A stretch of DNA of 48,365 nt from a virus, in IMG/VR virus record IMGVR_UViG_3300013297_000009, positions 1 through 48,365 of that record. The stretch is one strand, 5' to 3'. Below are positions 1-48,365 of the stretch, piece after piece; within the stretch, counting starts at the first letter, position 1; each line of letters begins with the position of its first letter. Under the pieces are notes generated by a model. The model was not told where the DNA came from, ran no database searches, and worked only from the letters and a program-made list of their open reading frames with translations. The translations under genes and the position numbers were made by a program.

Positions 1-73
1 CGCCGCCAGAGCCGCCAGTTACGCCAGAGCCGCCAGTTACGCCAGTGACGCCAGTTACGCCGCCAGAGCCGCC
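1..73. repeat. Direct terminal repeat (circular contig overlap), left copy
   Basis: These 73 nt are identical to 48293-48365 at the other end of the window. Both copies lie in the same codon phase of an Ala-rich repeat gene, so joining the ends with a 73-nt overlap gives one uninterrupted frame. This fits a circular or circularly permuted molecule of about 48,292 bp. Because the segment is itself a minisatellite, the exact number of repeat units at the junction may be misassembled. Confidence 0.85.
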
Positions 74-217
74 AGTGACGCCGCCAGTTACGCCAGTGAC
101 GCCAGTTACGCCAGTGAGCGAGACCGAATCCTGTCCATGGCGGCTGAGATCTGCGTTCAGGCTTGCGTTGAATGCGGCTCGCCCGGAGCTAAATTCTTAG
201 ACCTCGCGCCGCTGTAG
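2..217 (+). CDS. C-terminal part of Ala-rich (A-S/A-Y/D/R) repeat protein, continued from the window end
   Basis: This is the 3' end of the gene that starts at 47697 and runs off the right edge; positions 1-73 duplicate its last 73 nt. The frame begins at base 2 and encodes triplets such as ASY, ASD and AAR up to about residue 38. A non-repetitive tail follows with three cysteines (motif CVQACVEC reading C-x3-C-x2-C) and a stop at 215-217. Joined across the junction, the protein is about 270 residues (669 nt plus 144 nt). The function is unknown. The CxxxCxxC tail could bind metal; that is inference. Confidence 0.75.
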   Translation, partial: AARAASYARAASYASDASYAARAASDAASYASDASYASERDRILSMAAEICVQACVECGSPGAKFLDLAPL

Positions 218-263
218 GCCGGCCACCAGCCGTAGCATCGCACCTGTTGGAAAGAGTGAGGAT

Positions 264-473
264 ATGAGCATGAGCAGCGGGCAGATAACTTACAGATTGA
301 TTGATGTGGGGCGAAGCAAGGTGAACAGAGTAGTGACAGTTTCCAGCTACGGGCAGCTACTCAGAGAAGTCAAGAAGCATCTAGCCTCTAGGCTCGTTGA
401 GATAGGCGACGACGGATTCATATACGCTGGTGATCGTCCAGTGGGCCGAATTGAAGTTGAGGTTACGGCATGA
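264..473 (+). CDS. Hypothetical protein, 69 aa
   Basis: Small soluble protein of unknown function. The ATG at 264 follows a GTGAGGAT ribosome-binding site, and the stop overlaps the next ATG (ATGA). It is the first gene downstream of the Ala-rich repeat gene and probably belongs to the same early transcript. No motif is recognised; the C-terminus is a short alternating beta-like segment (RIEVEVTA). Confidence 0.65.
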   Translation: MSMSSGQITYRLIDVGRSKVNRVVTVSSYGQLLREVKKHLASRLVEIGDDGFIYAGDRPVGRIEVEVTA

Positions 474-700
474 GTTACTACGACGCCCCTTCCTGGTCGT
501 GGGAAGAGCAGCCCCACGTAGATCCCTACCCGTTCACACCAACAACCGATAACGATAGCCTCGTGGCGTCTATTGAAGCCGCTATAGCCTACGAGGACGA
601 TTGCGCTCAACAGGACGACAGACTGCTAGCAGAGCAGCAGTACCGAATGGAAGCAGACTACTTCGAGTACCAGCTTTTGATGAGGGATGAAGCAGCATGA
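470..700 (+). CDS. Hypothetical acidic protein, 76 aa
   Basis: Unknown function. It is rich in Glu, Asp, Tyr and Gln and probably helical in the second half (AEQQYRMEADYFEYQLL). It starts by ATGA overlap with the upstream gene and ends by overlap with the next start at 697, so all three genes are translationally coupled. Its strong acidity is like many early phage regulators, but no family is recognised. Confidence 0.65.
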   Translation: MSYYDAPSWSWEEQPHVDPYPFTPTTDNDSLVASIEAAIAYEDDCAQQDDRLLAEQQYRMEADYFEYQLLMRDEAA

Positions 701-891
701 ACATCACAATCGAACTAGCACAAGAGTACGGCGACTACCGGGCATGGTGCGTGAAGAACGGGGTTGGCGCGTTTCAGTTTGACAACTGGCTCAGGTTACG
801 GGATATACGCCCGGAGGATTTGACGGTGGTCAATACGACGTGGACGCTGTTAGAGCAGGACAGGTTGCTGCCGGAGGTGAGTGTGAGATGA
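697..891 (+). CDS. Hypothetical protein, 64 aa
   Basis: Small protein with aromatic residues in the first half (WCVKNGVGAFQFDNWL) and a Leu-rich C-terminal half. It overlaps both neighbours by ATGA. No recognised domain and no membrane segment. The position in the early operon suggests a host-takeover or accessory role, but that is only context. Confidence 0.65.
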   Translation: MNITIELAQEYGDYRAWCVKNGVGAFQFDNWLRLRDIRPEDLTVVNTTWTLLEQDRLLPEVSVR

Positions 892-1130
892 TCAGGCCTT
901 TCATTGTCGAGCGAACGAAGACGTACCAAGTTGTCGTTATGGCTGAGGACTCTAGAGAGGCCATCAGAATCTCTGACGAGGAAACCGACTGGCACGACCA
1001 CGACTGCGAGGACACGACCACTAGCTGGGAAGCTGGCTCGGGCGACGTTGGTGACGATGAAATCCCTTACGGTAACAACCCTGAAATGAAGACTTACAAA
1101 GAACTCCTGGAAGCCGAGACTGCGCCATGA
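888..1130 (+). CDS. Hypothetical acidic protein, 80 aa
   Basis: The ATG at 888 was chosen because a near-perfect GGAGGTGA site lies at about 872-879 and the ATG overlaps the upstream stop; an in-frame GTG further upstream (840) would overlap the previous gene. The N-terminus (FIVERTKTYQVVVMAEDSREAIRIS) resembles short phage proteins with a beta-alpha fold. A very acidic, His-containing middle follows (DWHDHDCED). Function unknown. Confidence 0.65.
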   Translation: MIRPFIVERTKTYQVVVMAEDSREAIRISDEETDWHDHDCEDTTTSWEAGSGDVGDDEIPYGNNPEMKTYKELLEAETAP

Positions 1131-1294
1131 ACAGCAAACAGAAGTTCTACACAAGCCTCGCCTTTGTGTTGCTAGACAGCGCACTGATTATTGGCTTGTT
1201 GTTTGTTGCCAAAGAGAAGTTTTGGCCTGTTGTGGGGCTGTCAATTACCCTCGGGATAAGCGGGAACCTTAGAGGAGCGATGAGGCTACGATGA
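1127..1294 (+). CDS. Small two-helix membrane protein, 55 aa
   Basis: Short gene starting with ATGA overlap at 1127. It encodes two hydrophobic segments: about residues 9-28 (SLAFVLLDSALIIGLLFVA) and 34-46 (WPVVGLSITLGIS), with a basic C-terminus (RGAMRLR). This is a typical small phage inner-membrane protein. It could be holin-like or affect superinfection, but it lies far from the lysis cassette and in the early operon, so the role is unknown. Confidence 0.55.
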   Translation: MNSKQKFYTSLAFVLLDSALIIGLLFVAKEKFWPVVGLSITLGISGNLRGAMRLR

Positions 1295-1357
1295 CCGCCA
1301 CCACCGCCCCTACGAATGCCCCGGCCCGCCCCGATGCCAGATTGAGAGGTCGAATAG

Positions 1358-1915
1358 ATGAAGGACTTAAAGCACACTATCATCCGCACCATAAACGAAG
1401 AGTTTGAGCTTACCGACAAAGACCACGCTCACGAGATAGCAAGTCACATCATCTGCGAAATTCAGAAGTGGCTGGATGCGCGGGACCCGGACGCCCACAA
1501 GCAGCCGGAGCCTCAGGAGCCTGCATTGCGCTCTGTTGACAATGTGCACTCAGACCCTATTGAGCAGATCGCCTTTGAGTTAGCTTTCGAGCTAGAAGAG
1601 GCTCAGTTAAGTCCAAACGACCTTGTAACTGTTAACCGAGAAAAGCTACGCGCCATTGCCAAGAGAATTCATGCACGTGCTATGGAGGCTGAGGCCGCGC
1701 CTCCCCCGGATACAGGTGGCGTCCTGCGTAGCATTGAGAATCAAGCGTTGCGGGCTATGTTCGCAGGAGCGGCTATGCAAGGCCTACTAGCTAATCCTCA
1801 ATGGAGCAACATGAGCCAAACCTGGTTTACCTCGTGGTCAGTTTGTTACGCTGATAAGCTGCTACTGGAGCTTGGGGTGGAGCGGGAACGGAGCCAGCCC
1901 CATGTGCATGGTTGA
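1358..1915 (+). CDS. Hypothetical phage protein, 185 aa
   Basis: ATG at 1358 after a GAGAGG site. The N-terminal third is helical and acidic; a Pro-rich linker (QPEPQEPA) and a second linker (APPPDTGG) divide it into three parts. The C-terminal part has a block (ENQALRAMFAGAAMQGLLAN) of a kind common in small siphovirus proteins of unknown function, followed by a Trp-rich segment. It probably acts early in infection; no enzymatic motif is visible. Confidence 0.7.
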   Translation: MKDLKHTIIRTINEEFELTDKDHAHEIASHIICEIQKWLDARDPDAHKQPEPQEPALRSVDNVHSDPIEQIAFELAFELEEAQLSPNDLVTVNREKLRAIAKRIHARAMEAEAAPPPDTGGVLRSIENQALRAMFAGAAMQGLLANPQWSNMSQTWFTSWSVCYADKLLLELGVERERSQPHVHG

Positions 1916-2267
1916 TTTAGACGACGACGGACGCTCTGTTATCTGGGAGAAGTCGTGGCCCAAAGCGCGGAAAGAGTACCGCTGTGGAGAGTGCGACTCG
2001 GTGATAGCAATCGGTGAGAAGCACGAGAAGCACTCATCCCTGTTTGACGGCGCTTGGTCCAACCATCGTATGTGCTACCCCTGCTCATATGCCGCTGATT
2101 GGTTAATGGATGAGTGCGGTGGTTTTATCTATGGCTCAGTTTACATCGACATCAAAGACCATCTAGAAGACGGGGAAGTGCGCCCTGCTGATGTCGTTGC
2201 AAAGCTGACCGAGTTTGCCGAAGGGATGGAAGCGAGAAAGCTGGCATCACGCGCCGCTTCCACCTAA
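1902..2267 (+). CDS. Zinc-finger-like hypothetical protein, 121 aa
   Basis: The start at ATG 1902 is preceded by a GGAG motif at 1890; the frame remains open upstream inside the previous gene. Residues around 27-75 carry a KARKEYRCGECDSVIAIGE block followed by NHRMCYPC, giving a CxxC...HxxxCxxC pattern. This resembles a widespread phage zinc-ribbon family of unknown function. It overlaps the preceding gene by 14 nt and is followed by a 120-nt untranslated stretch. Confidence 0.7.
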   Translation: MCMVDLDDDGRSVIWEKSWPKARKEYRCGECDSVIAIGEKHEKHSSLFDGAWSNHRMCYPCSYAADWLMDECGGFIYGSVYIDIKDHLEDGEVRPADVVAKLTEFAEGMEARKLASRAAST

Positions 2268-2390
2268 CACACGAACTCCACTTCCCTCGCCCCTACGCTT
2301 CAGGCACACAGGGGCCGGAGAGGTGGGGAGTCGCCCCGTGAGTTACTGAGAGGTGGACCGGGGCGCACCCTTTCCATGAAGGAGCCAGAA
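2268..2390 (+). other. Untranslated leader between two Cys-rich genes
   Basis: No gene is seen here. The stretch is GC-rich, contains GAGAGGTGG twice (about 33 nt apart) and a GGGG-agtcg-CCCC hairpin, and ends in the AAGGAG ribosome site for the gene at 2391. It may be a structured 5' leader, but I cannot match it to a known riboswitch. Confidence 0.35.
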
Positions 2391-2609
2391 ATGGACAAGA
2401 AGCACTGCCGAGGTTGCCGAGACAACTTCTACAACGGCAATAACCCGCTTGGCGTCAAGGAGTGCTGGATGCTGGAAGATGCCAAGTTAATCATGCGCAA
2501 GGAGGTGGACATAAACCAACGGCCACCATGGGACCAAAAAGCCAAACGGGTTCCAAGTTGCTACTCAAAGGCTGGTAGTATCTTCGTTGCACCAGATAGG
2601 ACAAAGTAA
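2391..2609 (+). CDS. Conserved Cys-rich small phage protein, 72 aa
   Basis: ATG 2391 has AAGGAG six bases upstream; an in-frame ATG at 2376 lacks any ribosome site. The protein has CRGC near the N-terminus, an ECWML centre, a QRPPW block and a PSCY block. This pattern recurs in many phage and prophage hypothetical proteins. Four Cys suggest a metal-binding fold. Function unknown. It is followed by a gene-free structured stretch. Confidence 0.7.
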   Translation: MDKKHCRGCRDNFYNGNNPLGVKECWMLEDAKLIMRKEVDINQRPPWDQKAKRVPSCYSKAGSIFVAPDRTK

Positions 2610-2654
2610 CAGCTTGGTGGAGCGGCCTCACACGCGGCCAGCTGCACCACAAGA

Positions 2655-2762
2655 CTTGGCCGAGTTGGCTACTTACTAACGGCTGACGAACCTTTTGGGC
2701 TAGTCAGTGTTCAGTCAACAGTACAAAGCAGGAATCGCGTAGCCCTGCACGGCTCGGCCAAG
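2655..2762 (+). ncRNA. Putative structured RNA element closed by a 10-bp long-range stem
   Basis: The gene-free interval 2610-2799 contains CTTGGCCGAG at 2655-2664 and its exact reverse complement at 2753-2762, enclosing 88 nt. Inside are two shorter hairpins: CTGAC/GTCAG (2683-2687 with 2703-2707) and GCAGG/CCTGC (2728-2732 with 2744-2748). The result is a plausible three-way junction. No clear promoter or U-tract terminator flanks it, so it may be a leader of the gene at 2800 rather than a separate RNA. It does not fold as a tRNA. Confidence 0.4.
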
Positions 2763-2799
2763 CGCGCATTTTGGAAACCACTCGCAAAAGGAGACGGCA

Positions 2800-2976
2800 A
2801 TGGAGCTAATAGATGACCGCGACGAGCACGACGAAGACCCCGCGCCAATGACGTACCTTGAAGCCGCTGCCTGCTTTGTCTTCATGCGGCCCTACGCAAC
2901 GCTGTGCGCGGTTGTGACGGCTTGTAGCACGGCGTACGTGGTGTTTGCGGTGTGTATGGGCTGGAGGCCGTTCTGA
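2800..2976 (+). CDS. Small membrane protein, 58 aa
   Basis: ATG 2800 follows AAAAGGAG. An acidic N-terminus (LIDDRDEHDED) is followed by a hydrophobic segment at about residues 32-54 (YATLCAVVTACSTAYVVFAV). The stop overlaps the next start. It is probably a single-pass membrane protein with an acidic cytoplasmic head. Its gene pairs with the next gene, which also has one membrane segment, so the two products may act together. Confidence 0.6.
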   Translation: MELIDDRDEHDEDPAPMTYLEAAACFVFMRPYATLCAVVTACSTAYVVFAVCMGWRPF

Positions 2977-3176
2977 TGAAGATATTCGAAAAGGGGATGA
3001 ATGCCGAGGATATGCGGGCGCAGGTCAAAGACCTTGGGCTGTACGGTCCGGCCCGCTACCGGTTGCCTTGGGAGACTGTGGCTGTTGAGGAGCCGCGTTT
3101 CACGGTTGCGGATGCCTGCTTGTATGTTACCGTGACGTTTGTGGCGTTGATGCTGGTTACAGGGCTTGGGAGATAA
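2976..3176 (+). CDS. Small C-tail membrane protein, 66 aa
   Basis: ATG 2976 shares its A with the stop codon of the upstream gene. The first 40 residues are charged and the last 20 (CLYVTVTFVALMLVTGLG) form a membrane segment, so it is tail-anchored. Function unknown; it pairs with the upstream small membrane protein. Confidence 0.6.
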   Translation: MKIFEKGMNAEDMRAQVKDLGLYGPARYRLPWETVAVEEPRFTVADACLYVTVTFVALMLVTGLGR

Positions 3177-3178
3177 CA

Positions 3179-3409
3179 ATGGCACTGGAAATGATTACCC
3201 CTGAAGAGTACATCATCCGCGAATGCGCCGACAAGAACCTTAAACAAGCGGATATCGCGAGGACGTACGCGGTTCTGATTAAACTGCCTGATTGTAAAGA
3301 ATTGGACTGGAAATCCGTCAACAAGGCCATTGTCGCCAGGTGGAGCACGTCTGGATTGATCAGTGTCAAGAAGAGGGCATGGACTATTGTTAACGGGGTC
3401 AAGCTATGA
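3179..3409 (+). CDS. Hypothetical protein, 76 aa (possible HTH)
   Basis: ATG 3179 after GGGAG. The sequence LKQADIARTYAVLIKL followed by WKSVNKAIVARW could be a helix-turn-helix with a winged-helix-like tail (ISVKKRAWTIV). DNA binding is inference from pattern only. It overlaps the next start by ATGA. Confidence 0.6.
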   Translation: MALEMITPEEYIIRECADKNLKQADIARTYAVLIKLPDCKELDWKSVNKAIVARWSTSGLISVKKRAWTIVNGVKL

Positions 3410-3594
3410 GCAACACCACACCGCGAAACTGCGAAATCCTTCTGCGGTTCGTAATGCCCGTAGAAACGGCGCGTCCGTACTTCCGCAACCTTGAAGAGAC
3501 GATGGAGAAGATTCGGCAAGACTACTTTGCCGACTGCACGGACACGGACTTCGAGATTGGGGAGCCGAGCAGAAAGAAGACGATGGGCCGATGA
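3406..3594 (+). CDS. Hypothetical protein, 62 aa
   Basis: Starts by ATGA overlap. It contains a short beta-like opening (CEILLRFVMPV), a helix (YFRNLEETMEKIRQDY) and a basic C-terminus (PSRKKTMGR). No family recognised. Confidence 0.55.
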   Translation: MSNTTPRNCEILLRFVMPVETARPYFRNLEETMEKIRQDYFADCTDTDFEIGEPSRKKTMGR

Positions 3595-3761
3595 CCGCCA
3601 CCTACACACCCATCAACGAACGCGAAATAGCAAACCTGTGGCTGCTCTTCAGCTATACCGGCGTGCACGTATCCGCATTCCACGCGGTGCTGCTGCCCGG
3701 CTACCGCATCATGGGCTGGGAGTGGGCCGAGAAGTGTGTGGAAGGGTGGAGGAAGCCGTGA
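3591..3761 (+). CDS. Hypothetical protein, 56 aa
   Basis: Short gene with ATG at 3591 overlapping the upstream stop. It is rich in aromatic residues (NLWLLFSYTGVHVSAFHAV, MGWEWAEK). Its last codons contain the GGAGG ribosome site used by the downstream HNH gene. Function unknown. Confidence 0.55.
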   Translation: MTATYTPINEREIANLWLLFSYTGVHVSAFHAVLLPGYRIMGWEWAEKCVEGWRKP

Positions 3762-4273
3762 GTGTGCCGAAGCCGTTTTATGACGAAGGCGGGGAATGCA
3801 TGATAAAAACCTGTGAGTGCGGATGCGGTGAGGCTGTTGCAAAAAACCGGAGATTCATAACACATCACAACTTTCGAATACCACAACCGTTTTCTAGTCA
3901 ACACCGCGCGAGAATTGGTGCGGCGCAAAAGCGCGCTTGGGATACTACACGAAAGAGAACTCCTTTAGGCTCCAAAAACATCGATAGACATGGGTATGTA
4001 CGCGTGAAAACACACCCAAGCTCTGGCAGGTGGACACCAGAGCACATTCTAGTTATCGAAGCCTGCATTGGCCGAAAGACAACTCCGGGTGAGCAAGTTC
4101 ATCATATCAACGGCATAAGAGCAGATAACCGTCCAGAAAACCTGTACTTATGTCGAGACCATAACCACCACCAATCAATTGAACGATCACTTACAAAGGT
4201 CGCAAGAGAGCTTCTCAATGATGGAATCATCCGATTTAATACCGAAACCGGTACGTATGAACGCACTTCCTAG
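3758..4273 (+). CDS. HNH homing-type endonuclease, 171 aa
   Basis: Likely free-standing HNH endonuclease. A GTG start at 3758 follows GGAGG and overlaps the previous stop; an ATG at 3800 is an alternative. The N-terminus has a CECGCG zinc motif and a FITHHNF block. The core runs HGYVRVKTHPSSGRW, then WTPEHILVIE, then EQVHHINGIRADNRPENLYL and CRDHNHHQSIE, which is the HNH_3 pattern with H-H, N and H residues. It cleaves DNA and may act in gene mobility or genome packaging. Its base composition is more A/T-rich than its neighbours, which suggests later acquisition. It overlaps the methyltransferase start by 17 nt. Confidence 0.85.
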   Translation: MSVPKPFYDEGGECMIKTCECGCGEAVAKNRRFITHHNFRIPQPFSSQHRARIGAAQKRAWDTTRKRTPLGSKNIDRHGYVRVKTHPSSGRWTPEHILVIEACIGRKTTPGEQVHHINGIRADNRPENLYLCRDHNHHQSIERSLTKVARELLNDGIIRFNTETGTYERTS

Positions 4274-4928
4274 CCCCTACTATCAGTCTGAGGACGGCGG
4301 GGTGACCTTGTACCACGGAGATTGTAGGGAGATACTGCCGTTGCTTGGCAAGTTCGACCTCCTGCTTACCGACCCGCCGTACGGCATCAATTACGACAGC
4401 AGAGGCGGCAACGGGCTTCATTGGCGTAAGCAGTATGCAACTCCCAAAATCCAAGGCGACGACAAGCCTTTCGATCCTTCATTCCTATGGCAGTACGGAT
4501 CGAGACAGATAGTATGGGGAGCAGACCACTTTCGGAATCAGTTGCCTAGTACTGGCAGATTCCTTGTTTGGCAAAAAGAAAGCCGAAGTAACGACAACCT
4601 GAAATTTGCAGACGCTGAAATGGCGTGGGACACCACTGGTACTTTATGCCGAGCTATCTATCACAGGCAGAATGGCTTTCTTAATGATGGATATGGCAAC
4701 GGGGAACCCCGTCAACATCCAACACAGAAGCCGCTTAATGTCATGCTTTGGTGCCTTAGCATTGCTAACGATGCGCAGTCTATTGTTGACCCATTCTGCG
4801 GCTCCGGCACTACCCTTGTCGCCGCAAAGCAACTAGGACGCCGCGCCATCGGGATAGAGATAGATGAGCGTTACTGCGAGATTGCCGTCCAACGCCTCGC
4901 ACAAGGCTGTCTGGAGCTTGCGGACTGA
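4257..4928 (+). CDS. DNA adenine/cytosine-N4 methyltransferase (beta class), 223 aa
   Basis: Transfers a methyl group from SAM to an amino group of A or C in DNA. Catalytic motif IV DPPYG is at about residues 39-43 and the SAM-binding motif I (DPFCGSGTT) at about 178-186; motif IV before motif I defines the beta class (N6_N4_Mtase family). HPTQKP precedes motif I, as is usual. The start is uncertain: ATG 4257 is favoured by family N-termini, with ATGs at 4218 and 4221 possible. No partner restriction enzyme is seen, so it is probably an orphan methylase that protects phage DNA from host restriction. The target sequence cannot be predicted. Confidence 0.88.
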   Translation: MNALPSPYYQSEDGGVTLYHGDCREILPLLGKFDLLLTDPPYGINYDSRGGNGLHWRKQYATPKIQGDDKPFDPSFLWQYGSRQIVWGADHFRNQLPSTGRFLVWQKESRSNDNLKFADAEMAWDTTGTLCRAIYHRQNGFLNDGYGNGEPRQHPTQKPLNVMLWCLSIANDAQSIVDPFCGSGTTLVAAKQLGRRAIGIEIDERYCEIAVQRLAQGCLELAD

Positions 4929-4978
4929 TGCCTGCCCGCCGCCAAGCTGCCCCAGCTGTCAGTAAAAGGAGATTGTAA

Positions 4979-5596
4979 ATGACCGCATTGATTGTTGAGA
5001 CTGAGCCAGACATCATCGAACATGAAGGTCTGTTGATTGACCGGAATACTGGTGAGATTATGGGGCTGGCTGGTAAACCGGAATTCCACGTGACAGACCT
5101 GTCGTCCGCCGAATGGGTCCTTGAGAAGATGGACACAACGGACTTCGAGATCCACGGCCTCCGCTTACAGCTCGCCGCCATTCAAGAGCGCATGGAGAGC
5201 AAGATAGCCGAGAAGCAGCGCAGGATTGACTGGTTCAGAATGCGCTATGGATCCGAACTGGAACAGTTTGGGCGCGAGTACCTTGCAACCACCAAAGCTA
5301 AAACGAAGACGGTCAAGACGCCATTCGGAAACATCGCATTCCGCACCGTCAAAGGCCGCATTAAGGTCAAGGAAGGTGTCGAGACCACATACGATCTTCT
5401 GGATCCGTTCTCTGTAACACCACGAATAATCAAGTGGGCTGAGACCCTGGAGAGCAAGCCGTTGCAGGAAAAGCACACTGTGGCGTTCATGGTCTCGAAG
5501 CTGCCGAAAGACCTGACCATTGAAGACCTGCCCGCAGACCTTTTTGAGCAGACACCAGATGAAGAGAAGTGCGACATCAAGGTTGGCGCACGGTAG
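4979..5596 (+). CDS. Gam-like host-nuclease inhibitor, 205 aa
   Basis: ATG 4979 follows AAAAGGAGATT. The protein has a long helical region (about residues 55-105: LQLAAIQERMESKIAEKQRR) then KTKTVKTPFGNIAFRT at about 111-126. This layout matches Mu-Gam-like proteins, which bind double-strand DNA ends and block RecBCD or AddAB exonuclease. It probably protects linear or replicating phage DNA. No adjacent exonuclease or annealase is recognised. A 274-nt gene-free structured region follows. Confidence 0.72.
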   Translation: MTALIVETEPDIIEHEGLLIDRNTGEIMGLAGKPEFHVTDLSSAEWVLEKMDTTDFEIHGLRLQLAAIQERMESKIAEKQRRIDWFRMRYGSELEQFGREYLATTKAKTKTVKTPFGNIAFRTVKGRIKVKEGVETTYDLLDPFSVTPRIIKWAETLESKPLQEKHTVAFMVSKLPKDLTIEDLPADLFEQTPDEEKCDIKVGAR

Positions 5597-5694
5597 CCAT
5601 TATATATGATTCGCGTGCGCGCGTGCGATAGCTCTTCATCATTTCTACTGGAAAAATATCTACAAAACAACTCGTATTTTGACCGGTCGCAAGG

Positions 5695-5851
5695 TATAAT
5701 GATCATGGCTACCAACCAAGTGACAACCCAATATTTGAATACTTCCGACCGGTCCTTTTCAGGAATCGTTTCGGTACGCTATACTTACATCGGCCCTCTC
5801 GGGGTTTTCGCTTGGTTGGTAGCCTGCGATTACTTTCGAGGGGGCTTTTTT
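5695..5851 (+). ncRNA. Putative structured RNA or attenuator with crossing stems
   Basis: The gene-free stretch 5597-5870 holds a TATAAT box (5695-5700) and then GGCTACCAACCAAG (5707-5720), which is exactly complementary to 5811-5824, a 14-bp stem enclosing 90 nt. A second stem pairs 5793-5801 (GCCCTCTCG) with 5837-5845 (CGAGGGGGC, one G-U) and is followed by six T at 5846-5851, a rho-independent terminator shape. The two stems cross, so they either form a pseudoknot or are alternative structures. GACCGGTC palindromes at 5681-5688 and 5747-5754 may be protein sites. The -35 match is poor. Confidence 0.55.
5793..5851 (+). terminator. Rho-independent terminator with 35-nt loop
   Basis: Stem 5793-5801 with 5837-5845 (9 bp, one G-U) followed by TTTTTT. 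Its loop contains the 3' arm of the 14-bp upstream stem, which suggests regulated termination between the Gam-like gene and the genes from 5871 on. Confidence 0.6.
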
Positions 5852-5870
5852 CGTCTCTGGCAGTTCTGAT

Positions 5871-6113
5871 ATGCCCAGAAAAAGACTTACACCAGAAGCC
5901 AGGGCCGCTCAAGAGGGCGGCACCTACATCTGGTATCCACACAAAACGCCCGGGTTCAGTTTTGTATTAGCGAATTCGGGCAACGCTTACGAGGTGAGCG
6001 ATTCTACCTGCACGTGCATTTGGTTTCTTATGCACCATAGGGCGTGCAAACACATCGCAGCAAAACGCATAAAAGACGCGGCAAAGTCCGCAGAAAAGGA
6101 CGCGATAAGATGA
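5871..6113 (+). CDS. SWIM zinc-finger-like protein, 80 aa
   Basis: Small basic protein. The C-terminal half has STCTCIWFLMHHRACKHIAAK, the CxC...CxH arrangement of SWIM zinc fingers, which bind DNA or proteins. The N-terminus (PRKRLTPEARAAQ) is basic. It precedes and overlaps the SSB-like gene by ATGA, so it may act with it on single-stranded DNA or at the fork; that is inference. Confidence 0.7.
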   Translation: MPRKRLTPEARAAQEGGTYIWYPHKTPGFSFVLANSGNAYEVSDSTCTCIWFLMHHRACKHIAAKRIKDAAKSAEKDAIR

Positions 6114-6622
6114 CTGACAATTGGAACGGTGAAGGTTACGACGCAGAGGTATCGAGTGGCGGTGGCCTGTGGCTAAGACTGAAGAAGCGCGGCGACAAAG
6201 TGAGATTGAGGCTGTGTTCCTCACCATGCAGATACACGGAAACCTACACGAAAGACGATGGCACGGAAGAGACAAAACGCAAAGTATCTTGGCTCGCCAT
6301 TCAGAAGGAAGTGGTAAACGGGCAACCAAGCAAGCGCGTAGTCGTGTTCCAGAATGGGCCGATGGTCTACGGGATATTGCGAGACTTAGACGCAGACGAG
6401 GCATGGGGCGATCCTCGCCTATACGACATTAGCGTAGAGCGCACAGAAGAGAGCGGCAAGTACTACACAGTTACCCCCCTTCCGAAACCTATGGGTCCAA
6501 TCAGCGCGGAGGAGCAGGAATTGCTCAACACGGCGGCTGTTGATTGGCCTGCCATCTGTCTCAAGTCTCGCGGGGAAACTCCAGGCGGCACCGGGCCAGA
6601 CGACGAAGATCCGTTCGCTTAA
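6110..6622 (+). CDS. Single-stranded DNA-binding-like protein, 170 aa
   Basis: Start ATG 6110 has AAAGGA upstream. The N-terminal part (GGLWLRLKKRGDKVRLRL) and the middle (WGDPRLYDISVER) resemble phage ssDNA-binding proteins with a gp32-like OB core. The C-terminus is a short acidic tail ending DDEDPFA, similar to the protein-docking tail of bacterial SSB. It would coat ssDNA during replication and recombination and recruit partners through the tail. It sits between the SWIM protein and a PLD nuclease. The assignment rests on tail and pattern, not on a catalytic motif. Confidence 0.65.
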   Translation: MTDNWNGEGYDAEVSSGGGLWLRLKKRGDKVRLRLCSSPCRYTETYTKDDGTEETKRKVSWLAIQKEVVNGQPSKRVVVFQNGPMVYGILRDLDADEAWGDPRLYDISVERTEESGKYYTVTPLPKPMGPISAEEQELLNTAAVDWPAICLKSRGETPGGTGPDDEDPFA

Positions 6623-6632
6623 AGGAGTGGCT

Positions 6633-7277
6633 ATGTACGTTGAGACGTTTTTCAACCGTCCTTCTCGTCCATTTGACCGCTCATTGCTAATCAACGAAAT
6701 GAAGTCCGCTACTCACTATTTGGCTATCGCCTCGGCATGGTTCACAGATATGGAACTTGCCGAGGTGGTTGTTAATAGCAAGGCTAGGTTGCGCACTATC
6801 ATTTTGAGTAGGGCAGACCTGAATCGGCCTGGCTCCAAAGAGCTTTATGAGTACGTGTTGCGGCATCACAAAACGTTCAAAGTGGACGATGATGAGGGCG
6901 AGGAAGTAGACGCTGGACTGCACGTGGCTGTACTTGGAAATGGCGACTTCCACGAGGGTGTCATGCACCATAAGTTTGTCATTGTAGATGACGAATCCGT
7001 TTGGACTGGTTCATTCAATCACACTTATCAAGCACGCCGGAATTATGAAAACGTTGTGCGCATCCAGTCTTCAAAGATAGCTAGAGCATATCAATTTGAA
7101 GTCCAAGAGCTGCTCAGAGATGAGGCACTGTGGATGGGGTCGTCTCAATTTGCCTTTGGAGCGGGAGCGTTCCGTTGCGCTGCTTGCAACAAGATAAAAC
7201 CAATGGGTGAATTGGGAGAAGATGGGTCTTCGTGGGGGCGATGTGCAGAGTGTGTCAAATCAGGCAAAAACTGGTAG
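6633..7277 (+). CDS. Phospholipase D-superfamily nuclease, 214 aa
   Basis: ATG 6633 follows AAAGGAG. It has one HKD motif: H112, K114, D119, then G126-S127 and N129 (HHKFVIVDDESVWTGSFNH), the Nuc-type PLD signature. Single-motif members dimerise to form one active site and cut DNA without metal ions. The C-terminus adds a zinc ribbon (CAACNK ... CAEC), which may target DNA. It may act in recombination, DNA processing or host DNA breakdown. It lies in the replication cluster and overlaps no neighbour. Confidence 0.82.
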   Translation: MYVETFFNRPSRPFDRSLLINEMKSATHYLAIASAWFTDMELAEVVVNSKARLRTIILSRADLNRPGSKELYEYVLRHHKTFKVDDDEGEEVDAGLHVAVLGNGDFHEGVMHHKFVIVDDESVWTGSFNHTYQARRNYENVVRIQSSKIARAYQFEVQELLRDEALWMGSSQFAFGAGAFRCAACNKIKPMGELGEDGSSWGRCAECVKSGKNW

Positions 7278-7287
7278 CGGAGAACTC

Positions 7288-8166
7288 ATGCCCTGGTCAA
7301 AACTAGACGACGGTTTCCATGAAAACGCAAAGACCTCCGCGATGAGCGACAAGGCGTTCCGTCTCTACGTCTGTGCAATCACATATACCTCCCGGCACCG
7401 TTTGTCCGGGAGGTTATCTCCAGCGCACTTGAATGTTTTGTTCAAATTAACTGGAGCAAAAATTCGACACGCGCAAGAACTTGCTTCACTGTTTGCGTGG
7501 GATGAAGACGGGAACGACTACGTCATCCACGCTTACCGAGAGTACAATCCGAGCCCGGAAGAGATAAGCCGCAAGCGTGCAGAGGCCGGAAAACGGGGTG
7601 CAGAGAGCCGATGGCAAAATGGCAAACCGATGGCAAACACTTCTAACCCTGATGGCAAACATGAATGGCAAACCGATGGCAAAGGGAATCCCGCGCAGAC
7701 GCGCGTGGGGAGTCCTATTCCCGATCCCGTACCCATCCCAAAAGGCAAAAAGGCTTCTTCCTCGCCTTCGGCTTCGGCCCGACTTTGGCCTTATGAGGAG
7801 CCGCCTGCTTCTAACGGTCCAATGCACGCCCTTTGGAAGATAGAGTCCGTTGGCGGGATTATAGCCCCGACCGAGACGCACCTTGTCCGGGAACTGGCTG
7901 CCATCAAAAGGCATTTGGCTTCGGGCTCTGAAGAGCAAGTCGTAAAGTTCTTCACCTACCGGCTCGGCAAGGATCCTGATTGGGCCGCGCCTTCAAAGTG
8001 GAGCAGTGACTTTGCAGTTAGTCTGGCAAAGCACAAGGCAAGCCAGACCGGAGCGTTAGAGACAACCAAAAACGGTACCCGTTCAAGTTCACTGGACGAG
8101 ATGATAGCCGAAGAGATGGCTGGCATTGAGCGGAGGAATGGCATTGACAAATCGAACCCTGGCTGA
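7288..8166 (+). CDS. Replisome-organiser-like DNA-binding protein, 292 aa
   Basis: ATG 7288 was chosen because of GGAG upstream and the typical N-terminus (PWSKLDDGFHENAKTSAM). This start and the following winged-helix-like region (AFRLYVCAITYTSRHRLSGRL) are characteristic of phage replication initiators and DnaD-like organisers. The middle (GKRGAESRWQNGKPMAN) is a basic, low-complexity linker, and a helical C-terminal domain follows. It probably binds the phage origin and recruits the helicase loader encoded next. The origin itself is not identified; repeats of TGGCAAA and related words at 7613-7690 lie within this gene and could be iterons. Confidence 0.65.
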   Translation: MPWSKLDDGFHENAKTSAMSDKAFRLYVCAITYTSRHRLSGRLSPAHLNVLFKLTGAKIRHAQELASLFAWDEDGNDYVIHAYREYNPSPEEISRKRAEAGKRGAESRWQNGKPMANTSNPDGKHEWQTDGKGNPAQTRVGSPIPDPVPIPKGKKASSSPSASARLWPYEEPPASNGPMHALWKIESVGGIIAPTETHLVRELAAIKRHLASGSEEQVVKFFTYRLGKDPDWAAPSKWSSDFAVSLAKHKASQTGALETTKNGTRSSSLDEMIAEEMAGIERRNGIDKSNPG

Positions 8167-8812
8167 GTGTTTTGTACTTCTTTCGATGATGAACTCTGGC
8201 AAAGAGCAGCCGTGGGATGACCGGCACAAGCCGCTTTACGAGCTGGCTCTAAAGCCAATGACCGACGAAGAAGGATCCGCTGTCGTTAGATGGGCAGCAC
8301 TTCACGAGGAGTGGCGACCGTCACCGGCAAGGCTTATCCAGATAGCCGCTGAACAGTCAAGCGCAATCCCAGACGCGGAGGCCGCGTACGCTGAGATTTT
8401 GGATGCAGCACAACGACATGGCGAATATGCTTGTCCTCATCCGTCGAACCCGAACATACGAACGCTCGGGCCTCCTGAGTTCTCACACCCGGTGGTGAAG
8501 CAGATTGTTAGCTACTGCGGAGGCTGGGAATTCATCTGCTCCGGGGATGCAAACAAGTCCGAAGGGCTAAAAAAGCAAGTCCGCGGAGCGCACGAATCGG
8601 TATCACGCCAATGGGTAGAGCAAGTAAAAACACAGCTTATGCTGCCGCCGTCGCAACGCAATCAGAAGTACTTCCAGGCATGGAAACCTTTGCCTATCCT
8701 GTCATCCGAACGGCCCATGATAGAAAGGTTGAAAGTGGATCCGCCGCAGTTAGTCGAGATGCCGGCAGAAATTCGGAAGATGATAGCAGGGACGGCCAAA
8801 GCACTCAAATAG
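8138..8812 (+). CDS. Putative replicative helicase loader, 224 aa
   Basis: ATG 8138 overlaps the upstream gene by 29 nt. The N-terminal 70 residues (a helical repeat ending in EEWRPSPARLIQIAAE) resemble the N-terminal domain of G39P/DnaI-like helicase loaders, in which a block ending in P-x-x-x-x-I is typical. The C-terminal half is helical and basic without a Walker motif, so it is not an AAA+ loader. Its position after the replisome organiser supports a role in loading host DnaB. Family assignment is tentative. Confidence 0.5.
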   Translation: MALTNRTLAECFVLLSMMNSGKEQPWDDRHKPLYELALKPMTDEEGSAVVRWAALHEEWRPSPARLIQIAAEQSSAIPDAEAAYAEILDAAQRHGEYACPHPSNPNIRTLGPPEFSHPVVKQIVSYCGGWEFICSGDANKSEGLKKQVRGAHESVSRQWVEQVKTQLMLPPSQRNQKYFQAWKPLPILSSERPMIERLKVDPPQLVEMPAEIRKMIAGTAKALK

Positions 8813-8817
8813 CTGAT

Positions 8818-9012
8818 TTGCACAAGAAGTTTGATGGGCTTAGGAGGCAGGCGGAATTTGGGGAGCTACCCCAGGTAGCAACCATAGTTCTGTGGAGGTG
8901 CCAGGACCGCGATGTCACGTTGCAGAATGCGGATATGAACCATCTTGTTTTGGAGAGCACGTCAAACGACAACCTTGAGTGGCTTCAAACCAAACTAGAC
9001 GAGCTGAACTAA
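8818..9012 (+). CDS. Hypothetical protein, about 64 aa (start uncertain)
   Basis: The open frame ends at 9012 and the segment after 8812 looks coding (LHKKFDGLRRQAEFGELPQV, then WLQTKLDELN). A TTG at 8818 starts just after the previous stop; ATGs at 8611 and 8680 exist but would overlap the loader gene by more than 130 nt. The ribosome site is weak. Function unknown. Confidence 0.45.
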   Translation: MHKKFDGLRRQAEFGELPQVATIVLWRCQDRDVTLQNADMNHLVLESTSNDNLEWLQTKLDELN

Positions 9013-9060
9013 AACCACCCGCAGCCGGTGCCGGGGATGGTGGCAGAAGGGAGTGAGGGC

Positions 9061-9546
9061 ATGAGTGATTTTAGAGAACGTGACATCGAGATAGCAAAAT
9101 TGCTTGGATTCAGCGTTGCTAAAAAAGGCCCATACTGGGAACTTTACAAAGATGGAAGTTGTGTTGATTACGCTTATTCTGAGGATGTCGCGTGGTCACA
9201 CATTCCAAAGTACTCAGCCAATAGTGCTGCCTGTAGCGGACTTCTGTTGGAGGTTATGGGGAAAGGCTGGCCGTTCTTTGGATGTCATTATTCCAAAGGC
9301 GTGTATAACGCGTGGATTCAAAAAGGGCTGCAAAGGCCTGCCCCAAAGGCTCTAGCAAAATCAGAACTGCCGGTTCCGGCCCTTGCTTATGCGGACGCCG
9401 TATCGCAGTTATGTTTAGAGGTGTTGAAGGTCGAGGAAAGATTGGGTGAGGGTGATGCCGCTCACGAATACACTCGTTGGGGCTACGTGAAACTCATTGA
9501 AAAAGGCCGAGAAGATGAGGCCCGCAAGATTGGATATGGAGGCTGA
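9061..9546 (+). CDS. Phage ABA-sandwich-like protein, paralogue 1, 161 aa
   Basis: ATG 9061 after GGGAGTGAGGGC. The central block IPKYSANSAACSGLLLEVMG aligns with LPRYSTDPGECARLLVEVMG in the gene at 10720, and a later AYADAVSQLCLEVL block aligns with LAWCAAVSEACLKAL. This is the layout of the phage ABA sandwich domain (Phage_ABA_S), a small fold of unknown function often present in several copies. The C-terminal extension (YTRWGYVKLIEKGREDEARK) is unique. Confidence 0.7.
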   Translation: MSDFRERDIEIAKLLGFSVAKKGPYWELYKDGSCVDYAYSEDVAWSHIPKYSANSAACSGLLLEVMGKGWPFFGCHYSKGVYNAWIQKGLQRPAPKALAKSELPVPALAYADAVSQLCLEVLKVEERLGEGDAAHEYTRWGYVKLIEKGREDEARKIGYGG

Positions 9547-9548
9547 AT

Positions 9549-9926
9549 ATGTTTCTTTGTTCAGAGTGCCACGAGAAGGGCGGCTGTAAGCGAGCGCAGT
9601 TCTTGGAAGAGGCAAGCCGTGGAAGGTGTGAGAATTGTGGTGAAGTGCGCTCGTGTACTGACTGCCAAGGGTACGACTTCTCGAAGAAGGTCGCAAGTCC
9701 GCTGCGTAATGAGACGCCGCCGATGTTAGTAGTGGAGACTCCCGATTTACGAGTTGAAAGACTTGTGAGCGAGCGATTGCATCAGCACCGTGAAAACCTT
9801 GCACTGTGGGAGTCTGGCTATCTAGACCCTACGGAGCCTTACGAAGAAGAGCGACACGCCATTAAACGAGAGCTGAAGGCGGCAATTAAAGCACTGGAAG
9901 AGATTGAGAAGCTATTCCAGATTTAA
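9549..9926 (+). CDS. Zinc-ribbon protein with coiled-coil tail, 125 aa
   Basis: N-terminal Cys pairs: CSEC, then CENC and CTDC, plus single Cys, forming two likely zinc knuckles in the first 45 residues. The C-terminal half is helical and charged (HAIKRELKAAIKALEEIEKL), probably a coiled coil. It is likely a nucleic-acid or protein adaptor; the function is unknown. The next 83 nt (9927-10009) are gene-free and include a run of nine C at about 9955-9963. Confidence 0.65.
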   Translation: MFLCSECHEKGGCKRAQFLEEASRGRCENCGEVRSCTDCQGYDFSKKVASPLRNETPPMLVVETPDLRVERLVSERLHQHRENLALWESGYLDPTEPYEEERHAIKRELKAAIKALEEIEKLFQI

Positions 9927-10009
9927 GGTTTTAGCGGAACAAAGGCTAACGCCGCCCCCCCCCTAATTCCAGGGGCTGAGGTGGTGGTGGGGATAGGGAG
10001 GTTGTGGGG

Positions 10010-10273
10010 ATGAGCGTGTACGTGGACAGCATGAAGCGAACCAAGAAGAGCGTCCGGTGGCCGTACGACACAGCCTGTCACATGATGGGCGACACCCTGT
10101 ACGAGCTTCACGAGATGGCTATTAAGATTGGTGTTCCACTTAGACGGTCATTTCAGGGCGACCACTACGACCTGACCGAACAGAAACGAGCTTTGGCAGT
10201 GCAGAACGGGGCTAAAGAAGTTAGTTCGCGTGAGCTAGTTGCGATCCGCAGAAAGCAGAGAGTGAAGTCATGA
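10010..10273 (+). CDS. DUF4031 family protein, 87 aa
   Basis: ATG 10010 after GGGAGG. The opening MSVYVDSMKRTKKSVRWPY, then CHMMGDTLYELHEMA and HYDLTEQKRALAVQNGA, match the DUF4031 family, a widespread short phage/bacterial family. Conserved Asp, His and Lys residues suggest an enzyme or nucleotide-binding role, but none is established here. It overlaps the next gene by ATGA. Confidence 0.8.
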   Translation: MSVYVDSMKRTKKSVRWPYDTACHMMGDTLYELHEMAIKIGVPLRRSFQGDHYDLTEQKRALAVQNGAKEVSSRELVAIRRKQRVKS

Positions 10274-10521
10274 GCGATACTGTGAGCGACGGAGCATTGA
10301 TTTTAAGGTTGCACAGGAAATTCCAGAGCGAGAACGCCGAGGCCCAAGAGAAGCACATGCCGGACTTCTCCACGGTGGGCATGAGACCGAAGATACGGCA
10401 GCGCGACGGCCTTGAGTGGATTCGGGCGAATACTGGCGTCTATGCGAATAACGGCAACAAAGAGCACTTCAAAGGCTCAGACAGGGCGAAGGAGGGCGGG
10501 GATGACGGAAGCAGAGGTTGA
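10270..10521 (+). CDS. Hypothetical protein, 83 aa
   Basis: Unknown small protein. Its last 33 coding bases form one copy of a 36-nt repeat shared with the gene at 11290: both end KEGGDDGSR, and both are followed by a gene starting MTEAE. This suggests a duplicated gene-junction module. Confidence 0.6.
   Translation: MSDTVSDGALILRLHRKFQSENAEAQEKHMPDFSTVGMRPKIRQRDGLEWIRANTGVYANNGNKEHFKGSDRAKEGGDDGSRG
10484..10519 (+). repeat. 36-nt gene-junction repeat, copy 1
   Basis: Matches 11450-11485 at 34 of 36 positions. It covers the end of one gene, a GGAGG ribosome site and the start (ATGACGGAAGCAGAG) of the next. Two copies 966 bp apart offer a site for homologous exchange of whole gene cassettes. 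Confidence 0.8.
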
Positions 10522-10723
10522 GATAGAACGGGTTTACAGCAAGAACATAAACAACGGAGTGCTCGGAATCTCTATGTACCCAGAAGACAGCAGGCGCAAC
10601 TTCACAGTTGGCTACATGGAAGGTCTTCTCAAAGCCAAGCAGATTGCTGAGAACTGTGGTGGGCAAGACTGCGAATTTGCCGCTGATGCCATCGACAAGC
10701 ACTTTGAGGAGCTGTTCAAATGA
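10502..10723 (+). CDS. Hypothetical protein, 73 aa
   Basis: ATG 10502 follows GGAGGGCGGGG. The middle (RNFTVGYMEGLLKAKQIAENC) resembles small phage proteins that carry an F-x-x-G-x-x-x-G motif, also seen in the gene at 11290 (FIAGWTACAEF) and at 11468 (FTAGAAFGRD). Function unknown. Confidence 0.6.
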   Translation: MTEAEVEIERVYSKNINNGVLGISMYPEDSRRNFTVGYMEGLLKAKQIAENCGGQDCEFAADAIDKHFEELFK

Positions 10724-11103
10724 CCGCACAACAACCTGACTTACGGGCGCGGGACGCAGCGATTGCGCGGGCTCGGGGATACGAAGTTATAGAGCGAGAT
10801 GGCGGCCTCCTCTGGATGCGCAATGAGAATGGAACTGATGTTCTGCCACGGTACTCCACGGACCCCGGCGAGTGCGCGAGGCTGTTGGTAGAGGTTATGG
10901 GTAGAGGGTGGCGCATCGTAGATAGCGGCATTAATGAGGGCGACCCAGTGTTCACCACAGTCTCTATCCAGATGTTTAAAGTGTTCAAGAACAATGCGCC
11001 GATTACCATAACCAGTTACCTCATGGACCCGGTGCTGGCATGGTGCGCGGCGGTCAGCGAGGCGTGTTTGAAGGCGCTGGAGGTGGGCAATGGAGTGGAT
11101 TAG
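10720..11103 (+). CDS. Phage ABA-sandwich-like protein, paralogue 2, 127 aa
   Basis: Starts by ATGA overlap. It shares the RYSTDPGECARLLVEVMGRG block and a C-terminal AVSEACLKALEV helix with the gene at 9061. It is shorter, near the usual size of the ABA-sandwich domain. Function unknown; the two copies flank the DUF4031 gene and two small genes. Confidence 0.7.
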   Translation: MTAQQPDLRARDAAIARARGYEVIERDGGLLWMRNENGTDVLPRYSTDPGECARLLVEVMGRGWRIVDSGINEGDPVFTTVSIQMFKVFKNNAPITITSYLMDPVLAWCAAVSEACLKALEVGNGVD

Positions 11104-11293
11104 GGTTGTTGAAGGCTGCGTCCTCCCAGAGAACGATCAGGAAGTGTCTGTGATTGTTGGATACTCCAAGAAGCCTGTTGCGGCTAAGTTCATGACCAAC
11201 TTCATGCTTGGCAACCGCTGGTACATCTACAAAAATTGCGTTATGGTCAAGAACGTCACTTGGTACCACACGCTCCCGGAGCCGCCCAAATGA
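11090..11293 (+). CDS. DUF551-like protein, 67 aa
   Basis: Begins MEWIRVVEGCVLPENDQEV and ends VTWYHTLPEPPK. The WI...LP...EV opening and the W(x)LPEPP ending are the signature of DUF551, a short domain common in phages. It overlaps the previous gene by 14 nt. Molecular function is not known. Confidence 0.78.
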   Translation: MEWIRVVEGCVLPENDQEVSVIVGYSKKPVAAKFMTNFMLGNRWYIYKNCVMVKNVTWYHTLPEPPK

Positions 11294-11487
11294 ACGAGCA
11301 CGCAAACAAGGCATACATGCGATGGAAGATGATTCCGAGCACGGAAGAAGAACGAGAAATTATAAACCAGGATGGCGGCTGGATGCAACGCGCCACTTTT
11401 ATAGCTGGATGGACTGCCTGCGCGGAGTTTATGCCTGACAAGCTGAAATGGGCGAAGGAGGGTGGGGATGACGGAAGCAGAGATTAA
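11290..11487 (+). CDS. Hypothetical protein, 65 aa
   Basis: ATG 11290 overlaps the DUF551 stop. Contains FIAGWTACAEF and ends KEGGDDGSRD, the same C-terminal words as the gene at 10270. This common end comes from the 36-nt junction repeat. Function unknown. Confidence 0.6.
   Translation: MNEHANKAYMRWKMIPSTEEEREIINQDGGWMQRATFIAGWTACAEFMPDKLKWAKEGGDDGSRD
11450..11485 (+). repeat. 36-nt gene-junction repeat, copy 2
   Basis: Second copy of the repeat at 10484-10519, again joining a stop region, a ribosome site and a start codon. The two mismatches are C/T in the ribosome-site region and G/A just after the start. Confidence 0.8.
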
Positions 11488-11761
11488 GCAAGCTCATAGT
11501 GAATGGCGTAAATTAGTAATTGGAACTTGGAGTTCCTTTGACCAGCAAGAACGGGATGCCTTCACAGCCGGGGCGGCATTTGGGCGGGATAAGGGGCTGG
11601 CCGAAGCCGCCCAGATTCCATCCATGATGCCCTACGTGTTTGCTGTTGGCGCAGATATAAGGGAACTCGAATCCGCTATCACGGCACTGATGACCACCCC
11701 GCCGCACCAGCAGCAGGTAGAGCCAGACAGTGACGAGATGGCGAGAAGAGGTGCCAGATGA
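11468..11761 (+). CDS. Hypothetical protein, 97 aa
   Basis: ATG 11468 sits inside the junction repeat and follows GGAGGGTGGGG. It begins MTEAEIKQAHSEW and carries FTAGAAFGRDKG, related to blocks in genes at 10502 and 11290. The C-terminus is polar. Function unknown. Confidence 0.6.
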   Translation: MTEAEIKQAHSEWRKLVIGTWSSFDQQERDAFTAGAAFGRDKGLAEAAQIPSMMPYVFAVGADIRELESAITALMTTPPHQQQVEPDSDEMARRGAR

Positions 11762-11964
11762 GCCGATTTGAGAAAGAGTTAGACGCAGGTCAACAGCATA
11801 TCTTCAAGCTGATTGGCAAGGATGCGGGCGAGGATGGATGGGTTCCTGTCAGTAGCGTCGTTCGCCCGTTCGTTGTGAGTCTGCCGATTGAGCTTGTTGA
11901 AGTAAAGCCTGGGTTTGCACGATTAACCGACAAAGGCAAAAACGTGTTTGAGTGGGTGGCATGA
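11758..11964 (+). CDS. Small winged-helix-like protein, 68 aa
   Basis: Compact protein with a helix (EKELDAGQQHIFKLIGK), a DGWVPVSSVV turn and a C-terminal hairpin (VEVKPGFARLTDKGKNVFEW). The pattern of a helix pair followed by a wing (ARLTDKGK) resembles winged-helix DNA binders. The identification is weak. It overlaps the RusA-like gene by ATGA. Confidence 0.6.
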   Translation: MSRFEKELDAGQQHIFKLIGKDAGEDGWVPVSSVVRPFVVSLPIELVEVKPGFARLTDKGKNVFEWVA

Positions 11965-12395
11965 TGGACACTAAACCCGCCGCCACCAGCAAGTACACAG
12001 TGGAACTGCCGTTACCTCCAAAAGAGTGTAGCCGAAACACTACTTGCCATTGGGGATCGAGGGGCCGCGCCGTCAAGCAGTATCGGAGTGACTGCGCACT
12101 CGCTTACATGGCGGCTAAAATCCCCGTTATGCCTGCTATTTTCCTTTCTCTGGCGTTTTACAACGGTGGGCGTAGGGTTGGCGTGGATGACGGGCTGTAC
12201 AGGCCCAAGGATGAGGCCAACGCCATTGACAGTTTCAAGGCCGCACAGGACGCGCTTGCTGATGCTGGCGTCGTTCTTGGAGACAGCCGCAAGTATGTCA
12301 GGCAGGGGCCTGTGACCATCTACGGCACCCAGAAAGAGCATGGCGGCAAGTGTGGAGTGGTTCTTACTATTGAGCCGTTGGAGGTGGGTAAATAA
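11961..12395 (+). CDS. rusA: RusA-like Holliday-junction resolvase, 144 aa
   Basis: Cuts four-way DNA junctions in recombination and replication intermediates. An N-terminal strand (YTVELPLPPKECSRNT) and the core YRPKDEANAIDSFKAAQDAL then VVLGDSRKY match RusA (family length about 120-140 aa). Acidic residues D84, D97 and D108 are in positions that could coordinate Mg; the canonical D-x-D-N motif is altered here to D-E-A-N. It lies near the end of the early operon and would debranch concatemers before packaging. Confidence 0.82.
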   Translation: MMDTKPAATSKYTVELPLPPKECSRNTTCHWGSRGRAVKQYRSDCALAYMAAKIPVMPAIFLSLAFYNGGRRVGVDDGLYRPKDEANAIDSFKAAQDALADAGVVLGDSRKYVRQGPVTIYGTQKEHGGKCGVVLTIEPLEVGK

Positions 12396-12769
12396 TGGAA
12401 CAGATGGAAGATTTGTACAGGCGAAAACATGAAGCTGAGCTGAAAGCGCAGTATGAGGCGATGTCAAGTAATCGGGCTGGGAGATACGAAGATACACAGC
12501 CGTTTGAAGATATGCCCCGCAGGTATCAGGTTGCTGAGCAACTAGACAGACTCGTAAGAAACATATCAATGGCAGAAGAACGGATATGCGAGCTGGAGGT
12601 CCGGCTTAACAGGGTTATACGGGTGTCTCCCGAGGAAGTCGGAGAGCGAAAGAACCCAGACAACCGTGATCGGTTAACGCCACTGGCTAATGACTTGAGC
12701 ATTGCAAACATGACGCTGGAAAACATCCAATACAAGTTAGTTGGCATACTTGACAGGTTGGAATTATGA
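12395..12769 (+). CDS. Coiled-coil hypothetical protein, 124 aa
   Basis: Mostly helical with heptad-like Leu/Ile spacing (YQVAEQLDRLVRNISMAEER) and ICELEVRLNRV. It ends LENIQYKLVGILDRLEL. Likely a dimeric coiled-coil protein; function unknown. It overlaps both neighbours by a few nucleotides. Confidence 0.6.
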   Translation: MEQMEDLYRRKHEAELKAQYEAMSSNRAGRYEDTQPFEDMPRRYQVAEQLDRLVRNISMAEERICELEVRLNRVIRVSPEEVGERKNPDNRDRLTPLANDLSIANMTLENIQYKLVGILDRLEL

Positions 12770-13737
12770 ACAACGACCACACACCTGCCACCACCGCACC
12801 CGGACCTGCGCCAGCTAAGAGTCTTGAAGAAGTGTGGTTGCGCCGTATGGCGGAAGCAGAAGACGAAGGTACGGTTTCTGTTGGCGGACTTGTATGTGAC
12901 ATCGAGGCGATGAGTAATAGCGATATGGGACCTGTGCCGGGGCCGCGCGGGGACGTGGAGCAGGCGTTCTTGAAGTGGGACAATCAGGAATGGACTGCGG
13001 AGGAACAGAGGCATATTGGCGAGGGGTTATATGACATCAGCGTCCAGTCGGGACGAGAGCGAGAACTTGCGTTCAAGGCGGGGGCGGAATGGGCGCGGAG
13101 CCCGGCGGTGCAGGGGGTGGTTGAGGCGTTAGAACGTGCGGTAGCCATTTTTGACGAGATGGATGATGTTGTTTGGAATGAAGATAGCGATTGGACACGC
13201 TCATCGTACGAAGAAGTGGCCGATGCTTGTAGGGATGCACTGGAGCGGGTAGAGGGGAAAGGTACCAGTAGGCGGTATACCAAGCCTGACGGGAGCATAG
13301 TTATAGGACATGTGTCACCGGGTACTGACGGGTTTCCTGAAGTTACTCTATACAACACTGAGGAGGCACCTGATGCCTGGGCCGAGGCCAGGAAGTTGTT
13401 AGATCAGCTTTCGTTCGGGTCTATTGCTAAGTGTAAAGCGTCTCAAGAATTGACCGCTGGGGCGATTGCCAGGGCGCGGCATGAAGAAGCTGACGTGTGG
13501 CGCACTGTAGCTGTCAACAAGGAAGTTGAAATAGACGGCTTGCGGGAAATAATTCAGAAAGTCAACATGGAGCTGGCAGAGTGCCGGGCGGAAATGGTTG
13601 CACTGTTGCAATTGCTCGATAAATACCCAGATGCGTACTATGTGGGCCGACAAATGAGGCTGAACCTGAAAGAGAAGTATTGTGCGGGGGCCATGCAACG
13701 CGCCACCGCTGCCAGTAGCAGTGAGGAGGGTCAGTGA
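12766..13737 (+). CDS. Hypothetical large early protein, 323 aa
   Basis: Largest unknown early protein. Low-complexity Ala/Pro/Thr N-terminus (about residues 5-18), then an acidic region, a FKAGAEWARS block, a second helical region (YEEVADACRDALERV) and a coiled coil (EIDGLREIIQKVNMELAECR). The modular make-up and the F-x-x-G block, shared with small upstream proteins, suggest fusion of several short phage modules. No enzymatic motif seen. Confidence 0.65.
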   Translation: MNNDHTPATTAPGPAPAKSLEEVWLRRMAEAEDEGTVSVGGLVCDIEAMSNSDMGPVPGPRGDVEQAFLKWDNQEWTAEEQRHIGEGLYDISVQSGRERELAFKAGAEWARSPAVQGVVEALERAVAIFDEMDDVVWNEDSDWTRSSYEEVADACRDALERVEGKGTSRRYTKPDGSIVIGHVSPGTDGFPEVTLYNTEEAPDAWAEARKLLDQLSFGSIAKCKASQELTAGAIARARHEEADVWRTVAVNKEVEIDGLREIIQKVNMELAECRAEMVALLQLLDKYPDAYYVGRQMRLNLKEKYCAGAMQRATAASSSEEGQ

Positions 13738-13946
13738 TGTTGTCTAGTAATTGGTTTCGGCCTCGGTGCGCTCATAAGTGGCATTTGATTGACCACAAAA
13801 ACTTAACAGGCTCAGTGATGAGGTGTGGAAGGCAGTTTTCTGTTTATGAAATGGATAACATGAAAGACAAAGCGCCTGCATTCGCTGCCCAAATTCCAAT
13901 CGGGAAGATATGCATGGATTGCAAGCGAAAGGAGCCGCGCACATGA
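13737..13946 (+). CDS. Small Cys-containing hypothetical protein, 69 aa
   Basis: ATG 13737 is favoured over the GTG at 13734 because GAGGAGGGTCA lies directly upstream. It has CAHKW near the N-terminus, VMRCGRQF in the middle and CMDCKRKE at the end, a possible zinc-ribbon fold (C...H...C...CxxC). Function unknown. Confidence 0.6.
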   Translation: MLSSNWFRPRCAHKWHLIDHKNLTGSVMRCGRQFSVYEMDNMKDKAPAFAAQIPIGKICMDCKRKEPRT

Positions 13947-14425
13947 CATCAGAACAAGCACAGGCAGCGCGTGAGGTCGCGGAGGCCATCGGGTGGAGGG
14001 CTGAAAGGGTTGGCAAGTGGTGGCGTTTGATTGCTCCTAGGTCAGAAACACCTTACTGTTGGGCGGGACTGCAATCTGGCCCAGCCGCCTTACATGAAGA
14101 ATTGATATGGAAGAGCGTTCCCAGCATATTTGCGACCACACCTGACGGGGCGGCGGCGCGGGAAGAAGCGCGGAGGTGGCTGCTGTCAATTCCGGTGAGT
14201 GTTCTTGGCGGTCGATATGAGTTCTACCGGCCAGAGATCAAACTATGGTCTATGCGCACTTACATGGCCGGTATAGATGATGACTTCGGGTGGTGCGTAG
14301 AGTTGCACCCGCATCGTTTGTTAAAGCCGATTTATGCGACCGCCGACACTATGGAAGAAGCCGAGGCGTTGGCTATCGTGGCAGCCGTACGGGCCATGAA
14401 GGTTGCGGGGGAGGTGGGAGAGTGA
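13943..14425 (+). CDS. ABA-sandwich-like protein, paralogue 3 (divergent), 160 aa
   Basis: ATG 13943 after AAAGGAG. The opening (VAEAIGWRAERVGKWWRLIAP) and the AREEARRWLLSIPVSV and TADTMEEAEALAIVAAV blocks follow the layout of the genes at 9061 and 10720 (small aromatic turn, then helix, then a C-terminal helix). Similarity is weak, so family membership is provisional. Overlaps the next start by GTGA. Confidence 0.6.
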   Translation: MTSEQAQAAREVAEAIGWRAERVGKWWRLIAPRSETPYCWAGLQSGPAALHEELIWKSVPSIFATTPDGAAAREEARRWLLSIPVSVLGGRYEFYRPEIKLWSMRTYMAGIDDDFGWCVELHPHRLLKPIYATADTMEEAEALAIVAAVRAMKVAGEVGE

Positions 14426-14565
14426 GTGATGAAATTATTGATGACTATGTTATGAGGGAAGTGTATCGATTTTTTAAGAGGTACAGGCGACTAAACCCGA
14501 AAGCATGGTTGAACGTCGCTAAAGTGTGTCGGTCAATTCAGGACGGCGGCACCGACCACCCATGA
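14422..14565 (+). CDS. Hypothetical protein, 47 aa
   Basis: Very short gene with GTG start at 14422 after GGAGGTGGGAGA, overlapping the upstream stop (GTGA). It is helical and basic (YVMREVYRFFKRYRRLNPKAW). It could bind nucleic acid or membrane surface. It overlaps the next start by ATGA. Confidence 0.5.
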   Translation: MSDEIIDDYVMREVYRFFKRYRRLNPKAWLNVAKVCRSIQDGGTDHP

Positions 14566-14783
14566 CTGCGCTGCTGAGGTGCGCGGGGTGCGGCAATACG
14601 CTGCTCACGCGAAACGGGGACCGGCTCTGCCCAAAGGGACACAATATCAGCGTGTTCCCTGATACTGGCCGAATCACGGGTCAGTGTGGCCGGTGCGCCA
14701 CGTACTACAGTTATCCTCGCCAACAACCGAACATACCGTTGACAACCACTTCGACATCCGCTATACTTCCAACAACAAAGTAA
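14562..14783 (+). CDS. Zinc-ribbon protein, 73 aa
   Basis: Cys pairs CAGC, CPKG-H and CGRC form a rubredoxin-like zinc ribbon over residues 7-44, followed by a Thr/Pro-rich tail. The tail codons also contain the main structural-operon promoter (14739-14767), so the gene ends the early operon. It may be a transcription-related adaptor for the early-late switch; that is inference from position only. Confidence 0.65.
   Translation: MTALLRCAGCGNTLLTRNGDRLCPKGHNISVFPDTGRITGQCGRCATYYSYPRQQPNIPLTTTSTSAILPTTK
14739..14767 (+). promoter_or_regulatory. Structural-operon promoter (sigma-70 type)
   Basis: TTGACA at 14739-14744, 17-bp spacer and TATACT at 14762-14767. It lies within the 3' end of the previous gene and about 105 nt before the small terminase. 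Expected start near 14774. A hairpin with T4 follows at 14801-14841. Confidence 0.72.
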
Positions 14784-14800
14784 ATACGTTACGGCATGTT

Positions 14801-14841
14801 GCCGCCAGCTTCGATCAGATGGGTCGAGGAGGGCGGCTTTT
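14801..14841 (+). terminator. Leader hairpin / attenuator before the terminase genes
   Basis: GCCGCC (14801-14806) pairs with GGCGGC (14832-14837), and the inner CTTCGA pairs with TCGAGG (one G-U). The stem is followed by TTTTG. It lies between promoter and first structural gene, so it could terminate early transcription and require antitermination, or insulate the early operon. Confidence 0.6.
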
Positions 14842-14871
14842 GTGCGTTCAACATAGAGTTCAACATACCAG

Positions 14872-15249
14872 ATGCCATTTGAAACGGGCAACCAATTAGC
14901 CAAGGGAGGCGCAAGGCCAGGATCGGGACCGAAGCCAGACAACATCAAGCGAGAGTTGCAGCAGATACTTGATGAGGCGGTCCCTGATGAGCATCGCAAA
15001 GACATATTTGTAATGCTTGCAACACGCGCACGCTCGGGGGACACTAAGGCTGCCGCTCTTGTTCTAGGCTATATCTACGGCAAGCCGGTAGAGCGTAAAT
15101 CCCACTCATTCGAGAATGAATCAGACTCCGATCTTATCGCCGGAACAGCGGCAATCCTTCAAGGACTTGCAGGCGCGTTTGCTGGAAATGCAGAGGCGCG
15201 GGCTGCCACTGCCGAACCTGACGGAAGCGATACGGAATCCGGAGAGTGA
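14872..15249 (+). CDS. terS: Terminase small subunit, 125 aa
   Basis: Small DNA-recognition subunit that binds the packaging site and presents DNA to the large subunit. The N-terminus (GNQLAKGGARPGSGPKPDNI) is the classical G-A-R-P-G-S-G-P-K start seen in many phage TerS. A helical domain follows (LQQILDEAVPDEHRKDIFVM). The C-terminus is acidic (EPDGSDTESGE). It overlaps the large-subunit gene by 134 nt if the first ATG of the latter is used. Confidence 0.75.
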   Translation: MPFETGNQLAKGGARPGSGPKPDNIKRELQQILDEAVPDEHRKDIFVMLATRARSGDTKAAALVLGYIYGKPVERKSHSFENESDSDLIAGTAAILQGLAGAFAGNAEARAATAEPDGSDTESGE

Positions 15250-16633
15250 GAGGGTTTATCCTGACCTCTGGCAGTTTGTAGAAGACACCAGTGCCGTTCG
15301 ATTAGACGCTTGGCAGCACCACTTATGCAATCGACTCCAGCAACTACCAGAACAGACAGGACAGCGGATAGCGATACACGCACCGCCCCAGTTGGGCAAG
15401 TCTTTGATTGTGTCTCAACGATTACCAGCGTGGTATATCGGGCGACTGCCGACAACACGTATCAAGCTGTCTTGCTACAATATCACTCAGGCGACAAGGC
15501 ATGGCGTCGTATGCCGCCAGATTATGCAAGATCCGTCGTATACGGAGTGGTTCGGCCCGGATAGGTCAATCCCGGCCCGCTGTAGCGCAGAAGAGTTCAC
15601 CACCGATGCACGCAGGAGACTGCGAGACGCGCAACCGTCATTCAAGGCGTTAGGGCTGGCAACTGGATTTGTTGGGCAAGGTGCGGACCTACTGATTATT
15701 GACGACCCGTACGCATCGCCACAGGACGCAATGTCGGAGGTTGTGAGAGAGTCTACGTGGGCGTTTTGGGATGAATCCGCCCGCGTTCGATTGACAGAGC
15801 AAACCAACGTTGTTGTGATGTTCCACCGCTACCATGGTGATGACCTTGCAGGCCGGTTATTCGAGCGCGAGGGTGTCATTGAAGAGGGGGGTGCATGGGA
15901 AGTCCTGCGGTATGCGGCTCAGGAGGACGGCGAGAAGTACTGTATGCCGCCCGATCGCGATGGAGGGGCGTATCTCTCAACCCGGTTTAGCCAGGAATGG
16001 TACAAGTCTCAAGAGGCACGCGGTTTAATCTGGTTTGCACAGTTTCAGGGCAGGCCGAGTGCCAAGGAGGGCTTGTTCTTCCAGCCTGATAAGATTGGTG
16101 TTGTTGATGAGCCCTCTTCCGATGTAAATGCTATGCGCGTTCGGGCATGGGACTTTGCAGCAACCGCAGGCGCAGGTGACTGGACTGTTGGCGTTCTTCA
16201 GTCTCACACCAAAGGAACCACTTTGATAGAAGATGTGAGGCGCGGCCAATATTCACCCGAAATGGTTGAGTTTAATGTGATCAATTGCGCGCAGAATGAC
16301 CCGCCTGGAACTTTGATACGGATACCTCAAGACCCTGGTGCCGCAGGCAAGCATATGGCAATAGCGATGAAGAATCGCCTGCATCAACTGGGATATCGTG
16401 TCAAATATGAGCCGATATCTGGAGCTAAGGAAAGTCGAGCCTATGACTTTGCCTGTGCTGTTAATGGCGGAATCGTAAATATGGTTCGCGCGCCTTGGAA
16501 TAGCAAGTTTCGTGAAGAGTTGAGGTCCTTTCCGTTGGGTGCGAACGATGACCAAGTGGACGCCGCCAGTGATGGATATAACGAATATGCTAAGCGTGGG
16601 CGTATTTCAGTTGTACGAAGTGGGAGATCTTAA
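15116..16633 (+). CDS. terL: Terminase large subunit, 505 aa
   Basis: DNA-packaging motor and nuclease. Walker A-like APPQLGKS is at residues 89-96 and Walker B LLIIDDP at 192-198. The C-terminal RNase H-like nuclease shows RAWDFAAT (D346) and a late NDDQVDAASD (about 477-486), the usual second metal-binding Asp pair. Length fits the family. The start is uncertain: ATG 15116 lies deep inside TerS, and an in-frame ATG at 15188 is possible. The portal gene follows immediately after TAA. Confidence 0.93.
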   Translation: MNQTPILSPEQRQSFKDLQARLLEMQRRGLPLPNLTEAIRNPESERVYPDLWQFVEDTSAVRLDAWQHHLCNRLQQLPEQTGQRIAIHAPPQLGKSLIVSQRLPAWYIGRLPTTRIKLSCYNITQATRHGVVCRQIMQDPSYTEWFGPDRSIPARCSAEEFTTDARRRLRDAQPSFKALGLATGFVGQGADLLIIDDPYASPQDAMSEVVRESTWAFWDESARVRLTEQTNVVVMFHRYHGDDLAGRLFEREGVIEEGGAWEVLRYAAQEDGEKYCMPPDRDGGAYLSTRFSQEWYKSQEARGLIWFAQFQGRPSAKEGLFFQPDKIGVVDEPSSDVNAMRVRAWDFAATAGAGDWTVGVLQSHTKGTTLIEDVRRGQYSPEMVEFNVINCAQNDPPGTLIRIPQDPGAAGKHMAIAMKNRLHQLGYRVKYEPISGAKESRAYDFACAVNGGIVNMVRAPWNSKFREELRSFPLGANDDQVDAASDGYNEYAKRGRISVVRSGRS

Positions 16634-18184
16634 TTGCTCTCCGGCCTAACATACGCGCCATCCCAGGCAGCAGTACAGAATAAGCGGCTTCAGGCGTTCG
16701 GCATAAGCGCTAAGCAGAAGCAGGCGATCCGTGCATGGCGTTACTGGGATGGTACTGCTTACAGCCGCCAGTACGGGATGCAGTTTCCGCACCCGTATGT
16801 GGAGTGGGATGAGACCAAGAACGGGCCGCGGCCTCTTATCCAGCCGCTACCAAAGATAGTAGTGGAGCAGTCTGCTCAGTTCCTATTCGGGGAGCAGCCG
16901 AGGTTCATTGTTGGCAAGCAGGAGGACACCGGCGACGGCTCTCTGCAAAAGCTGCTGGACGACATTATCAGCATGAACCAGCTCTATGAGAAGCTGCTGC
17001 CGGAGGCGAGAGCGTGTAGTATCGAGGGTGGCCGCGTGTTCAAGTACGCATGGACGCCGGAGATGACAAAACGCCCTGTTGCCATCATGACTCACACGCA
17101 GTTCCACGTCACATTTGACCGTGATGACTTGGACGCAGACAAGATTAACTCTGCTGTGCTGCGCTTCAAATATCAGGATGGGCAGGGTGAATGGTGGTGG
17201 TATCAGGAGAAGTGGGACGAGAAGCGGCTAACTGTTTACAGGCGTATCCATACCACCGAGAACGACGATAGCGGGTTCCAGCAGCAGATAGAACAGCACC
17301 AGTGGCCGGTAGATTACTCGCAGACTAACCCATTCGGCGTTATCCCGTTCACTGCCGTTCATAACCGATTGATTGCCGGTGAGACTGACGGGTACGGTGA
17401 TTACTGGGACCTGTTCGGGATGTTCGATCAGTACAATCACAAATGCTGGCTGGAGCACAAATCCGACCAGATAGACATTGACCGTATTCTCGTGGTGCTG
17501 AACGACAGTTCTATTGACCTTGTATTACCGAAGGCTGGGGATGCGCTTAAGATCAACGGTGAGAACACAGATGCGAAGTGGTTAGAAGCCGCTAACAATA
17601 TGCGGCCCGAGATCCGTCTGACTAAGGGCGAGCTGAAGCAGATGATCATGCGCGGTGCCGGGTACAGCGACCCGAACCCCGAGGAGATAACCAACAAGGG
17701 CAATCTGACCCGCGCTGTCTGGAACCTGGTCTATGCAGACAGCATAAGCAGCACGAGAGAGAAACGGCACCACTGGGGCGAGAACGGCCTGTGCCAATTC
17801 TTTGAGAGTATGTTGCTTGGCCTTAGCCGATTACCCGATGCCTGTACCATGTATCCAGCATTGAAGAAGGTTAGCGATCAAGACCCCACAACGTATGACG
17901 TTCAGATTAAGTGGGGCGAGATGTTCAAGACAACGGTAGAGGAGCGCACTGCGACCATAACAGACGCCACTGCCAGTATTACCTCTGGTTTCCTAACTCG
18001 TGAGCGTGCTACGGGTATTGTGGCCGATGCGTGGGGCATTGAGGACGTGGCAGTGCTGCTGGAGGAGCTGCAAGACCAGCACGAAATGCTTGATGAGGTT
18101 GACCAGGCCAACGTGGACACGCTGACGGCTGGCGTCCAGAAGACGCTGGCTGATGCGAAGGGTGATGATGGTGGAAATGATTGA
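16634..18184 (+). CDS. Portal protein (SPP1 gp6-like), 516 aa
   Basis: Forms the dodecameric ring through which DNA passes. The TTG start at 16634 follows the terminase TAA directly, with GGGAGA as ribosome site. It has the layout of SPP1-type portals: a basic N-terminus, a YVEWDE/PLIQPLPKIVVEQ segment, an NPFGVIPF block, a long wing and a Glu-rich helical C-terminus. Position after TerL and before the MuF gene supports this. TTG use is notable for such a highly needed gene. Confidence 0.9.
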   Translation: MLSGLTYAPSQAAVQNKRLQAFGISAKQKQAIRAWRYWDGTAYSRQYGMQFPHPYVEWDETKNGPRPLIQPLPKIVVEQSAQFLFGEQPRFIVGKQEDTGDGSLQKLLDDIISMNQLYEKLLPEARACSIEGGRVFKYAWTPEMTKRPVAIMTHTQFHVTFDRDDLDADKINSAVLRFKYQDGQGEWWWYQEKWDEKRLTVYRRIHTTENDDSGFQQQIEQHQWPVDYSQTNPFGVIPFTAVHNRLIAGETDGYGDYWDLFGMFDQYNHKCWLEHKSDQIDIDRILVVLNDSSIDLVLPKAGDALKINGENTDAKWLEAANNMRPEIRLTKGELKQMIMRGAGYSDPNPEEITNKGNLTRAVWNLVYADSISSTREKRHHWGENGLCQFFESMLLGLSRLPDACTMYPALKKVSDQDPTTYDVQIKWGEMFKTTVEERTATITDATASITSGFLTRERATGIVADAWGIEDVAVLLEELQDQHEMLDEVDQANVDTLTAGVQKTLADAKGDDGGND

Positions 18185-18353
18185 TATGTTTGATTATAGA
18201 TTCGATCCGCCCGTGTTATGGACGCCGCGAAACTTTTCATTCAGTGGGCTGTTTCAATTAAAGGTGGCGCGGGGCAGAACAACTAACCCGCATAACATCA
18301 AAGAGGAAACGCGTGCCGATACTGACGGCTACAAAATCAAGGTCACAGACTGA
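18177..18353 (+). CDS. Possible small protein between portal and MuF, 58 aa
   Basis: An open frame from ATG 18177 (overlapping the portal end) to 18353 fills an otherwise gene-free 128 nt and overlaps the MuF gene by 41 nt. Product begins IDMFDYRFDPPVLWTPRNF. Codon use is not decisive and no family is recognised, so it may be a spacer rather than a gene. Confidence 0.3.
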   Translation: MIDMFDYRFDPPVLWTPRNFSFSGLFQLKVARGRTTNPHNIKEETRADTDGYKIKVTD

Positions 18354-18981
18354 CGAGGAACGCCGCAAGCGTGAATTAGCCCTCCTGCTCCTGATTGCGT
18401 TGCTAGCGCGTGATTTGGACCGCACAGCCGCGCAGACAGCCAACGGCACAATAACAGCAGCGGCAGGGTATGAGGCGGTTTACCAGGCCTTGTATCAGGC
18501 GCATTCCAAAGCGGCCATTCTAGGCGTCCAGCAGGCAGCAGGTGGCGCGGCCCCGGTGACGTTGTTACAGCAGTTTAATTTCCGGGTGGCAGCACAAGCG
18601 ACGGAATCGCAGCGCACATTCCTTCGTGGCTTCATTACTGATTTGGAGGCTGGCAGGTACGATGCGAAGCGCAGTGGTGGCGAAGGCGTGCAGGCCCGCA
18701 AGCGTCGGTGCGCACTCTACGGGCAGCGGTTGAATGGCACCGCGAATCAGGCATGGCTTTATGGGATGCTGGCTAAGGGAGAGCTCGTTCTCTGGAGGTT
18801 GGGCAAGGTAGACAGGGACCGGCATTGTCGAGACTGCATCATGGAGGCCGAACAGGGCTGGCGTCGTGCCGATCAGTTCACCCGTGTTCCGGGCGATGGC
18901 CGTACAAAGTGTATTGTTAACTGCGCATGTTCTCTAGTAAGTGAATCGGGGAATGAGGCGTTTCGACTGGTGAGAGAGTAA
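18313..18981 (+). CDS. MuF-like head morphogenesis / minor head protein, 222 aa
   Basis: GTG 18313 follows AGAGGAAA. A helical N-terminal half is followed by a C-terminal Cys block: DRHCRDCIMEAEQGW, then KCIVNCACSLVSE, which is the zinc-like CxxC...CxxxCxC pattern of MuF C-terminal domains. MuF proteins sit with the portal inside the procapsid. Adjacent to portal and scaffold, as expected. Confidence 0.8.
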   Translation: MPILTATKSRSQTDEERRKRELALLLLIALLARDLDRTAAQTANGTITAAAGYEAVYQALYQAHSKAAILGVQQAAGGAAPVTLLQQFNFRVAAQATESQRTFLRGFITDLEAGRYDAKRSGGEGVQARKRRCALYGQRLNGTANQAWLYGMLAKGELVLWRLGKVDRDRHCRDCIMEAEQGWRRADQFTRVPGDGRTKCIVNCACSLVSESGNEAFRLVRE

Positions 18982-18995
18982 AAAGGGAAACCCAA

Positions 18996-19559
18996 ATGAG
19001 TGTAGAAACAGTTGCACCTCCCGTGGTGCCGGTGCAGGTCGCAACCACAGATCCGATAACTACCCAGACGGTGGTTATTCCGCCCGTCGATGACACCAAC
19101 AACCCGCTCCGGCAGGTGCGCGAGCAGTTGAACGCTGAGAAGCAGGCCCGTAAAGATTTAGAGGACCAGCTCGCAGCCATCAAGCGCGACCAGATGAACG
19201 AGATTGACCGGCTGAAGCTGGAAGCGGAAGAGGGCAAAGGGTACAAGACTCAGCTTGACGACGCTGTTAAGGCGGCAGAGTTGGCATTCCAGCAGCAAAT
19301 TGATTCCCTTCCAGAGCAGTTTAAGAGCGTGGCGGAATTGGGTTGTGCTGGGAAAACCTATACAGAGAGAATGGCCTATCTGGCTGCATTTCGCGCAACT
19401 ATTCCCGCCCCTGTTCAGGCTGCCGGAACGGTGACTGGTGGCAGTACGGTGAACGGTGGAATGCCTACGATCAAGATAGATCCAAGGAACCCGTTCGGCT
19501 CCTACGAATCGCAGGTTGGGTTCAAGAGTGCGGGATTAGACAGTTTGGTTGCTAAGTGA
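18996..19559 (+). CDS. Scaffolding protein, 187 aa
   Basis: Directs procapsid assembly and is later lost. Ala/Pro/Val/Thr-rich N-terminus, coiled coil at about residues 40-105 (LRQVREQLNAEKQARKDLE), and a Gly/Pro-rich end with SYESQVGFKSAGLDSL. Size and position directly before the major capsid protein are typical. Its last codons contain the capsid promoter. Confidence 0.82.
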   Translation: MSVETVAPPVVPVQVATTDPITTQTVVIPPVDDTNNPLRQVREQLNAEKQARKDLEDQLAAIKRDQMNEIDRLKLEAEEGKGYKTQLDDAVKAAELAFQQQIDSLPEQFKSVAELGCAGKTYTERMAYLAAFRATIPAPVQAAGTVTGGSTVNGGMPTIKIDPRNPFGSYESQVGFKSAGLDSLVAK

Positions 19560-19565
19560 TATAAT
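19537..19565 (+). promoter_or_regulatory. Major-capsid promoter (sigma-70 type)
   Basis: TAGACA (19537-19542, five of six consensus bases), 17-bp spacer and TATAAT (19560-19565) straddling the scaffold stop. It would allow high transcription of the capsid gene on top of the operon promoter. Confidence 0.7.
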
Positions 19566-19571
19566 AGTCGC

Positions 19572-19707
19572 AACTTCACACACGGCCCCCTGACGCCGCA
19601 AGTCAGCGTGGCGAAAGCCAGCAGACCCCGGACCTACCCCGGCCTTCGGTAGAGACATCGCGATGCGCAACCATGCGCTAGCTTTCTCTCTGTCGGAGGC
19701 TTCTTTT
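19572..19707 (+). promoter_or_regulatory. Structured 5' leader of the major capsid gene
   Basis: A 148-nt gene-free stretch. CTGAC/GTCAG (19590-19594 with 19602-19606) is followed at once by a TGGC-GAAA-GCCA tetraloop hairpin (19609-19620), then a CTACC/GGTAG hairpin (19634-19638 with 19648-19652), then GCGC/GCGC before the CGGAGG ribosome site. It may control capsid translation or stabilise the mRNA. No known riboswitch is recognised. Confidence 0.5.
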
Positions 19708-20754
19708 ATGGCAGTATCCACAAATGCCGTAAACCTTGCCCAGTACGCCATGATGTCTAACGATCCTCTGGTGCAGGCCATTACTTTCGGCCTTCTCCAG
19801 AACTCCATCGTTATGCAGGATATCCCCATCATCACAAAAGCGACGTTGCAGGTCAACGGCGTCCGATGGACCGGGAACCTGCCGGGCGTCAACTGGGCAC
19901 AACTCAACACTGACCCGACGGTTGTTTCGGGTACTCCTTCCGCATATCAAGAGCAGGCGTTCATTGTCCGTAACGCTATCGACGTGGACCGCTGGCTGCT
20001 GATTGATCAGAACCAGATCGTTGACCCGCGTACTGCCCAGCTTGGCGCTTATATCAAGGCTCTGGCATACGACTTCAATGACAAGTTCTTCAACAACGCC
20101 CCGGTCAACACCGGCTCCAACTTCACGCTTGATGCAAATGCGCCGACTGGTCTACGGTATCGCCTGGATAATCCCTCCGCCTATGGCGTAAAGATGTCTG
20201 GTGCCAATGCTGAGGCGAAGATTGATGCGGGCGGTTCAGCCGCAACCCTCAAGCCATCCACGCGCACCTCAACCACGATCAACGCCTTCCTCGAAAAACT
20301 GGATCAGCTTTTATGGTCTGTCGATTCACCGGACGGCACCAACGTCATTCTGTACATGAACGAGGATGTAATCCGCAAGTTCCAAGCTGGTCTGCGCTTG
20401 ATGGGAAGCTCTGCGCTCGACATCACGAAGGACAACTTTGACCGCGCCGTGCTCCACTTTAAGAACGCGGTCATTCGTGACCCCGGATATAAGGTGGATC
20501 AGACGACCCGCATCATCACGTCCACTGAAACCAATGCGGGCGCAAACGGATCGTCCACGTTCAGCTCCATCTACGCCGGACGGTTCGACACAGACCACTT
20601 CTGTGCATGGCAGCTAACACCGCTGGCAGCGCAGGATATCGGGCTCGTGGGGAACGCCGGCACCATGTACCGCATGATCATCGATTGGGCGGTTGGACTA
20701 CTCCAGATTCACCCGCGCGCAATCGGGCGTCTCTACGACATCGAAGTGGCTTAA
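19708..20754 (+). CDS. Major capsid protein, 348 aa
   Basis: ATG 19708 with CGGAGG upstream. Blocks typical of an HK97-fold capsid: a hydrophobic N-terminal helix, TLQVNGVRWTGNLPGVNW, QEQAFIVRNAIDVDRWLLID, and a C-terminal AVGLLQIHPRAIGRLYDIEVA strand. Length and order (scaffold, capsid, decoration) agree. It has its own promoter and leader, as expected for the most abundant protein. Ser/Thr-rich loops could be sites for the glycosyltransferase encoded downstream; that is speculation. Confidence 0.85.
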   Translation: MAVSTNAVNLAQYAMMSNDPLVQAITFGLLQNSIVMQDIPIITKATLQVNGVRWTGNLPGVNWAQLNTDPTVVSGTPSAYQEQAFIVRNAIDVDRWLLIDQNQIVDPRTAQLGAYIKALAYDFNDKFFNNAPVNTGSNFTLDANAPTGLRYRLDNPSAYGVKMSGANAEAKIDAGGSAATLKPSTRTSTTINAFLEKLDQLLWSVDSPDGTNVILYMNEDVIRKFQAGLRLMGSSALDITKDNFDRAVLHFKNAVIRDPGYKVDQTTRIITSTETNAGANGSSTFSSIYAGRFDTDHFCAWQLTPLAAQDIGLVGNAGTMYRMIIDWAVGLLQIHPRAIGRLYDIEVA

Positions 20755-20766
20755 GGAGAGAACATC

Positions 20767-21189
20767 ATGGCTTACGATGCAAATCTAATCCTCGCCACTG
20801 CAACAACCGTGGCGACATCGACAACAACCAGCAGCACCGCGCTTTCACTGCGACAGCCTACAGGAACCTCTGTTGTTAACCCTGGGGGCACTCCTCGCCG
20901 TGGCTTAAAGGCGCGTATCCGAGTTACCGCGTGTACCGGAACAGCCCAGACCGTGCAGTTCCAGCTAGCGCACTCGGACGACAACAGCAACTACACGCCA
21001 CTTGCGTTTGCGCTGGGAGCCGGGTCAACTGTGACAGCTCCTACTGCAACGCTGACGAACGCAGCAGGCCCTTCGGTTCTCTACTTGCCGTTTGAGACTG
21101 ATAAGCCGTGGGTCCAATTGCAAACTATCACTACGGGTACGAACGTTTCGGTTGTCTATGCAGCCGAACTTGCCACGGCCCGCCCGTAA
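20767..21189 (+). CDS. Capsid decoration-like protein (Bbp16-like), 140 aa
   Basis: ATG 20767 follows AAGGAG. Thr/Ser-rich start, then a jelly-roll-like pattern with VQFQLAHSDDNSNYTPLAFA and a PSVLYLPFETDKPW block. This resembles Bbp16-type capsid-associated proteins, which are encoded just after the capsid gene. It probably binds the outer capsid as trimers. Confidence 0.65.
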   Translation: MAYDANLILATATTVATSTTTSSTALSLRQPTGTSVVNPGGTPRRGLKARIRVTACTGTAQTVQFQLAHSDDNSNYTPLAFALGAGSTVTAPTATLTNAAGPSVLYLPFETDKPWVQLQTITTGTNVSVVYAAELATARP

Positions 21190-21201
21190 AGGAGCAATAC
21201 A

Positions 21202-21426
21202 ATGGGTGACCAGCTAAAGCCGTACGTAGGCTCAGCCACTCCAAGGGGAGCCGCTAACACGATGCGCCCTAAATATGCAAACGGTATGCCCTCTGACCCG
21301 TCCGTGCCACCGTCTAACGCATATCGGCCCTGTGACGGGGCTATCGTAGACCTGCCGTTTACTGACATACGCGTGGCTGGTTCGGCACCGGCAGCAGATC
21401 CGCGCGATCCTAAGTCGCCACAGTAG
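21202..21426 (+). CDS. Hypothetical Pro-rich protein, 74 aa
   Basis: Small Pro/Asp-rich protein (PSDPSVPPSNAYRP, then APAADPRDPKSPQ) with little predicted structure. It lies between decoration protein and glycosyltransferase, so it may be a minor virion component. Function unknown. Confidence 0.6.
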   Translation: MGDQLKPYVGSATPRGAANTMRPKYANGMPSDPSVPPSNAYRPCDGAIVDLPFTDIRVAGSAPAADPRDPKSPQ

Positions 21427-21442
21427 GAACGCGCATCAATCG

Positions 21443-21481
21443 GCATGGGGCGGGAGTGTTTCCCTCACTTCTTCCCCATGC
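21443..21481 (+). promoter_or_regulatory. Nested hairpin upstream of the glycosyltransferase
   Basis: GCATGGGG (21443-21450) pairs with CCCCATGC (21474-21481), with a smaller AGTG/CACT pair inside. There is no T tract after it, so it is not a terminator; it may be an RNA processing or stability element between capsid and glycosyltransferase genes. Confidence 0.5.
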
Positions 21482-21510
21482 TGTACACCGCAAAGGGAGG
21501 CGGTTGATAA

Positions 21511-22740
21511 ATGGCAGACGCCACAGAGCAGCACCTTGACAACCAGGAAATGGATGTAGATGACGCAGTTCTAGCAGCATGGAACCTGCGCGATAGTGAC
21601 CCTGTTAAGTGCGAAACGGTATTCCGCGAAGTCCTGAACGCACGGCCTAACCACCGAGACGCGCTCCGGTTCTTCGGCGTGTTTCTCAGCAAGGCAGGCC
21701 GCTACCACGAAGCTATTACGCTCCTGAAGCGGTGCATCGCTTACAACTCGGCAGATGCGGCTGCATGGTGTGATTTGGGGGCCGCTTACAGCAAGATAGG
21801 CGACTATCCTGCCAGTATCGCAGCCTGCAACCGTGCGCTCGAAATAGCACCGAACATGCCATCGGCCCGATACAACCGAGCTACTCCGCTCCTATGCCTT
21901 GGAGACTGGGAGAACGGCTGGAAAGACTATGAATACGGCAAGGTGGCCGGTGTGCGTGTGCAGCGGTTCTTGCAGCCTGAATGGTGCGGCTGGAGCCCGA
22001 TAGAAGGCAAGACGGTGTATGTTTGGGCCGAACAGGGTTTCGGTGACCAGATAATGGGCGCACAGCTCATCCCGATACTGCGAGAGCGGTTCAAGCCCGC
22101 CAGAGTGATTTTAGAAGTAAACCGCGAACTCGTTGCACTCATGCAAGGACTGGAGTTTGTGGACGAGGTAGTAGCGCAACCGGACGACAGACATGAGCCG
22201 ATGCTGTTTGACGAGCATGTTAGCTTGATGAGTTTGCCCGCCGCGCTCAGCCTGAAGCAAAGTGATTTGCCGGGTGCCGTGGAGTACATCAAGGCTCCTG
22301 CCGTGGTATCTGAGGCGAAGGTCGGCCTGTGCTTGCGCGGCAGCCCCGCACACCATGATGACGCCAACCGGTCTGTATTCGATGCCTTTGAACTGCCTGT
22401 TCCTTATGTAGAACTGGGCGGTACTAAGCAGGCTGGAATGGACTGGTTACAAACCGCTCAGATAATCGCCGGGTTGGATCTCGTGATTACCGTGGATACG
22501 GGTGTGGTGCATCTGGCGGGGGCGATGGGCGTTGAGGCGTGGGTACTGGTTCCGAAGCTGTGCGATTACCGGTGGGGGCAGTATGGGTCCGATGTTCCTC
22601 AATGGTATCCGCGAGTGATCATTTGCCAGCAGGACATTCAAGGAGATTGGAAGCCTGTATTTAGTAGGATTTGGGAGCAATGCGCACTGCGATATGGCAT
22701 TCCTACTAGCAGCCCAATCGAAGATTACGCCTATGTATGA
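21511..22740 (+). CDS. TPR-repeat glycosyltransferase (GT9/heptosyltransferase-like), 409 aa
   Basis: N-terminal TPR repeats at about residues 33-135 (for example AAWCDLGAAYSKIGDYPASI). A linker with a W-A-E-Q-G-F-G-D-Q motif (172-180) and a GT-B-like C-terminal domain follow. It has the sugar-nucleotide site pattern GLDLVITVDTGVVHLAGAMG (about 321-340) and WVLVPKLCDYRWG. This matches bacterial TPR proteins with a heptosyltransferase-like domain. The likely role is to transfer a sugar to a phage or host protein or envelope glycan. In a capsid-connector operon it may glycosylate virion proteins. Donor and acceptor are unknown. Confidence 0.85.
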   Translation: MADATEQHLDNQEMDVDDAVLAAWNLRDSDPVKCETVFREVLNARPNHRDALRFFGVFLSKAGRYHEAITLLKRCIAYNSADAAAWCDLGAAYSKIGDYPASIAACNRALEIAPNMPSARYNRATPLLCLGDWENGWKDYEYGKVAGVRVQRFLQPEWCGWSPIEGKTVYVWAEQGFGDQIMGAQLIPILRERFKPARVILEVNRELVALMQGLEFVDEVVAQPDDRHEPMLFDEHVSLMSLPAALSLKQSDLPGAVEYIKAPAVVSEAKVGLCLRGSPAHHDDANRSVFDAFELPVPYVELGGTKQAGMDWLQTAQIIAGLDLVITVDTGVVHLAGAMGVEAWVLVPKLCDYRWGQYGSDVPQWYPRVIICQQDIQGDWKPVFSRIWEQCALRYGIPTSSPIEDYAYV

Positions 22741-23326
22741 ACTCTCCAAGTCCGTGCAGCGGCGAATGCATGAGCCCGGGTTCGTTGCCAACTACTTTGT
22801 AGGCTCCGGGATAGATATCGGGTGTGGAGAGGATGCGCTAGACCAGTACGGTCCGCAGTTCCCCCTGATGACTGCGCTAAAGCGGTGGGATATTCAGGAC
22901 GGCGATGCCCAGTACATGGAGGGCGTGCCGGACAATGAGTATGACTTCGTGCACTCAGCGCACTGCTTGGAGCATGTTTATAACCCGGTAATTGCGCTGG
23001 ATAACTGGATACGGATATGCAAGCCTGGTGGTCACCTCGTAGTCTTGATTCCCGATGAGGACCTGTACGAGCAAGGCGTTTGGCCCCCAAACTTCAACAC
23101 AGATCATAAGTGGGCTTTTACGTTGTTTAAGGTTGAGAGCTGGTGTCCAAAGAGCATGAATGTGCTGACGCTGCTCTGCCGGCCCGACATCGAGGTTTTG
23201 AGTGTTAAGCAGTTGCATCAGACGTTTCGGCACTATCCAGAACGGTTTGACCAGACAATGACGCCGCTGGGTGAATGCGCCATTGAGTTTGTTGTGAGGA
23301 AACGGGAATGTCAGCAACAGCGTTAG
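22733..23326 (+). CDS. SAM-dependent methyltransferase (class I), 197 aa
   Basis: ATG 22733 overlaps the glycosyltransferase end by 8 nt, so the two are coupled. SAM-binding motif I (GSGIDIGCGED, about residues 24-34) and the Methyltransf_11 post-motif HSAHCLEHVYNPVIALDNW then CKPGGHLVVLIPDED are clear. There is no DNA target motif (DPPY), so the substrate is probably a sugar, lipid or protein. The pairing suggests methylation of the sugar added by the upstream enzyme. Confidence 0.85.
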   Translation: MYELSKSVQRRMHEPGFVANYFVGSGIDIGCGEDALDQYGPQFPLMTALKRWDIQDGDAQYMEGVPDNEYDFVHSAHCLEHVYNPVIALDNWIRICKPGGHLVVLIPDEDLYEQGVWPPNFNTDHKWAFTLFKVESWCPKSMNVLTLLCRPDIEVLSVKQLHQTFRHYPERFDQTMTPLGECAIEFVVRKRECQQQR

Positions 23327-23940
23327 TGGTAGACCCGGCCAGTATGAGCGCGGTCCGTGGGATTATGGATGACACCTCCGCGCCGTACATCGTTTCGGAC
23401 GACAAGCTGCGCACGGTTATGCGCGATTCCAGGCGCACGGTTATGTTTCGTGACCCGGCGTATGCCAGCAGCGGCATCAATCCTTACTACACGTATCGGG
23501 GCCGGATACCTGTTCCTGCAAACGACACCGAAACATCCGTGCTACAGGCCCAAGGCGACCTCCGAACATACCAGGCTAAGCCTTACTACCGCCATTGGGA
23601 CGCTAACGGAACGGTGCTGGTTTGGTGGAATGGCGTTCAGAAGACGATTACCACGGATTACGACGTTAACTACCTGGAAGGCCGCGTGGTGTTTACCAGC
23701 GACGTTCAGGACTGGGAGATGATAACGGTAACGGCTTCATACTATCCGGTCTATTTCATCTCTCGGCAGATACTTCTACAGCAGATGGCAAGCGCGCAAG
23801 GCGGCGGTGCGAAGCTGTCTGACCAGGCCGGTGATGATAAGTGGACGTATGCCGGGATTAAGGATCGTATCTTCGCGCTCGATCAGATGGTGGCAAGCAT
23901 GGCCCCGAGAACGATCCGCAGAGAGATGAAGCTGTACTGA
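23308..23940 (+). CDS. Head-tail connector/adaptor protein, 210 aa
   Basis: First gene after the modification pair. It has a beta-rich region (TVLVWWNGVQKTITTDYDVN and GRVVFTSDVQDWEMITVTASYYPVYF) and helical ends. The TDYDVNYLEGRVVF block is common in siphovirus connector genes. Its location between capsid and tail-completion genes supports an adaptor role that stabilises packaged DNA. Confidence 0.65.
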   Translation: MSATALVVDPASMSAVRGIMDDTSAPYIVSDDKLRTVMRDSRRTVMFRDPAYASSGINPYYTYRGRIPVPANDTETSVLQAQGDLRTYQAKPYYRHWDANGTVLVWWNGVQKTITTDYDVNYLEGRVVFTSDVQDWEMITVTASYYPVYFISRQILLQQMASAQGGGAKLSDQAGDDKWTYAGIKDRIFALDQMVASMAPRTIRREMKLY

Positions 23941-24299
23941 TGAATGGAACAGCGTTACAAGCGGATAGGGCGCGGCTCATACGGCGCGAGGGGCAAGCGT
24001 TAACTGTTACCCGGCGAGCTAGTACGATGAGTGGGAGCGCGACTACGCAATCGATCTACTTCCTTTGCCAGCCTGTCGGGAAGGATGAGGCCATGGAATT
24101 GCAGATAGAGGGCAAGATTAACGCGGCCAACTCCAACCCTCACCGGTTCATATGTGCCGGTGATGAGGACGTTCTGGAGGGAGTAGACAGCCTTGTTTAT
24201 GGCGGTGATACCTACGATCTGGTTAACGTTAACCCGCATGTTCGGCAAGGTGTGAATCTGGCTTTGCACTGCATCGGCGTCAGGGTGAACGGAAGCTAA
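23940..24299 (+). CDS. Putative head-tail joining protein, 119 aa
   Basis: Starts by overlap with the TGA of the preceding gene. Short beta-rich protein (SIYFLCQPV, ELQIEGKI, LVYGGDTYDLVNVNP) typical of stopper/head-closure proteins. No specific motif; function from size and position. Confidence 0.6.
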   Translation: MNGTALQADRARLIRREGQALTVTRRASTMSGSATTQSIYFLCQPVGKDEAMELQIEGKINAANSNPHRFICAGDEDVLEGVDSLVYGGDTYDLVNVNPHVRQGVNLALHCIGVRVNGS

Positions 24300-24769
24300 T
24301 GCCAACTCTAACAGGGTTTGACTCAGGCAGCGGCATTGAGCAGCTTGACCGGCTCTCGGATAGCCTGCAACGACCCGGCGATATTCTGGGCAAGGTGGCC
24401 GATGCAGTCATATTCCCGATGCTTGCCCGAAACTACGTAGCTAGCGGTTTGAAGCAGCGCAGCGGGCGGCTGTTCAACGGGATTACGAAGCGCGGCGCAC
24501 CGGGCAACTACGTACGCGAATCGCCGGGCGAGATTACCGTAGGCGTGAGTTATGAGCAGATCCCGTATGCGCAGTCGATCCTTGAAGGTGCACAGGCGCA
24601 CGATATACCGAACGCGTTTGGTCGGGGTCCGAGGTTCGGTATAGGTGGCAGGTTCAATGGGAAGTTTCATCCGGGGAACAAGAAGTATCGGGTGTACTAC
24701 TGGACCGCTGAAGATATGAACATGGCACAGGAAGAGTTAAGGCGGTTGATGATGGAGAGGCGGAACTAG
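24299..24769 (+). CDS. Tail-completion protein (HK97 gp10-like), 156 aa
   Basis: ATG 24299 overlaps the upstream stop. It has a helical N-terminus (IEQLDRLSDSLQRPGDILGK) and the block KQRSGRLFNGITKR with YAQSILEGAQAH, as in HK97 gp10-type proteins, where a short R-S-G-x-L turn follows a helix. It attaches the tail tube end to the head. Confidence 0.72.
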   Translation: MPTLTGFDSGSGIEQLDRLSDSLQRPGDILGKVADAVIFPMLARNYVASGLKQRSGRLFNGITKRGAPGNYVRESPGEITVGVSYEQIPYAQSILEGAQAHDIPNAFGRGPRFGIGGRFNGKFHPGNKKYRVYYWTAEDMNMAQEELRRLMMERRN

Positions 24770-25393
24770 ATGCCGTGGACCGCAGGGTTCCAGACAACCG
24801 TAATTGGACCGGATGAAGCGCGACTGGTAGCTGTGCGCGGGCTGATGATAGACAGTACGAAACTGTCCGACCTGAACGCCACGCTCGCCCTGTCACCCTT
24901 TTCCAGCTTCCCTACGGTGACGTCAGCGAATTTCCTGATTGGCGACCCTGATACGTTCGCGGAATCAAAGCCTGTGATTGTCTGCGTGTACGGAGGTGGT
25001 AAGGGTGCGGGGCTGGACCGCGAGAGCATGTTCAAAGAGATCGGGATGCCCAACGTCAGCACCATCAAGAACACGTTTCACACGAACATCAGGGTCTATA
25101 TCCACCCGAACTACGCGTTTCCCGCGGCAGACAGCACCGCAACCAGTGTGGAGCAGCAGGCAGAGTACCGGGAACGGCTACTGTCTCGGGTTGTGGAGTG
25201 GATATGCTCGGACATCTTCGCGACCGTGGCAGGTGTAGACACCACGCTCACTTCACAGCAGATGACACAGACGGGTGACAATTTCACCATGACCTATGTA
25301 TCCCAGGTTCAAAAGGGCGTGTTTGAGAAGGGTATCGAGGGCAAGTTCCGCTGTTTGGGCGCACAGCTCACATTAACCAGCACTCTCCAGTAA
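24770..25393 (+). CDS. Tail terminator-like protein, 207 aa
   Basis: ATG 24770 directly after the upstream stop. Strands with a NIRVYIHPNYAFPA block and the VVEWICSDIF helix, then FTMTYVSQVQKGVFEKGIEGKF. Position before the tube protein is that of the terminator that caps the tube and fixes tail length. Motif support is weak. Confidence 0.5.
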   Translation: MPWTAGFQTTVIGPDEARLVAVRGLMIDSTKLSDLNATLALSPFSSFPTVTSANFLIGDPDTFAESKPVIVCVYGGGKGAGLDRESMFKEIGMPNVSTIKNTFHTNIRVYIHPNYAFPAADSTATSVEQQAEYRERLLSRVVEWICSDIFATVAGVDTTLTSQQMTQTGDNFTMTYVSQVQKGVFEKGIEGKFRCLGAQLTLTSTLQ

Positions 25394-25403
25394 AGGGGTT
25401 GAA

Positions 25404-25601
25404 ATGGCAGACGATAAGAAAATTGACTATAAGGCAGTCACCATTCAGGCTTTGACCGATGGCGTGACAGCGTTGACTAAACTTCGGGACGGGCTGCCAT
25501 CAGAAGGCGGCACCGAGCCGGACGTTGTGAAGGGTGCGCGTAGCGGATTCGGCGCGGCAATCGGCACGCTTAACGATGCCATCAGAGAGGCAGGTGTGTA
25601 A
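25404..25601 (+). CDS. Hypothetical tail-region protein, 65 aa
   Basis: Small helical protein (YKAVTIQALTDGVTALTKLRDG). It lies between terminator and tube genes and overlaps the tube start by 1 nt. Function unknown; possibly a tail assembly factor. Confidence 0.55.
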   Translation: MADDKKIDYKAVTIQALTDGVTALTKLRDGLPSEGGTEPDVVKGARSGFGAAIGTLNDAIREAGV

Positions 25602-26473
25602 TGGCGGTTCAGCAGTCAAAAGGCTTTCTAGGATGGGCAGCCGTTAAGAAGACAGGGGGCCAAACATCCACCGGCCCCGCTCTAGCCACCATCTATTCGT
25701 TCCCGATTGCGGCAGTAAATCCGCGCAACCCGGTCAACACGTCGTACGCCTCTGTGATTAACGCGGCGGGCGCACTCTCACTAAAGACGGCAGGCAAGAA
25801 GACGCCGAGCGTGAGCCTGCGAAGTATCCCGCTGAAATCCAGCTTCTTCACGAACATCTTCCTGCTGTCTATGATAGGCGGCAGCACATCGTACCTCGAC
25901 ACGAACAACAACTCAGACGAGTACTGCGTCGGTGTCAATAATGGGTCGTCAACCCGGTACTACGAGCTGGCAAAGTGTTCGCAGGTATCGTTCTACCAGA
26001 CGGCTCCGGGCGGTCCGATTAATATGGATATGGACTGGCTGGCAGTGTACGGGGATTCCGAACTCGGAACCACCACTATTGCAACGCCCTCAACCGACGC
26101 CGGATCTACTTACGATATCACGAAGACCGATTTCAACAGTACCTTGGATGCCGTTTACTCATGGCGGCTTACGCTGATGCGGCCCCAGGCCTACCAGTTC
26201 GAGTGTGACGGCACTCAGTACAGCGATACGTTGCAGAGCGGCATGATTGGGGGAACGTTCAGCTATACGACCTCCCCGCTTTCAGCCACCGTCGCCACAA
26301 CCGATATCACCATCAAACTCGGTACGGCAGGCTCAGGCGTTCAATTGGCGTTGAAGGTCAACCTTGACGAGAAGGCGGAGGATGTTGTCTCCGCGCTCGG
26401 CACCCGCTCCATCACCTACACCCTGATTAACTCTTCGACTGGGGCATACCCGGCAACCATTACGAGCTTCTAA
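25601..26473 (+). CDS. Major tail tube protein, 290 aa
   Basis: Polymerises around the tape measure to form the tail tube. Beta-rich with Thr/Ser/Gly, opening GFLGWAAVKKTGGQTSTG; ends with an Ig-like or second tube segment (LSATVATTDITIKLGTAGSG, then SITYTLINSSTGAYPATITSF). Order (terminator, tube, G/GT, tape measure) supports this. Confidence 0.8.
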   Translation: MAVQQSKGFLGWAAVKKTGGQTSTGPALATIYSFPIAAVNPRNPVNTSYASVINAAGALSLKTAGKKTPSVSLRSIPLKSSFFTNIFLLSMIGGSTSYLDTNNNSDEYCVGVNNGSSTRYYELAKCSQVSFYQTAPGGPINMDMDWLAVYGDSELGTTTIATPSTDAGSTYDITKTDFNSTLDAVYSWRLTLMRPQAYQFECDGTQYSDTLQSGMIGGTFSYTTSPLSATVATTDITIKLGTAGSGVQLALKVNLDEKAEDVVSALGTRSITYTLINSSTGAYPATITSF

Positions 26474-26475
26474 CC

Positions 26476-26922
26476 ATGAATCCAATTCGAGTGTTTGTAT
26501 ACGAGGAAGACGGCCAGGCCTACGCCTACGGGCTGGAATGGTTCAAGCAGTTCAATCTTGATACGGAGGACGACGTTACGGCGGTCTATGGCGAAGCTGG
26601 GGGTAAATGGGAGCAGGTAACGCTGAAGACGTTGACGGCCCAGACAGATCGCGACGTGAAGCGGGCCGCACGTATACCGGACACGGAACGCGGCTTTATT
26701 CTGGATGAAACCGAACTCCCCGCTGCCCGCGCGTCTATCTGCGTTCAGGAGTGGTCGTTCCCGCAGCCTGTCAGCAAAGACGGGTACAACGCGCTTCCCA
26801 TTGCGGTGGCCGCGTACATCGATGCCAATATCTGCGTGCGGCTTTACGGTGGTGCCGCCGACCCTTTTTTCTTGAACTACTTGAAAAACAGGCAGCCCAT
26901 CTTAGAGGCGAAACCGGCGTAA
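26476..26922 (+). CDS. Tail assembly chaperone gpG-like, 148 aa
   Basis: Cytosolic chaperone for the tape measure. The 0-frame product ends 26922 in LKNRQPILEAKPA. Mid-protein blocks (LTAQTDRDVKRAARIPDTER) are helical and acidic. A slippery stretch near codon 130 (26862-26871) allows part of the ribosomes to shift -1 into the downstream frame, as in the gpG/gpGT pairs of many siphoviruses. Confidence 0.78.
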   Translation: MNPIRVFVYEEDGQAYAYGLEWFKQFNLDTEDDVTAVYGEAGGKWEQVTLKTLTAQTDRDVKRAARIPDTERGFILDETELPAARASICVQEWSFPQPVSKDGYNALPIAVAAYIDANICVRLYGGAADPFFLNYLKNRQPILEAKPA

Positions 26923-27152
26923 CCATTAACTGGGGCGACCTGCACGAGGCGGTGCTGGAATGGCTGCATCACAAGAATGGGTGGCCGTCGCAGTATCCTG
27001 ATGGAGATATGCCCGCAGACGTAGCGATAGGGTTTCAGTACCTGTTGCGGACCGAGAAGGCAAGCAGTCAGGGCATTGAGGAGTTGCAGTCGGCTATCAT
27101 GCACGAAAACGAGCACTTTTTGAGGTTGCAGAAGCAGTCATTCGGAAACTAA
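26476..27152 (+). CDS. Frameshift fusion tail chaperone gpGT-like
   Basis: Read by -1 frameshift at 26862-26871. The -1 frame continues FLELLEKQAAHLRGETG, then INWGDLHEAVLEWLHHKNGW, and ends in 27152. That second part has no ribosome site of its own. The fusion would have about 225 residues and bridge gpG and the tape measure. Known gpGT proteins act the same way. Confidence 0.75.
26862..26871 (+). promoter_or_regulatory. -1 ribosomal frameshift site
   Basis: In 0-frame the codons are GAC-CCT-TTT-TTC. They contain two overlapping slippery heptamers, C-CCT-TTT (26862-26868) and T-TTT-TTC (26865-26871). A third, weaker one (G-AAA-AAC) follows a few codons later. Sliding back one base restores the frame of the T domain. 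Confidence 0.8.
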
Positions 27153-27155
27153 GCA

Positions 27156-29597
27156 ATGCCAGACAATGAACTCTCACTAGGCTTAAGCGTTCAGAAGGAC
27201 ATTGACGAGCTTAAGCGGTTTCAGCAGGAGCTAAAGAACACCAAGGCTCTGGCGTCTGAAGCCGTGGCAGCCTTCCGTGGTGGCACTGGCTCGGCTGCTG
27301 ATGCGCGTCAGGCCATCAATGCGGCTTCCCAGGCAGGGACCGGGGGTGTTCAGGGGTCCGCTTCTTCGGGTTCTTCTGGCGGCGCGACTCCGGCCTCCGT
27401 AATGGCCGCTGCGAGCGTGCAGGGTAGACCGGCTGATGTAGCGGCTTATAACCTCTTAACTAAGCAGTTCCCCGGAATGCCGCAACGCTATTACGATGAT
27501 GCTGCTCAAAAGCTGGGCGTGTCTATAGGTGCGCCTGCATCAAGCAGTTTCAACTCTAACGCCGCGATGATCGGTATCGCTCAAACGGCGATGAGTGCTG
27601 CTAGTGGACTTGGAAATGCGGCTGCGCTTGCCGCTGCATCCTCTGCCGCTGGTGCTGGTGGCGGTTTTGGAGGCCCCGGCGCATGGACAGGGCATGCGGC
27701 TACTTTCGCGGCCCAGAACGCCAACGGATACGGCAGCTTCTCTCCTGCACAACTCGCGTTCTTTCAAGGTCAAACCAACCTCGCGTACCTCCCCACTGCG
27801 ATGGCAGCCACTCAGAACGCAATCGCTAGACGAATAGCCCCGGGTAACTTTCCACAGACCCAGGCCTCAATACTCGCGAATCAGGTGAGCCTTGGGTATA
27901 TCGGCGTTGAAGGGATTTCTGGAGGGTTCAATCTCGCGACAAACGCGACACGCGCAGGTATGACACCTGCTGCCTCTCCGATGGCTGGAATGGAACTAGG
28001 CGGGAGAATCGGCGGCAGCTTGTTAGGGCTTGGGATCGGGATTTTGTCAGGAAACCCGATAGTCGCAGCGATGGCAATGATGGGAGGCGGCGAAGTCGGT
28101 TCCTCGGCTATGCGTTACTTTGGCGCACCGGCCCAGAATGCCACGGACGCGGCGTTCGCGATGGCCCCGTTCAGGAACTCGCTTAGCGGCATGGAGACGG
28201 GTTACAAACTTAGCGGCTCGATGTACCGGCTGCAAGAAATGCAGAGAATAGCGAACGAGTCATTCAAGTCTGGATCGCCGTTTCGATTCTCTGACGCGCT
28301 AGCTCCTGATATGGGAAAGGCGGCAAGTAGCATTAATGAAGGGCTCTTTTTGGGAGGGATCGACCCGTATCAGCGCGCAGGCAACGGACGAGTATATCAT
28401 CCGGGCGAAGCAGACTTCCAGCACGCTAGAGATATCGTTGACGGCAAGACAGGTACAACGCCATCATTGCGGGCCCCGTTTGGGCTGGGATATCTTGGTA
28501 TTGGGCAGATTAAAGAGATAGCCGGAGTCGGGCGCGAGCAAGTCGGCGAAATGTATCTGCGCCGTATCGCTTCCATTTATGGTGCGCCGAACGTTGCTGC
28601 ACAATCGGAACGAATGGCCCCGATGTTTGCCTCGCTTCCTTCAACGGGTGGCAACATTACCGACATGATGGCTCGGTTCGGCCCGGTTGCCGTCAGCGCG
28701 TTTCTGAGAATACAGAATGATGATCTGACGTCCTCGGTTCCTTCCGGCGACCTCATGCACAACTTCGCGACAAAGCAAGGGTTGGATCGGCAGGCGGCAC
28801 TCGCGTCCCTTCAGGTCATCGGTGCTGGTGGCGGTGTGGCTGAAGCGATGAAGGCGAAGATGGCTGAAATTGCCAAGATGCCGGGAGGCGCGAAGAGTCT
28901 TGACTACGCTCAGACGTCAGCTAATTACCGATCAGGATTGAGCCAGCAATTCGGAGATGACATTACCGCAAAGTACGGAATGGAGCAACTCGGGATTCGT
29001 GAACGTCTGGCAATGGCGCAGTTGCGGCCATACGCGCCGGGCGCGGTCTATGGTGAGCAGGCTGCTTTAATCCGAAGCCAGCGCGGCGAAGCTGGAATGA
29101 TTGCCCAGCAGATAGCCCAGCGAAAAGCTGACGGCACCCTCTCTGTACAGGAAGAATACAGCCTCCGCGCACGGCAGGCAAGCGCGAATATTGAAGCGGC
29201 ACAGGGAATCGCTACGATAGCGGAAGGTGGCGCGAATATCCTGCCTGGGCTGTCTGGCGGAATGCCTGCCGGATTGAGTAGGTTCAATTCCCCAATGCTC
29301 GCCTCGCTTATGCTTGGTAGATACGGTTCGCCGCGACGTTCGGCAGGTTCGTTTAATGGCGCTCATGCTGCCGCACAGGATGCATTTTATGATGGCTTTG
29401 GAGTCTCAAGCGGGCCGTACAGTCGCAGCGGAGGAGCTAATGATTTCAGCGGCGGGCGTGTTGAGGAGTTGCTCGGAAGGATTGTGAATCTTCTGGAAGG
29501 TCTGAATGGGACTGGAAAAGGTTCATTCCCGAGCAATAACGGCGGGAGTGGGAACACCGATCAGAACGGTGTAAGATGGCAAGGCAACTTCAATTAA
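27156..29597 (+). CDS. Tape measure protein, 813 aa
   Basis: Sets tail length and is ejected with DNA. Ala/Gly-rich and helical throughout, with a hydrophobic transmembrane-like stretch at about residues 288-315 (GGSLLGLGIGILSGNPIVAA). At about 1.5 angstrom per residue it predicts a tail of about 120 nm. Its C-terminus (RVEELLGRIVNLLEGLNGTG) is a small amphipathic helix. The stop (TAA) overlaps the stop of a minus-strand gene, so transcripts converge here without a visible terminator. Confidence 0.88.
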   Translation: MPDNELSLGLSVQKDIDELKRFQQELKNTKALASEAVAAFRGGTGSAADARQAINAASQAGTGGVQGSASSGSSGGATPASVMAAASVQGRPADVAAYNLLTKQFPGMPQRYYDDAAQKLGVSIGAPASSSFNSNAAMIGIAQTAMSAASGLGNAAALAAASSAAGAGGGFGGPGAWTGHAATFAAQNANGYGSFSPAQLAFFQGQTNLAYLPTAMAATQNAIARRIAPGNFPQTQASILANQVSLGYIGVEGISGGFNLATNATRAGMTPAASPMAGMELGGRIGGSLLGLGIGILSGNPIVAAMAMMGGGEVGSSAMRYFGAPAQNATDAAFAMAPFRNSLSGMETGYKLSGSMYRLQEMQRIANESFKSGSPFRFSDALAPDMGKAASSINEGLFLGGIDPYQRAGNGRVYHPGEADFQHARDIVDGKTGTTPSLRAPFGLGYLGIGQIKEIAGVGREQVGEMYLRRIASIYGAPNVAAQSERMAPMFASLPSTGGNITDMMARFGPVAVSAFLRIQNDDLTSSVPSGDLMHNFATKQGLDRQAALASLQVIGAGGGVAEAMKAKMAEIAKMPGGAKSLDYAQTSANYRSGLSQQFGDDITAKYGMEQLGIRERLAMAQLRPYAPGAVYGEQAALIRSQRGEAGMIAQQIAQRKADGTLSVQEEYSLRARQASANIEAAQGIATIAEGGANILPGLSGGMPAGLSRFNSPMLASLMLGRYGSPRRSAGSFNGAHAAAQDAFYDGFGVSSGPYSRSGGANDFSGGRVEELLGRIVNLLEGLNGTGKGSFPSNNGGSGNTDQNGVRWQGNFN

Positions 29598-29845
29598 CGT
29601 CCAAAAGTGAAATACATAAACAGTAAGAGAGCGACAACAAAAACAACGCCCGCAATGATCTCTTTGGCTGGTGCAGTGTAAAACGGATTGAATCTATTCT
29701 CGTGGTTGTCTTGGAAATGAGGAATGGGCCGGGATGCCCTGTTCAATTCTAGTGGTTTGATGCGCTGTCCGCAGTCGCACATTTCCACGCTAGAGGGATT
29801 TGTTCTTTTGCAGAATGGGCAAACCTCATAATCGGTGTCAGGCAT
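29594..29845 (-). CDS. Zinc-ribbon tail-anchored membrane protein, leaderless moron gene, 83 aa
   Basis: Antisense gene within the tail operon. N-terminal Cys cluster CPFCKRTN ... CDCGQRI (CxxC...CxC), a Pro-rich linker and a C-terminal membrane segment (EIIAGVVFVVALLLFMYF, about residues 62-79). It is probably anchored with its head in the cytoplasm. ATG 29845 lies 7 nt after a consensus -10, so the mRNA would begin at or next to the start codon. An in-frame ATG at 29854 is inside the -10 box and cannot be used. It is likely expressed in the prophage and may confer exclusion or host change. Confidence 0.72.
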   Translation of the reverse strand: MPDTDYEVCPFCKRTNPSSVEMCDCGQRIKPLELNRASRPIPHFQDNHENRFNPFYTAPAKEIIAGVVFVVALLLFMYFTFGR

Positions 29846-29852
29846 ACCCGGC

Positions 29853-29882
29853 ATTATACGAAACGAACCTGCATGGTGTCAA
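29853..29882 (-). promoter_or_regulatory. Consensus minus-strand promoter of the moron gene
   Basis: On the minus strand TTGACA (29882-29877), 18-bp spacer and TATAAT (29858-29853), both six of six consensus. It fires against the tail operon. The -10 surround TCGTATAATG is also found in the small-RNA promoter at 36604-36633. Confidence 0.85.
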
Positions 29883-29899
29883 TGAAAAACGTCACAAGC

Positions 29900-30013
29900 C
29901 TACCTGCGCTTACTGCGCTTCGAATCTTTCCAGCCTATATAAGCGAGGCCGATTAACAGACCAGCCACTACTACCGCCGCCTCTAAGAAGTCCTGTAGAA
30001 GTGAAATTTGCAT
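29900..30013 (-). CDS. Tiny single-pass membrane protein, 37 aa
   Basis: Antisense frame: a short amphipathic start (ISLLQDFLEA), a membrane segment (AVVVAGLLIGLAYIGW) and a basic end (KDSKRSKRR). It has no Shine-Dalgarno site, but a possible promoter (TTGAGG-N18-TACTAT) ends 5 nt before the ATG, so it too may be leaderless. It fills an otherwise gene-free gap between the tape measure and the next tail gene. Could be a small toxin-like or accessory membrane peptide. Confidence 0.5.
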   Translation of the reverse strand: MQISLLQDFLEAAVVVAGLLIGLAYIGWKDSKRSKRR

Positions 30014-30018
30014 AACCA

Positions 30019-30048
30019 ATAGTACCAGAACCTTATGTCAACCCTCAA
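30019..30048 (-). promoter_or_regulatory. Possible minus-strand promoter of the tiny membrane protein
   Basis: TTGAGG (30048-30043), 18-bp spacer and TACTAT (30024-30019), 5 nt before ATG 30013. Moderate match; it overlaps the start of the plus-strand gene at 30035. Confidence 0.4.
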
Positions 30049-32236
30049 CCCTATAATCGTCGCAGATACCGCTGACCTTCCCAGCGCATACGGGATTCAA
30101 CTCACGCCCCTCGTGATTTGGCACTCGTTCGCCGGGGATATGAACGCGGAGGGCGGGACCGGTATAGATAACGGGCGGTACAACGGGGCCAGCGGCGAGT
30201 TTGAGGGGCTGGCTGTGCCGACCATGCAGGATACCTATAAGAGCGGTACCGGCTCGCGGACAGGCCGCGCCTTCAACTCGATATCCGGAACGTGGATTGA
30301 TGACGTTGTGAGTCCGTGGAGTGATAAGTATTACCTGCTCCAGCAGGACAGCAGTGCCACGTATTGGGAAGTGACGGACACGGCGGCCACAAACAACGGG
30401 CTCCAGAATGCGGTAATCAACCTTCATTTGGGCGTGGAGAACTCCGGATCCACTCGAACCGCCGCCAACTGCTACGCTGTACTGGAATTGGCGTACGGTT
30501 ACCTGCCTAACTACAGGTTGACGTTTCAGTGGGGGCAGCCGATCCGCCTCGACTACACGGACACGCAGCACGGCGGTAACTGGATAAACGGTATCGCGAT
30601 ATGCCGCGACCTGGGGAACGTGGAGAACTATCTACGGACGCACAGCAACCAGATAACACTCACTATTCGCCCGGACAAGTCGCGTGGTCTGCTTATGGTA
30701 GAGGTAGGTGACGGGCACTGGCTGCGCGGCCCCGCACCACGCCCAACCCTGCCCTCGGACCCGGCAAGCACAGGGTCGCTTCCGGCCTCTGAGTGCTATC
30801 GGTTCTATGGGGCCCGCAGGTATGCAGGGATAGAGGTAGCACCGCTCACCTTCACCGCGCCAACCATCAACAAGAGTAAACGGTATTTCGGGCCAGATCA
30901 GACCGCCAACGCCGCCAATGCCGTGGTAGGCGTCAACCTGCTCAGTACTTCGGATGCCAGCCAATCTGCGTCCATTACCATGCAGGACGACGGAGCCGGG
31001 AATCTCTCATACGCGCTAACCGCTACCAACACAACTAACACCGTTCCGCAGAAGATAGCGGACGTGATGATTATTATTCCCGAGACGTGGGGCCGGTCGG
31101 CTCCGGGGGTTCCGCTTCCGCAAAGCAGGCTATCGGGTGTGAAAGCGCGGGTGTTGGGCGTGTGGGATGACGCCACGCGTATGGGCATGATGAGCGGGCG
31201 GCTCATGCTCAACAACAAGAACAACCAGTACACGGGGCGGTTTGGTAATTATGCTATAGGCATTAATGGGGGGAACGGGCTTAACTACCAGCGCATTATG
31301 ACCGGCGTGCTGGGAGCGGACCCGGACGGTATTCAGGTAACGCGCAACGATCCGTTCCGCTTTGCTCATGTTCCTATAAGGGATAAGTTCGCGGTGATGG
31401 ATGTACCCATCGAGCAGGAGCTATGCCTGGATGGGTTCTGCATCTTTACTGCCGTTCGGCTTCTGGCAAGGAAAGGGAATATACACCCGGATTTCCTGAA
31501 CTACATCCCGAACACGCCGCTGCCGCCCTATGGAGCAGGCTTCCCGTTCTACATCTTACCGAAGGGAACCGGGGCAAGTCCGGCCCTCCGGTTCATGCCG
31601 AACCAAACCGCTCTGTCCTGCCTGATGGAGCTAATCTCTCAAAGTGGCGACGTGGACCCGTACACCGGCACCAGTACGCCGCACTACATGTTCTTTGACC
31701 CGCTGGGCAATTTCCATTTCGAGCCATGGAATCCCGCATTGCAGACGCCGGTGAAATACTACAGCACGGGCGATACAGGTGACGGGCTCATTATGGATAT
31801 CCGGGTTTACAACAGCGTGGCGCAGATGCGAACGAATGTCACGTTGCAGGCGCAGGACGCGCTGACGTATGAGTTGATGCAGTATAACCTGCCGCTGCCC
31901 GGCAACTACGGCGCGGTCGGTTACCGGTTCTCCGCGCTGGAGCGGAATCAGGCGTGGGGCACACCCGCCTACATGCAGAAGATAGCGAAGATTGCGGCGG
32001 TGCAGGCCAGCCTGCCGACTCAGGTCGTGCGGATAATGGTGCCGTTCTCTCCAATCGTGTTCCCTGGCAATATTGTTTGGATCGGGGAAGACAAGGCCCT
32101 TGGCCGGGCCGGACTCTTTACCGTGATGGAGGTCGATCAGGACTGGGGCATATCGGCCCCTGAATCGAATAGCGGGTTTCAAGACTGCCGTATGTGGCTA
32201 ACTTGCCGGAGCATTGAGAACTCTATCCCGGTATAA
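30035..32236 (+). CDS. Distal tail / baseplate hub-like protein, 733 aa
   Basis: Large beta-rich protein directly after the tape measure, in the place of distal-tail or tail-hub proteins. N-terminal half has lectin-like strands; the middle has GVKARVLGVWDDATRMGM and LMLNNKNNQYTGRFGNY; the C-terminal part contains NVTLQAQDALTYELMQYNLPLPGNY and IVFPGNIVWIGEDK, resembling hub domains. It would start receptor engagement and open the tube. No peptidoglycan-cutting motif seen. Confidence 0.65.
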   Translation: MSTLNPIIVADTADLPSAYGIQLTPLVIWHSFAGDMNAEGGTGIDNGRYNGASGEFEGLAVPTMQDTYKSGTGSRTGRAFNSISGTWIDDVVSPWSDKYYLLQQDSSATYWEVTDTAATNNGLQNAVINLHLGVENSGSTRTAANCYAVLELAYGYLPNYRLTFQWGQPIRLDYTDTQHGGNWINGIAICRDLGNVENYLRTHSNQITLTIRPDKSRGLLMVEVGDGHWLRGPAPRPTLPSDPASTGSLPASECYRFYGARRYAGIEVAPLTFTAPTINKSKRYFGPDQTANAANAVVGVNLLSTSDASQSASITMQDDGAGNLSYALTATNTTNTVPQKIADVMIIIPETWGRSAPGVPLPQSRLSGVKARVLGVWDDATRMGMMSGRLMLNNKNNQYTGRFGNYAIGINGGNGLNYQRIMTGVLGADPDGIQVTRNDPFRFAHVPIRDKFAVMDVPIEQELCLDGFCIFTAVRLLARKGNIHPDFLNYIPNTPLPPYGAGFPFYILPKGTGASPALRFMPNQTALSCLMELISQSGDVDPYTGTSTPHYMFFDPLGNFHFEPWNPALQTPVKYYSTGDTGDGLIMDIRVYNSVAQMRTNVTLQAQDALTYELMQYNLPLPGNYGAVGYRFSALERNQAWGTPAYMQKIAKIAAVQASLPTQVVRIMVPFSPIVFPGNIVWIGEDKALGRAGLFTVMEVDQDWGISAPESNSGFQDCRMWLTCRSIENSIPV

Positions 32237-32247
32237 GGACTGAATAG

Positions 32248-33633
32248 ATGGCGGTAACCAAAGGCTTACCCACAATAACAGACATAACCACCATGTTCGA
32301 TGCGTACGGCGGCATCCTCAAAGCGCAGGTGGCAAATATCGGGCTGGGGGACCCGCTCGAAAGCTCGTCTACACTGGCACGTAAGACTATCTCTGCCCGC
32401 GATAAGATAGCCGGTGACGGCACCACTTCGAATCCTGGACTTGCCAACAGCGATCTGCGGGGGATGTCTATAGCCACCGTCACGCAGTTGGTTGGGCAGT
32501 ACCGGTACGATGTGCTGTTCGGCCAAAATCTGCGGAAGGAGTTCACTAACTGGGATAACTGGGTCCTCAATAATCTCCCCAGCGGATGGAGCTTCACCTC
32601 ATCCTCAGCCCGCCCCCTATCTCTCTGGCTCCTACGAGGCAACGCCTGCCACGCCAACACGCCAGCCGCACCAACCTCTACCCCATCGCTCACGGCCACC
32701 ACAGGCGGGCAGCTAGCCGCCGTATCCTCAAGCAACGCGCCGAGGGTCAAGGTGACGTACGCCTCGACTTCCGGGACTACGGACTGGTACGAGAGCCTGC
32801 CGAGTAGCGCGGCGTCTCAAGTGGCCCTGTCCGGGGTCAATAACGCTTATACCTTCACACTGTCCGGGAACGCCACGGCGACCGGGTACATGCGGGTCTA
32901 CCGGCAGCTCTACAACAACGCGGGTGCGTCCGACCCCTATTACTATGATGGGCAGGTGGCGATTACGAACGGCGTGGCTCATCCGGCCTACACACTTACA
33001 CAGGCCGACGTGCAGCTTCGCACGGACATCACGCCCCCGGTCTATATGGGCGGTACGGCTGGGCAGGGGCTTATCTTGCCGGAATCCGCAGCCCTGTACC
33101 TGTTATCCTACGCCACGGCGCAACAAGGGGCTGGTGCGGCGTCCGGCTTACTCTCATTCAATGCGACCGCGTTCATGGACCCGTACAATGTGGCGCTTAA
33201 TCCGTTGTACACCGACTCATCGCTGACGAATGCCTATCTCGGCGTTAATAACCCGCTGTCAACCGCGCTGATGGGGAACTGGGTAAGCACGGCGTTTACC
33301 TCTGGCTCCGTCTCCACGGCCAATATCGCAGCCCAGGCGCGGCAGGGGTATGGAGGCGCGGCGAACGGGGTTCAATTGCGGGTGACGGGGGTTCTCAACA
33401 ACGCGGCCACAGTGACCGGCTGGACCTACAAGTACTTTGACAGCACGAACCCCACCTCATTGCAAACAGCCACTATTACGGGGCAGTCGTTGGCCCTGTC
33501 GGCGGCATCCGGGTCCACAGCCAGCCTGAGCATAACCGCGGGGCGGCTTGTCCAGCAGTTCACCAGTTTAACGGTGACCGTGGCGACGACCGGCACCATA
33601 GCCATAGAGGCCATCGTGCCGAGGTCTATCTAG
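32248..33633 (+). CDS. Tail protein, 461 aa
   Basis: Ser/Thr/Ala-rich beta protein. Central repeats of strand pairs and blocks such as YMRVYRQLYNNAGASDPYYY suggest fibronectin-like or Ig-like domains. The C-terminus (SLSITAGRLVQQFTSLTVTV) is a beta sandwich. Probably part of the tail tip or fibre. It overlaps the next gene by one base. Confidence 0.6.
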   Translation: MAVTKGLPTITDITTMFDAYGGILKAQVANIGLGDPLESSSTLARKTISARDKIAGDGTTSNPGLANSDLRGMSIATVTQLVGQYRYDVLFGQNLRKEFTNWDNWVLNNLPSGWSFTSSSARPLSLWLLRGNACHANTPAAPTSTPSLTATTGGQLAAVSSSNAPRVKVTYASTSGTTDWYESLPSSAASQVALSGVNNAYTFTLSGNATATGYMRVYRQLYNNAGASDPYYYDGQVAITNGVAHPAYTLTQADVQLRTDITPPVYMGGTAGQGLILPESAALYLLSYATAQQGAGAASGLLSFNATAFMDPYNVALNPLYTDSSLTNAYLGVNNPLSTALMGNWVSTAFTSGSVSTANIAAQARQGYGGAANGVQLRVTGVLNNAATVTGWTYKYFDSTNPTSLQTATITGQSLALSAASGSTASLSITAGRLVQQFTSLTVTVATTGTIAIEAIVPRSI

Positions 33634-35015
33634 TGCCGACAAGCATTATCGCCCGTTCGCAGGTTTGCCCGGACGCCGAATACGACATCGTAGAGACAAG
33701 CACGATAACCGGCACGGTGAACTCATACGGAAATGATATAGCAATTGGCGGGGTTTCCGCTTTGCATCGAACCTGGGCGTATACCGCCCTGGGCAATACG
33801 TTGTCGTTGAGCGTTGTCGGGCAGCAGCTACAGAGTACCGATCAGACACTTACCAGCCTCACAACAGCACTCGAACCTTACGGGTCAGGTACATCGGTAA
33901 ACATTACGTTCCCGCAATATAAAGCAGTCTGGGGGAACCCTACGTATATCGGGTGGCTGCTTACGGGCAGTTTGCGAGAGGAGAATACGAGCAGCGCGCT
34001 CACGAACTACACGGTTAATCCGTTTGTCAGGTCTGCCGCAGATTACAATTTCCCATCGTCCACGCCGTTCTCGTGCGCTCCTACGGATTCCCCGGCAACG
34101 GCTAACTGGGAAATAAGAAGTCGGTGGGGCGTCGTCAACTGTGGAGATCCGACTATCTTGCCCGATGGAGGCGAGCCGTTTGTCTTGTGGACAAAGAAGC
34201 CGTGTGATGCAGACTACAGGGACCGCTGGAAACTGAACACCATCAACAACTTCCACGCCAGGAGCGATGCGGAGTTTCCGTATATGGGAACGCGATCGGG
34301 AGGTTTCGGCCAGGGCCATGGAGCTTGCCTATATCATGATGGCTCCGATTTGAATATGAACGGCTACACGAATTTCAAGAACTGGATTCTCGCGCAACTG
34401 ACAACTTCGGGGCCGGTAACAAAATCGCTGGATTGCTGGGTAGGATTTCCGCGCAACTACGGAGTCGCCTTGACAAAGACATACCAGACGCCGGGCAGCA
34501 GTGCCACGTACGTGTACACGGTGACTACGAAGGTCACGGTTACCGGAATGCAGTTGATTGTGTATGTCGGGTTTGACGGGGAGACCAGCGTGGATAATAC
34601 GGCGGGTGAGCCGGTTGCGGTGGACGTGTTCGAGGACAAGTTCATTGCGTGCGCGTGGACAACGGCAAGCGGTACGAATGGGAAGAAGCAGCTTTATATC
34701 GGTATCCAGCCTGCATTGACTGCCAATATCGGGAGCGGCAGCGGGTCAACGAGTGGTTGGGAAACTTACCTGTTCGGTGACATAGATACGCGCAGCGAGG
34801 TCGGTCTCTGCTATTTGCCTAACGGGAACCTGGAGGTAATGTTTGATGAGTACGCCGGGACCGTTAAGACTGTGAGATACATAGTGAATCGCAACTTCGG
34901 GCGTAAGCCGCTCACCAACTGGAGCAACAGGGCCACCGTGACGGCAGACGGCAGCCAGAGCCTTTCGTCGGGGCGGGCCATGGGGCAGGGCTGGAAATTG
35001 AGAGTAGGTAGCTAA
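33633..35015 (+). CDS. Tail fibre / receptor-binding-like protein, 460 aa
   Basis: GTG 33633 overlaps the upstream stop (TAGTG). Beta-rich with aromatic and Gly/Asn motifs (FGQGHGACLYHDGSDLNMNG; VGLCYLPNGNLEVMFDEYAG) that look like beta-propeller blades, often used for glycan binding. Likely a receptor-binding component. No catalytic residues are assigned. Confidence 0.55.
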   Translation: MPTSIIARSQVCPDAEYDIVETSTITGTVNSYGNDIAIGGVSALHRTWAYTALGNTLSLSVVGQQLQSTDQTLTSLTTALEPYGSGTSVNITFPQYKAVWGNPTYIGWLLTGSLREENTSSALTNYTVNPFVRSAADYNFPSSTPFSCAPTDSPATANWEIRSRWGVVNCGDPTILPDGGEPFVLWTKKPCDADYRDRWKLNTINNFHARSDAEFPYMGTRSGGFGQGHGACLYHDGSDLNMNGYTNFKNWILAQLTTSGPVTKSLDCWVGFPRNYGVALTKTYQTPGSSATYVYTVTTKVTVTGMQLIVYVGFDGETSVDNTAGEPVAVDVFEDKFIACAWTTASGTNGKKQLYIGIQPALTANIGSGSGSTSGWETYLFGDIDTRSEVGLCYLPNGNLEVMFDEYAGTVKTVRYIVNRNFGRKPLTNWSNRATVTADGSQSLSSGRAMGQGWKLRVGS

Positions 35016-35455
35016 TGGCAAGTGTTTATGTGTCCGATCAGTTCCGGGGTGACATTCTGGCGGCGGTCCACAATCTCGGGACTGGAACGTACAAGGCGAT
35101 CCTGCTCGGCACCGGGTATACGCCGGACCCGTCTCATAAGTTCGTGTCTGATGTTTCTGCGCAGGAGATAAGCGGGACCGGATACGCAAGCGGGTATGCG
35201 GGCGCGGGGCGCAAAACCATCAGCAGCCCGACCGTCACCATAGACACGACAAACCATTATGCCTACTTCACGTATACGGTGGCGACGTGGACCGGCATCA
35301 ACGCTGGAACGATTCGATATATTGGAATCTGGAAGCCGAACACCAGCGATGCAGACAGCAAGATTATCTGTATTAAGCAACTCGATCAGGATGTGGTTAC
35401 GACGGGTGTAGATTTCACCTACACGGTGCCGGCCACCGGTGAGTTCCAGCTTTGA
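35015..35455 (+). CDS. Virion structural protein, 146 aa
   Basis: Short beta protein (DQFRGDILAAVHNLGTGTYK, then AILLGTGYTPDPSHK) matching a family often encoded next to tail fibres. The pattern of an aliphatic pair around the TGTYKAILLG block and IRYIGIWKPN is typical. Overlaps the next start. Confidence 0.6.
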   Translation: MASVYVSDQFRGDILAAVHNLGTGTYKAILLGTGYTPDPSHKFVSDVSAQEISGTGYASGYAGAGRKTISSPTVTIDTTNHYAYFTYTVATWTGINAGTIRYIGIWKPNTSDADSKIICIKQLDQDVVTTGVDFTYTVPATGEFQL

Positions 35456-35997
35456 GTACTATCGTAATTCCAGCGAACGGAACACCGTTCACGTATAACG
35501 CCGCTGGAACTACGGTCTCATTTGATATCCCATCTGGATTCGTTCCCACTTCCGGGCAATGGGATATGACAGGCAATCAGTTGCTTGGCGGGAGTGGGCA
35601 CACCGACACCCTAACCATTGGTGCGGATGCCGTTGCGTTTGCCCCTCAAGGAACCGGGGCGTTCTCCGAAAGCGTTGCCGTTTCAGCCGGGCAGCTTGCC
35701 AGCATCGCAGCCGCGGCGGGAAGCAGTGTAAGCGTTGATGTCACTCTGAGCCCAGGCGGCGTTACGTTATGCCAGGCAGGCTCGTTTACGCTCACCTTGA
35801 TAGGCACCGGGCCGGTTACCGAATCGGTCGGCACAATGAGTATGATATCCGCGTTCTATGCGGATCCGTCCACAACCAATCTGGCAGTATCCGGATCCAG
35901 TGCGTCAGGTGCGAAGCTGGGGCCGATTACGGGTAGCGGAGGACTGACGAAGGCAGCCAAGATGAGTGTGAGTAGTAGTCCGAGGGCGCGAATCTAA
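35452..35997 (+). CDS. Ig-like virion protein, 181 aa
   Basis: TTG 35452 overlaps the previous stop (TTGA). An all-beta Ser/Gly/Ala/Thr-rich protein (ADAVAFAPQGTGAFSESVAV, then VDVTLSPGGVTLCQAGSFTL) with Ig-like strands and a Ser-rich tail. Likely a surface-exposed fibre or decoration piece. Confidence 0.55.
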   Translation: MSTIVIPANGTPFTYNAAGTTVSFDIPSGFVPTSGQWDMTGNQLLGGSGHTDTLTIGADAVAFAPQGTGAFSESVAVSAGQLASIAAAAGSSVSVDVTLSPGGVTLCQAGSFTLTLIGTGPVTESVGTMSMISAFYADPSTTNLAVSGSSASGAKLGPITGSGGLTKAAKMSVSSSPRARI

Positions 35998-36500
35998 TGC
36001 CGATTACCGGGGTGGCGGGCACCGCAGTACAGCAGGCTGCGCTCAAATTTAGCCAGTGCCGGGATAACCGGGGGGCGGCATGGACAACAGCGGTAACGGT
36101 TGCGGCGGCTTGCGACCTGGTTTCTGCTGGTGGGGCATGGCTCGGTAATCGGATGGGCGCGCTCTACACGGTCACCAGTGGCAATACAGCGCAGGTCTAC
36201 TGGAAGTGGACCCCTAATCCGAACGATTGGACTATAAACGGCCCGTCCACGGTAAGCGGGGTAACGGGTCGGGTCTATGGGCTGGCATGTAATCAGGTTG
36301 GGAATCTGTGCGCCATGGTGGGGAAGACGCCGGTGATATCCCATAACGGCGGTTTGACGTGGGCGCAGAAATCGGCAATATCAGCGTTGCCTGCTCAGTA
36401 CACGATTACAGCCTTCCTGCACTACTTCGTTATAGTCGCGCCGTCTGGAACCCGGGTGACACACTATGTAAGCCGGGACGGTGGAGAGACGTTTCAGTGA
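35997..36500 (+). CDS. Asp-box (BNR) beta-propeller-like virion protein, 167 aa
   Basis: Two Asp-box motifs (S-x-D/N-G-G-x-T-W/F): ISHNGGLTW in the middle and VSRDGGETF at the end, as in sialidase-like and glycan-binding propellers. Only two blades are visible, so the full propeller may need an oligomer or a partner. Likely tail tip or receptor module. It overlaps the next gene by GTGA. Confidence 0.65.
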   Translation: MPITGVAGTAVQQAALKFSQCRDNRGAAWTTAVTVAAACDLVSAGGAWLGNRMGALYTVTSGNTAQVYWKWTPNPNDWTINGPSTVSGVTGRVYGLACNQVGNLCAMVGKTPVISHNGGLTWAQKSAISALPAQYTITAFLHYFVIVAPSGTRVTHYVSRDGGETFQ

Positions 36501-36607
36501 ACGATAAACTATTCTGGATAGCTATTCGCCGCGCTCTTCTTGCCGCGTGCAAGGCCATTGCTGAGCGATACGATCTGAAGCTCACGGATGAGGAAAAGGC
36601 CGTTTGA
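36497..36607 (+). CDS. Tiny phage protein, 36 aa
   Basis: GTG 36497 overlaps the TGA of the upstream gene. The product KLFWIAIRRALLAACKAIAE, then RYDLKLTDEEKAV, is an amphipathic helix of a kind commonly found just before the lysis genes of siphoviruses. Function unknown. Its stop codon lies inside the -35 box of the next promoter. Confidence 0.5.
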   Translation: MNDKLFWIAIRRALLAACKAIAERYDLKLTDEEKAV

Positions 36608-36633
36608 CACTGAAGCGAGCAAAGTCGTATAAT
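36604..36633 (+). promoter_or_regulatory. Consensus promoter for structured RNA
   Basis: TTGACA (36604-36609), 18-bp spacer and TATAAT (36628-36633), six of six matches each. It overlaps the end of the tiny gene at 36497 and would start RNA near 36640-36642, exactly where the first strand of the long stem begins. Confidence 0.85.
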
Positions 36634-36640
36634 GAGGCAA

Positions 36641-36742
36641 TAGGTTGCGGAGGGCGGTGAACGGACGACGTAGCCGCTAGCGAGCGACGCGAAAGCCCTT
36701 ACGGGGTCTATGCCGGGTAGCGACCGGTTCCGCAACCTTTTA
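36641..36742 (+). ncRNA. Putative structured small RNA, about 100 nt
   Basis: Starts at the promoter above. AGGTTGCGG (36642-36650) pairs exactly with CCGCAACCT (36730-36738), closing the RNA end to end. Next to it AGGGC (36651-36655) pairs with GCCCT (36695-36699), and GGTC (36705-36708) pairs with GACC (36722-36725). The closing stem is followed by TTTT, so it doubles as a terminator. It does not fold as tRNA, tmRNA or hammerhead. It may be a prophage-expressed regulatory or immunity RNA. Confidence 0.65.
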
Positions 36743-36777
36743 ACTTTATAACCACGGCCTCACGGTAAACACCGTCC

Positions 36778-36828
36778 CGCCTGCTTGAATGAGACGCCTT
36801 GAGCGTTTTGTTTCGGCAGGCGTTTTTT
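36778..36828 (+). terminator. Rho-independent terminator
   Basis: CGCCTGC (36778-36784) with GCAGGCG (36816-36822) and then TTTTTT. A smaller ACGC-N5-GCGT hairpin with TTTT (36794-36809) is nested in the loop. It would stop read-through from the tail operon or the small RNA promoter before the lysis genes. Confidence 0.7.
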
Positions 36829-36846
36829 GTTTATCAGGCAATCCTT

Positions 36847-36942
36847 CCCCGGCTACTTTGGACGGGAACCGGGGAGCGGATTGAGGCAGCCCTGACGCGG
36901 GTCAGGGTGCGAAACGCGATTCGCTGTAGTGATGCGCGAATC
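36847..36942 (+). promoter_or_regulatory. Three-hairpin leader before the lysis cassette
   Basis: CCCCGG/CCGGGG (36847-36852 with 36869-36874), CCCTGAC/GTCAGGG (36890-36896 with 36901-36907), GATTCGC/GCGAATC (36918-36924 with 36936-36942). The start codon of the next gene follows 22 nt later with GGGAG. It may regulate lysis timing. No known riboswitch is recognised. Confidence 0.5.
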
Positions 36943-36963
36943 CTCTAACGCGGGAGAACACAA

Positions 36964-37206
36964 ATGCCGGAATACGAAACAGTCCTCACGTTTGAGGATT
37001 TAGACGCAGAGGGGCAATACACATGGAATTTGGAAGCGTACGCAATGGCCTTAGAGAACGAGCTGGCAATAAAAGCCCTCAACATCTCAGATCCACAAAC
37101 GCCGCCGAGACCCGTGCCGCCTCGTCCTCCGCGCCCGACGATCCCTCCTCGTCCGACGCCTCGCCCCGTCCCCGAACGACCCCCGTTCGTGGACCCGTGG
37201 GCCTAA
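36964..37206 (+). CDS. Pro-rich hypothetical protein, 80 aa
   Basis: ATG 36964 after GCGGGAG. N-terminal 43 residues are acidic and helical (YTWNLEAYAMALENELAIK); the rest is a PPRP-type repeat ending FVDPWA. Such tails bind SH3-like domains or cell-wall material. First gene of the lysis cassette; role unknown. Confidence 0.6.
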   Translation: MPEYETVLTFEDLDAEGQYTWNLEAYAMALENELAIKALNISDPQTPPRPVPPRPPRPTIPPRPTPRPVPERPPFVDPWA

Positions 37207-37235
37207 GAAGCCGCGTAGCGAGGAGGCTGAGATTA

Positions 37236-37565
37236 ATGCTGAAGCATGAGAATGGAGAGGACCGGCTCTTCACCAGAATACAGGCGCTAGGCGGTGCCCT
37301 ATTAACTATGTTTGCTCTTATGGGGATTTACGTTAAGTTTAGCAATGATAACGTAGTCCGGGATGAGAGATTGAAGTTTCAGGACTATCAAATCTCGGAA
37401 GAGCGCAACGCCAGGCGTGAAGAAAACAAGGCCCTTAAGGACGGGATGATTGAGTTAGCCGGTTCCGTGAAAGAGCTTGCAAGAGAGATACACCCAATTA
37501 TCCAACCGACACTGCGGATCAACAAATGGCTGGATGAGGCTCCAAACGGGCCGAGAGGTAAGTGA
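37236..37565 (+). CDS. Membrane coiled-coil lysis protein (spanin- or holin-like), 109 aa
   Basis: ATG 37236 with GAGGAGG upstream; an in-frame start at 37023 would overlap the Pro-rich gene and is rejected. One N-terminal membrane segment at about residues 13-33 (LGGALLTMFALMGIYVKF), then a charged coiled coil and a Pro-containing end (HPIIQPTLRINKWLDEAP). N-in inner-membrane spanins have this shape, as do some holin accessories. It overlaps the next gene by one base. Confidence 0.6.
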   Translation: MLKHENGEDRLFTRIQALGGALLTMFALMGIYVKFSNDNVVRDERLKFQDYQISEERNARREENKALKDGMIELAGSVKELAREIHPIIQPTLRINKWLDEAPNGPRGK

Positions 37566-37990
37566 TGACAGATTCGACGCTCGAAGCTATTGGTACCTAC
37601 ATCCTGATTCCGCTTGTTGGCAATATGGCTGTCAACGTATACAAGGCTTACCTGCAACACAAGGAGGCCAAAAAGACCAAAGAGGTTGCGGTCAAAGTTG
37701 ATGAAGCAGCAATCAAGGTTGAAGAGGTTCGAACCAACCTTGTTGCCAGCAACGCGCACACGAACGACAAATTGGATCAGATCCACCAGCTTGTAAACGG
37801 AGAGATGAGTCGGCAAAAGGAGAAGACTGCGGTAGCTCTCCGTAGGCTCGCACAGGTGACTTGTGACGCCGCAGATATACAAGATGCGGAGAAAGCCGAA
37901 GAAGCTTTTCTGGAACATCGGGCCAAATTGCAGCGGGCAGAGTACCGTGCAAACCCGGACTTGACGCCGGATAAGGACAAACAATTATGA
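37565..37990 (+). CDS. Membrane coiled-coil protein, 141 aa
   Basis: Start ATG 37565 (a GTG at 37562 is also in frame). A short hydrophobic N-terminus (AIGTYILIPLVGNMAVNVY) anchors a long coiled coil (EVAVKVDEAAIKVEEVRTNL and ALRRLAQVTCDAADIQDAEK). A companion of the previous protein; likely acts in envelope disruption or anti-holin control. The exact role is uncertain. Confidence 0.6.
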   Translation: MTDSTLEAIGTYILIPLVGNMAVNVYKAYLQHKEAKKTKEVAVKVDEAAIKVEEVRTNLVASNAHTNDKLDQIHQLVNGEMSRQKEKTAVALRRLAQVTCDAADIQDAEKAEEAFLEHRAKLQRAEYRANPDLTPDKDKQL

Positions 37991-38157
37991 CACTCGATTT
38001 CCTGTATTGGTTCCTTTTACTCATCATGCTCATCTTTGGAGGGTGGCGCGGCTTCGGCCCTAATGGTGACCGCTGGTACTTTGGTGGCTCACTGATATGG
38101 CTGGCGTTGCTTGCGATAATCGGGCTGAAGCTGTTTGGCTCACCTTTGAAAGGCTAA
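37987..38157 (+). CDS. Two-helix membrane protein, candidate holin, 56 aa
   Basis: ATGA overlap with the previous gene. Two hydrophobic helices (LDFLYWFLLLIMLIFGGW and FGGSLIWLALLAIIGLKLFG) separated by a short polar loop. Small size, two helices and the lysis-cassette position make it the best holin candidate, which would form lesions that free the endolysin. Confidence 0.6.
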   Translation: MTLDFLYWFLLLIMLIFGGWRGFGPNGDRWYFGGSLIWLALLAIIGLKLFGSPLKG

Positions 38158-38161
38158 CTAT

Positions 38162-38329
38162 ATGACAACACTTCATATTCAAGTCGCGGTCAAGGTGCGC
38201 TTCGCATTTGTTGACTGGTTTAAGTTCGAAAAGTTCGTGGACATCGCGCTACCGACACCCTTACCTGTCGCATTCCCCTCGAAGATACTTGTGAACGAGC
38301 GAGGGGTGTTCTTGAAGGTGTGGGCATAG
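38162..38329 (+). CDS. Hypothetical protein, 55 aa
   Basis: Very short gene starting at ATG 38162. It is mostly strands with aliphatic and aromatic residues (LHIQVAVKVRFAFVDWFKFE), then KILVNERGVFLKVWA. No membrane segment. Function unknown. Confidence 0.5.
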   Translation: MTTLHIQVAVKVRFAFVDWFKFEKFVDIALPTPLPVAFPSKILVNERGVFLKVWA

Positions 38330-38338
38330 GGAGGGCGT

Positions 38339-38731
38339 ATGTGCTGGATTAATAACTATCCTTATCAGGGCGTGTGCTGTGGCTGTGGCTGCTTCCCGTG
38401 TAGATGCGGCACTACGGTACAAACTACCACTCCCGCATGGGCCTTCCCGCCCGCAAGCGATCTCAATGATCGCCTAACCCGGATCGAACGAAAGCTCGAT
38501 CTCATTCTAAACAAGGAGAATCGTATCATGGCAACAATCGCGGACCTTCAAGCCGAGGTCGCACAGGAAGACACCGTCATCGACAGCGCGGTAACCCTCA
38601 TTAAAGGACTTGCCGATCAGGTAGCGGCACTCAAACCCGATCAGGCGGCAATCGACGCGCTGGCAGCGGATATTCAAGCGAAGTCCGATGCACTGGCAGC
38701 AGCGGTTACCGCCAATACGCCCGCAGCCTAA
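38339..38731 (+). CDS. Cys-rich N-terminus fused to coiled-coil protein; internal start at 38528
   Basis: ATG 38339 after GAGGGCGT. Residues 2-23 have seven Cys (GVCCGCGCFPCRCG), followed by a polar linker and then a coiled coil from residue 64 (TIADLQAEVAQEDTVIDSAV, ending ALAAAVTANTPAA). AAGGAG sits at 38513-38518, nine bases before an in-frame ATG at 38528, so a 67-aa coiled-coil form is probably made too. That short form resembles widespread phage coil proteins. The Cys block may bind metal or crosslink. Confidence 0.62.
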   Translation: MCWINNYPYQGVCCGCGCFPCRCGTTVQTTTPAWAFPPASDLNDRLTRIERKLDLILNKENRIMATIADLQAEVAQEDTVIDSAVTLIKGLADQVAALKPDQAAIDALAADIQAKSDALAAAVTANTPAA

Positions 38732-38737
38732 CCACGA

Positions 38738-38759
38738 CGGGGCCGGGAAACTGGCCCCG
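38738..38759 (+). promoter_or_regulatory. GC-rich hairpin in intercistronic gap
   Basis: CGGGGCC (38738-38744) pairs with GGCCCCG (38753-38759) around an 8-nt loop. The T's (ATTTTAG) are separated from the stem by AAGGA, so termination is only weakly supported; it may control access to the ribosome site of the next gene. Confidence 0.4.
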
Positions 38760-38770
38760 AAGGATTTTAG

Positions 38771-38962
38771 ATGAACCTACCAATGACAAAGTATTGTGAT
38801 AAGTGTGGGAAGCCTGTGTATATGGCAGGGCTAACGTCCGCATCAACTAACAATGCTACGAGCGTTCTTATGTGTACTTGCCATTTCGCCAACGTACAAA
38901 TAGACTGCTCATCTCTCAAAAATTTCAAAGTGATTAACACGTCCGGGACTCAATCGTTATGA
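38771..38962 (+). CDS. Small zinc-ribbon protein, 63 aa
   Basis: Cys motifs CDKCGKPVYMAG and LMCTCHF suggest a single zinc ribbon; the C-terminus is polar (SSLKNFKVINTSGTQ). Function unknown. It overlaps the endolysin start. Confidence 0.6.
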   Translation: MNLPMTKYCDKCGKPVYMAGLTSASTNNATSVLMCTCHFANVQIDCSSLKNFKVINTSGTQSL

Positions 38963-39492
38963 CACCGCCATTCCGAGAACGCCTCCTCGCCGTAGCTCAG
39001 CACTACGCTGACGCTCACGTCAAAGAGCAAGGCGGCAACAACAGAGGCCCGGAAGTCGATCACTTCCTCCGTGTCGTGGATGTGCCTCCGGGAGAGCCGT
39101 GGTGCGCTGCGGCTGTTGTGACGTGGGCGTGCGAAGCCTATTTGAAATCCATCAATGACACCACGCCTACAGCGGAGGATTTCAAGCATGCCAAGATATG
39201 GCTCGGCTTAAACTACTTCGCACCGTCGCCTGCCGTGGCGCTTATTGAGGCGAATGCTAAGAAGCGCGGAATCTTTTGGAATAAGGCGTGGACGCCGACG
39301 CCCGGATCGTTGGTCATTTACCATTTCCCGACAGGGAGTCATATCGGCGTTGTGGTGAAAGACCGCGGCCCCACACTCGACACGATTGAAGGCAATACCT
39401 CAGACGGAAACGCGCGGGATGGTGACGGTGTATTTGCCCGCACCCGCGACAAGAAGTATGTCGCAGGTTATGTGGACCTCGGCAATCAGTAG
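38959..39492 (+). CDS. CHAP/NlpC-type endolysin, 177 aa
   Basis: Cell-wall hydrolase of the CHAP family (amidase or endopeptidase). Catalytic Cys49 in GEPWCAAAVVTW, His128 in TGSHIGVVV and a Glu/Asn at 144-146 in IEGNTS. N-terminal helix (RERLLAVAQHYADAH). Without a signal peptide it would leave through the holin. Last gene of the lysis cassette. Confidence 0.85.
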   Translation: MTPPFRERLLAVAQHYADAHVKEQGGNNRGPEVDHFLRVVDVPPGEPWCAAAVVTWACEAYLKSINDTTPTAEDFKHAKIWLGLNYFAPSPAVALIEANAKKRGIFWNKAWTPTPGSLVIYHFPTGSHIGVVVKDRGPTLDTIEGNTSDGNARDGDGVFARTRDKKYVAGYVDLGNQ

Positions 39493-39543
39493 TTCGAACT
39501 ATTCGAATAACTCGATAAGTTCAGTCAAGCAAGGAGCAAGACC

Positions 39544-39966
39544 ATGAGCGTTGCAACACCACCAATTAACGCACTACTCGTTGACACCTACGGAGGGACG
39601 ACGGGCATTGAGGACCCTTCCTTGTATGTGACAGGCAGGTCTTCACAAGGCAGTCTGGGTAGTTGGGAAGTAGAGGACGCGACTGGCGTGATGGTGGCGG
39701 GTCCGGCAAAGTCTATCAGTTATGCCTACGTTGACCCGTTGCATCCCGTACTCGGCGTCAAATGCACGATATTAGTAGAAGGACGCCGGTACGACCAAAA
39801 TTCACCGGACGGGGACGATATGGGGCCGGGGTTTGCCCGCGTGGACATCACGAAATTGTCCACGGGCAAGATGACAATTGGTGCGGCTATTGGAGACGGT
39901 AAGGCCGTATTTGATTCCCAGACTAAAGAGGTTGGTGTACTGGGGCCGACGTTGATTATCAAGTAG
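39544..39966 (+). CDS. Hypothetical virion-like protein, 140 aa
   Basis: Beta-rich with GTTGIEDPSLYVTGRS and WEVEDATGVMVAG, ending VGVLGPTLIIK. AAGGAG lies upstream. First of a series of accessory structural genes; possible minor tail or capsid protein. No family recognised. Confidence 0.6.
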   Translation: MSVATPPINALLVDTYGGTTGIEDPSLYVTGRSSQGSLGSWEVEDATGVMVAGPAKSISYAYVDPLHPVLGVKCTILVEGRRYDQNSPDGDDMGPGFARVDITKLSTGKMTIGAAIGDGKAVFDSQTKEVGVLGPTLIIK

Positions 39967-40016
39967 GCTGGGCGTTACGTTTAAGCATCTCTCACTAGCA
40001 GATAAAGCAGGAAACC

Positions 40017-40511
40017 ATGAACATTAACAGTGGCGGATCGGCAATCAGCGGGTATCTGGCAGACCAGTGTTTTACAGGTGGAACAGCTCCCTCGCCTCGC
40101 GGTCCTGTGCCTGCACCATTTGATACAGGGCGTTATGGAACGAGCTTCAGTTATGCGGTGCCTGCCTCGAATGGGCCACACCGCTTGCAGTTGGGGTTCT
40201 CAGAATCAGGCGGGTATGCCACGGGGCAGCGCGTCTTCAAAATCCTTGTCAATGGCGTGGCGTGGTTAAGTCACTTTGATGTATATGCCGAAGTCGGCGC
40301 TAATACGCCGGTCATCAAGACTATCGACTGCGAGGCAGTTGCAGGATATATCACTCTCACTTTTACCGGAGTTGTTGGCAATGCGTTCGTAAACAGTATC
40401 CAGCTAGACGAAGGGCTATCTGTGGACGAACAGATTCTAAATGAACTCCGAATCCAGACACCATTAATCCAGCGTCTCACTAACGCACTCACCCCGCCTG
40501 TAGGAGCTTAA
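40017..40511 (+). CDS. Malectin-like carbohydrate-binding virion protein, 164 aa
   Basis: The opening INSGGSAISGYLADQCFTGG and the block HRLQLGFSESGGYATGQRVF then FKILVNGVAWLSHFDVYAEV, with YITLTFTGVVGNAFVNSIQL, match the malectin domain, a beta-sandwich sugar-binding module. The C-terminal 35 residues are helical (VDEQILNELRIQTPLIQRL), probably an attachment or trimerisation helix. Likely on the virion surface, where it would bind host glycans. Confidence 0.8.
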   Translation: MNINSGGSAISGYLADQCFTGGTAPSPRGPVPAPFDTGRYGTSFSYAVPASNGPHRLQLGFSESGGYATGQRVFKILVNGVAWLSHFDVYAEVGANTPVIKTIDCEAVAGYITLTFTGVVGNAFVNSIQLDEGLSVDEQILNELRIQTPLIQRLTNALTPPVGA

Positions 40512-40515
40512 ACCA

Positions 40516-40959
40516 ATGTCCACGCCATTCACACTATCCGAATTGAAGACAGAGCTTACCACGGACCCAAAGAGTCTCGGACTTGCTGCAAAGGATGACG
40601 GCCCCGCCGCAACAGCCTTAAACGCGCTCACCGGCGCCGGTACAGATAACGTACCCAACGACCCGATCACGTCCTCGCAGTTCATCGCACTCCTGGACGG
40701 TAGTGAGGTGTCCAACCTTACATTACCAGACCAGGGACTAATCAACATGTACACCACACCTGGTGAAGTGGAGATCGGCAGCGAGAACGTTCAAGCGGCC
40801 CTGGTTGGCGAGAGCGGGATTTTCACCGAGGGCAACTTCCCGAATAGCCGCGCTGCAATTATCGCGGAATCTACGCGCCTTGGATCTCGTGCAGAGTTCC
40901 TTTGGGGCAACGGCATACATATCACCAGCGACCAAGTTGCAGCGGCCCGCGCGCTCTAA
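40516..40959 (+). CDS. Hypothetical structural-region protein, 147 aa (paralogous N-terminus with next gene)
   Basis: N-terminal block (LKTELTTDPKSLGLAAKDDG, then ALNAL) matches the next gene's LTEYLKADPDKKGFAALIEEG then ALAALMN. A central variable part and C-terminal helix (SQFIALLDGSEVSNL ... IHITSDQVAAARAL) follow. The family is common in tailed phages but has unknown function. Confidence 0.65.
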   Translation: MSTPFTLSELKTELTTDPKSLGLAAKDDGPAATALNALTGAGTDNVPNDPITSSQFIALLDGSEVSNLTLPDQGLINMYTTPGEVEIGSENVQAALVGESGIFTEGNFPNSRAAIIAESTRLGSRAEFLWGNGIHITSDQVAAARAL

Positions 40960-40967
40960 GGAATGCC

Positions 40968-41252
40968 ATGATCGACCGCGACAAGTTAACTGAATATCTG
41001 AAGGCGGACCCCGACAAAAAGGGGTTCGCCGCCCTCATTGAGGAAGGCCGACCGAATGCGCTGGCTGCCTTAATGAACGAGAAGTCGGACAATAAAACTC
41101 CCAGTAAAGCCGAGGAGATGTTTGGTGACGGATCGTTCGTAACGGACGAAGACTGTTCGCTGGTGGTCTTTGCCTACTACGAAGAGATAGCTCCTGAGCA
41201 TGGCGGGGCAAACGGACCGATTGAATCAGAAGAGCCGGGAGAACCTGAGTAA
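40968..41252 (+). CDS. Hypothetical protein, 94 aa, paralogue of upstream N-terminus
   Basis: ATG 40968 is chosen because AAGGA lies just upstream; a 22-codon extension upstream would run through the previous gene. Its N-terminal helix resembles the previous protein's. It then has a polar region and an acidic C-terminus (PIESEEPGEPE). Probably arose by partial duplication. Confidence 0.62.
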   Translation: MIDRDKLTEYLKADPDKKGFAALIEEGRPNALAALMNEKSDNKTPSKAEEMFGDGSFVTDEDCSLVVFAYYEEIAPEHGGANGPIESEEPGEPE

Positions 41253-41749
41253 TGGCAACTACCTTCAAGAAGGTCCGCAGTGCGCTCGTTACCGCTACGA
41301 TTACCCAGGCGTCTCTCGCTAACTCTGCGGGCCGTGTAAGTACGCAGATAGACTTGCAGGATGGTAACAGCCAACTCCCAGAAGAGATACTTGTGGAGTG
41401 GTTCTTCACCAACGGCACGTCTCCAACTTCAGGCAACGCTACGGAGCTTCATCAGGTATGGGGTGACGACGAGGGCACGGCTCACATAGACGGAGGGTTG
41501 GCGGCTACAGACACCGGATACACGACCGGCCCGCCTACCGCCTCCACGATTCGCAGTCTTGGAATCGAACAGTTGTTAGCCTTCGTATCTGGAGGAACGA
41601 CCGGTGAAGCGTTCAAGGGTTCTATCTTAGTTCCTGTGCGTGCGCGCTATTGGAGCGGCTACGTTTACAATGGTTCAGGCGTGACGGCTAACAGCACGGC
41701 GGGTAACTTCTGGCTCCGTGTTACACCAATCTATCACTCAACAACCTAA
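41252..41749 (+). CDS. Beta-rich virion protein, 165 aa
   Basis: Short beta strands (SALVTATITQASLANSAGRV; FKGSILVPVRARYWSGYVYN) with Thr/Gly/Ser loops. It overlaps both neighbours by one base. Probably a minor structural or tail-tip protein. No specific family. Confidence 0.6.
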   Translation: MATTFKKVRSALVTATITQASLANSAGRVSTQIDLQDGNSQLPEEILVEWFFTNGTSPTSGNATELHQVWGDDEGTAHIDGGLAATDTGYTTGPPTASTIRSLGIEQLLAFVSGGTTGEAFKGSILVPVRARYWSGYVYNGSGVTANSTAGNFWLRVTPIYHSTT

Positions 41750-42582
41750 TGCCATCTCAAAGACCGCTACTGATTCCGAAGAATGCGATTATGGACCCGG
41801 AGATGTGCGCGAGGTTTGGGCGTCCGGTGATGGCTATTCATTCGCAGTGTGGAGCGGTCGCACCGGCAGGAGGCGGCGTCGTATTCAATAAGGGGTTGGC
41901 GGGTGGGCGAGGTGCCGCCAGCACAGACTATACGTTTGACCGGGGGGCTATTCGTAAGACGGCAGGCTCCTTGAATACAGTCGATTTCGGACGCGCTAAA
42001 CTGTGGGAACCCGCCGATTTCGTCACAGTATGGTCACACCATGCGCCTACTAATTTCGCGGGTGTTCCAACTTCTTTCGGTAACACCGCAAATACTGCAC
42101 TTCACGGATACGAGCTCGGAATTAACGGTTCAGGCAACTCTCGGTTTTTCTGCTCAGACGGTACGAGTAAATCCATCGTTTCAACCGCGACCCTGACAAA
42201 CAATGTGATTATTACGCAGATGGGCGTTGCGGCCATGGGTGTGGCGTGGGGCGGACTATACATCAACGGGAACCTGCAAACGGTGACCGGCGCAGCCACT
42301 CCAGGCGTTCCGACTTACGCGACGAATATGCATCTTTGCTCGCGCCCTTCAACGAGTCTCGGAGCGATCAATATTTATCAGGCATTGATTTGGAACAAGG
42401 CGCAGCCTCAATATTTGGCGTATCTTTTGGACCGCGATCCTGATTTGATGTGGTGGTGGCCGGGCAAGACGAATAATAAGGTGTATTTCGTACCTGCGGG
42501 TGCGACTACCGTGTTGTTCCGTAGAAGCATTGAACCTCGTATCGGATCTCGTGGGCGCATCATTGCAAGTGGAGGCTTATAG
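41749..42582 (+). CDS. LamG/concanavalin-like jelly-roll virion protein, 277 aa
   Basis: Strand and loop pattern of laminin-G-like lectin domains: FVTVWSHHAPTNFAGVPTSF, GYELGINGSGNSRFFCSDGT, WGGLYINGNLQTVTG, and INIYQALIWNKAQPQYLAYL. Such domains are used in phage decoration or fibre proteins to bind carbohydrate. The C-terminal WWWPGKTNNKVYFVPAG is an unusual aromatic, Trp-rich turn. Confidence 0.68.
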   Translation: MPSQRPLLIPKNAIMDPEMCARFGRPVMAIHSQCGAVAPAGGGVVFNKGLAGGRGAASTDYTFDRGAIRKTAGSLNTVDFGRAKLWEPADFVTVWSHHAPTNFAGVPTSFGNTANTALHGYELGINGSGNSRFFCSDGTSKSIVSTATLTNNVIITQMGVAAMGVAWGGLYINGNLQTVTGAATPGVPTYATNMHLCSRPSTSLGAINIYQALIWNKAQPQYLAYLLDRDPDLMWWWPGKTNNKVYFVPAGATTVLFRRSIEPRIGSRGRIIASGGL

Positions 42583-43728
42583 ATGCCGGGTACGCTTAAA
42601 CAATCACAAACGGCCCAGCCAATCCTAATCGGCCCGGTCATTCTTGCATCCGATCATATCTCGGCGGCTACAGGCAAAACGTTAACGGTCACCATCAGCA
42701 AGAACGGGGCAGCGTTCGCCTCCCCTGCTGGAGCTGTGACAGAGATAGGCTCTGGATGGTACAAGATCGCAGGGAACGCCACGGACACCGGCACTCTGGG
42801 GCCTCTGGCTATCCACGTGACCGAGGCGAGTATTGACCCGTACGACGATAAATACGATGTTGTGGCTTATGATTTACAGGATGCGGTTAGGCTGGGACTG
42901 ACAGCGCTGCCGAACGCTGTTGCTGGTGCTAATGGAGGGCTGCCTACGGGGAACGCCTCGGGGCAGGTCGTAGTGTCATCTACGGCTTCCGGGGCGATTG
43001 CTGCCGCCAGTTTCGCCTCTAACGCCCTTGACGCCGTTTGGTCTACCGCCACCCGCCTGCTCACGGCAGGTACTAATATCGTGCTTGCCAAAGGTACGGG
43101 CGTAACCGGATTCAACGATATCGCTGCGACCTCCATTGTCTCCAGCGGCGCGATTACGACGAGCGGTGGGGCTGTGTCTACCGTAACGACATTGACCAAC
43201 GCGCCTCCAGATAGTTCAGGAGTGACGACGCTACTCTCCCGCCTTCCTGCGGCCTTTTTCGCAGGTATCACGTCCCTGGCTCAGTGGCTCGGCGCAATAG
43301 CTGGAAAGCAGGTAGGTAACACCACTGCCCGCACCGAGATTAACGCAACTGGAGCCGGGTCTGGAACCTATGACGAAACGACGGATTCAAATCAAGCGTT
43401 GCGCGATCGCGGTGATTCAGCATGGACAACAGCGACGACCGTAGCGGTTACGAGCAACATCAAGAAGAATCAGGCTCTATCCGGCTTCACCTTCGTAATG
43501 ATCGATTCGTCCGATCACGTAACAGGCAAGACGGGCCTCACCGTCACCGCTACCCGCTCCCTTGATGGCGCGGCCTTTGCCTCCTGCGCGAATGCCGTTT
43601 CTGAGATAAGCGCGGGCGCATATAAGATAGACCTCGCGGCGGCGGACCTGAACGGAAACTCCGTTCTCTTGAAGTTCAGCGCAACGGGCGCGGATACCCG
43701 ATTTGTTGAGGTGGTTACACAGCCGTGA
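42583..43728 (+). CDS. Structural protein with duplicated BppU-like beta domain, 381 aa
   Basis: N-terminal domain (about residues 20-95: SDHISAATGKTLTVTISKNG) recurs near the C-terminus (about 305-380: SDHVTGKTGLTVTATRSLDG), each followed by an AGAVTEI/ANAVSEI block. Between lie Ala/Gly/Ser-rich segments. The two copies resemble baseplate upper-protein-like (BppU) modules and probably form a dimer-like fibre base. No enzyme site. Confidence 0.68.
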   Translation: MPGTLKQSQTAQPILIGPVILASDHISAATGKTLTVTISKNGAAFASPAGAVTEIGSGWYKIAGNATDTGTLGPLAIHVTEASIDPYDDKYDVVAYDLQDAVRLGLTALPNAVAGANGGLPTGNASGQVVVSSTASGAIAAASFASNALDAVWSTATRLLTAGTNIVLAKGTGVTGFNDIAATSIVSSGAITTSGGAVSTVTTLTNAPPDSSGVTTLLSRLPAAFFAGITSLAQWLGAIAGKQVGNTTARTEINATGAGSGTYDETTDSNQALRDRGDSAWTTATTVAVTSNIKKNQALSGFTFVMIDSSDHVTGKTGLTVTATRSLDGAAFASCANAVSEISAGAYKIDLAAADLNGNSVLLKFSATGADTRFVEVVTQP

Positions 43729-43747
43729 TAACCATAAGGGCGTAATC

Positions 43748-43957
43748 GTGACTAGTTACTACGGAAAACTGACGAGTGTTCGGAGGGTTGGCGGGCTGGG
43801 GCTCCTGCTTTCGTGGAGTGCCGGTGCCGGTGTCACGCTACCCCTCATAATCTCCACCTACGCCGTGGCAGACGGCACCACCATCTCTGCGTCAGGTGAC
43901 ACGGTAACGGTCTCGGCTTATATGGGCACGGAAACGGAAGGCGGCGGGGTGGCTTAA
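43748..43957 (+). CDS. Hypothetical protein, 69 aa
   Basis: GTG 43748 follows AAGGGCGTAATC; an in-frame TTG further upstream would overlap the previous gene. Beta-rich (LTSVRRVGGLGLLLSWSAG), then ISASGDTVTVSAYMGTE. Probable small structural protein; overlaps the next start. Confidence 0.55.
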   Translation: MTSYYGKLTSVRRVGGLGLLLSWSAGAGVTLPLIISTYAVADGTTISASGDTVTVSAYMGTETEGGGVA

Positions 43958-44292
43958 TGGCGGAAGCAATAGCGCAGATGAAGCTGGGGGAGAAGCGGCC
44001 CTTCTACGGGGTCGCCACAGTTGATTCCGGCACACTCACAATCAACAGCGCGACGTGTACGCTGTTTGATTCAACCGGAGCCGCCATTACCAGCAGGACC
44101 GGGCTTGCCGTGACAGGCAGTGACAGTGCAGCGGCTTCGGTGCGGTCATGGTACGACCTCGACACCACATCGCCTACCGTGCTGACGGCGGGCTGGTACA
44201 CGTTGGTGTTCTATATGCTGTGTACTGGGAGCGATGGGTTGGCAAGGACGCTGGAGCCTGCTATTTCGATTGAGTTGACGGCGGTGACGTAG
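43957..44292 (+). CDS. Ig-like/BppU-type virion protein, 111 aa
   Basis: Strand pattern KRPFYGVATVDSGTLTINSA, then SVRSWYDLDTTSPTVLTAGW and YTLVFYMLCTGSDG, typical of short Ig-like baseplate modules. It is the last plus-strand gene before the integrase block; no plus-strand terminator is seen after it. Confidence 0.6.
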   Translation: MAEAIAQMKLGEKRPFYGVATVDSGTLTINSATCTLFDSTGAAITSRTGLAVTGSDSAAASVRSWYDLDTTSPTVLTAGWYTLVFYMLCTGSDGLARTLEPAISIELTAVT

Positions 44293-44302
44293 GCAGCAAA
44301 AA

Positions 44303-44325
44303 GGGCCGGGAATTAACCGGGCCCC
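44303..44325 (-). terminator. Terminator of the integrase operon
   Basis: On the minus strand GGGCC(C)GG pairs with CCCGGCCC and is followed by TTTTTG (plus-strand A-run 44298-44302). It lies after the last small minus-strand gene and separates the integrase operon from the converging structural genes. Confidence 0.6.
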
Positions 44326-44381
44326 AGATGCCTGGAAAAAGCTCACGCCTACTATGTGATTATACCGCCACCATCGGCATT

Positions 44382-44546
44382 CTACTCGAAACCATTTCCT
44401 TTCGAGTAAACCTTGCCACTTCCTGAACTCTCTTGCGAGTAGGTAGGCAGGAGGACGCCACACCTTACTCGTTTCTGAGCCTTTTGCACTTCCTTACAAA
44501 GAGGACTCCCGTATTTCAGTATCCAGCGGTTTTTGAAAAAGACCAC
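44382..44546 (-). CDS. Small basic protein in integrase operon, 54 aa
   Basis: GTG start at 44546 follows GGAG a few bases upstream and comes 4 nt after the previous stop. Product: FFKNRWILKYGSPLCKEVQK, then AQKRVRCGVLLPTYS, a basic, Cys-containing protein. It could be an excisionase-like or DNA-binding factor, but no motif is certain. It lies before the terminator. Confidence 0.42.
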   Translation of the reverse strand: MVFFKNRWILKYGSPLCKEVQKAQKRVRCGVLLPTYSQESSGSGKVYSKGNGFE

Positions 44547-44550
44547 ATCC

Positions 44551-44718
44551 TCACTCCAATACCTCCCGCCGATACGCTGACGGGTCCTTGCTCGGCGGCT
44601 TCTTACTCAACTTCGCTTGTATGGCGTCCATTTGGGCCTTGCGTGATTGATCTGGCTTTGGGCCAGTAAGGTCGCGACGTGGCAATAATCCTTTGTCTGG
44701 CTTGGCTGGTGCACTCAT
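44551..44718 (-). CDS. Small basic protein downstream of integrase, 55 aa
   Basis: ATG 44718 follows AGGAG by 8 nt and starts just after the integrase stop. Product is Pro/Lys-rich (APAKPDKGLLPRRDLTGP; QAKLSKKPPSKDPSAYRREV). It looks disordered and basic, as do some recombination directionality or DNA-binding factors. The strong ribosome site argues that it is real. Confidence 0.55.
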   Translation of the reverse strand: MSAPAKPDKGLLPRRDLTGPKPDQSRKAQMDAIQAKLSKKPPSKDPSAYRREVLE

Positions 44719-44719
44719 C

Positions 44720-45736
44720 TTATTTGCTCCTCATGGAAATGCGCTGCCGATGACTCTGATTAATCTCGCGCTGCGCGGGTGGTGTGATTGGTAGTGCGTG
44801 CGGCTGGATCGGCTGTATCTGTGCTGGCTGCTTGAATCCGAGCTTGTCCTCGGCAACCTGAAACAGGTGTATCGAACCTTCCCGTAAATAAACCTCGGTT
44901 GTAGCAAGTCGCTCATGTCCGAGCAGGGCTTGAATGTCGCGCATCGGGGCGTTGTTGCGGTGCATTCGGTCTGCCGTGTTGTGGCGGATACTGTGAGGCA
45001 GGAAGTTCTTTGCTCCTCGCATCTCTGCGGCTGCCGCAATATCCCGGAGAAGAGTGCGGAGCCCAACGTCACCAAGCCGCCTGTTATGGTCAATGGCGAA
45101 CAGGAAGTCGTGTTTGCAGGTTCCGCGCAAATCCCTCCATGCAATGATCGCGGCGTGAGCGGCACTGATTAGCGGTGTCTCACGTGTTTTCTGACCCTTA
45201 CCGTTGCGGACTATTAAGCGGCGCTCACGCCCGTCTTCGCTCATCACAACATCATTCAGCCGCAAGTTCATCAGCTCCGTTCGGCGGATAGCGCAGTACG
45301 TAAATATTGAGAGGACCGCCTTACCCATTGCGGCGCGGCGCGCATCTGCTAAACGGTCACAGGCGACGAGATATGCCTGTACCTCCTCGTCCGTAATATG
45401 CTCACGCTCAGCGGCGTCTAGTTGCGGCTTGTCCAGTTGCATCGCAGGATTCGCTTCAAGGCACTTCTTCTTCTCAACCATCCATTTACCAAAGTTGCGC
45501 AGCGCGTCGATATGCGCGGTCCGTGTTCGAGGCCGATCACCCTTGTTAGTCCGATAGGTAATCCAGGCATAGAGAACTTCATAGTTGAAATCGATTACTG
45601 TAGGGGTCGCGCCGGTCGCCTCCAGCCAGAGAATGAACGCACGAATCCGGCTGCCATACGACTTTATAGTCGTGCGCGGATTGTTATCATTGCGCATCTT
45701 TGTGACGTATTCGTTGACGAGCACTCGAAGCGTCAT
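44720..45736 (-). CDS. int: Tyrosine-recombinase integrase, 338 aa
   Basis: Catalyses integration and excision. SAM-like N-terminal core-binding domain to about residue 105, then a catalytic domain with Arg (about 150, CAIRRTELMNLR), Lys (about 180, NGKGQKTRETP), HSIRH (about 248), GHERLATT (about 272) and the nucleophile in TTEVYLREG (about 282). A Pro-rich C-terminal extension of about 50 residues is unusual. AGGAGG lies upstream of ATG 45736. attP is 220 bp upstream of the start. Confidence 0.95.
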   Translation of the reverse strand: MTLRVLVNEYVTKMRNDNNPRTTIKSYGSRIRAFILWLEATGATPTVIDFNYEVLYAWITYRTNKGDRPRTRTAHIDALRNFGKWMVEKKKCLEANPAMQLDKPQLDAAEREHITDEEVQAYLVACDRLADARRAAMGKAVLSIFTYCAIRRTELMNLRLNDVVMSEDGRERRLIVRNGKGQKTRETPLISAAHAAIIAWRDLRGTCKHDFLFAIDHNRRLGDVGLRTLLRDIAAAAEMRGAKNFLPHSIRHNTADRMHRNNAPMRDIQALLGHERLATTEVYLREGSIHLFQVAEDKLGFKQPAQIQPIQPHALPITPPAQREINQSHRQRISMRSK

Positions 45737-45776
45737 TGATTCCGCCTCCTAGTTTAGGTATATATTTGATAGTGGA

Positions 45777-45805
45777 ATAATAACGGCTATTCTGCCAATG
45801 CGCAA
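45777..45805 (-). promoter_or_regulatory. Possible integrase promoter
   Basis: Minus strand TTGCGC (45805-45800), 17-bp spacer and TATTAT (45782-45777). Moderate match. A GTAGAC/GTCTAC inverted repeat (45807-45840) sits just upstream and may bind integrase or a regulator. Confidence 0.45.
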
Positions 45806-45954
45806 GGTAGACTCAGGCGTTCTTGTAAAATATTGTCTACACTATTCGGCCTTGTGGCAGGGTATAAGTGGTTACTCGGCAGGAGAGCGGTACAGTAGGA
45901 AAGGGGGTACGTGGTAAGGGGTGGGAGTTTTACTTCGGCAGGTTTGGGTCGGCT

Positions 45955-45991
45955 GGTAGAACGAAGCGCTCTACCGCTGAGCCAACCGCCC
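45955..45991 (-). other. attP: attP core with 5' half of a tRNA gene
   Basis: On the minus strand, 45991-45960 reads as a perfect tRNA 5' half: 7-nt acceptor strand (GGGCGGT), D stem GCTC/GAGC with AGCGGTA loop, then CTTCG and TT, the first part of the anticodon arm. It then diverges. Nothing downstream supplies the 3' half. The plus-strand words GGTAGA (45955-45960) and TCTACC (45970-45975) form inverted arms around 9 bp, the shape of a tyrosine-recombinase core site. The likely attB is a host tRNA gene cut at the anticodon arm; its identity cannot be told. Confidence 0.75.
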
Positions 45992-46002
45992 TGAAGTATT
46001 CT

Positions 46003-46031
46003 ACTATAGCACATGGCGGGTGTTTCCTCAA
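46003..46031 (-). promoter_or_regulatory. Promoter facing the tRNA 5' half
   Basis: Minus strand TTGAGG (46031-46026), 17-bp spacer and TATAGT (46008-46003) with an extended -10 (TGC before it). The tRNA half starts 11 nt later. After integration this promoter would drive the rebuilt tRNA. Confidence 0.68.
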
Positions 46032-46140
46032 CGAATACAGAGGTAGATCAAGCGGTGTCTACATGTATATAAAGGTAGAATTTTAAGGTCGTCGGTTAGA
46101 ACTCCAGTACTGCCCAATGATCACGTTCGGTAGAATTTGG

Positions 46141-46470
46141 CTATGCTGCCGCACCAAAAAGCACTTCAAGGGCGTCTACTGCTTTCCGTCTTGTTACTAC
46201 GGGAAGCCGCTCCAAGAGCTTTCTTGCGCGGTCTAGATCATCGCTCGATACCGACGAAGCAGGCGGCGGGAATACGCGATTATGGACCTCAACTGCCTCT
46301 AGCTTCAGTGCTTGAGCAATACCAGGAATAGACCTTGAGCTAGGAAGACTGTCTCCTGCTTCCAGCTTCGCCCACATACCGCGAGTGATGCCGGATTCCT
46401 TAGCTGCTTCTTCTTGGGTTAGGTCCAAAGCTCTGCGTTGTTCCCGCAACCATTCATTGAACGGTTGCAC
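46141..46470 (-). CDS. HTH (Xre/CI-like) repressor, 109 aa
   Basis: GTG 46470 is chosen because AAGGAGGTGA ends four bases upstream; an ATG at 46512 overlaps the promoter -10. HTH of Xre type at about residues 10-40 (REQRRALDLTQEEAAKESGI, then WAKLEAGDSLPSS). The C-terminal helical part (ARKLLERLPVVTRRKAVDAL) probably dimerises. There is no S24 peptidase, so induction would not use RecA-stimulated self-cleavage. Likely maintains lysogeny by binding the palindromes at 46493 and 46873. Confidence 0.85.
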   Translation of the reverse strand: MQPFNEWLREQRRALDLTQEEAAKESGITRGMWAKLEAGDSLPSSRSIPGIAQALKLEAVEVHNRVFPPPASSVSSDDLDRARKLLERLPVVTRRKAVDALEVLFGAAA

Positions 46471-46492
46471 TGACTCACCTCCTTTCTCAAAC

Positions 46493-46511
46493 TGTATAAC
46501 CGCATTATACA
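46493..46511. promoter_or_regulatory. Operator palindrome 1
   Basis: TGTATAA-N5-TTATACA, a perfect 7-5-7 palindrome that overlaps the repressor -10 (46504-46509). An imperfect version (TGTATAA with a degenerate right arm) lies at 46542-46560, over the -35 of the divergent promoter. Confidence 0.75.
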
Positions 46512-46532
46512 ATAAAGGTATGTGAAATGCAA
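46504..46532 (-). promoter_or_regulatory. Repressor promoter
   Basis: Minus strand TTGCAT (46532-46527), 17-bp spacer and TATAAT (46509-46504). Overlaps operator 1, so the repressor may regulate itself. Confidence 0.68.
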
Positions 46533-46554
46533 TACACAGAATGTATAATGTATA

Positions 46555-46583
46555 TTGACATTGCCCGGTAAAAATGATAGAAT
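46555..46583 (+). promoter_or_regulatory. Divergent early promoter (PR-like)
   Basis: TTGACA (46555-46560), 17-bp spacer, TAGAAT (46578-46583), 38 bp before ATG 46621. The -35 overlaps the degenerate operator copy. Confidence 0.75.
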
Positions 46584-46620
46584 TCCCAAATAGGCACCAC
46601 CCGGTGCAAAGGGGGAGTTA

Positions 46621-46848
46621 ATGACCGGTTCCGATTACAAGCATGAAATGATCCGAGCCCTCCGCAAGCTCAGCGGTATGACGCAAGCAGAGCTGGCTGA
46701 GAAGGCAGGCGTATCACGCATGATGATAAGCCTGGCCGAAAAAGGCTCATACCTCCACTTCGACCGCCTCAAGTTAATAGCTGAAGCATTCGGCATCCAG
46801 CCAAAAGATTTACTCCGCGATACAGTTCCCGAAAAAACATTTGCCTGA
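46621..46848 (+). CDS. Cro-like HTH protein, 75 aa
   Basis: ATG 46621 after GGGGGAG. Compact HTH_3 protein: IRALRKLSGMTQAELAEKAG, then SRMMISLAEKGSYL and AEAFGIQPKDLL. Divergent from the repressor, so it is probably Cro-like. It might bind the same palindromes to commit the phage to lysis. Confidence 0.82.
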   Translation: MTGSDYKHEMIRALRKLSGMTQAELAEKAGVSRMMISLAEKGSYLHFDRLKLIAEAFGIQPKDLLRDTVPEKTFA

Positions 46849-46863
46849 TTTTGTGAATATCTA

Positions 46864-46893
46864 TTGACATTATGTATAACAGTGTTATACAAT
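46864..46893 (+). promoter_or_regulatory. Early-operon promoter covered by operator palindrome 2
   Basis: TTGACA (46864-46869) with TACAAT (46888-46893) at 18-bp spacing. The perfect palindrome TGTATAA-N5-TTATACA (46873-46891) fills the space between the boxes, so the repressor would block it fully. It should drive the early genes from 46939. Confidence 0.72.
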
Positions 46894-46938
46894 GTACTCG
46901 TAAGCTAATTCAACCAACCGCTTAGGAGACATGCCCAA

Positions 46939-47136
46939 ATGAAAACAGCAACTAGGCCAATCAATGTATGCCTTGAGTGCTACGAACAGAGCGATTGCAA
47001 GTGCTTCATGCTTCCTCACATGCAGGGCGGCCCTAACAACAACTTCGGAACGTGTGAAGTCAAGGGGTGCAAAAATCGCGGTCCGCGTATCCATTGCGAT
47101 CACGTTGACAACTACCTAGCAGTGAGTGAGGACTGA
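46939..47136 (+). CDS. Cys-rich early protein, 65 aa
   Basis: First gene after the operator-controlled promoter. Cys/His cluster: CLECYEQSDCKCF, then TCEVKGCKNRG and HCDHVDN, enough for two zinc sites. Probable early regulator or host-interaction protein. AGGAG lies upstream. Confidence 0.65.
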   Translation: MKTATRPINVCLECYEQSDCKCFMLPHMQGGPNNNFGTCEVKGCKNRGPRIHCDHVDNYLAVSED

Positions 47137-47137
47137 T

Positions 47138-47428
47138 ATGAAAGGCCAAATCAGAGGCATGGGGCGCGGAGCGAGCGTTAGAGATGGTGACGTGCAGATC
47201 ACGATGACCTCAGAAGCCCCGGAAGAGCAACCGTTCTTACGCGCACTCTTTGAACAATGGTTTGAAGGGTGGTCACCTGAAACGGACGCGGTTTTAATTA
47301 ACGTATTTGGCCCGATGTTTGAGCGCAACGGGTGGACAGCCCCTATTCCCATGACGGTGATTGATAGAGTTTACGGATCGGTTGAGGAGACACCCACCAC
47401 CGGCTGCGGCAAGAGCCAGCCTAGCTAA
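47138..47428 (+). CDS. Hypothetical early protein, 96 aa
   Basis: ATG 47138 with GAGTGAGGACTG upstream. Mixed alpha/beta with LRALFEQWFEGWSPETDAVL and PMTVIDRVYGS. Unknown. The gap to the next gene (47429-47456) contains only its GAGGAG site. Confidence 0.6.
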   Translation: MKGQIRGMGRGASVRDGDVQITMTSEAPEEQPFLRALFEQWFEGWSPETDAVLINVFGPMFERNGWTAPIPMTVIDRVYGSVEETPTTGCGKSQPS

Positions 47429-47456
47429 TCACTACTTTACGAGGAGCCCGAAGCCA

Positions 47457-47654
47457 ATGCCAACTGAACCATCACAAATCAATACAGCACACTTCGAATC
47501 GGTTTACCGGCAGGTCAATGTACGAGCTATTGCTTCACTTGTGGCTGCTGCTTATCCAGGGCGTGCGGAGGCTGTTCGGCAGCTAAAGTCAATCGTGAGC
47601 AATTTGAACCTTGCTGAAGCAGTAGCACTGATTGATGAAGCCACCACCGCCTAA
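47457..47654 (+). CDS. Hypothetical helical protein, 65 aa
   Basis: ATG 47457 chosen as the first start after the upstream stop with GAGGAG nearby. Helical, Ala/Val/Leu-rich (SVYRQVNVRAIASLVAAAYP; AVRQLKSIVSNLNLAEAVAL). Function unknown. Confidence 0.58.
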   Translation: MPTEPSQINTAHFESVYRQVNVRAIASLVAAAYPGRAEAVRQLKSIVSNLNLAEAVALIDEATTA

Positions 47655-47696
47655 CGTGGCCCCGGCCACCACCAGAGAATGAGGGAGATTGAGAAG

Positions 47697-48365
47697 ATGA
47701 CGGTAGTGATTGCACGAGACTTAAGCAAGCCAGTACGGAAGCTGACGAAGACGGTAGCGCGGCGCGTGTTGCGGGTCGTTGACGCGGGGCTCTGTAAGGG
47801 CGTCGGTGAAGCGGTTCCCGGTCAAATGGGCGCGGAGGCTGCCATATGCTACGCCTACAATCTCCCGCATGGTGACGAACCGTCATGTGTTGAGCCTTGC
47901 ATTCGGTCATTCAAGATTAATCTGAATGACGCAGCATGGTCCAGCAATGAGGCACGAGCCAAGGGGATGAGACGGGCTGCTCTTGCCCAACTCGGATCAA
48001 AAGGTGTCGTTGACCCTGTTAAATGGTCACGCATCGTTGCCCTGCAAACCATCAAGATTATCGTTCCAGAGGCGTTGCGGATAGCAGCAAAACTCCACTC
48101 TCAAGAGATGCATAAACTAGCGTTGGAAGCGGCTGCCGTTAAGTGCGAACAGTCCGAAGGACTTGACGCCGCCAGTGACGCCAGTTACGCCGCCAGAGCC
48201 GCCGCCAGAGCCGCCAGTTACGCCAGTTACGCCAGTTACGCCAGTTACGCCGCCAGAGCCGCCAGTGACGCCGCCAGTTACGCCGCCAGAGCCGCCGCCA
48301 GAGCCGCCAGTTACGCCAGAGCCGCCAGTTACGCCAGTGACGCCAGTTACGCCGCCAGAGCCGCC
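47697..48365 (+). CDS. Ala-rich repeat protein, N-terminal and repeat part (continues at position 74)
   Basis: ATG 47697 after AGGGAG; an ATG at 47679 in the same frame has a weaker site. About 157 normal residues (with GLCKGVGEAVPGQMGAEAAI, then DAAWSSNEARAKGMRRAALA and LHSQEMHKLALEAAAVKCEQ) precede a repeat of three-residue units A-[A/S]-[Y/D/R]. The frame runs off the window and resumes at position 74 with a stop at 217, giving about 270 residues. The repeat DNA is a 9-nt minisatellite (GCC-AGT-TAC and variants). Possible helical or adhesive region; function unknown. Confidence 0.8.
   Translation, partial: MTVVIARDLSKPVRKLTKTVARRVLRVVDAGLCKGVGEAVPGQMGAEAAICYAYNLPHGDEPSCVEPCIRSFKINLNDAAWSSNEARAKGMRRAALAQLGSKGVVDPVKWSRIVALQTIKIIVPEALRIAAKLHSQEMHKLALEAAAVKCEQSEGLDAASDASYAARAAARAASYASYASYASYAARAASDAASYAARAAARAASYARAASYASDASYAARAA
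48168..48365 (+). repeat. Coding minisatellite (9-nt units), right part
   Basis: Tandem units GCC-AGT-TAC, GCC-AGT-GAC, GCC-GCC-AGA, GCC-AGA-GCC; every unit is a multiple of three bases, so slippage changes length but not frame. It continues from position 1 to about 115. Confidence 0.9.
48293..48365. repeat. Direct terminal repeat (circular contig overlap), right copy
   Basis: Exact duplicate of positions 1-73. It ends the window inside the Ala-rich repeat gene that continues at position 74. I see no packaging (cos) signal here; the repeat is coding minisatellite sequence. Confidence 0.85.

Follow-up and report, generated by a model that had tools for sequence, protein, structure and literature searches.

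Two overlapping genes of a virus, one for a TPR-glycosyltransferase (TPR-GT, 409 aa; 21511..22740, plus strand) and one for a class I SAM methyltransferase (210 aa; 22694..23326, plus strand), lie between the genes of the viral shell and a connector gene, and together they probably form a virion-glycosylation cassette. They belong to the virus record IMGVR_UViG_3300013297_000009 of IMG/VR, which was analysed over its whole length of 48,365 bases and is called the window hereafter. In the mechanism that we propose, the TPR domain would grip a head protein soon after its synthesis, while it is still in the host cytoplasm; the likeliest candidates are the capsid protein and the Thr-rich product of the decoration-type gene. 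The GT-B domain would then move a sugar from a host nucleotide-sugar onto this head protein, the translationally coupled methyltransferase would cap the added sugar, and the particles would leave with a methylated glycan coat. The activity of the glycosyltransferase, its donor and acceptor, the target of the methyl group and the benefit to the phage are all what we infer. A wider reading is plausible, though we stop short of calling it probable: a widespread, hardly cultured cassette of an OGT-like TPR-GT and an exchangeable sugar-methyltransferase, often with a second GT, would sit between the decoration and connector genes of tailed phages with different capsids, where it would build a methylated glycan coat on the head, the TPR-GT having been taken up perhaps three times.

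Gene order around the cassette

The structural operon of the window comprises a terminase gene (15116-16633), a portal gene (16634-18184) and the major capsid gene (19663..20754, plus strand), whose product of 363 aa matches the major head protein family phrog_212 (3.3e-25). Its match to Pfam GP7 (3.0e-5) lies under the family cut-off, and its identity to phage capsids is below 30%, with matches scattered over several host genera. Just 5' of the capsid gene, a promoter-like site (19537-19565, plus strand) shows 11/12 matches and a TG before the second hexamer; the number of such sites around it is no higher than chance.

The gene just 3' of the capsid gene (20767..21189, plus strand) encodes a 140-aa protein resembling phrog_427 (9.4e-4). 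Most sibling loci have a similar gene after that of the capsid, and the product is presumably a decoration protein. It is rich in Thr (19% T, 26% S+T) and is a candidate acceptor of the sugar. Its model is all-beta and of low confidence (pLDDT 60.5), a quality too low for a fold search. The share of Thr in the decoration-type proteins is 19% in the window, 16% in locus L008 and 11-12% in L005-L007; Thr enrichment was dropped as an argument, the cases being too few.

A 74-aa reading frame from the ORF list (21202..21426, plus strand), with no match in Pfam or PHROG, comes next, and a hairpin detected by RNA folding (21441..21483, plus strand) separates the shell genes from the cassette. The segment 21427-21515 folds with an MFE of -36.5 kcal/mol (z -2.96), and only 1 of 200 shuffled sequences was as stable. 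We rejected the hairpin as an intrinsic terminator, for it has no T run and is absent from the terminator list; it is possibly an attenuator or an mRNA-stability element. The slot is closed by a gene for a 210-aa connector or head-completion protein (23308..23940, plus strand). This product has no match of its own in Pfam or PHROG, and it matches a profile of the connector-position genes of L006-L008, the seeds of which include the window's own sequence. Thus, three statements of a preliminary description of this DNA are borne out: a TPR-GT overlaps a SAM methyltransferase devoid of a DNA motif (Pfam, ORFs and motif scan), the pair lies between capsid and connector genes (phrog_212 upstream, connector-position profile downstream), and a stable hairpin precedes it.

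Elsewhere in the window, a phage integrase gene (44720-45736, minus strand; Pfam 2.2e-25) indicates that the phage may be temperate, and the left part encodes HNH endonuclease, Mu Gam-like and PLD-like proteins at 3491-4273, 4979-5596 and 6540-7277.

The two enzymes

The glycosyltransferase matches Pfam TPR_1 (8.0e-12) and TPR_12 (9.1e-11), and it matches Glyco_transf_9 at 2.8e-5 and 24.0 bits (cut-off 22) over residues 310-340 only, a stretch that covers the D-T-G-x-x-H region. The assignment to the heptosyltransferases (GT9) hence rests on 31 residues; the match to NCBIfam heptosyltransferase I is weak. TPR helices span residues 16-147 and a GT-B domain about 166-395. The AlphaFold2 model, computed from a 17-row alignment, is confident and shows these two domains (pLDDT 85, pTM 0.83), being weak over residues 281-310 (pLDDT blocks of 58, 72 and 52). 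When the model was searched against the PDB with Foldseek, the first 45 rows were all SPINDLY and O-GlcNAc transferases (OGT), with E-values from 1.2e-8 and low whole-chain TM values of 0.26-0.34. A second PDB alignment reached Z 21.5 over about 137 residues, mostly of the TPR part, so that the GT part was barely compared alone. Judging from the model, the nearest whole-protein fold matches appear to be TPR plus GT-B enzymes of the OGT/SPINDLY type. The preliminary description as heptosyltransferase-like is corrected to this extent: the Glyco_transf_9 match, above the cut-off, covers 31 residues, and the fold is nearest to OGT and SPINDLY.

Two motifs of catalytic type are conserved in the family, E-Q-G-x-G-D (EQGFGD, residues 174-179 of the window protein) and H334. 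The latter ends the motif DTGVVH (329-334), in which D329 is shared with close relatives of the window. An Asp at such a site acts as the base in GT9 enzymes. Compared with L008, L228, L211, L236 and the bacterial relatives, the window protein is about 20 residues shorter in its C-terminal Rossmann domain. Being shortened, weakly modelled there, fast-evolving and on a long branch, it may be a changed or weakened version of the enzyme. As far as the predicted domains and the analogy with known enzymes go, the architecture supports a protein-directed glycosyltransferase.

The methyltransferase matches Methyltransf_23 (3.3e-11) and Methyltransf_11 (8.0e-10), and the DNA-methyltransferase motif [DNS]PP[YFW] is absent from it. 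Its reading frame shares 47 nt with that of the glycosyltransferase, or 8 nt if translation begins at the second ATG (22733); the latter arrangement would be a layout usual for translational coupling. Among the 55 loci having both genes, the methyltransferase ORF begins within 5 nt of the GT gene or inside it in 31. The type of partner varies: Methyltransf_23 types in the window and in podoviruses, an FkbM methyltransferase in L008, and in L228 a Methyltransf_24 with a weak rhamnosyl-O-methyltransferase match. In L018 (7746-14150) the order is TPR-GT, NDP-sugar-type C-methyltransferase, GFO_IDH_MocA oxidoreductase and nucleotide-diphospho-sugar transferase (the second GT), followed by an SU10-type adaptor and Hc3. 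No methyltransferase accompanies the GT of L211 and L236. Because different sugar-type subfamilies replace each other at this place, the glycan is the likelier target of the methyltransferase, in place of the protein that the preliminary description had suggested. Both genes are under purifying selection in the relatives, with dN/dS values of 0.08-0.40 for the GT and 0.007-0.40 for the methyltransferase over 30 pairs, many of which share members.

Recurrence of the cassette in other phages

Scans of viral contigs with the single sequences of the window GT and methyltransferase found no relatives. Profile queries succeeded where single sequences failed, yielding 22 viral loci and then at least 582 relatives, 80 of which were kept. 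A set of 105 GT loci, including MW202512, MW202713 and the window, was dereplicated at 90% identity to 76. Of the 58 loci with at least 1.5 kb of upstream sequence, 48 have a capsid or decoration gene as the immediate 5' neighbour on the same strand, and 3 more have a T4-type capsid gene on the other strand. Where at least 4 kb of downstream sequence is available (51 loci), a connector gene follows within 6 kb in 42, a methyltransferase gene in 34 and a second GT of the GT8/nucleotide-sugar-transferase type in 36. The preliminary description proposed looking for the same gene pair at the same place in other phages, and this search was positive: among 40 loci with both flanks, the GT occupies the slot in 32 and is accompanied there by a methyltransferase in 24.

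No capsid or decoration neighbour was detected in seven loci (L004, L010, L016 with its short flank, L025, L026, L030 and L110), using context HMMs that were seeded from cassette-bearing loci and may understate head genes elsewhere. GT relatives do occur at other sites, in the tail region in L025 and among non-structural genes in L010 and L026. In the cultured cyanophages BUCT-ZZ01 (L003) and S-SRM01 (L175), a TPR-GT relative stands beside tail-fibre genes, and tail proteins may be the acceptors in these two phages. The T4-type phages L012 (7845-9041), L015, L017 and L019 have their TPR-GT close to the gene of the major capsid protein, on the opposite strand. In L004 (MW202713; 2048-5613), a TPR-less relative annotated as the glycosyltransferase TibC is grouped with other ORFs, among them one for a methyltransferase, and the genes for the PLP enzyme and the terminase follow closely; this is a further site on the virion side.

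We also compared seven GT queries with 50,697 phage records by tblastn. Coverage of at least 80% was reached in two records. One is MW202512, whose isolate name marks it as a metagenome assembly; the other, MH319737, comes from a single cell and reached this coverage with one query only. No cultured phage was named at this coverage.

Because the first locus set had been seeded with the GT, surveys seeded with the capsid were run. The capsid lineage of the window was represented by 80 loci and the window itself, making 81 records. A TPR-GT is present in 8 of them, 5 being distinct (the window, L008, L211, L228 and the L236 group), always directly 3' of the capsid and decoration genes and nowhere else in the flanks examined. 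In L006 and L007 the decoration gene is followed by the connector gene with nothing between, and these records, which are fragments, contain no GT. For the podoviruses, 80 loci were merged to 52, and 38 with at least 2.5 kb of downstream sequence were kept. In 24 of them the TPR-GT follows the capsid gene at a distance of no more than 1.5 kb, in 0 it lies elsewhere, and in 14 it is lacking; the capsid seeds came from GT-bearing loci, which makes 24/38 a biased figure for prevalence. Where the downstream sequence reaches 5 kb or more (31 podovirus loci), the order capsid-GT-connector occurs in 20, with a methyltransferase between in 18 and a second GT between in 18.

In the podoviruses, the GT is gained or lost 3 times in the tree of the capsid proteins (37 loci), and also 3 times in that of the decoration proteins. 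Strict co-evolution of the GT and the decoration gene was considered and rejected as a claim, these changes on both trees being inseparable from shared ancestry. Of the 14 podovirus loci lacking the GT, 11 escaped the decoration HMM at an E-value of 0.01, but proteins of 130 aa occupy that place in them. The decoration-type proteins of these GT-lacking podoviruses mostly show an H-Y-L-R-like N-terminal motif that is absent in the GT-bearing ones. The two kinds of decoration protein may have been swapped together with the cassette.

Comparison with known systems

The closest precedent for a sugar placed on a structural protein by a TPR enzyme is FlmG of Caulobacter, whose TPR domain binds flagellin and whose GT domain modifies it (PMC7591256). 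Compared by description, FlmG has the same N-terminal TPR and C-terminal GT-B arrangement as the window GT, and it acts in the cytoplasm on a self-assembling structural protein, as we propose here. By the same account it differs in being cellular and in using flagellin as acceptor and pseudaminic acid as donor. Thus, the suggestion that the enzyme adds a sugar to a virion protein draws support from its protein-directed architecture and from FlmG, with the acceptor itself, and any gain in hiding or adhesion of the particle, remaining predictions.

Virion glycosylation has a phage precedent too. The capsid and tail tube of mycobacteriophages are described as glycosylated (PMC12619734, PMC12363180), and virion glycosylation of Che8, Corndog and Myrna is attributed to Freeman et al. 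2023 (via PMC12691614, PMC12619734 and PMC12363180). In these accounts the phage supplies the GT that glycosylates its capsid; the enzymes Che8 gp110 and Corndog gp38 are named there with no mention of a fused TPR domain or of a methyltransferase coupled to them. A phage-encoded GT placed with head genes, as expected for virion glycosylation, is found in the window and its relatives.

Like the window GT, the GT41 enzymes (O-GlcNAc transferase and SPINDLY) have a TPR superhelix before the GT-B domain, but the TPR part of the window GT is much shorter and its motifs are nearer to the GT9 type; no GT41 family was among its Pfam matches up to E 0.1. With the GT9 heptosyltransferases and the TibC-like protein heptosyltransferases it may be compared through the Glyco_transf_9 match, over the short stretch given above; it differs from them by its TPR fusion. 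The bacterial TPR-GTs of Proteobacteria and Planctomycetes (L032-L095) belong to the same two-domain family, but they are cellular, usually have more TPRs and often occur as tandem paralogues. A flagellin link of these bacterial genes was sought with one regular expression, a crude search that gave no match. In our searches of the open-licence PMC literature we found no TPR-GT/methyltransferase cassette beside phage capsid genes.

If the proposed role is true, self-glycosylation of the phage head would be common among uncultured phages rather than peculiar to mycobacteriophages. A constant position beside a small decoration-type gene would narrow the acceptors to a short list, within reach of ordinary mass spectrometry, and for TPR-directed glycosyltransferases there would be a compact system in which only a few substrates come into question. 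Better names could then also be given to several hundred phage genes, at present annotated as TPR, hypothetical or methyltransferase.

Alternative explanations

Instead of a head protein, the pair could modify another protein of the virion, for example a tail fibre or the connector. The TPR-GTs in the tail-fibre clusters of BUCT-ZZ01 and S-SRM01 and in the tail region of L025 speak for such a target, but in the window lineage and in the podoviruses the gene stands at the capsid and decoration genes and not at tail genes, and we consider this unlikely. It is quite unlikely, too, that the pair acts on the host, altering its surface glycans or LPS in the course of infection or in the lysogenic state so as to block superinfection, an alternative raised in the preliminary description. 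Changing surface glycans is a known role of phage GTs (PMC10202952, PMC12619734), the matches to Glyco_transf_9 and to heptosyltransferase I, though weak, agree with it, and the integrase leaves room for lysogeny. We favour it less since the TPR fusion points to a protein acceptor and since many phages have the cassette between head genes inside the structural operon, where late expression with the head is expected; furthermore, the predicted model of the GT has no obvious membrane segment.

A different objection is that the position says nothing about function. The gap between the decoration and connector genes is one that tolerates insertions, because sibling phages carry GIY-YIG/NUMOD3-type endonuclease ORFs there on the minus strand (L242:7788-8486, L229:7469-8197 and L206:5760-6695; Pfam was run for L242 only), and an HNH-type endonuclease adjoins the GT of MW202512 (L002). 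The slot may accordingly be permissive rather than functional. Yet the GT, the methyltransferase and the second GT recur together in the gap, the cassette genes are under purifying selection, and the few changes in GT presence on the podovirus capsid tree argue that the GT is inherited with the head and does not often move. That the gap is a mere insertion hotspot seems to us improbable. Phage GTs often act on DNA (PMC12619734), and glycosylation or hypermodification of the phage DNA would be a further role for such enzymes. It is extremely improbable here, for the fold and domains are of the protein O-glycosyltransferase type and the genes do not stand among replication genes; on the Pfam domains and the lack of the [DNS]PP[YFW] motif, both this reading and that of a DNA methyltransferase were rejected. 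Glycosylation of the head by the TPR-GT, with methylation of the sugar by its partner, is the reading that we prefer.

Origin of the phage glycosyltransferases

In the GT tree, the enzymes of the window and L008 fall with three siblings among the bacterial TPR-GTs (group support 95), the branch of the window being long. The podovirus GTs form a group of their own and the T4-type GTs a third phage group. As far as the tree goes, it suggests two or more independent recruitments of GTs by phages. A single phage origin of the window-type and podovirus GTs was evaluated with the AU test, giving p values of 0.0012 in a smaller set and of 0.0236 when L110 was added, both of which reject it, and of 0.209 with a fuller set, whose tree left out L004, L025 and L030 for their long branches. 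Since the last value fails to reject a single phage clade, independent recruitment was dropped as a claim. TPR-GTs have perhaps been taken up beside capsid genes three times, in the window lineage, the podoviruses and the T4-type phages. On the bacterial side, very long ORFs of more than 2,000 aa with TPR-GT-like matches were observed in Methylococcales and Crenothrix (L037:1638-14990, of about 4,450 aa, L049 and L050).

What the first reader, a model, noticed from the sequence alone, without database searches (positions are those of the whole stretch)
36604..36742. Consensus promoter feeding an end-to-end closed structured RNA between tail and lysis genes
TTGACA-N18-TATAAT lies exactly so that transcription starts at the first strand of a 9-bp stem (36642-36650) that pairs with 36730-36738 and is followed by TTTT. 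The roughly 100-nt product has inner helices and no open frame. Its -10 surround (TCGTATAATG) and 18-bp spacer match the moron promoter at 29853-29882, so both may be active in the prophage. It fits no RNA class I know.
Basis: partly seen in the sequence, partly recalled or inferred. Interest (0 to 1): 0.75.

Follow-up and report, generated by a model that had tools for sequence, protein, structure and literature searches.

The report
Phage small-RNA gene, no known relatives
A temperate phage from a metagenome carries, between its tail and lysis genes, what looks like a complete small-RNA gene (perfect promoter, tightly folded non-coding RNA, strong terminator) that resembles nothing in the databases searched; it is very likely a real gene, but its job is unknown and phages carrying small RNAs of their own are already known.

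Summary
TTGACA-18-TATAAT at 36604-36633 is one of only two perfect sigma-70 promoters in the 48-kb record (about 0.009 expected). Transcription would start 0-2 bases before a 10-bp closing stem (36642-36651 / 36729-36738) around four hairpins. The fold is -46.5 kcal/mol; 0.04% of same-length windows of the genome fold as well, and none of those is also closed. No open frame exceeds 15 codons.

One part of the reading fails. The TTTT after the stem is not the end of the gene: a 19-bp hairpin at 36778-36822 followed by TTTTTTG is the evident intrinsic terminator, so the expected RNA is about 190 nt, not 100. The terminator folds independently of the 5' domain, so it does not look like an attenuator.

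No relative was found (Rfam 15, blastn against phages and plasmids, three DNA patterns over 2.9 million viral contigs, a covariance model over held loci). The closest phage (L002) lacks the unit although it shares the adjoining leader and lysis-side genes. Covariation could not be tested. Best reading: a self-contained small-RNA "moron", probably transcribed in the lysogen. Target and mechanism remain unknown. A real but orphan member of a known kind.

The parts
36604..36633 (+). Perfect sigma-70 promoter: -35 TTGACA 36604-36609, 18-bp spacer, -10 TATAAT 36628-36633; predicted start 36640-36642
   Evidence: one of two perfect sites, 0.009 expected
36642..36738 (+). Closed 97-nt RNA domain: 10-bp closing stem 36642-36651/36729-36738 and four hairpin arms (about 36653-36678, 36680-36690, 36695-36707, 36712-36728)
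36739..36775 (+). Linker: unpaired A/U-rich stretch 36739-36755 and small hairpin ACGGT-AAAC-ACCGT 36762-36775
36778..36829 (+). Intrinsic terminator: 19-bp hairpin 36778-36822 with one internal mismatch and 5-nt loop, then TTTTTTG
29853..29882 (-). The other perfect promoter (18-bp spacer, same TCGTATAATG), driving a lone minus-strand gene whose ATG is at 29845

Best explanation
This is a self-contained non-coding small-RNA gene, a moron-type unit, in a temperate phage. Host RNA polymerase with the housekeeping sigma factor transcribes about 190 nt from 36640-36642 to about 36830. The RNA has a stable, closed 97-nt five-way-junction domain at its 5' end, a short A/U-rich single-stranded linker and a terminator hairpin with a U tail. 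It is probably made constitutively, including in the lysogen, and acts in trans on a host or phage RNA or protein. Shown in the sequence: promoter, predicted domain, terminator and lack of a reading frame. Inferred: transcription, expression in the lysogen and action in trans. Unknown: the target.
For: Perfect promoter placed exactly at the closing stem; exceptional, closed and nearly unique fold; strong own terminator that folds independently of the domain; no reading frame; the unit is missing from the closest phage, which keeps the adjoining leader and gene; no operator-like site at this promoter while the immunity promoters have them; phage small RNAs at moron sites are known in E. coli prophages (PMC4104026).
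Against: No homologue, so no covariation; no transcript data; no phage target found by pairing; host unknown. The upstream genes of L002 differ, so absence there does not prove an insertion.
Confidence: 0.55

Rival explanations
1. It is a cis-acting leader at the start of a lysis-module transcript: a put-like antitermination RNA, or a lambda pR'-like leader, that lets polymerase pass the terminator at 36778-36829 when a factor or condition allows.
For: The domain sits directly at the start of the transcript, a terminator follows 40 nt on, and lysis-side genes lie downstream on the same strand. HK022 putL is likewise just downstream of its promoter (PMC9378689).
Against: Domain and terminator form together without competition; the shape is a five-way junction, not the two stem-loops of put; L002 runs the same leader and gene without the unit.
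Confidence: 0.15
2. The closed domain is a structural or catalytic RNA (protein-binding scaffold, decoy or ribozyme) that works through its shape, perhaps after being cut free at the TTTT.
For: The five-way junction is compact, closed end to end and dominates the ensemble; its loops repeat GCGA and TAGCGA.
Against: No match to any described family; no protein partner known; the repeats are short.
Confidence: 0.2
3. It is a decayed or selectively neutral transcription unit; the terminator simply closes the tail operon.
For: Not found in any other record searched, as expected of DNA under little selection; a tail operon could use a terminator here.
Against: Perfect promoter, in-register closing stem and strong terminator all intact together are improbable for decayed DNA.
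Confidence: 0.1

Closest known systems
Small RNAs at moron sites of lambdoid prophages (EcOnc01-03, AsxR, AgvB; Tree et al. 2014, PMC4104026)
   Same: Small non-coding RNA units of a prophage among its accessory (moron) genes; some end at intrinsic terminators
   Different: Those tested are 51-60 nt with a conserved 3' region; this one is about 190 nt with a closed 97-nt 5' domain and no sequence relation was found; Hfq binding unknown here
putRNA of phage HK022 (PMC9378689)
   Same: Structured phage RNA just downstream of a strong promoter and upstream of a terminator
   Different: put is about 70 nt with two stem-loops and suppresses termination in cis; here a five-way junction and no evidence of read-through
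Lambda pR' leader / tR' RNA (own knowledge)
   Same: Short terminated RNA of roughly 190 nt from a constitutive promoter in the late region
   Different: Lies after the tail genes, not before the lysis-late operon; no Q-like gene or site was identified; strongly folded 5' domain
6S RNA (own knowledge)
   Same: Similar total length; stable closed RNA
   Different: Multi-branched rather than a long hairpin with a central bubble; no Rfam match

Membership tests
Autonomous phage small-RNA unit (moron type) | Own promoter | tested here: met
   12/12 sigma-70 promoter
Autonomous phage small-RNA unit (moron type) | Own terminator | tested here: met
   19-bp hairpin and T6 at 36778-36828
Autonomous phage small-RNA unit (moron type) | No coding sequence | tested here: met
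   Longest frame 15 codons
Autonomous phage small-RNA unit (moron type) | Present in one phage and absent at the same junction of a relative | tested here: inconclusive
   Absent in L002, but only the downstream side is homologous
Autonomous phage small-RNA unit (moron type) | Transcribed in the lysogen | not testable with these tools
   Needs RNA data; only absence of an operator-like site was checked
EcOnc/AsxR/AgvB anti-sRNAs | 51-60 nt length with conserved 3' region | tested here: not met
   About 190 nt expected; no blastn match in phage records
putRNA (HK022) | About 70 nt made of two stem-loops | tested here: not met
   97-nt five-way junction
putRNA (HK022) | Suppresses termination downstream | not testable with these tools
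   Needs a read-through assay
Riboswitch or transcription attenuator | Two mutually exclusive structures, one of them the terminator | tested here: not met
   Domain pairs stay at 0.85-1.00 with the terminator present and both form together
Any Rfam 15 family (6S, tRNA, tmRNA, SRP, RNase P, ribozymes) | Match to the covariance model | tested here: not met
   No match at gathering score; at E up to 5 only a spurious snoRNA hit outside the domain; ARAGORN finds none

The most novel reading that the evidence does not exclude
The 97-nt closed five-way-junction domain is the founding example of an undescribed class of compact phage-encoded RNA that acts through its shape and is expressed in lysogens from a consensus promoter.
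Probability: 0.2. Interest if true: 0.6.

Novelty: new member of a known kind. Interest (0 to 1): 0.33.

Why it matters
If transcribed, it is a clearly delimited, unusually well-folded small-RNA gene in a phage far from the enterobacterial prophages where such RNAs have been studied, and it gives a precise construct (promoter, domain, terminator) to test. Without homologues or a known host it does not by itself open a new question.

Tried and rejected
Known families: Rfam, ARAGORN. Homologues: blastn against phages and plasmids (only 22-29-nt chance matches inside annotated genes); viral-contig patterns promoter+GGTTGC (50 stretches, none with a homologous RNA), closing stem (10 stretches, unrelated interiors and no promoter), inner segments (4 stretches, unrelated), adjoining leader (only the L002 contig); covariance model built from the one sequence over held loci and ten records. 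Host: genome scans with the 37562 gene and with the integrase found no relative, so no set of host genomes could be searched. Attenuator with alternative structure: rejected. Coding leader peptide: GTG at 36657 gives only 7 codons, with a crowded GGAGG partly inside the closing stem. Antisense to phage translation starts: nothing better than shuffles after allowing for six tests. Retron, type III toxin-antitoxin or CRISPR-like RNA: considered and dropped by judgement; I saw no reverse transcriptase beside it and no repeat array in the unit.

Full report
The window is an IMG/VR virus record of 48,365 bases. It is a temperate tailed phage: terminase large subunit 15116-16633, portal 16634-18184 and an endolysin at 38959-39492, a tyrosine integrase at 44720-45736 and an HTH repressor-like gene at 46141-46512, both on the minus strand. 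The 27156-29597 gene is taken to be the tape measure from its size and place only; it had no family match.

Observation. The promoter TTGACA-N18-TATAAT is at 36604-36633 and is a 12/12 match. Only one other perfect site with a 16-18 bp spacer exists in the record, 29882-29853 on the minus strand; a first-order Markov estimate for both strands is 0.009. The two share TTGACAC and TCGTATAATG. The start site would fall at 36640-36642. Ten-base-pair Watson-Crick stems of span 70-130 nt begin at 0.019% of positions of this genome. The 97-nt domain folds to -46.5 kcal/mol; of 24,134 windows of that length on both strands 0.04% fold as well, 0.08% are closed by 9 or more pairs, and none has both properties (windows were taken every 4 bases, so the domain itself need not be among them). 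Against dinucleotide shuffles z is -3.0. One structure dominates: closing pairs 0.86-1.00 and the four arms 0.91-1.00 in the ensemble.

Correction. The TTTT after the stem is followed by AACTTTATAACC and is not the likely end. A 19-bp hairpin at 36778-36822, with a 5-nt loop, one internal mismatch and T6 after it, is a strong intrinsic terminator. The primary RNA should therefore be about 190 nt: closed domain, A/U-rich linker, small hairpin, terminator. The longest frame in it from ATG, GTG or TTG is 15 codons. On the minus strand the hairpin is not followed by a T run (read), so the terminator serves the plus strand.

Context. Upstream, the -35 overlaps the stop codon of a 36-codon frame (36497-36607) after the tail genes. 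Downstream comes a structured leader (36838-36963) and small genes before the endolysin. The closest phage found, L002 (IMGVR_UViG_3300005539_000003), has the same leader, a related gene (51% identity) and some shared early genes (up to 92%), but its tail-side gene runs straight into the leader, with no promoter, RNA or terminator. The unit is thus not part of the shared lysis-side module. Because the upstream genes of the two phages differ, a clean insertion cannot be claimed. The second perfect promoter drives a lone minus-strand gene whose ATG (29845) lies 7 bases after the -10 hexamer, so its message would be almost leaderless. The immunity region has operator-like palindromes, GTATAACAGTGTTATAC at 46874-46890 inside a promoter and GTATAACCGCATTATAC at 46494-46510 near the repressor gene start; no such site lies at 36604 or 29882. 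From this I infer, without proof, that both promoters escape the repressor and work in the lysogen.

Relatives. None was found. Rfam 15 gives nothing. Blastn against 50,697 phage and 72,556 plasmid records gives only short chance matches. In 2.9 million viral contigs, a pattern of promoter plus first stem strand gave 50 stretches, none homologous; the closing stem with any 60-90 nt interior gave ten, all unrelated, which is also a control for chance; an inner pattern gave four, unrelated. A covariance model made from the single sequence finds only itself in the loci held and nothing in ten records. The host stayed unknown.

Mechanism. The anatomy fits an independent small-RNA gene best. An attenuator is unlikely, since domain and terminator form together and do not compete. 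A put-like antitermination RNA is possible from position but not from shape: put is about 70 nt with two stem-loops (PMC9378689). Action on phage messages by pairing finds no support: one of six unpaired segments reaches the 3% level against shuffles. I therefore favour a trans-acting small RNA with an unknown, perhaps host, target. Small RNAs at moron sites are known in E. coli prophages (PMC4104026), though those tested are shorter and no sequence relation was found.

Verdict. A real, well delimited, orphan small-RNA unit: the kind is known, the member is new, the function is open.

Noticed in passing
window 36838-36963 (L002:9266-9401): Structured leader before gene 36964. Its first hairpin (CAATCCTTCCCCGG...CCGGGGAGCGGATTG) is identical in L002, and later hairpins keep pairing with changed sequence in part of their length. 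No Rfam match; only these two phages found. A candidate cis-regulatory RNA of the lysis-side genes.
   Followed up: partly
window 29594-29882, minus strand: Lone 83-codon gene with CPFC...CDCG (zinc-ribbon-like, by eye) and a C-terminal hydrophobic segment; perfect promoter with the -10 only 7 bases before the ATG at 29845, so an almost leaderless message. No Pfam, PHROG or phage match.
   Followed up: partly
L038:733-1000: In a 129.8-kb viral contig: perfect promoter followed by a roughly 250-nt RNA closed by GGTTAC/GTAACC and then a terminator-like hairpin with TTTTT. No Rfam, ARAGORN or phage blastn match.
   Followed up: partly
L015:8446-8566 (same sequence in L010 and L029): Perfect promoter followed by a roughly 112-nt RNA closed by TTGTGCGG/CCGCACAA just before a gene; fold z only -1.4; not matched by Rfam, although a tmRNA match lies 2.4 kb further on at L015:11006-11370.
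   Followed up: partly
window 46494-46510 and 46874-46890: Operator-like palindromes GTATAACCGCATTATAC and GTATAACAGTGTTATAC at the immunity-region promoters, beside the repressor-like HTH gene 46141-46512 and a second helix-turn-helix-like small gene 46621-46848 called by eye.
   Followed up: partly
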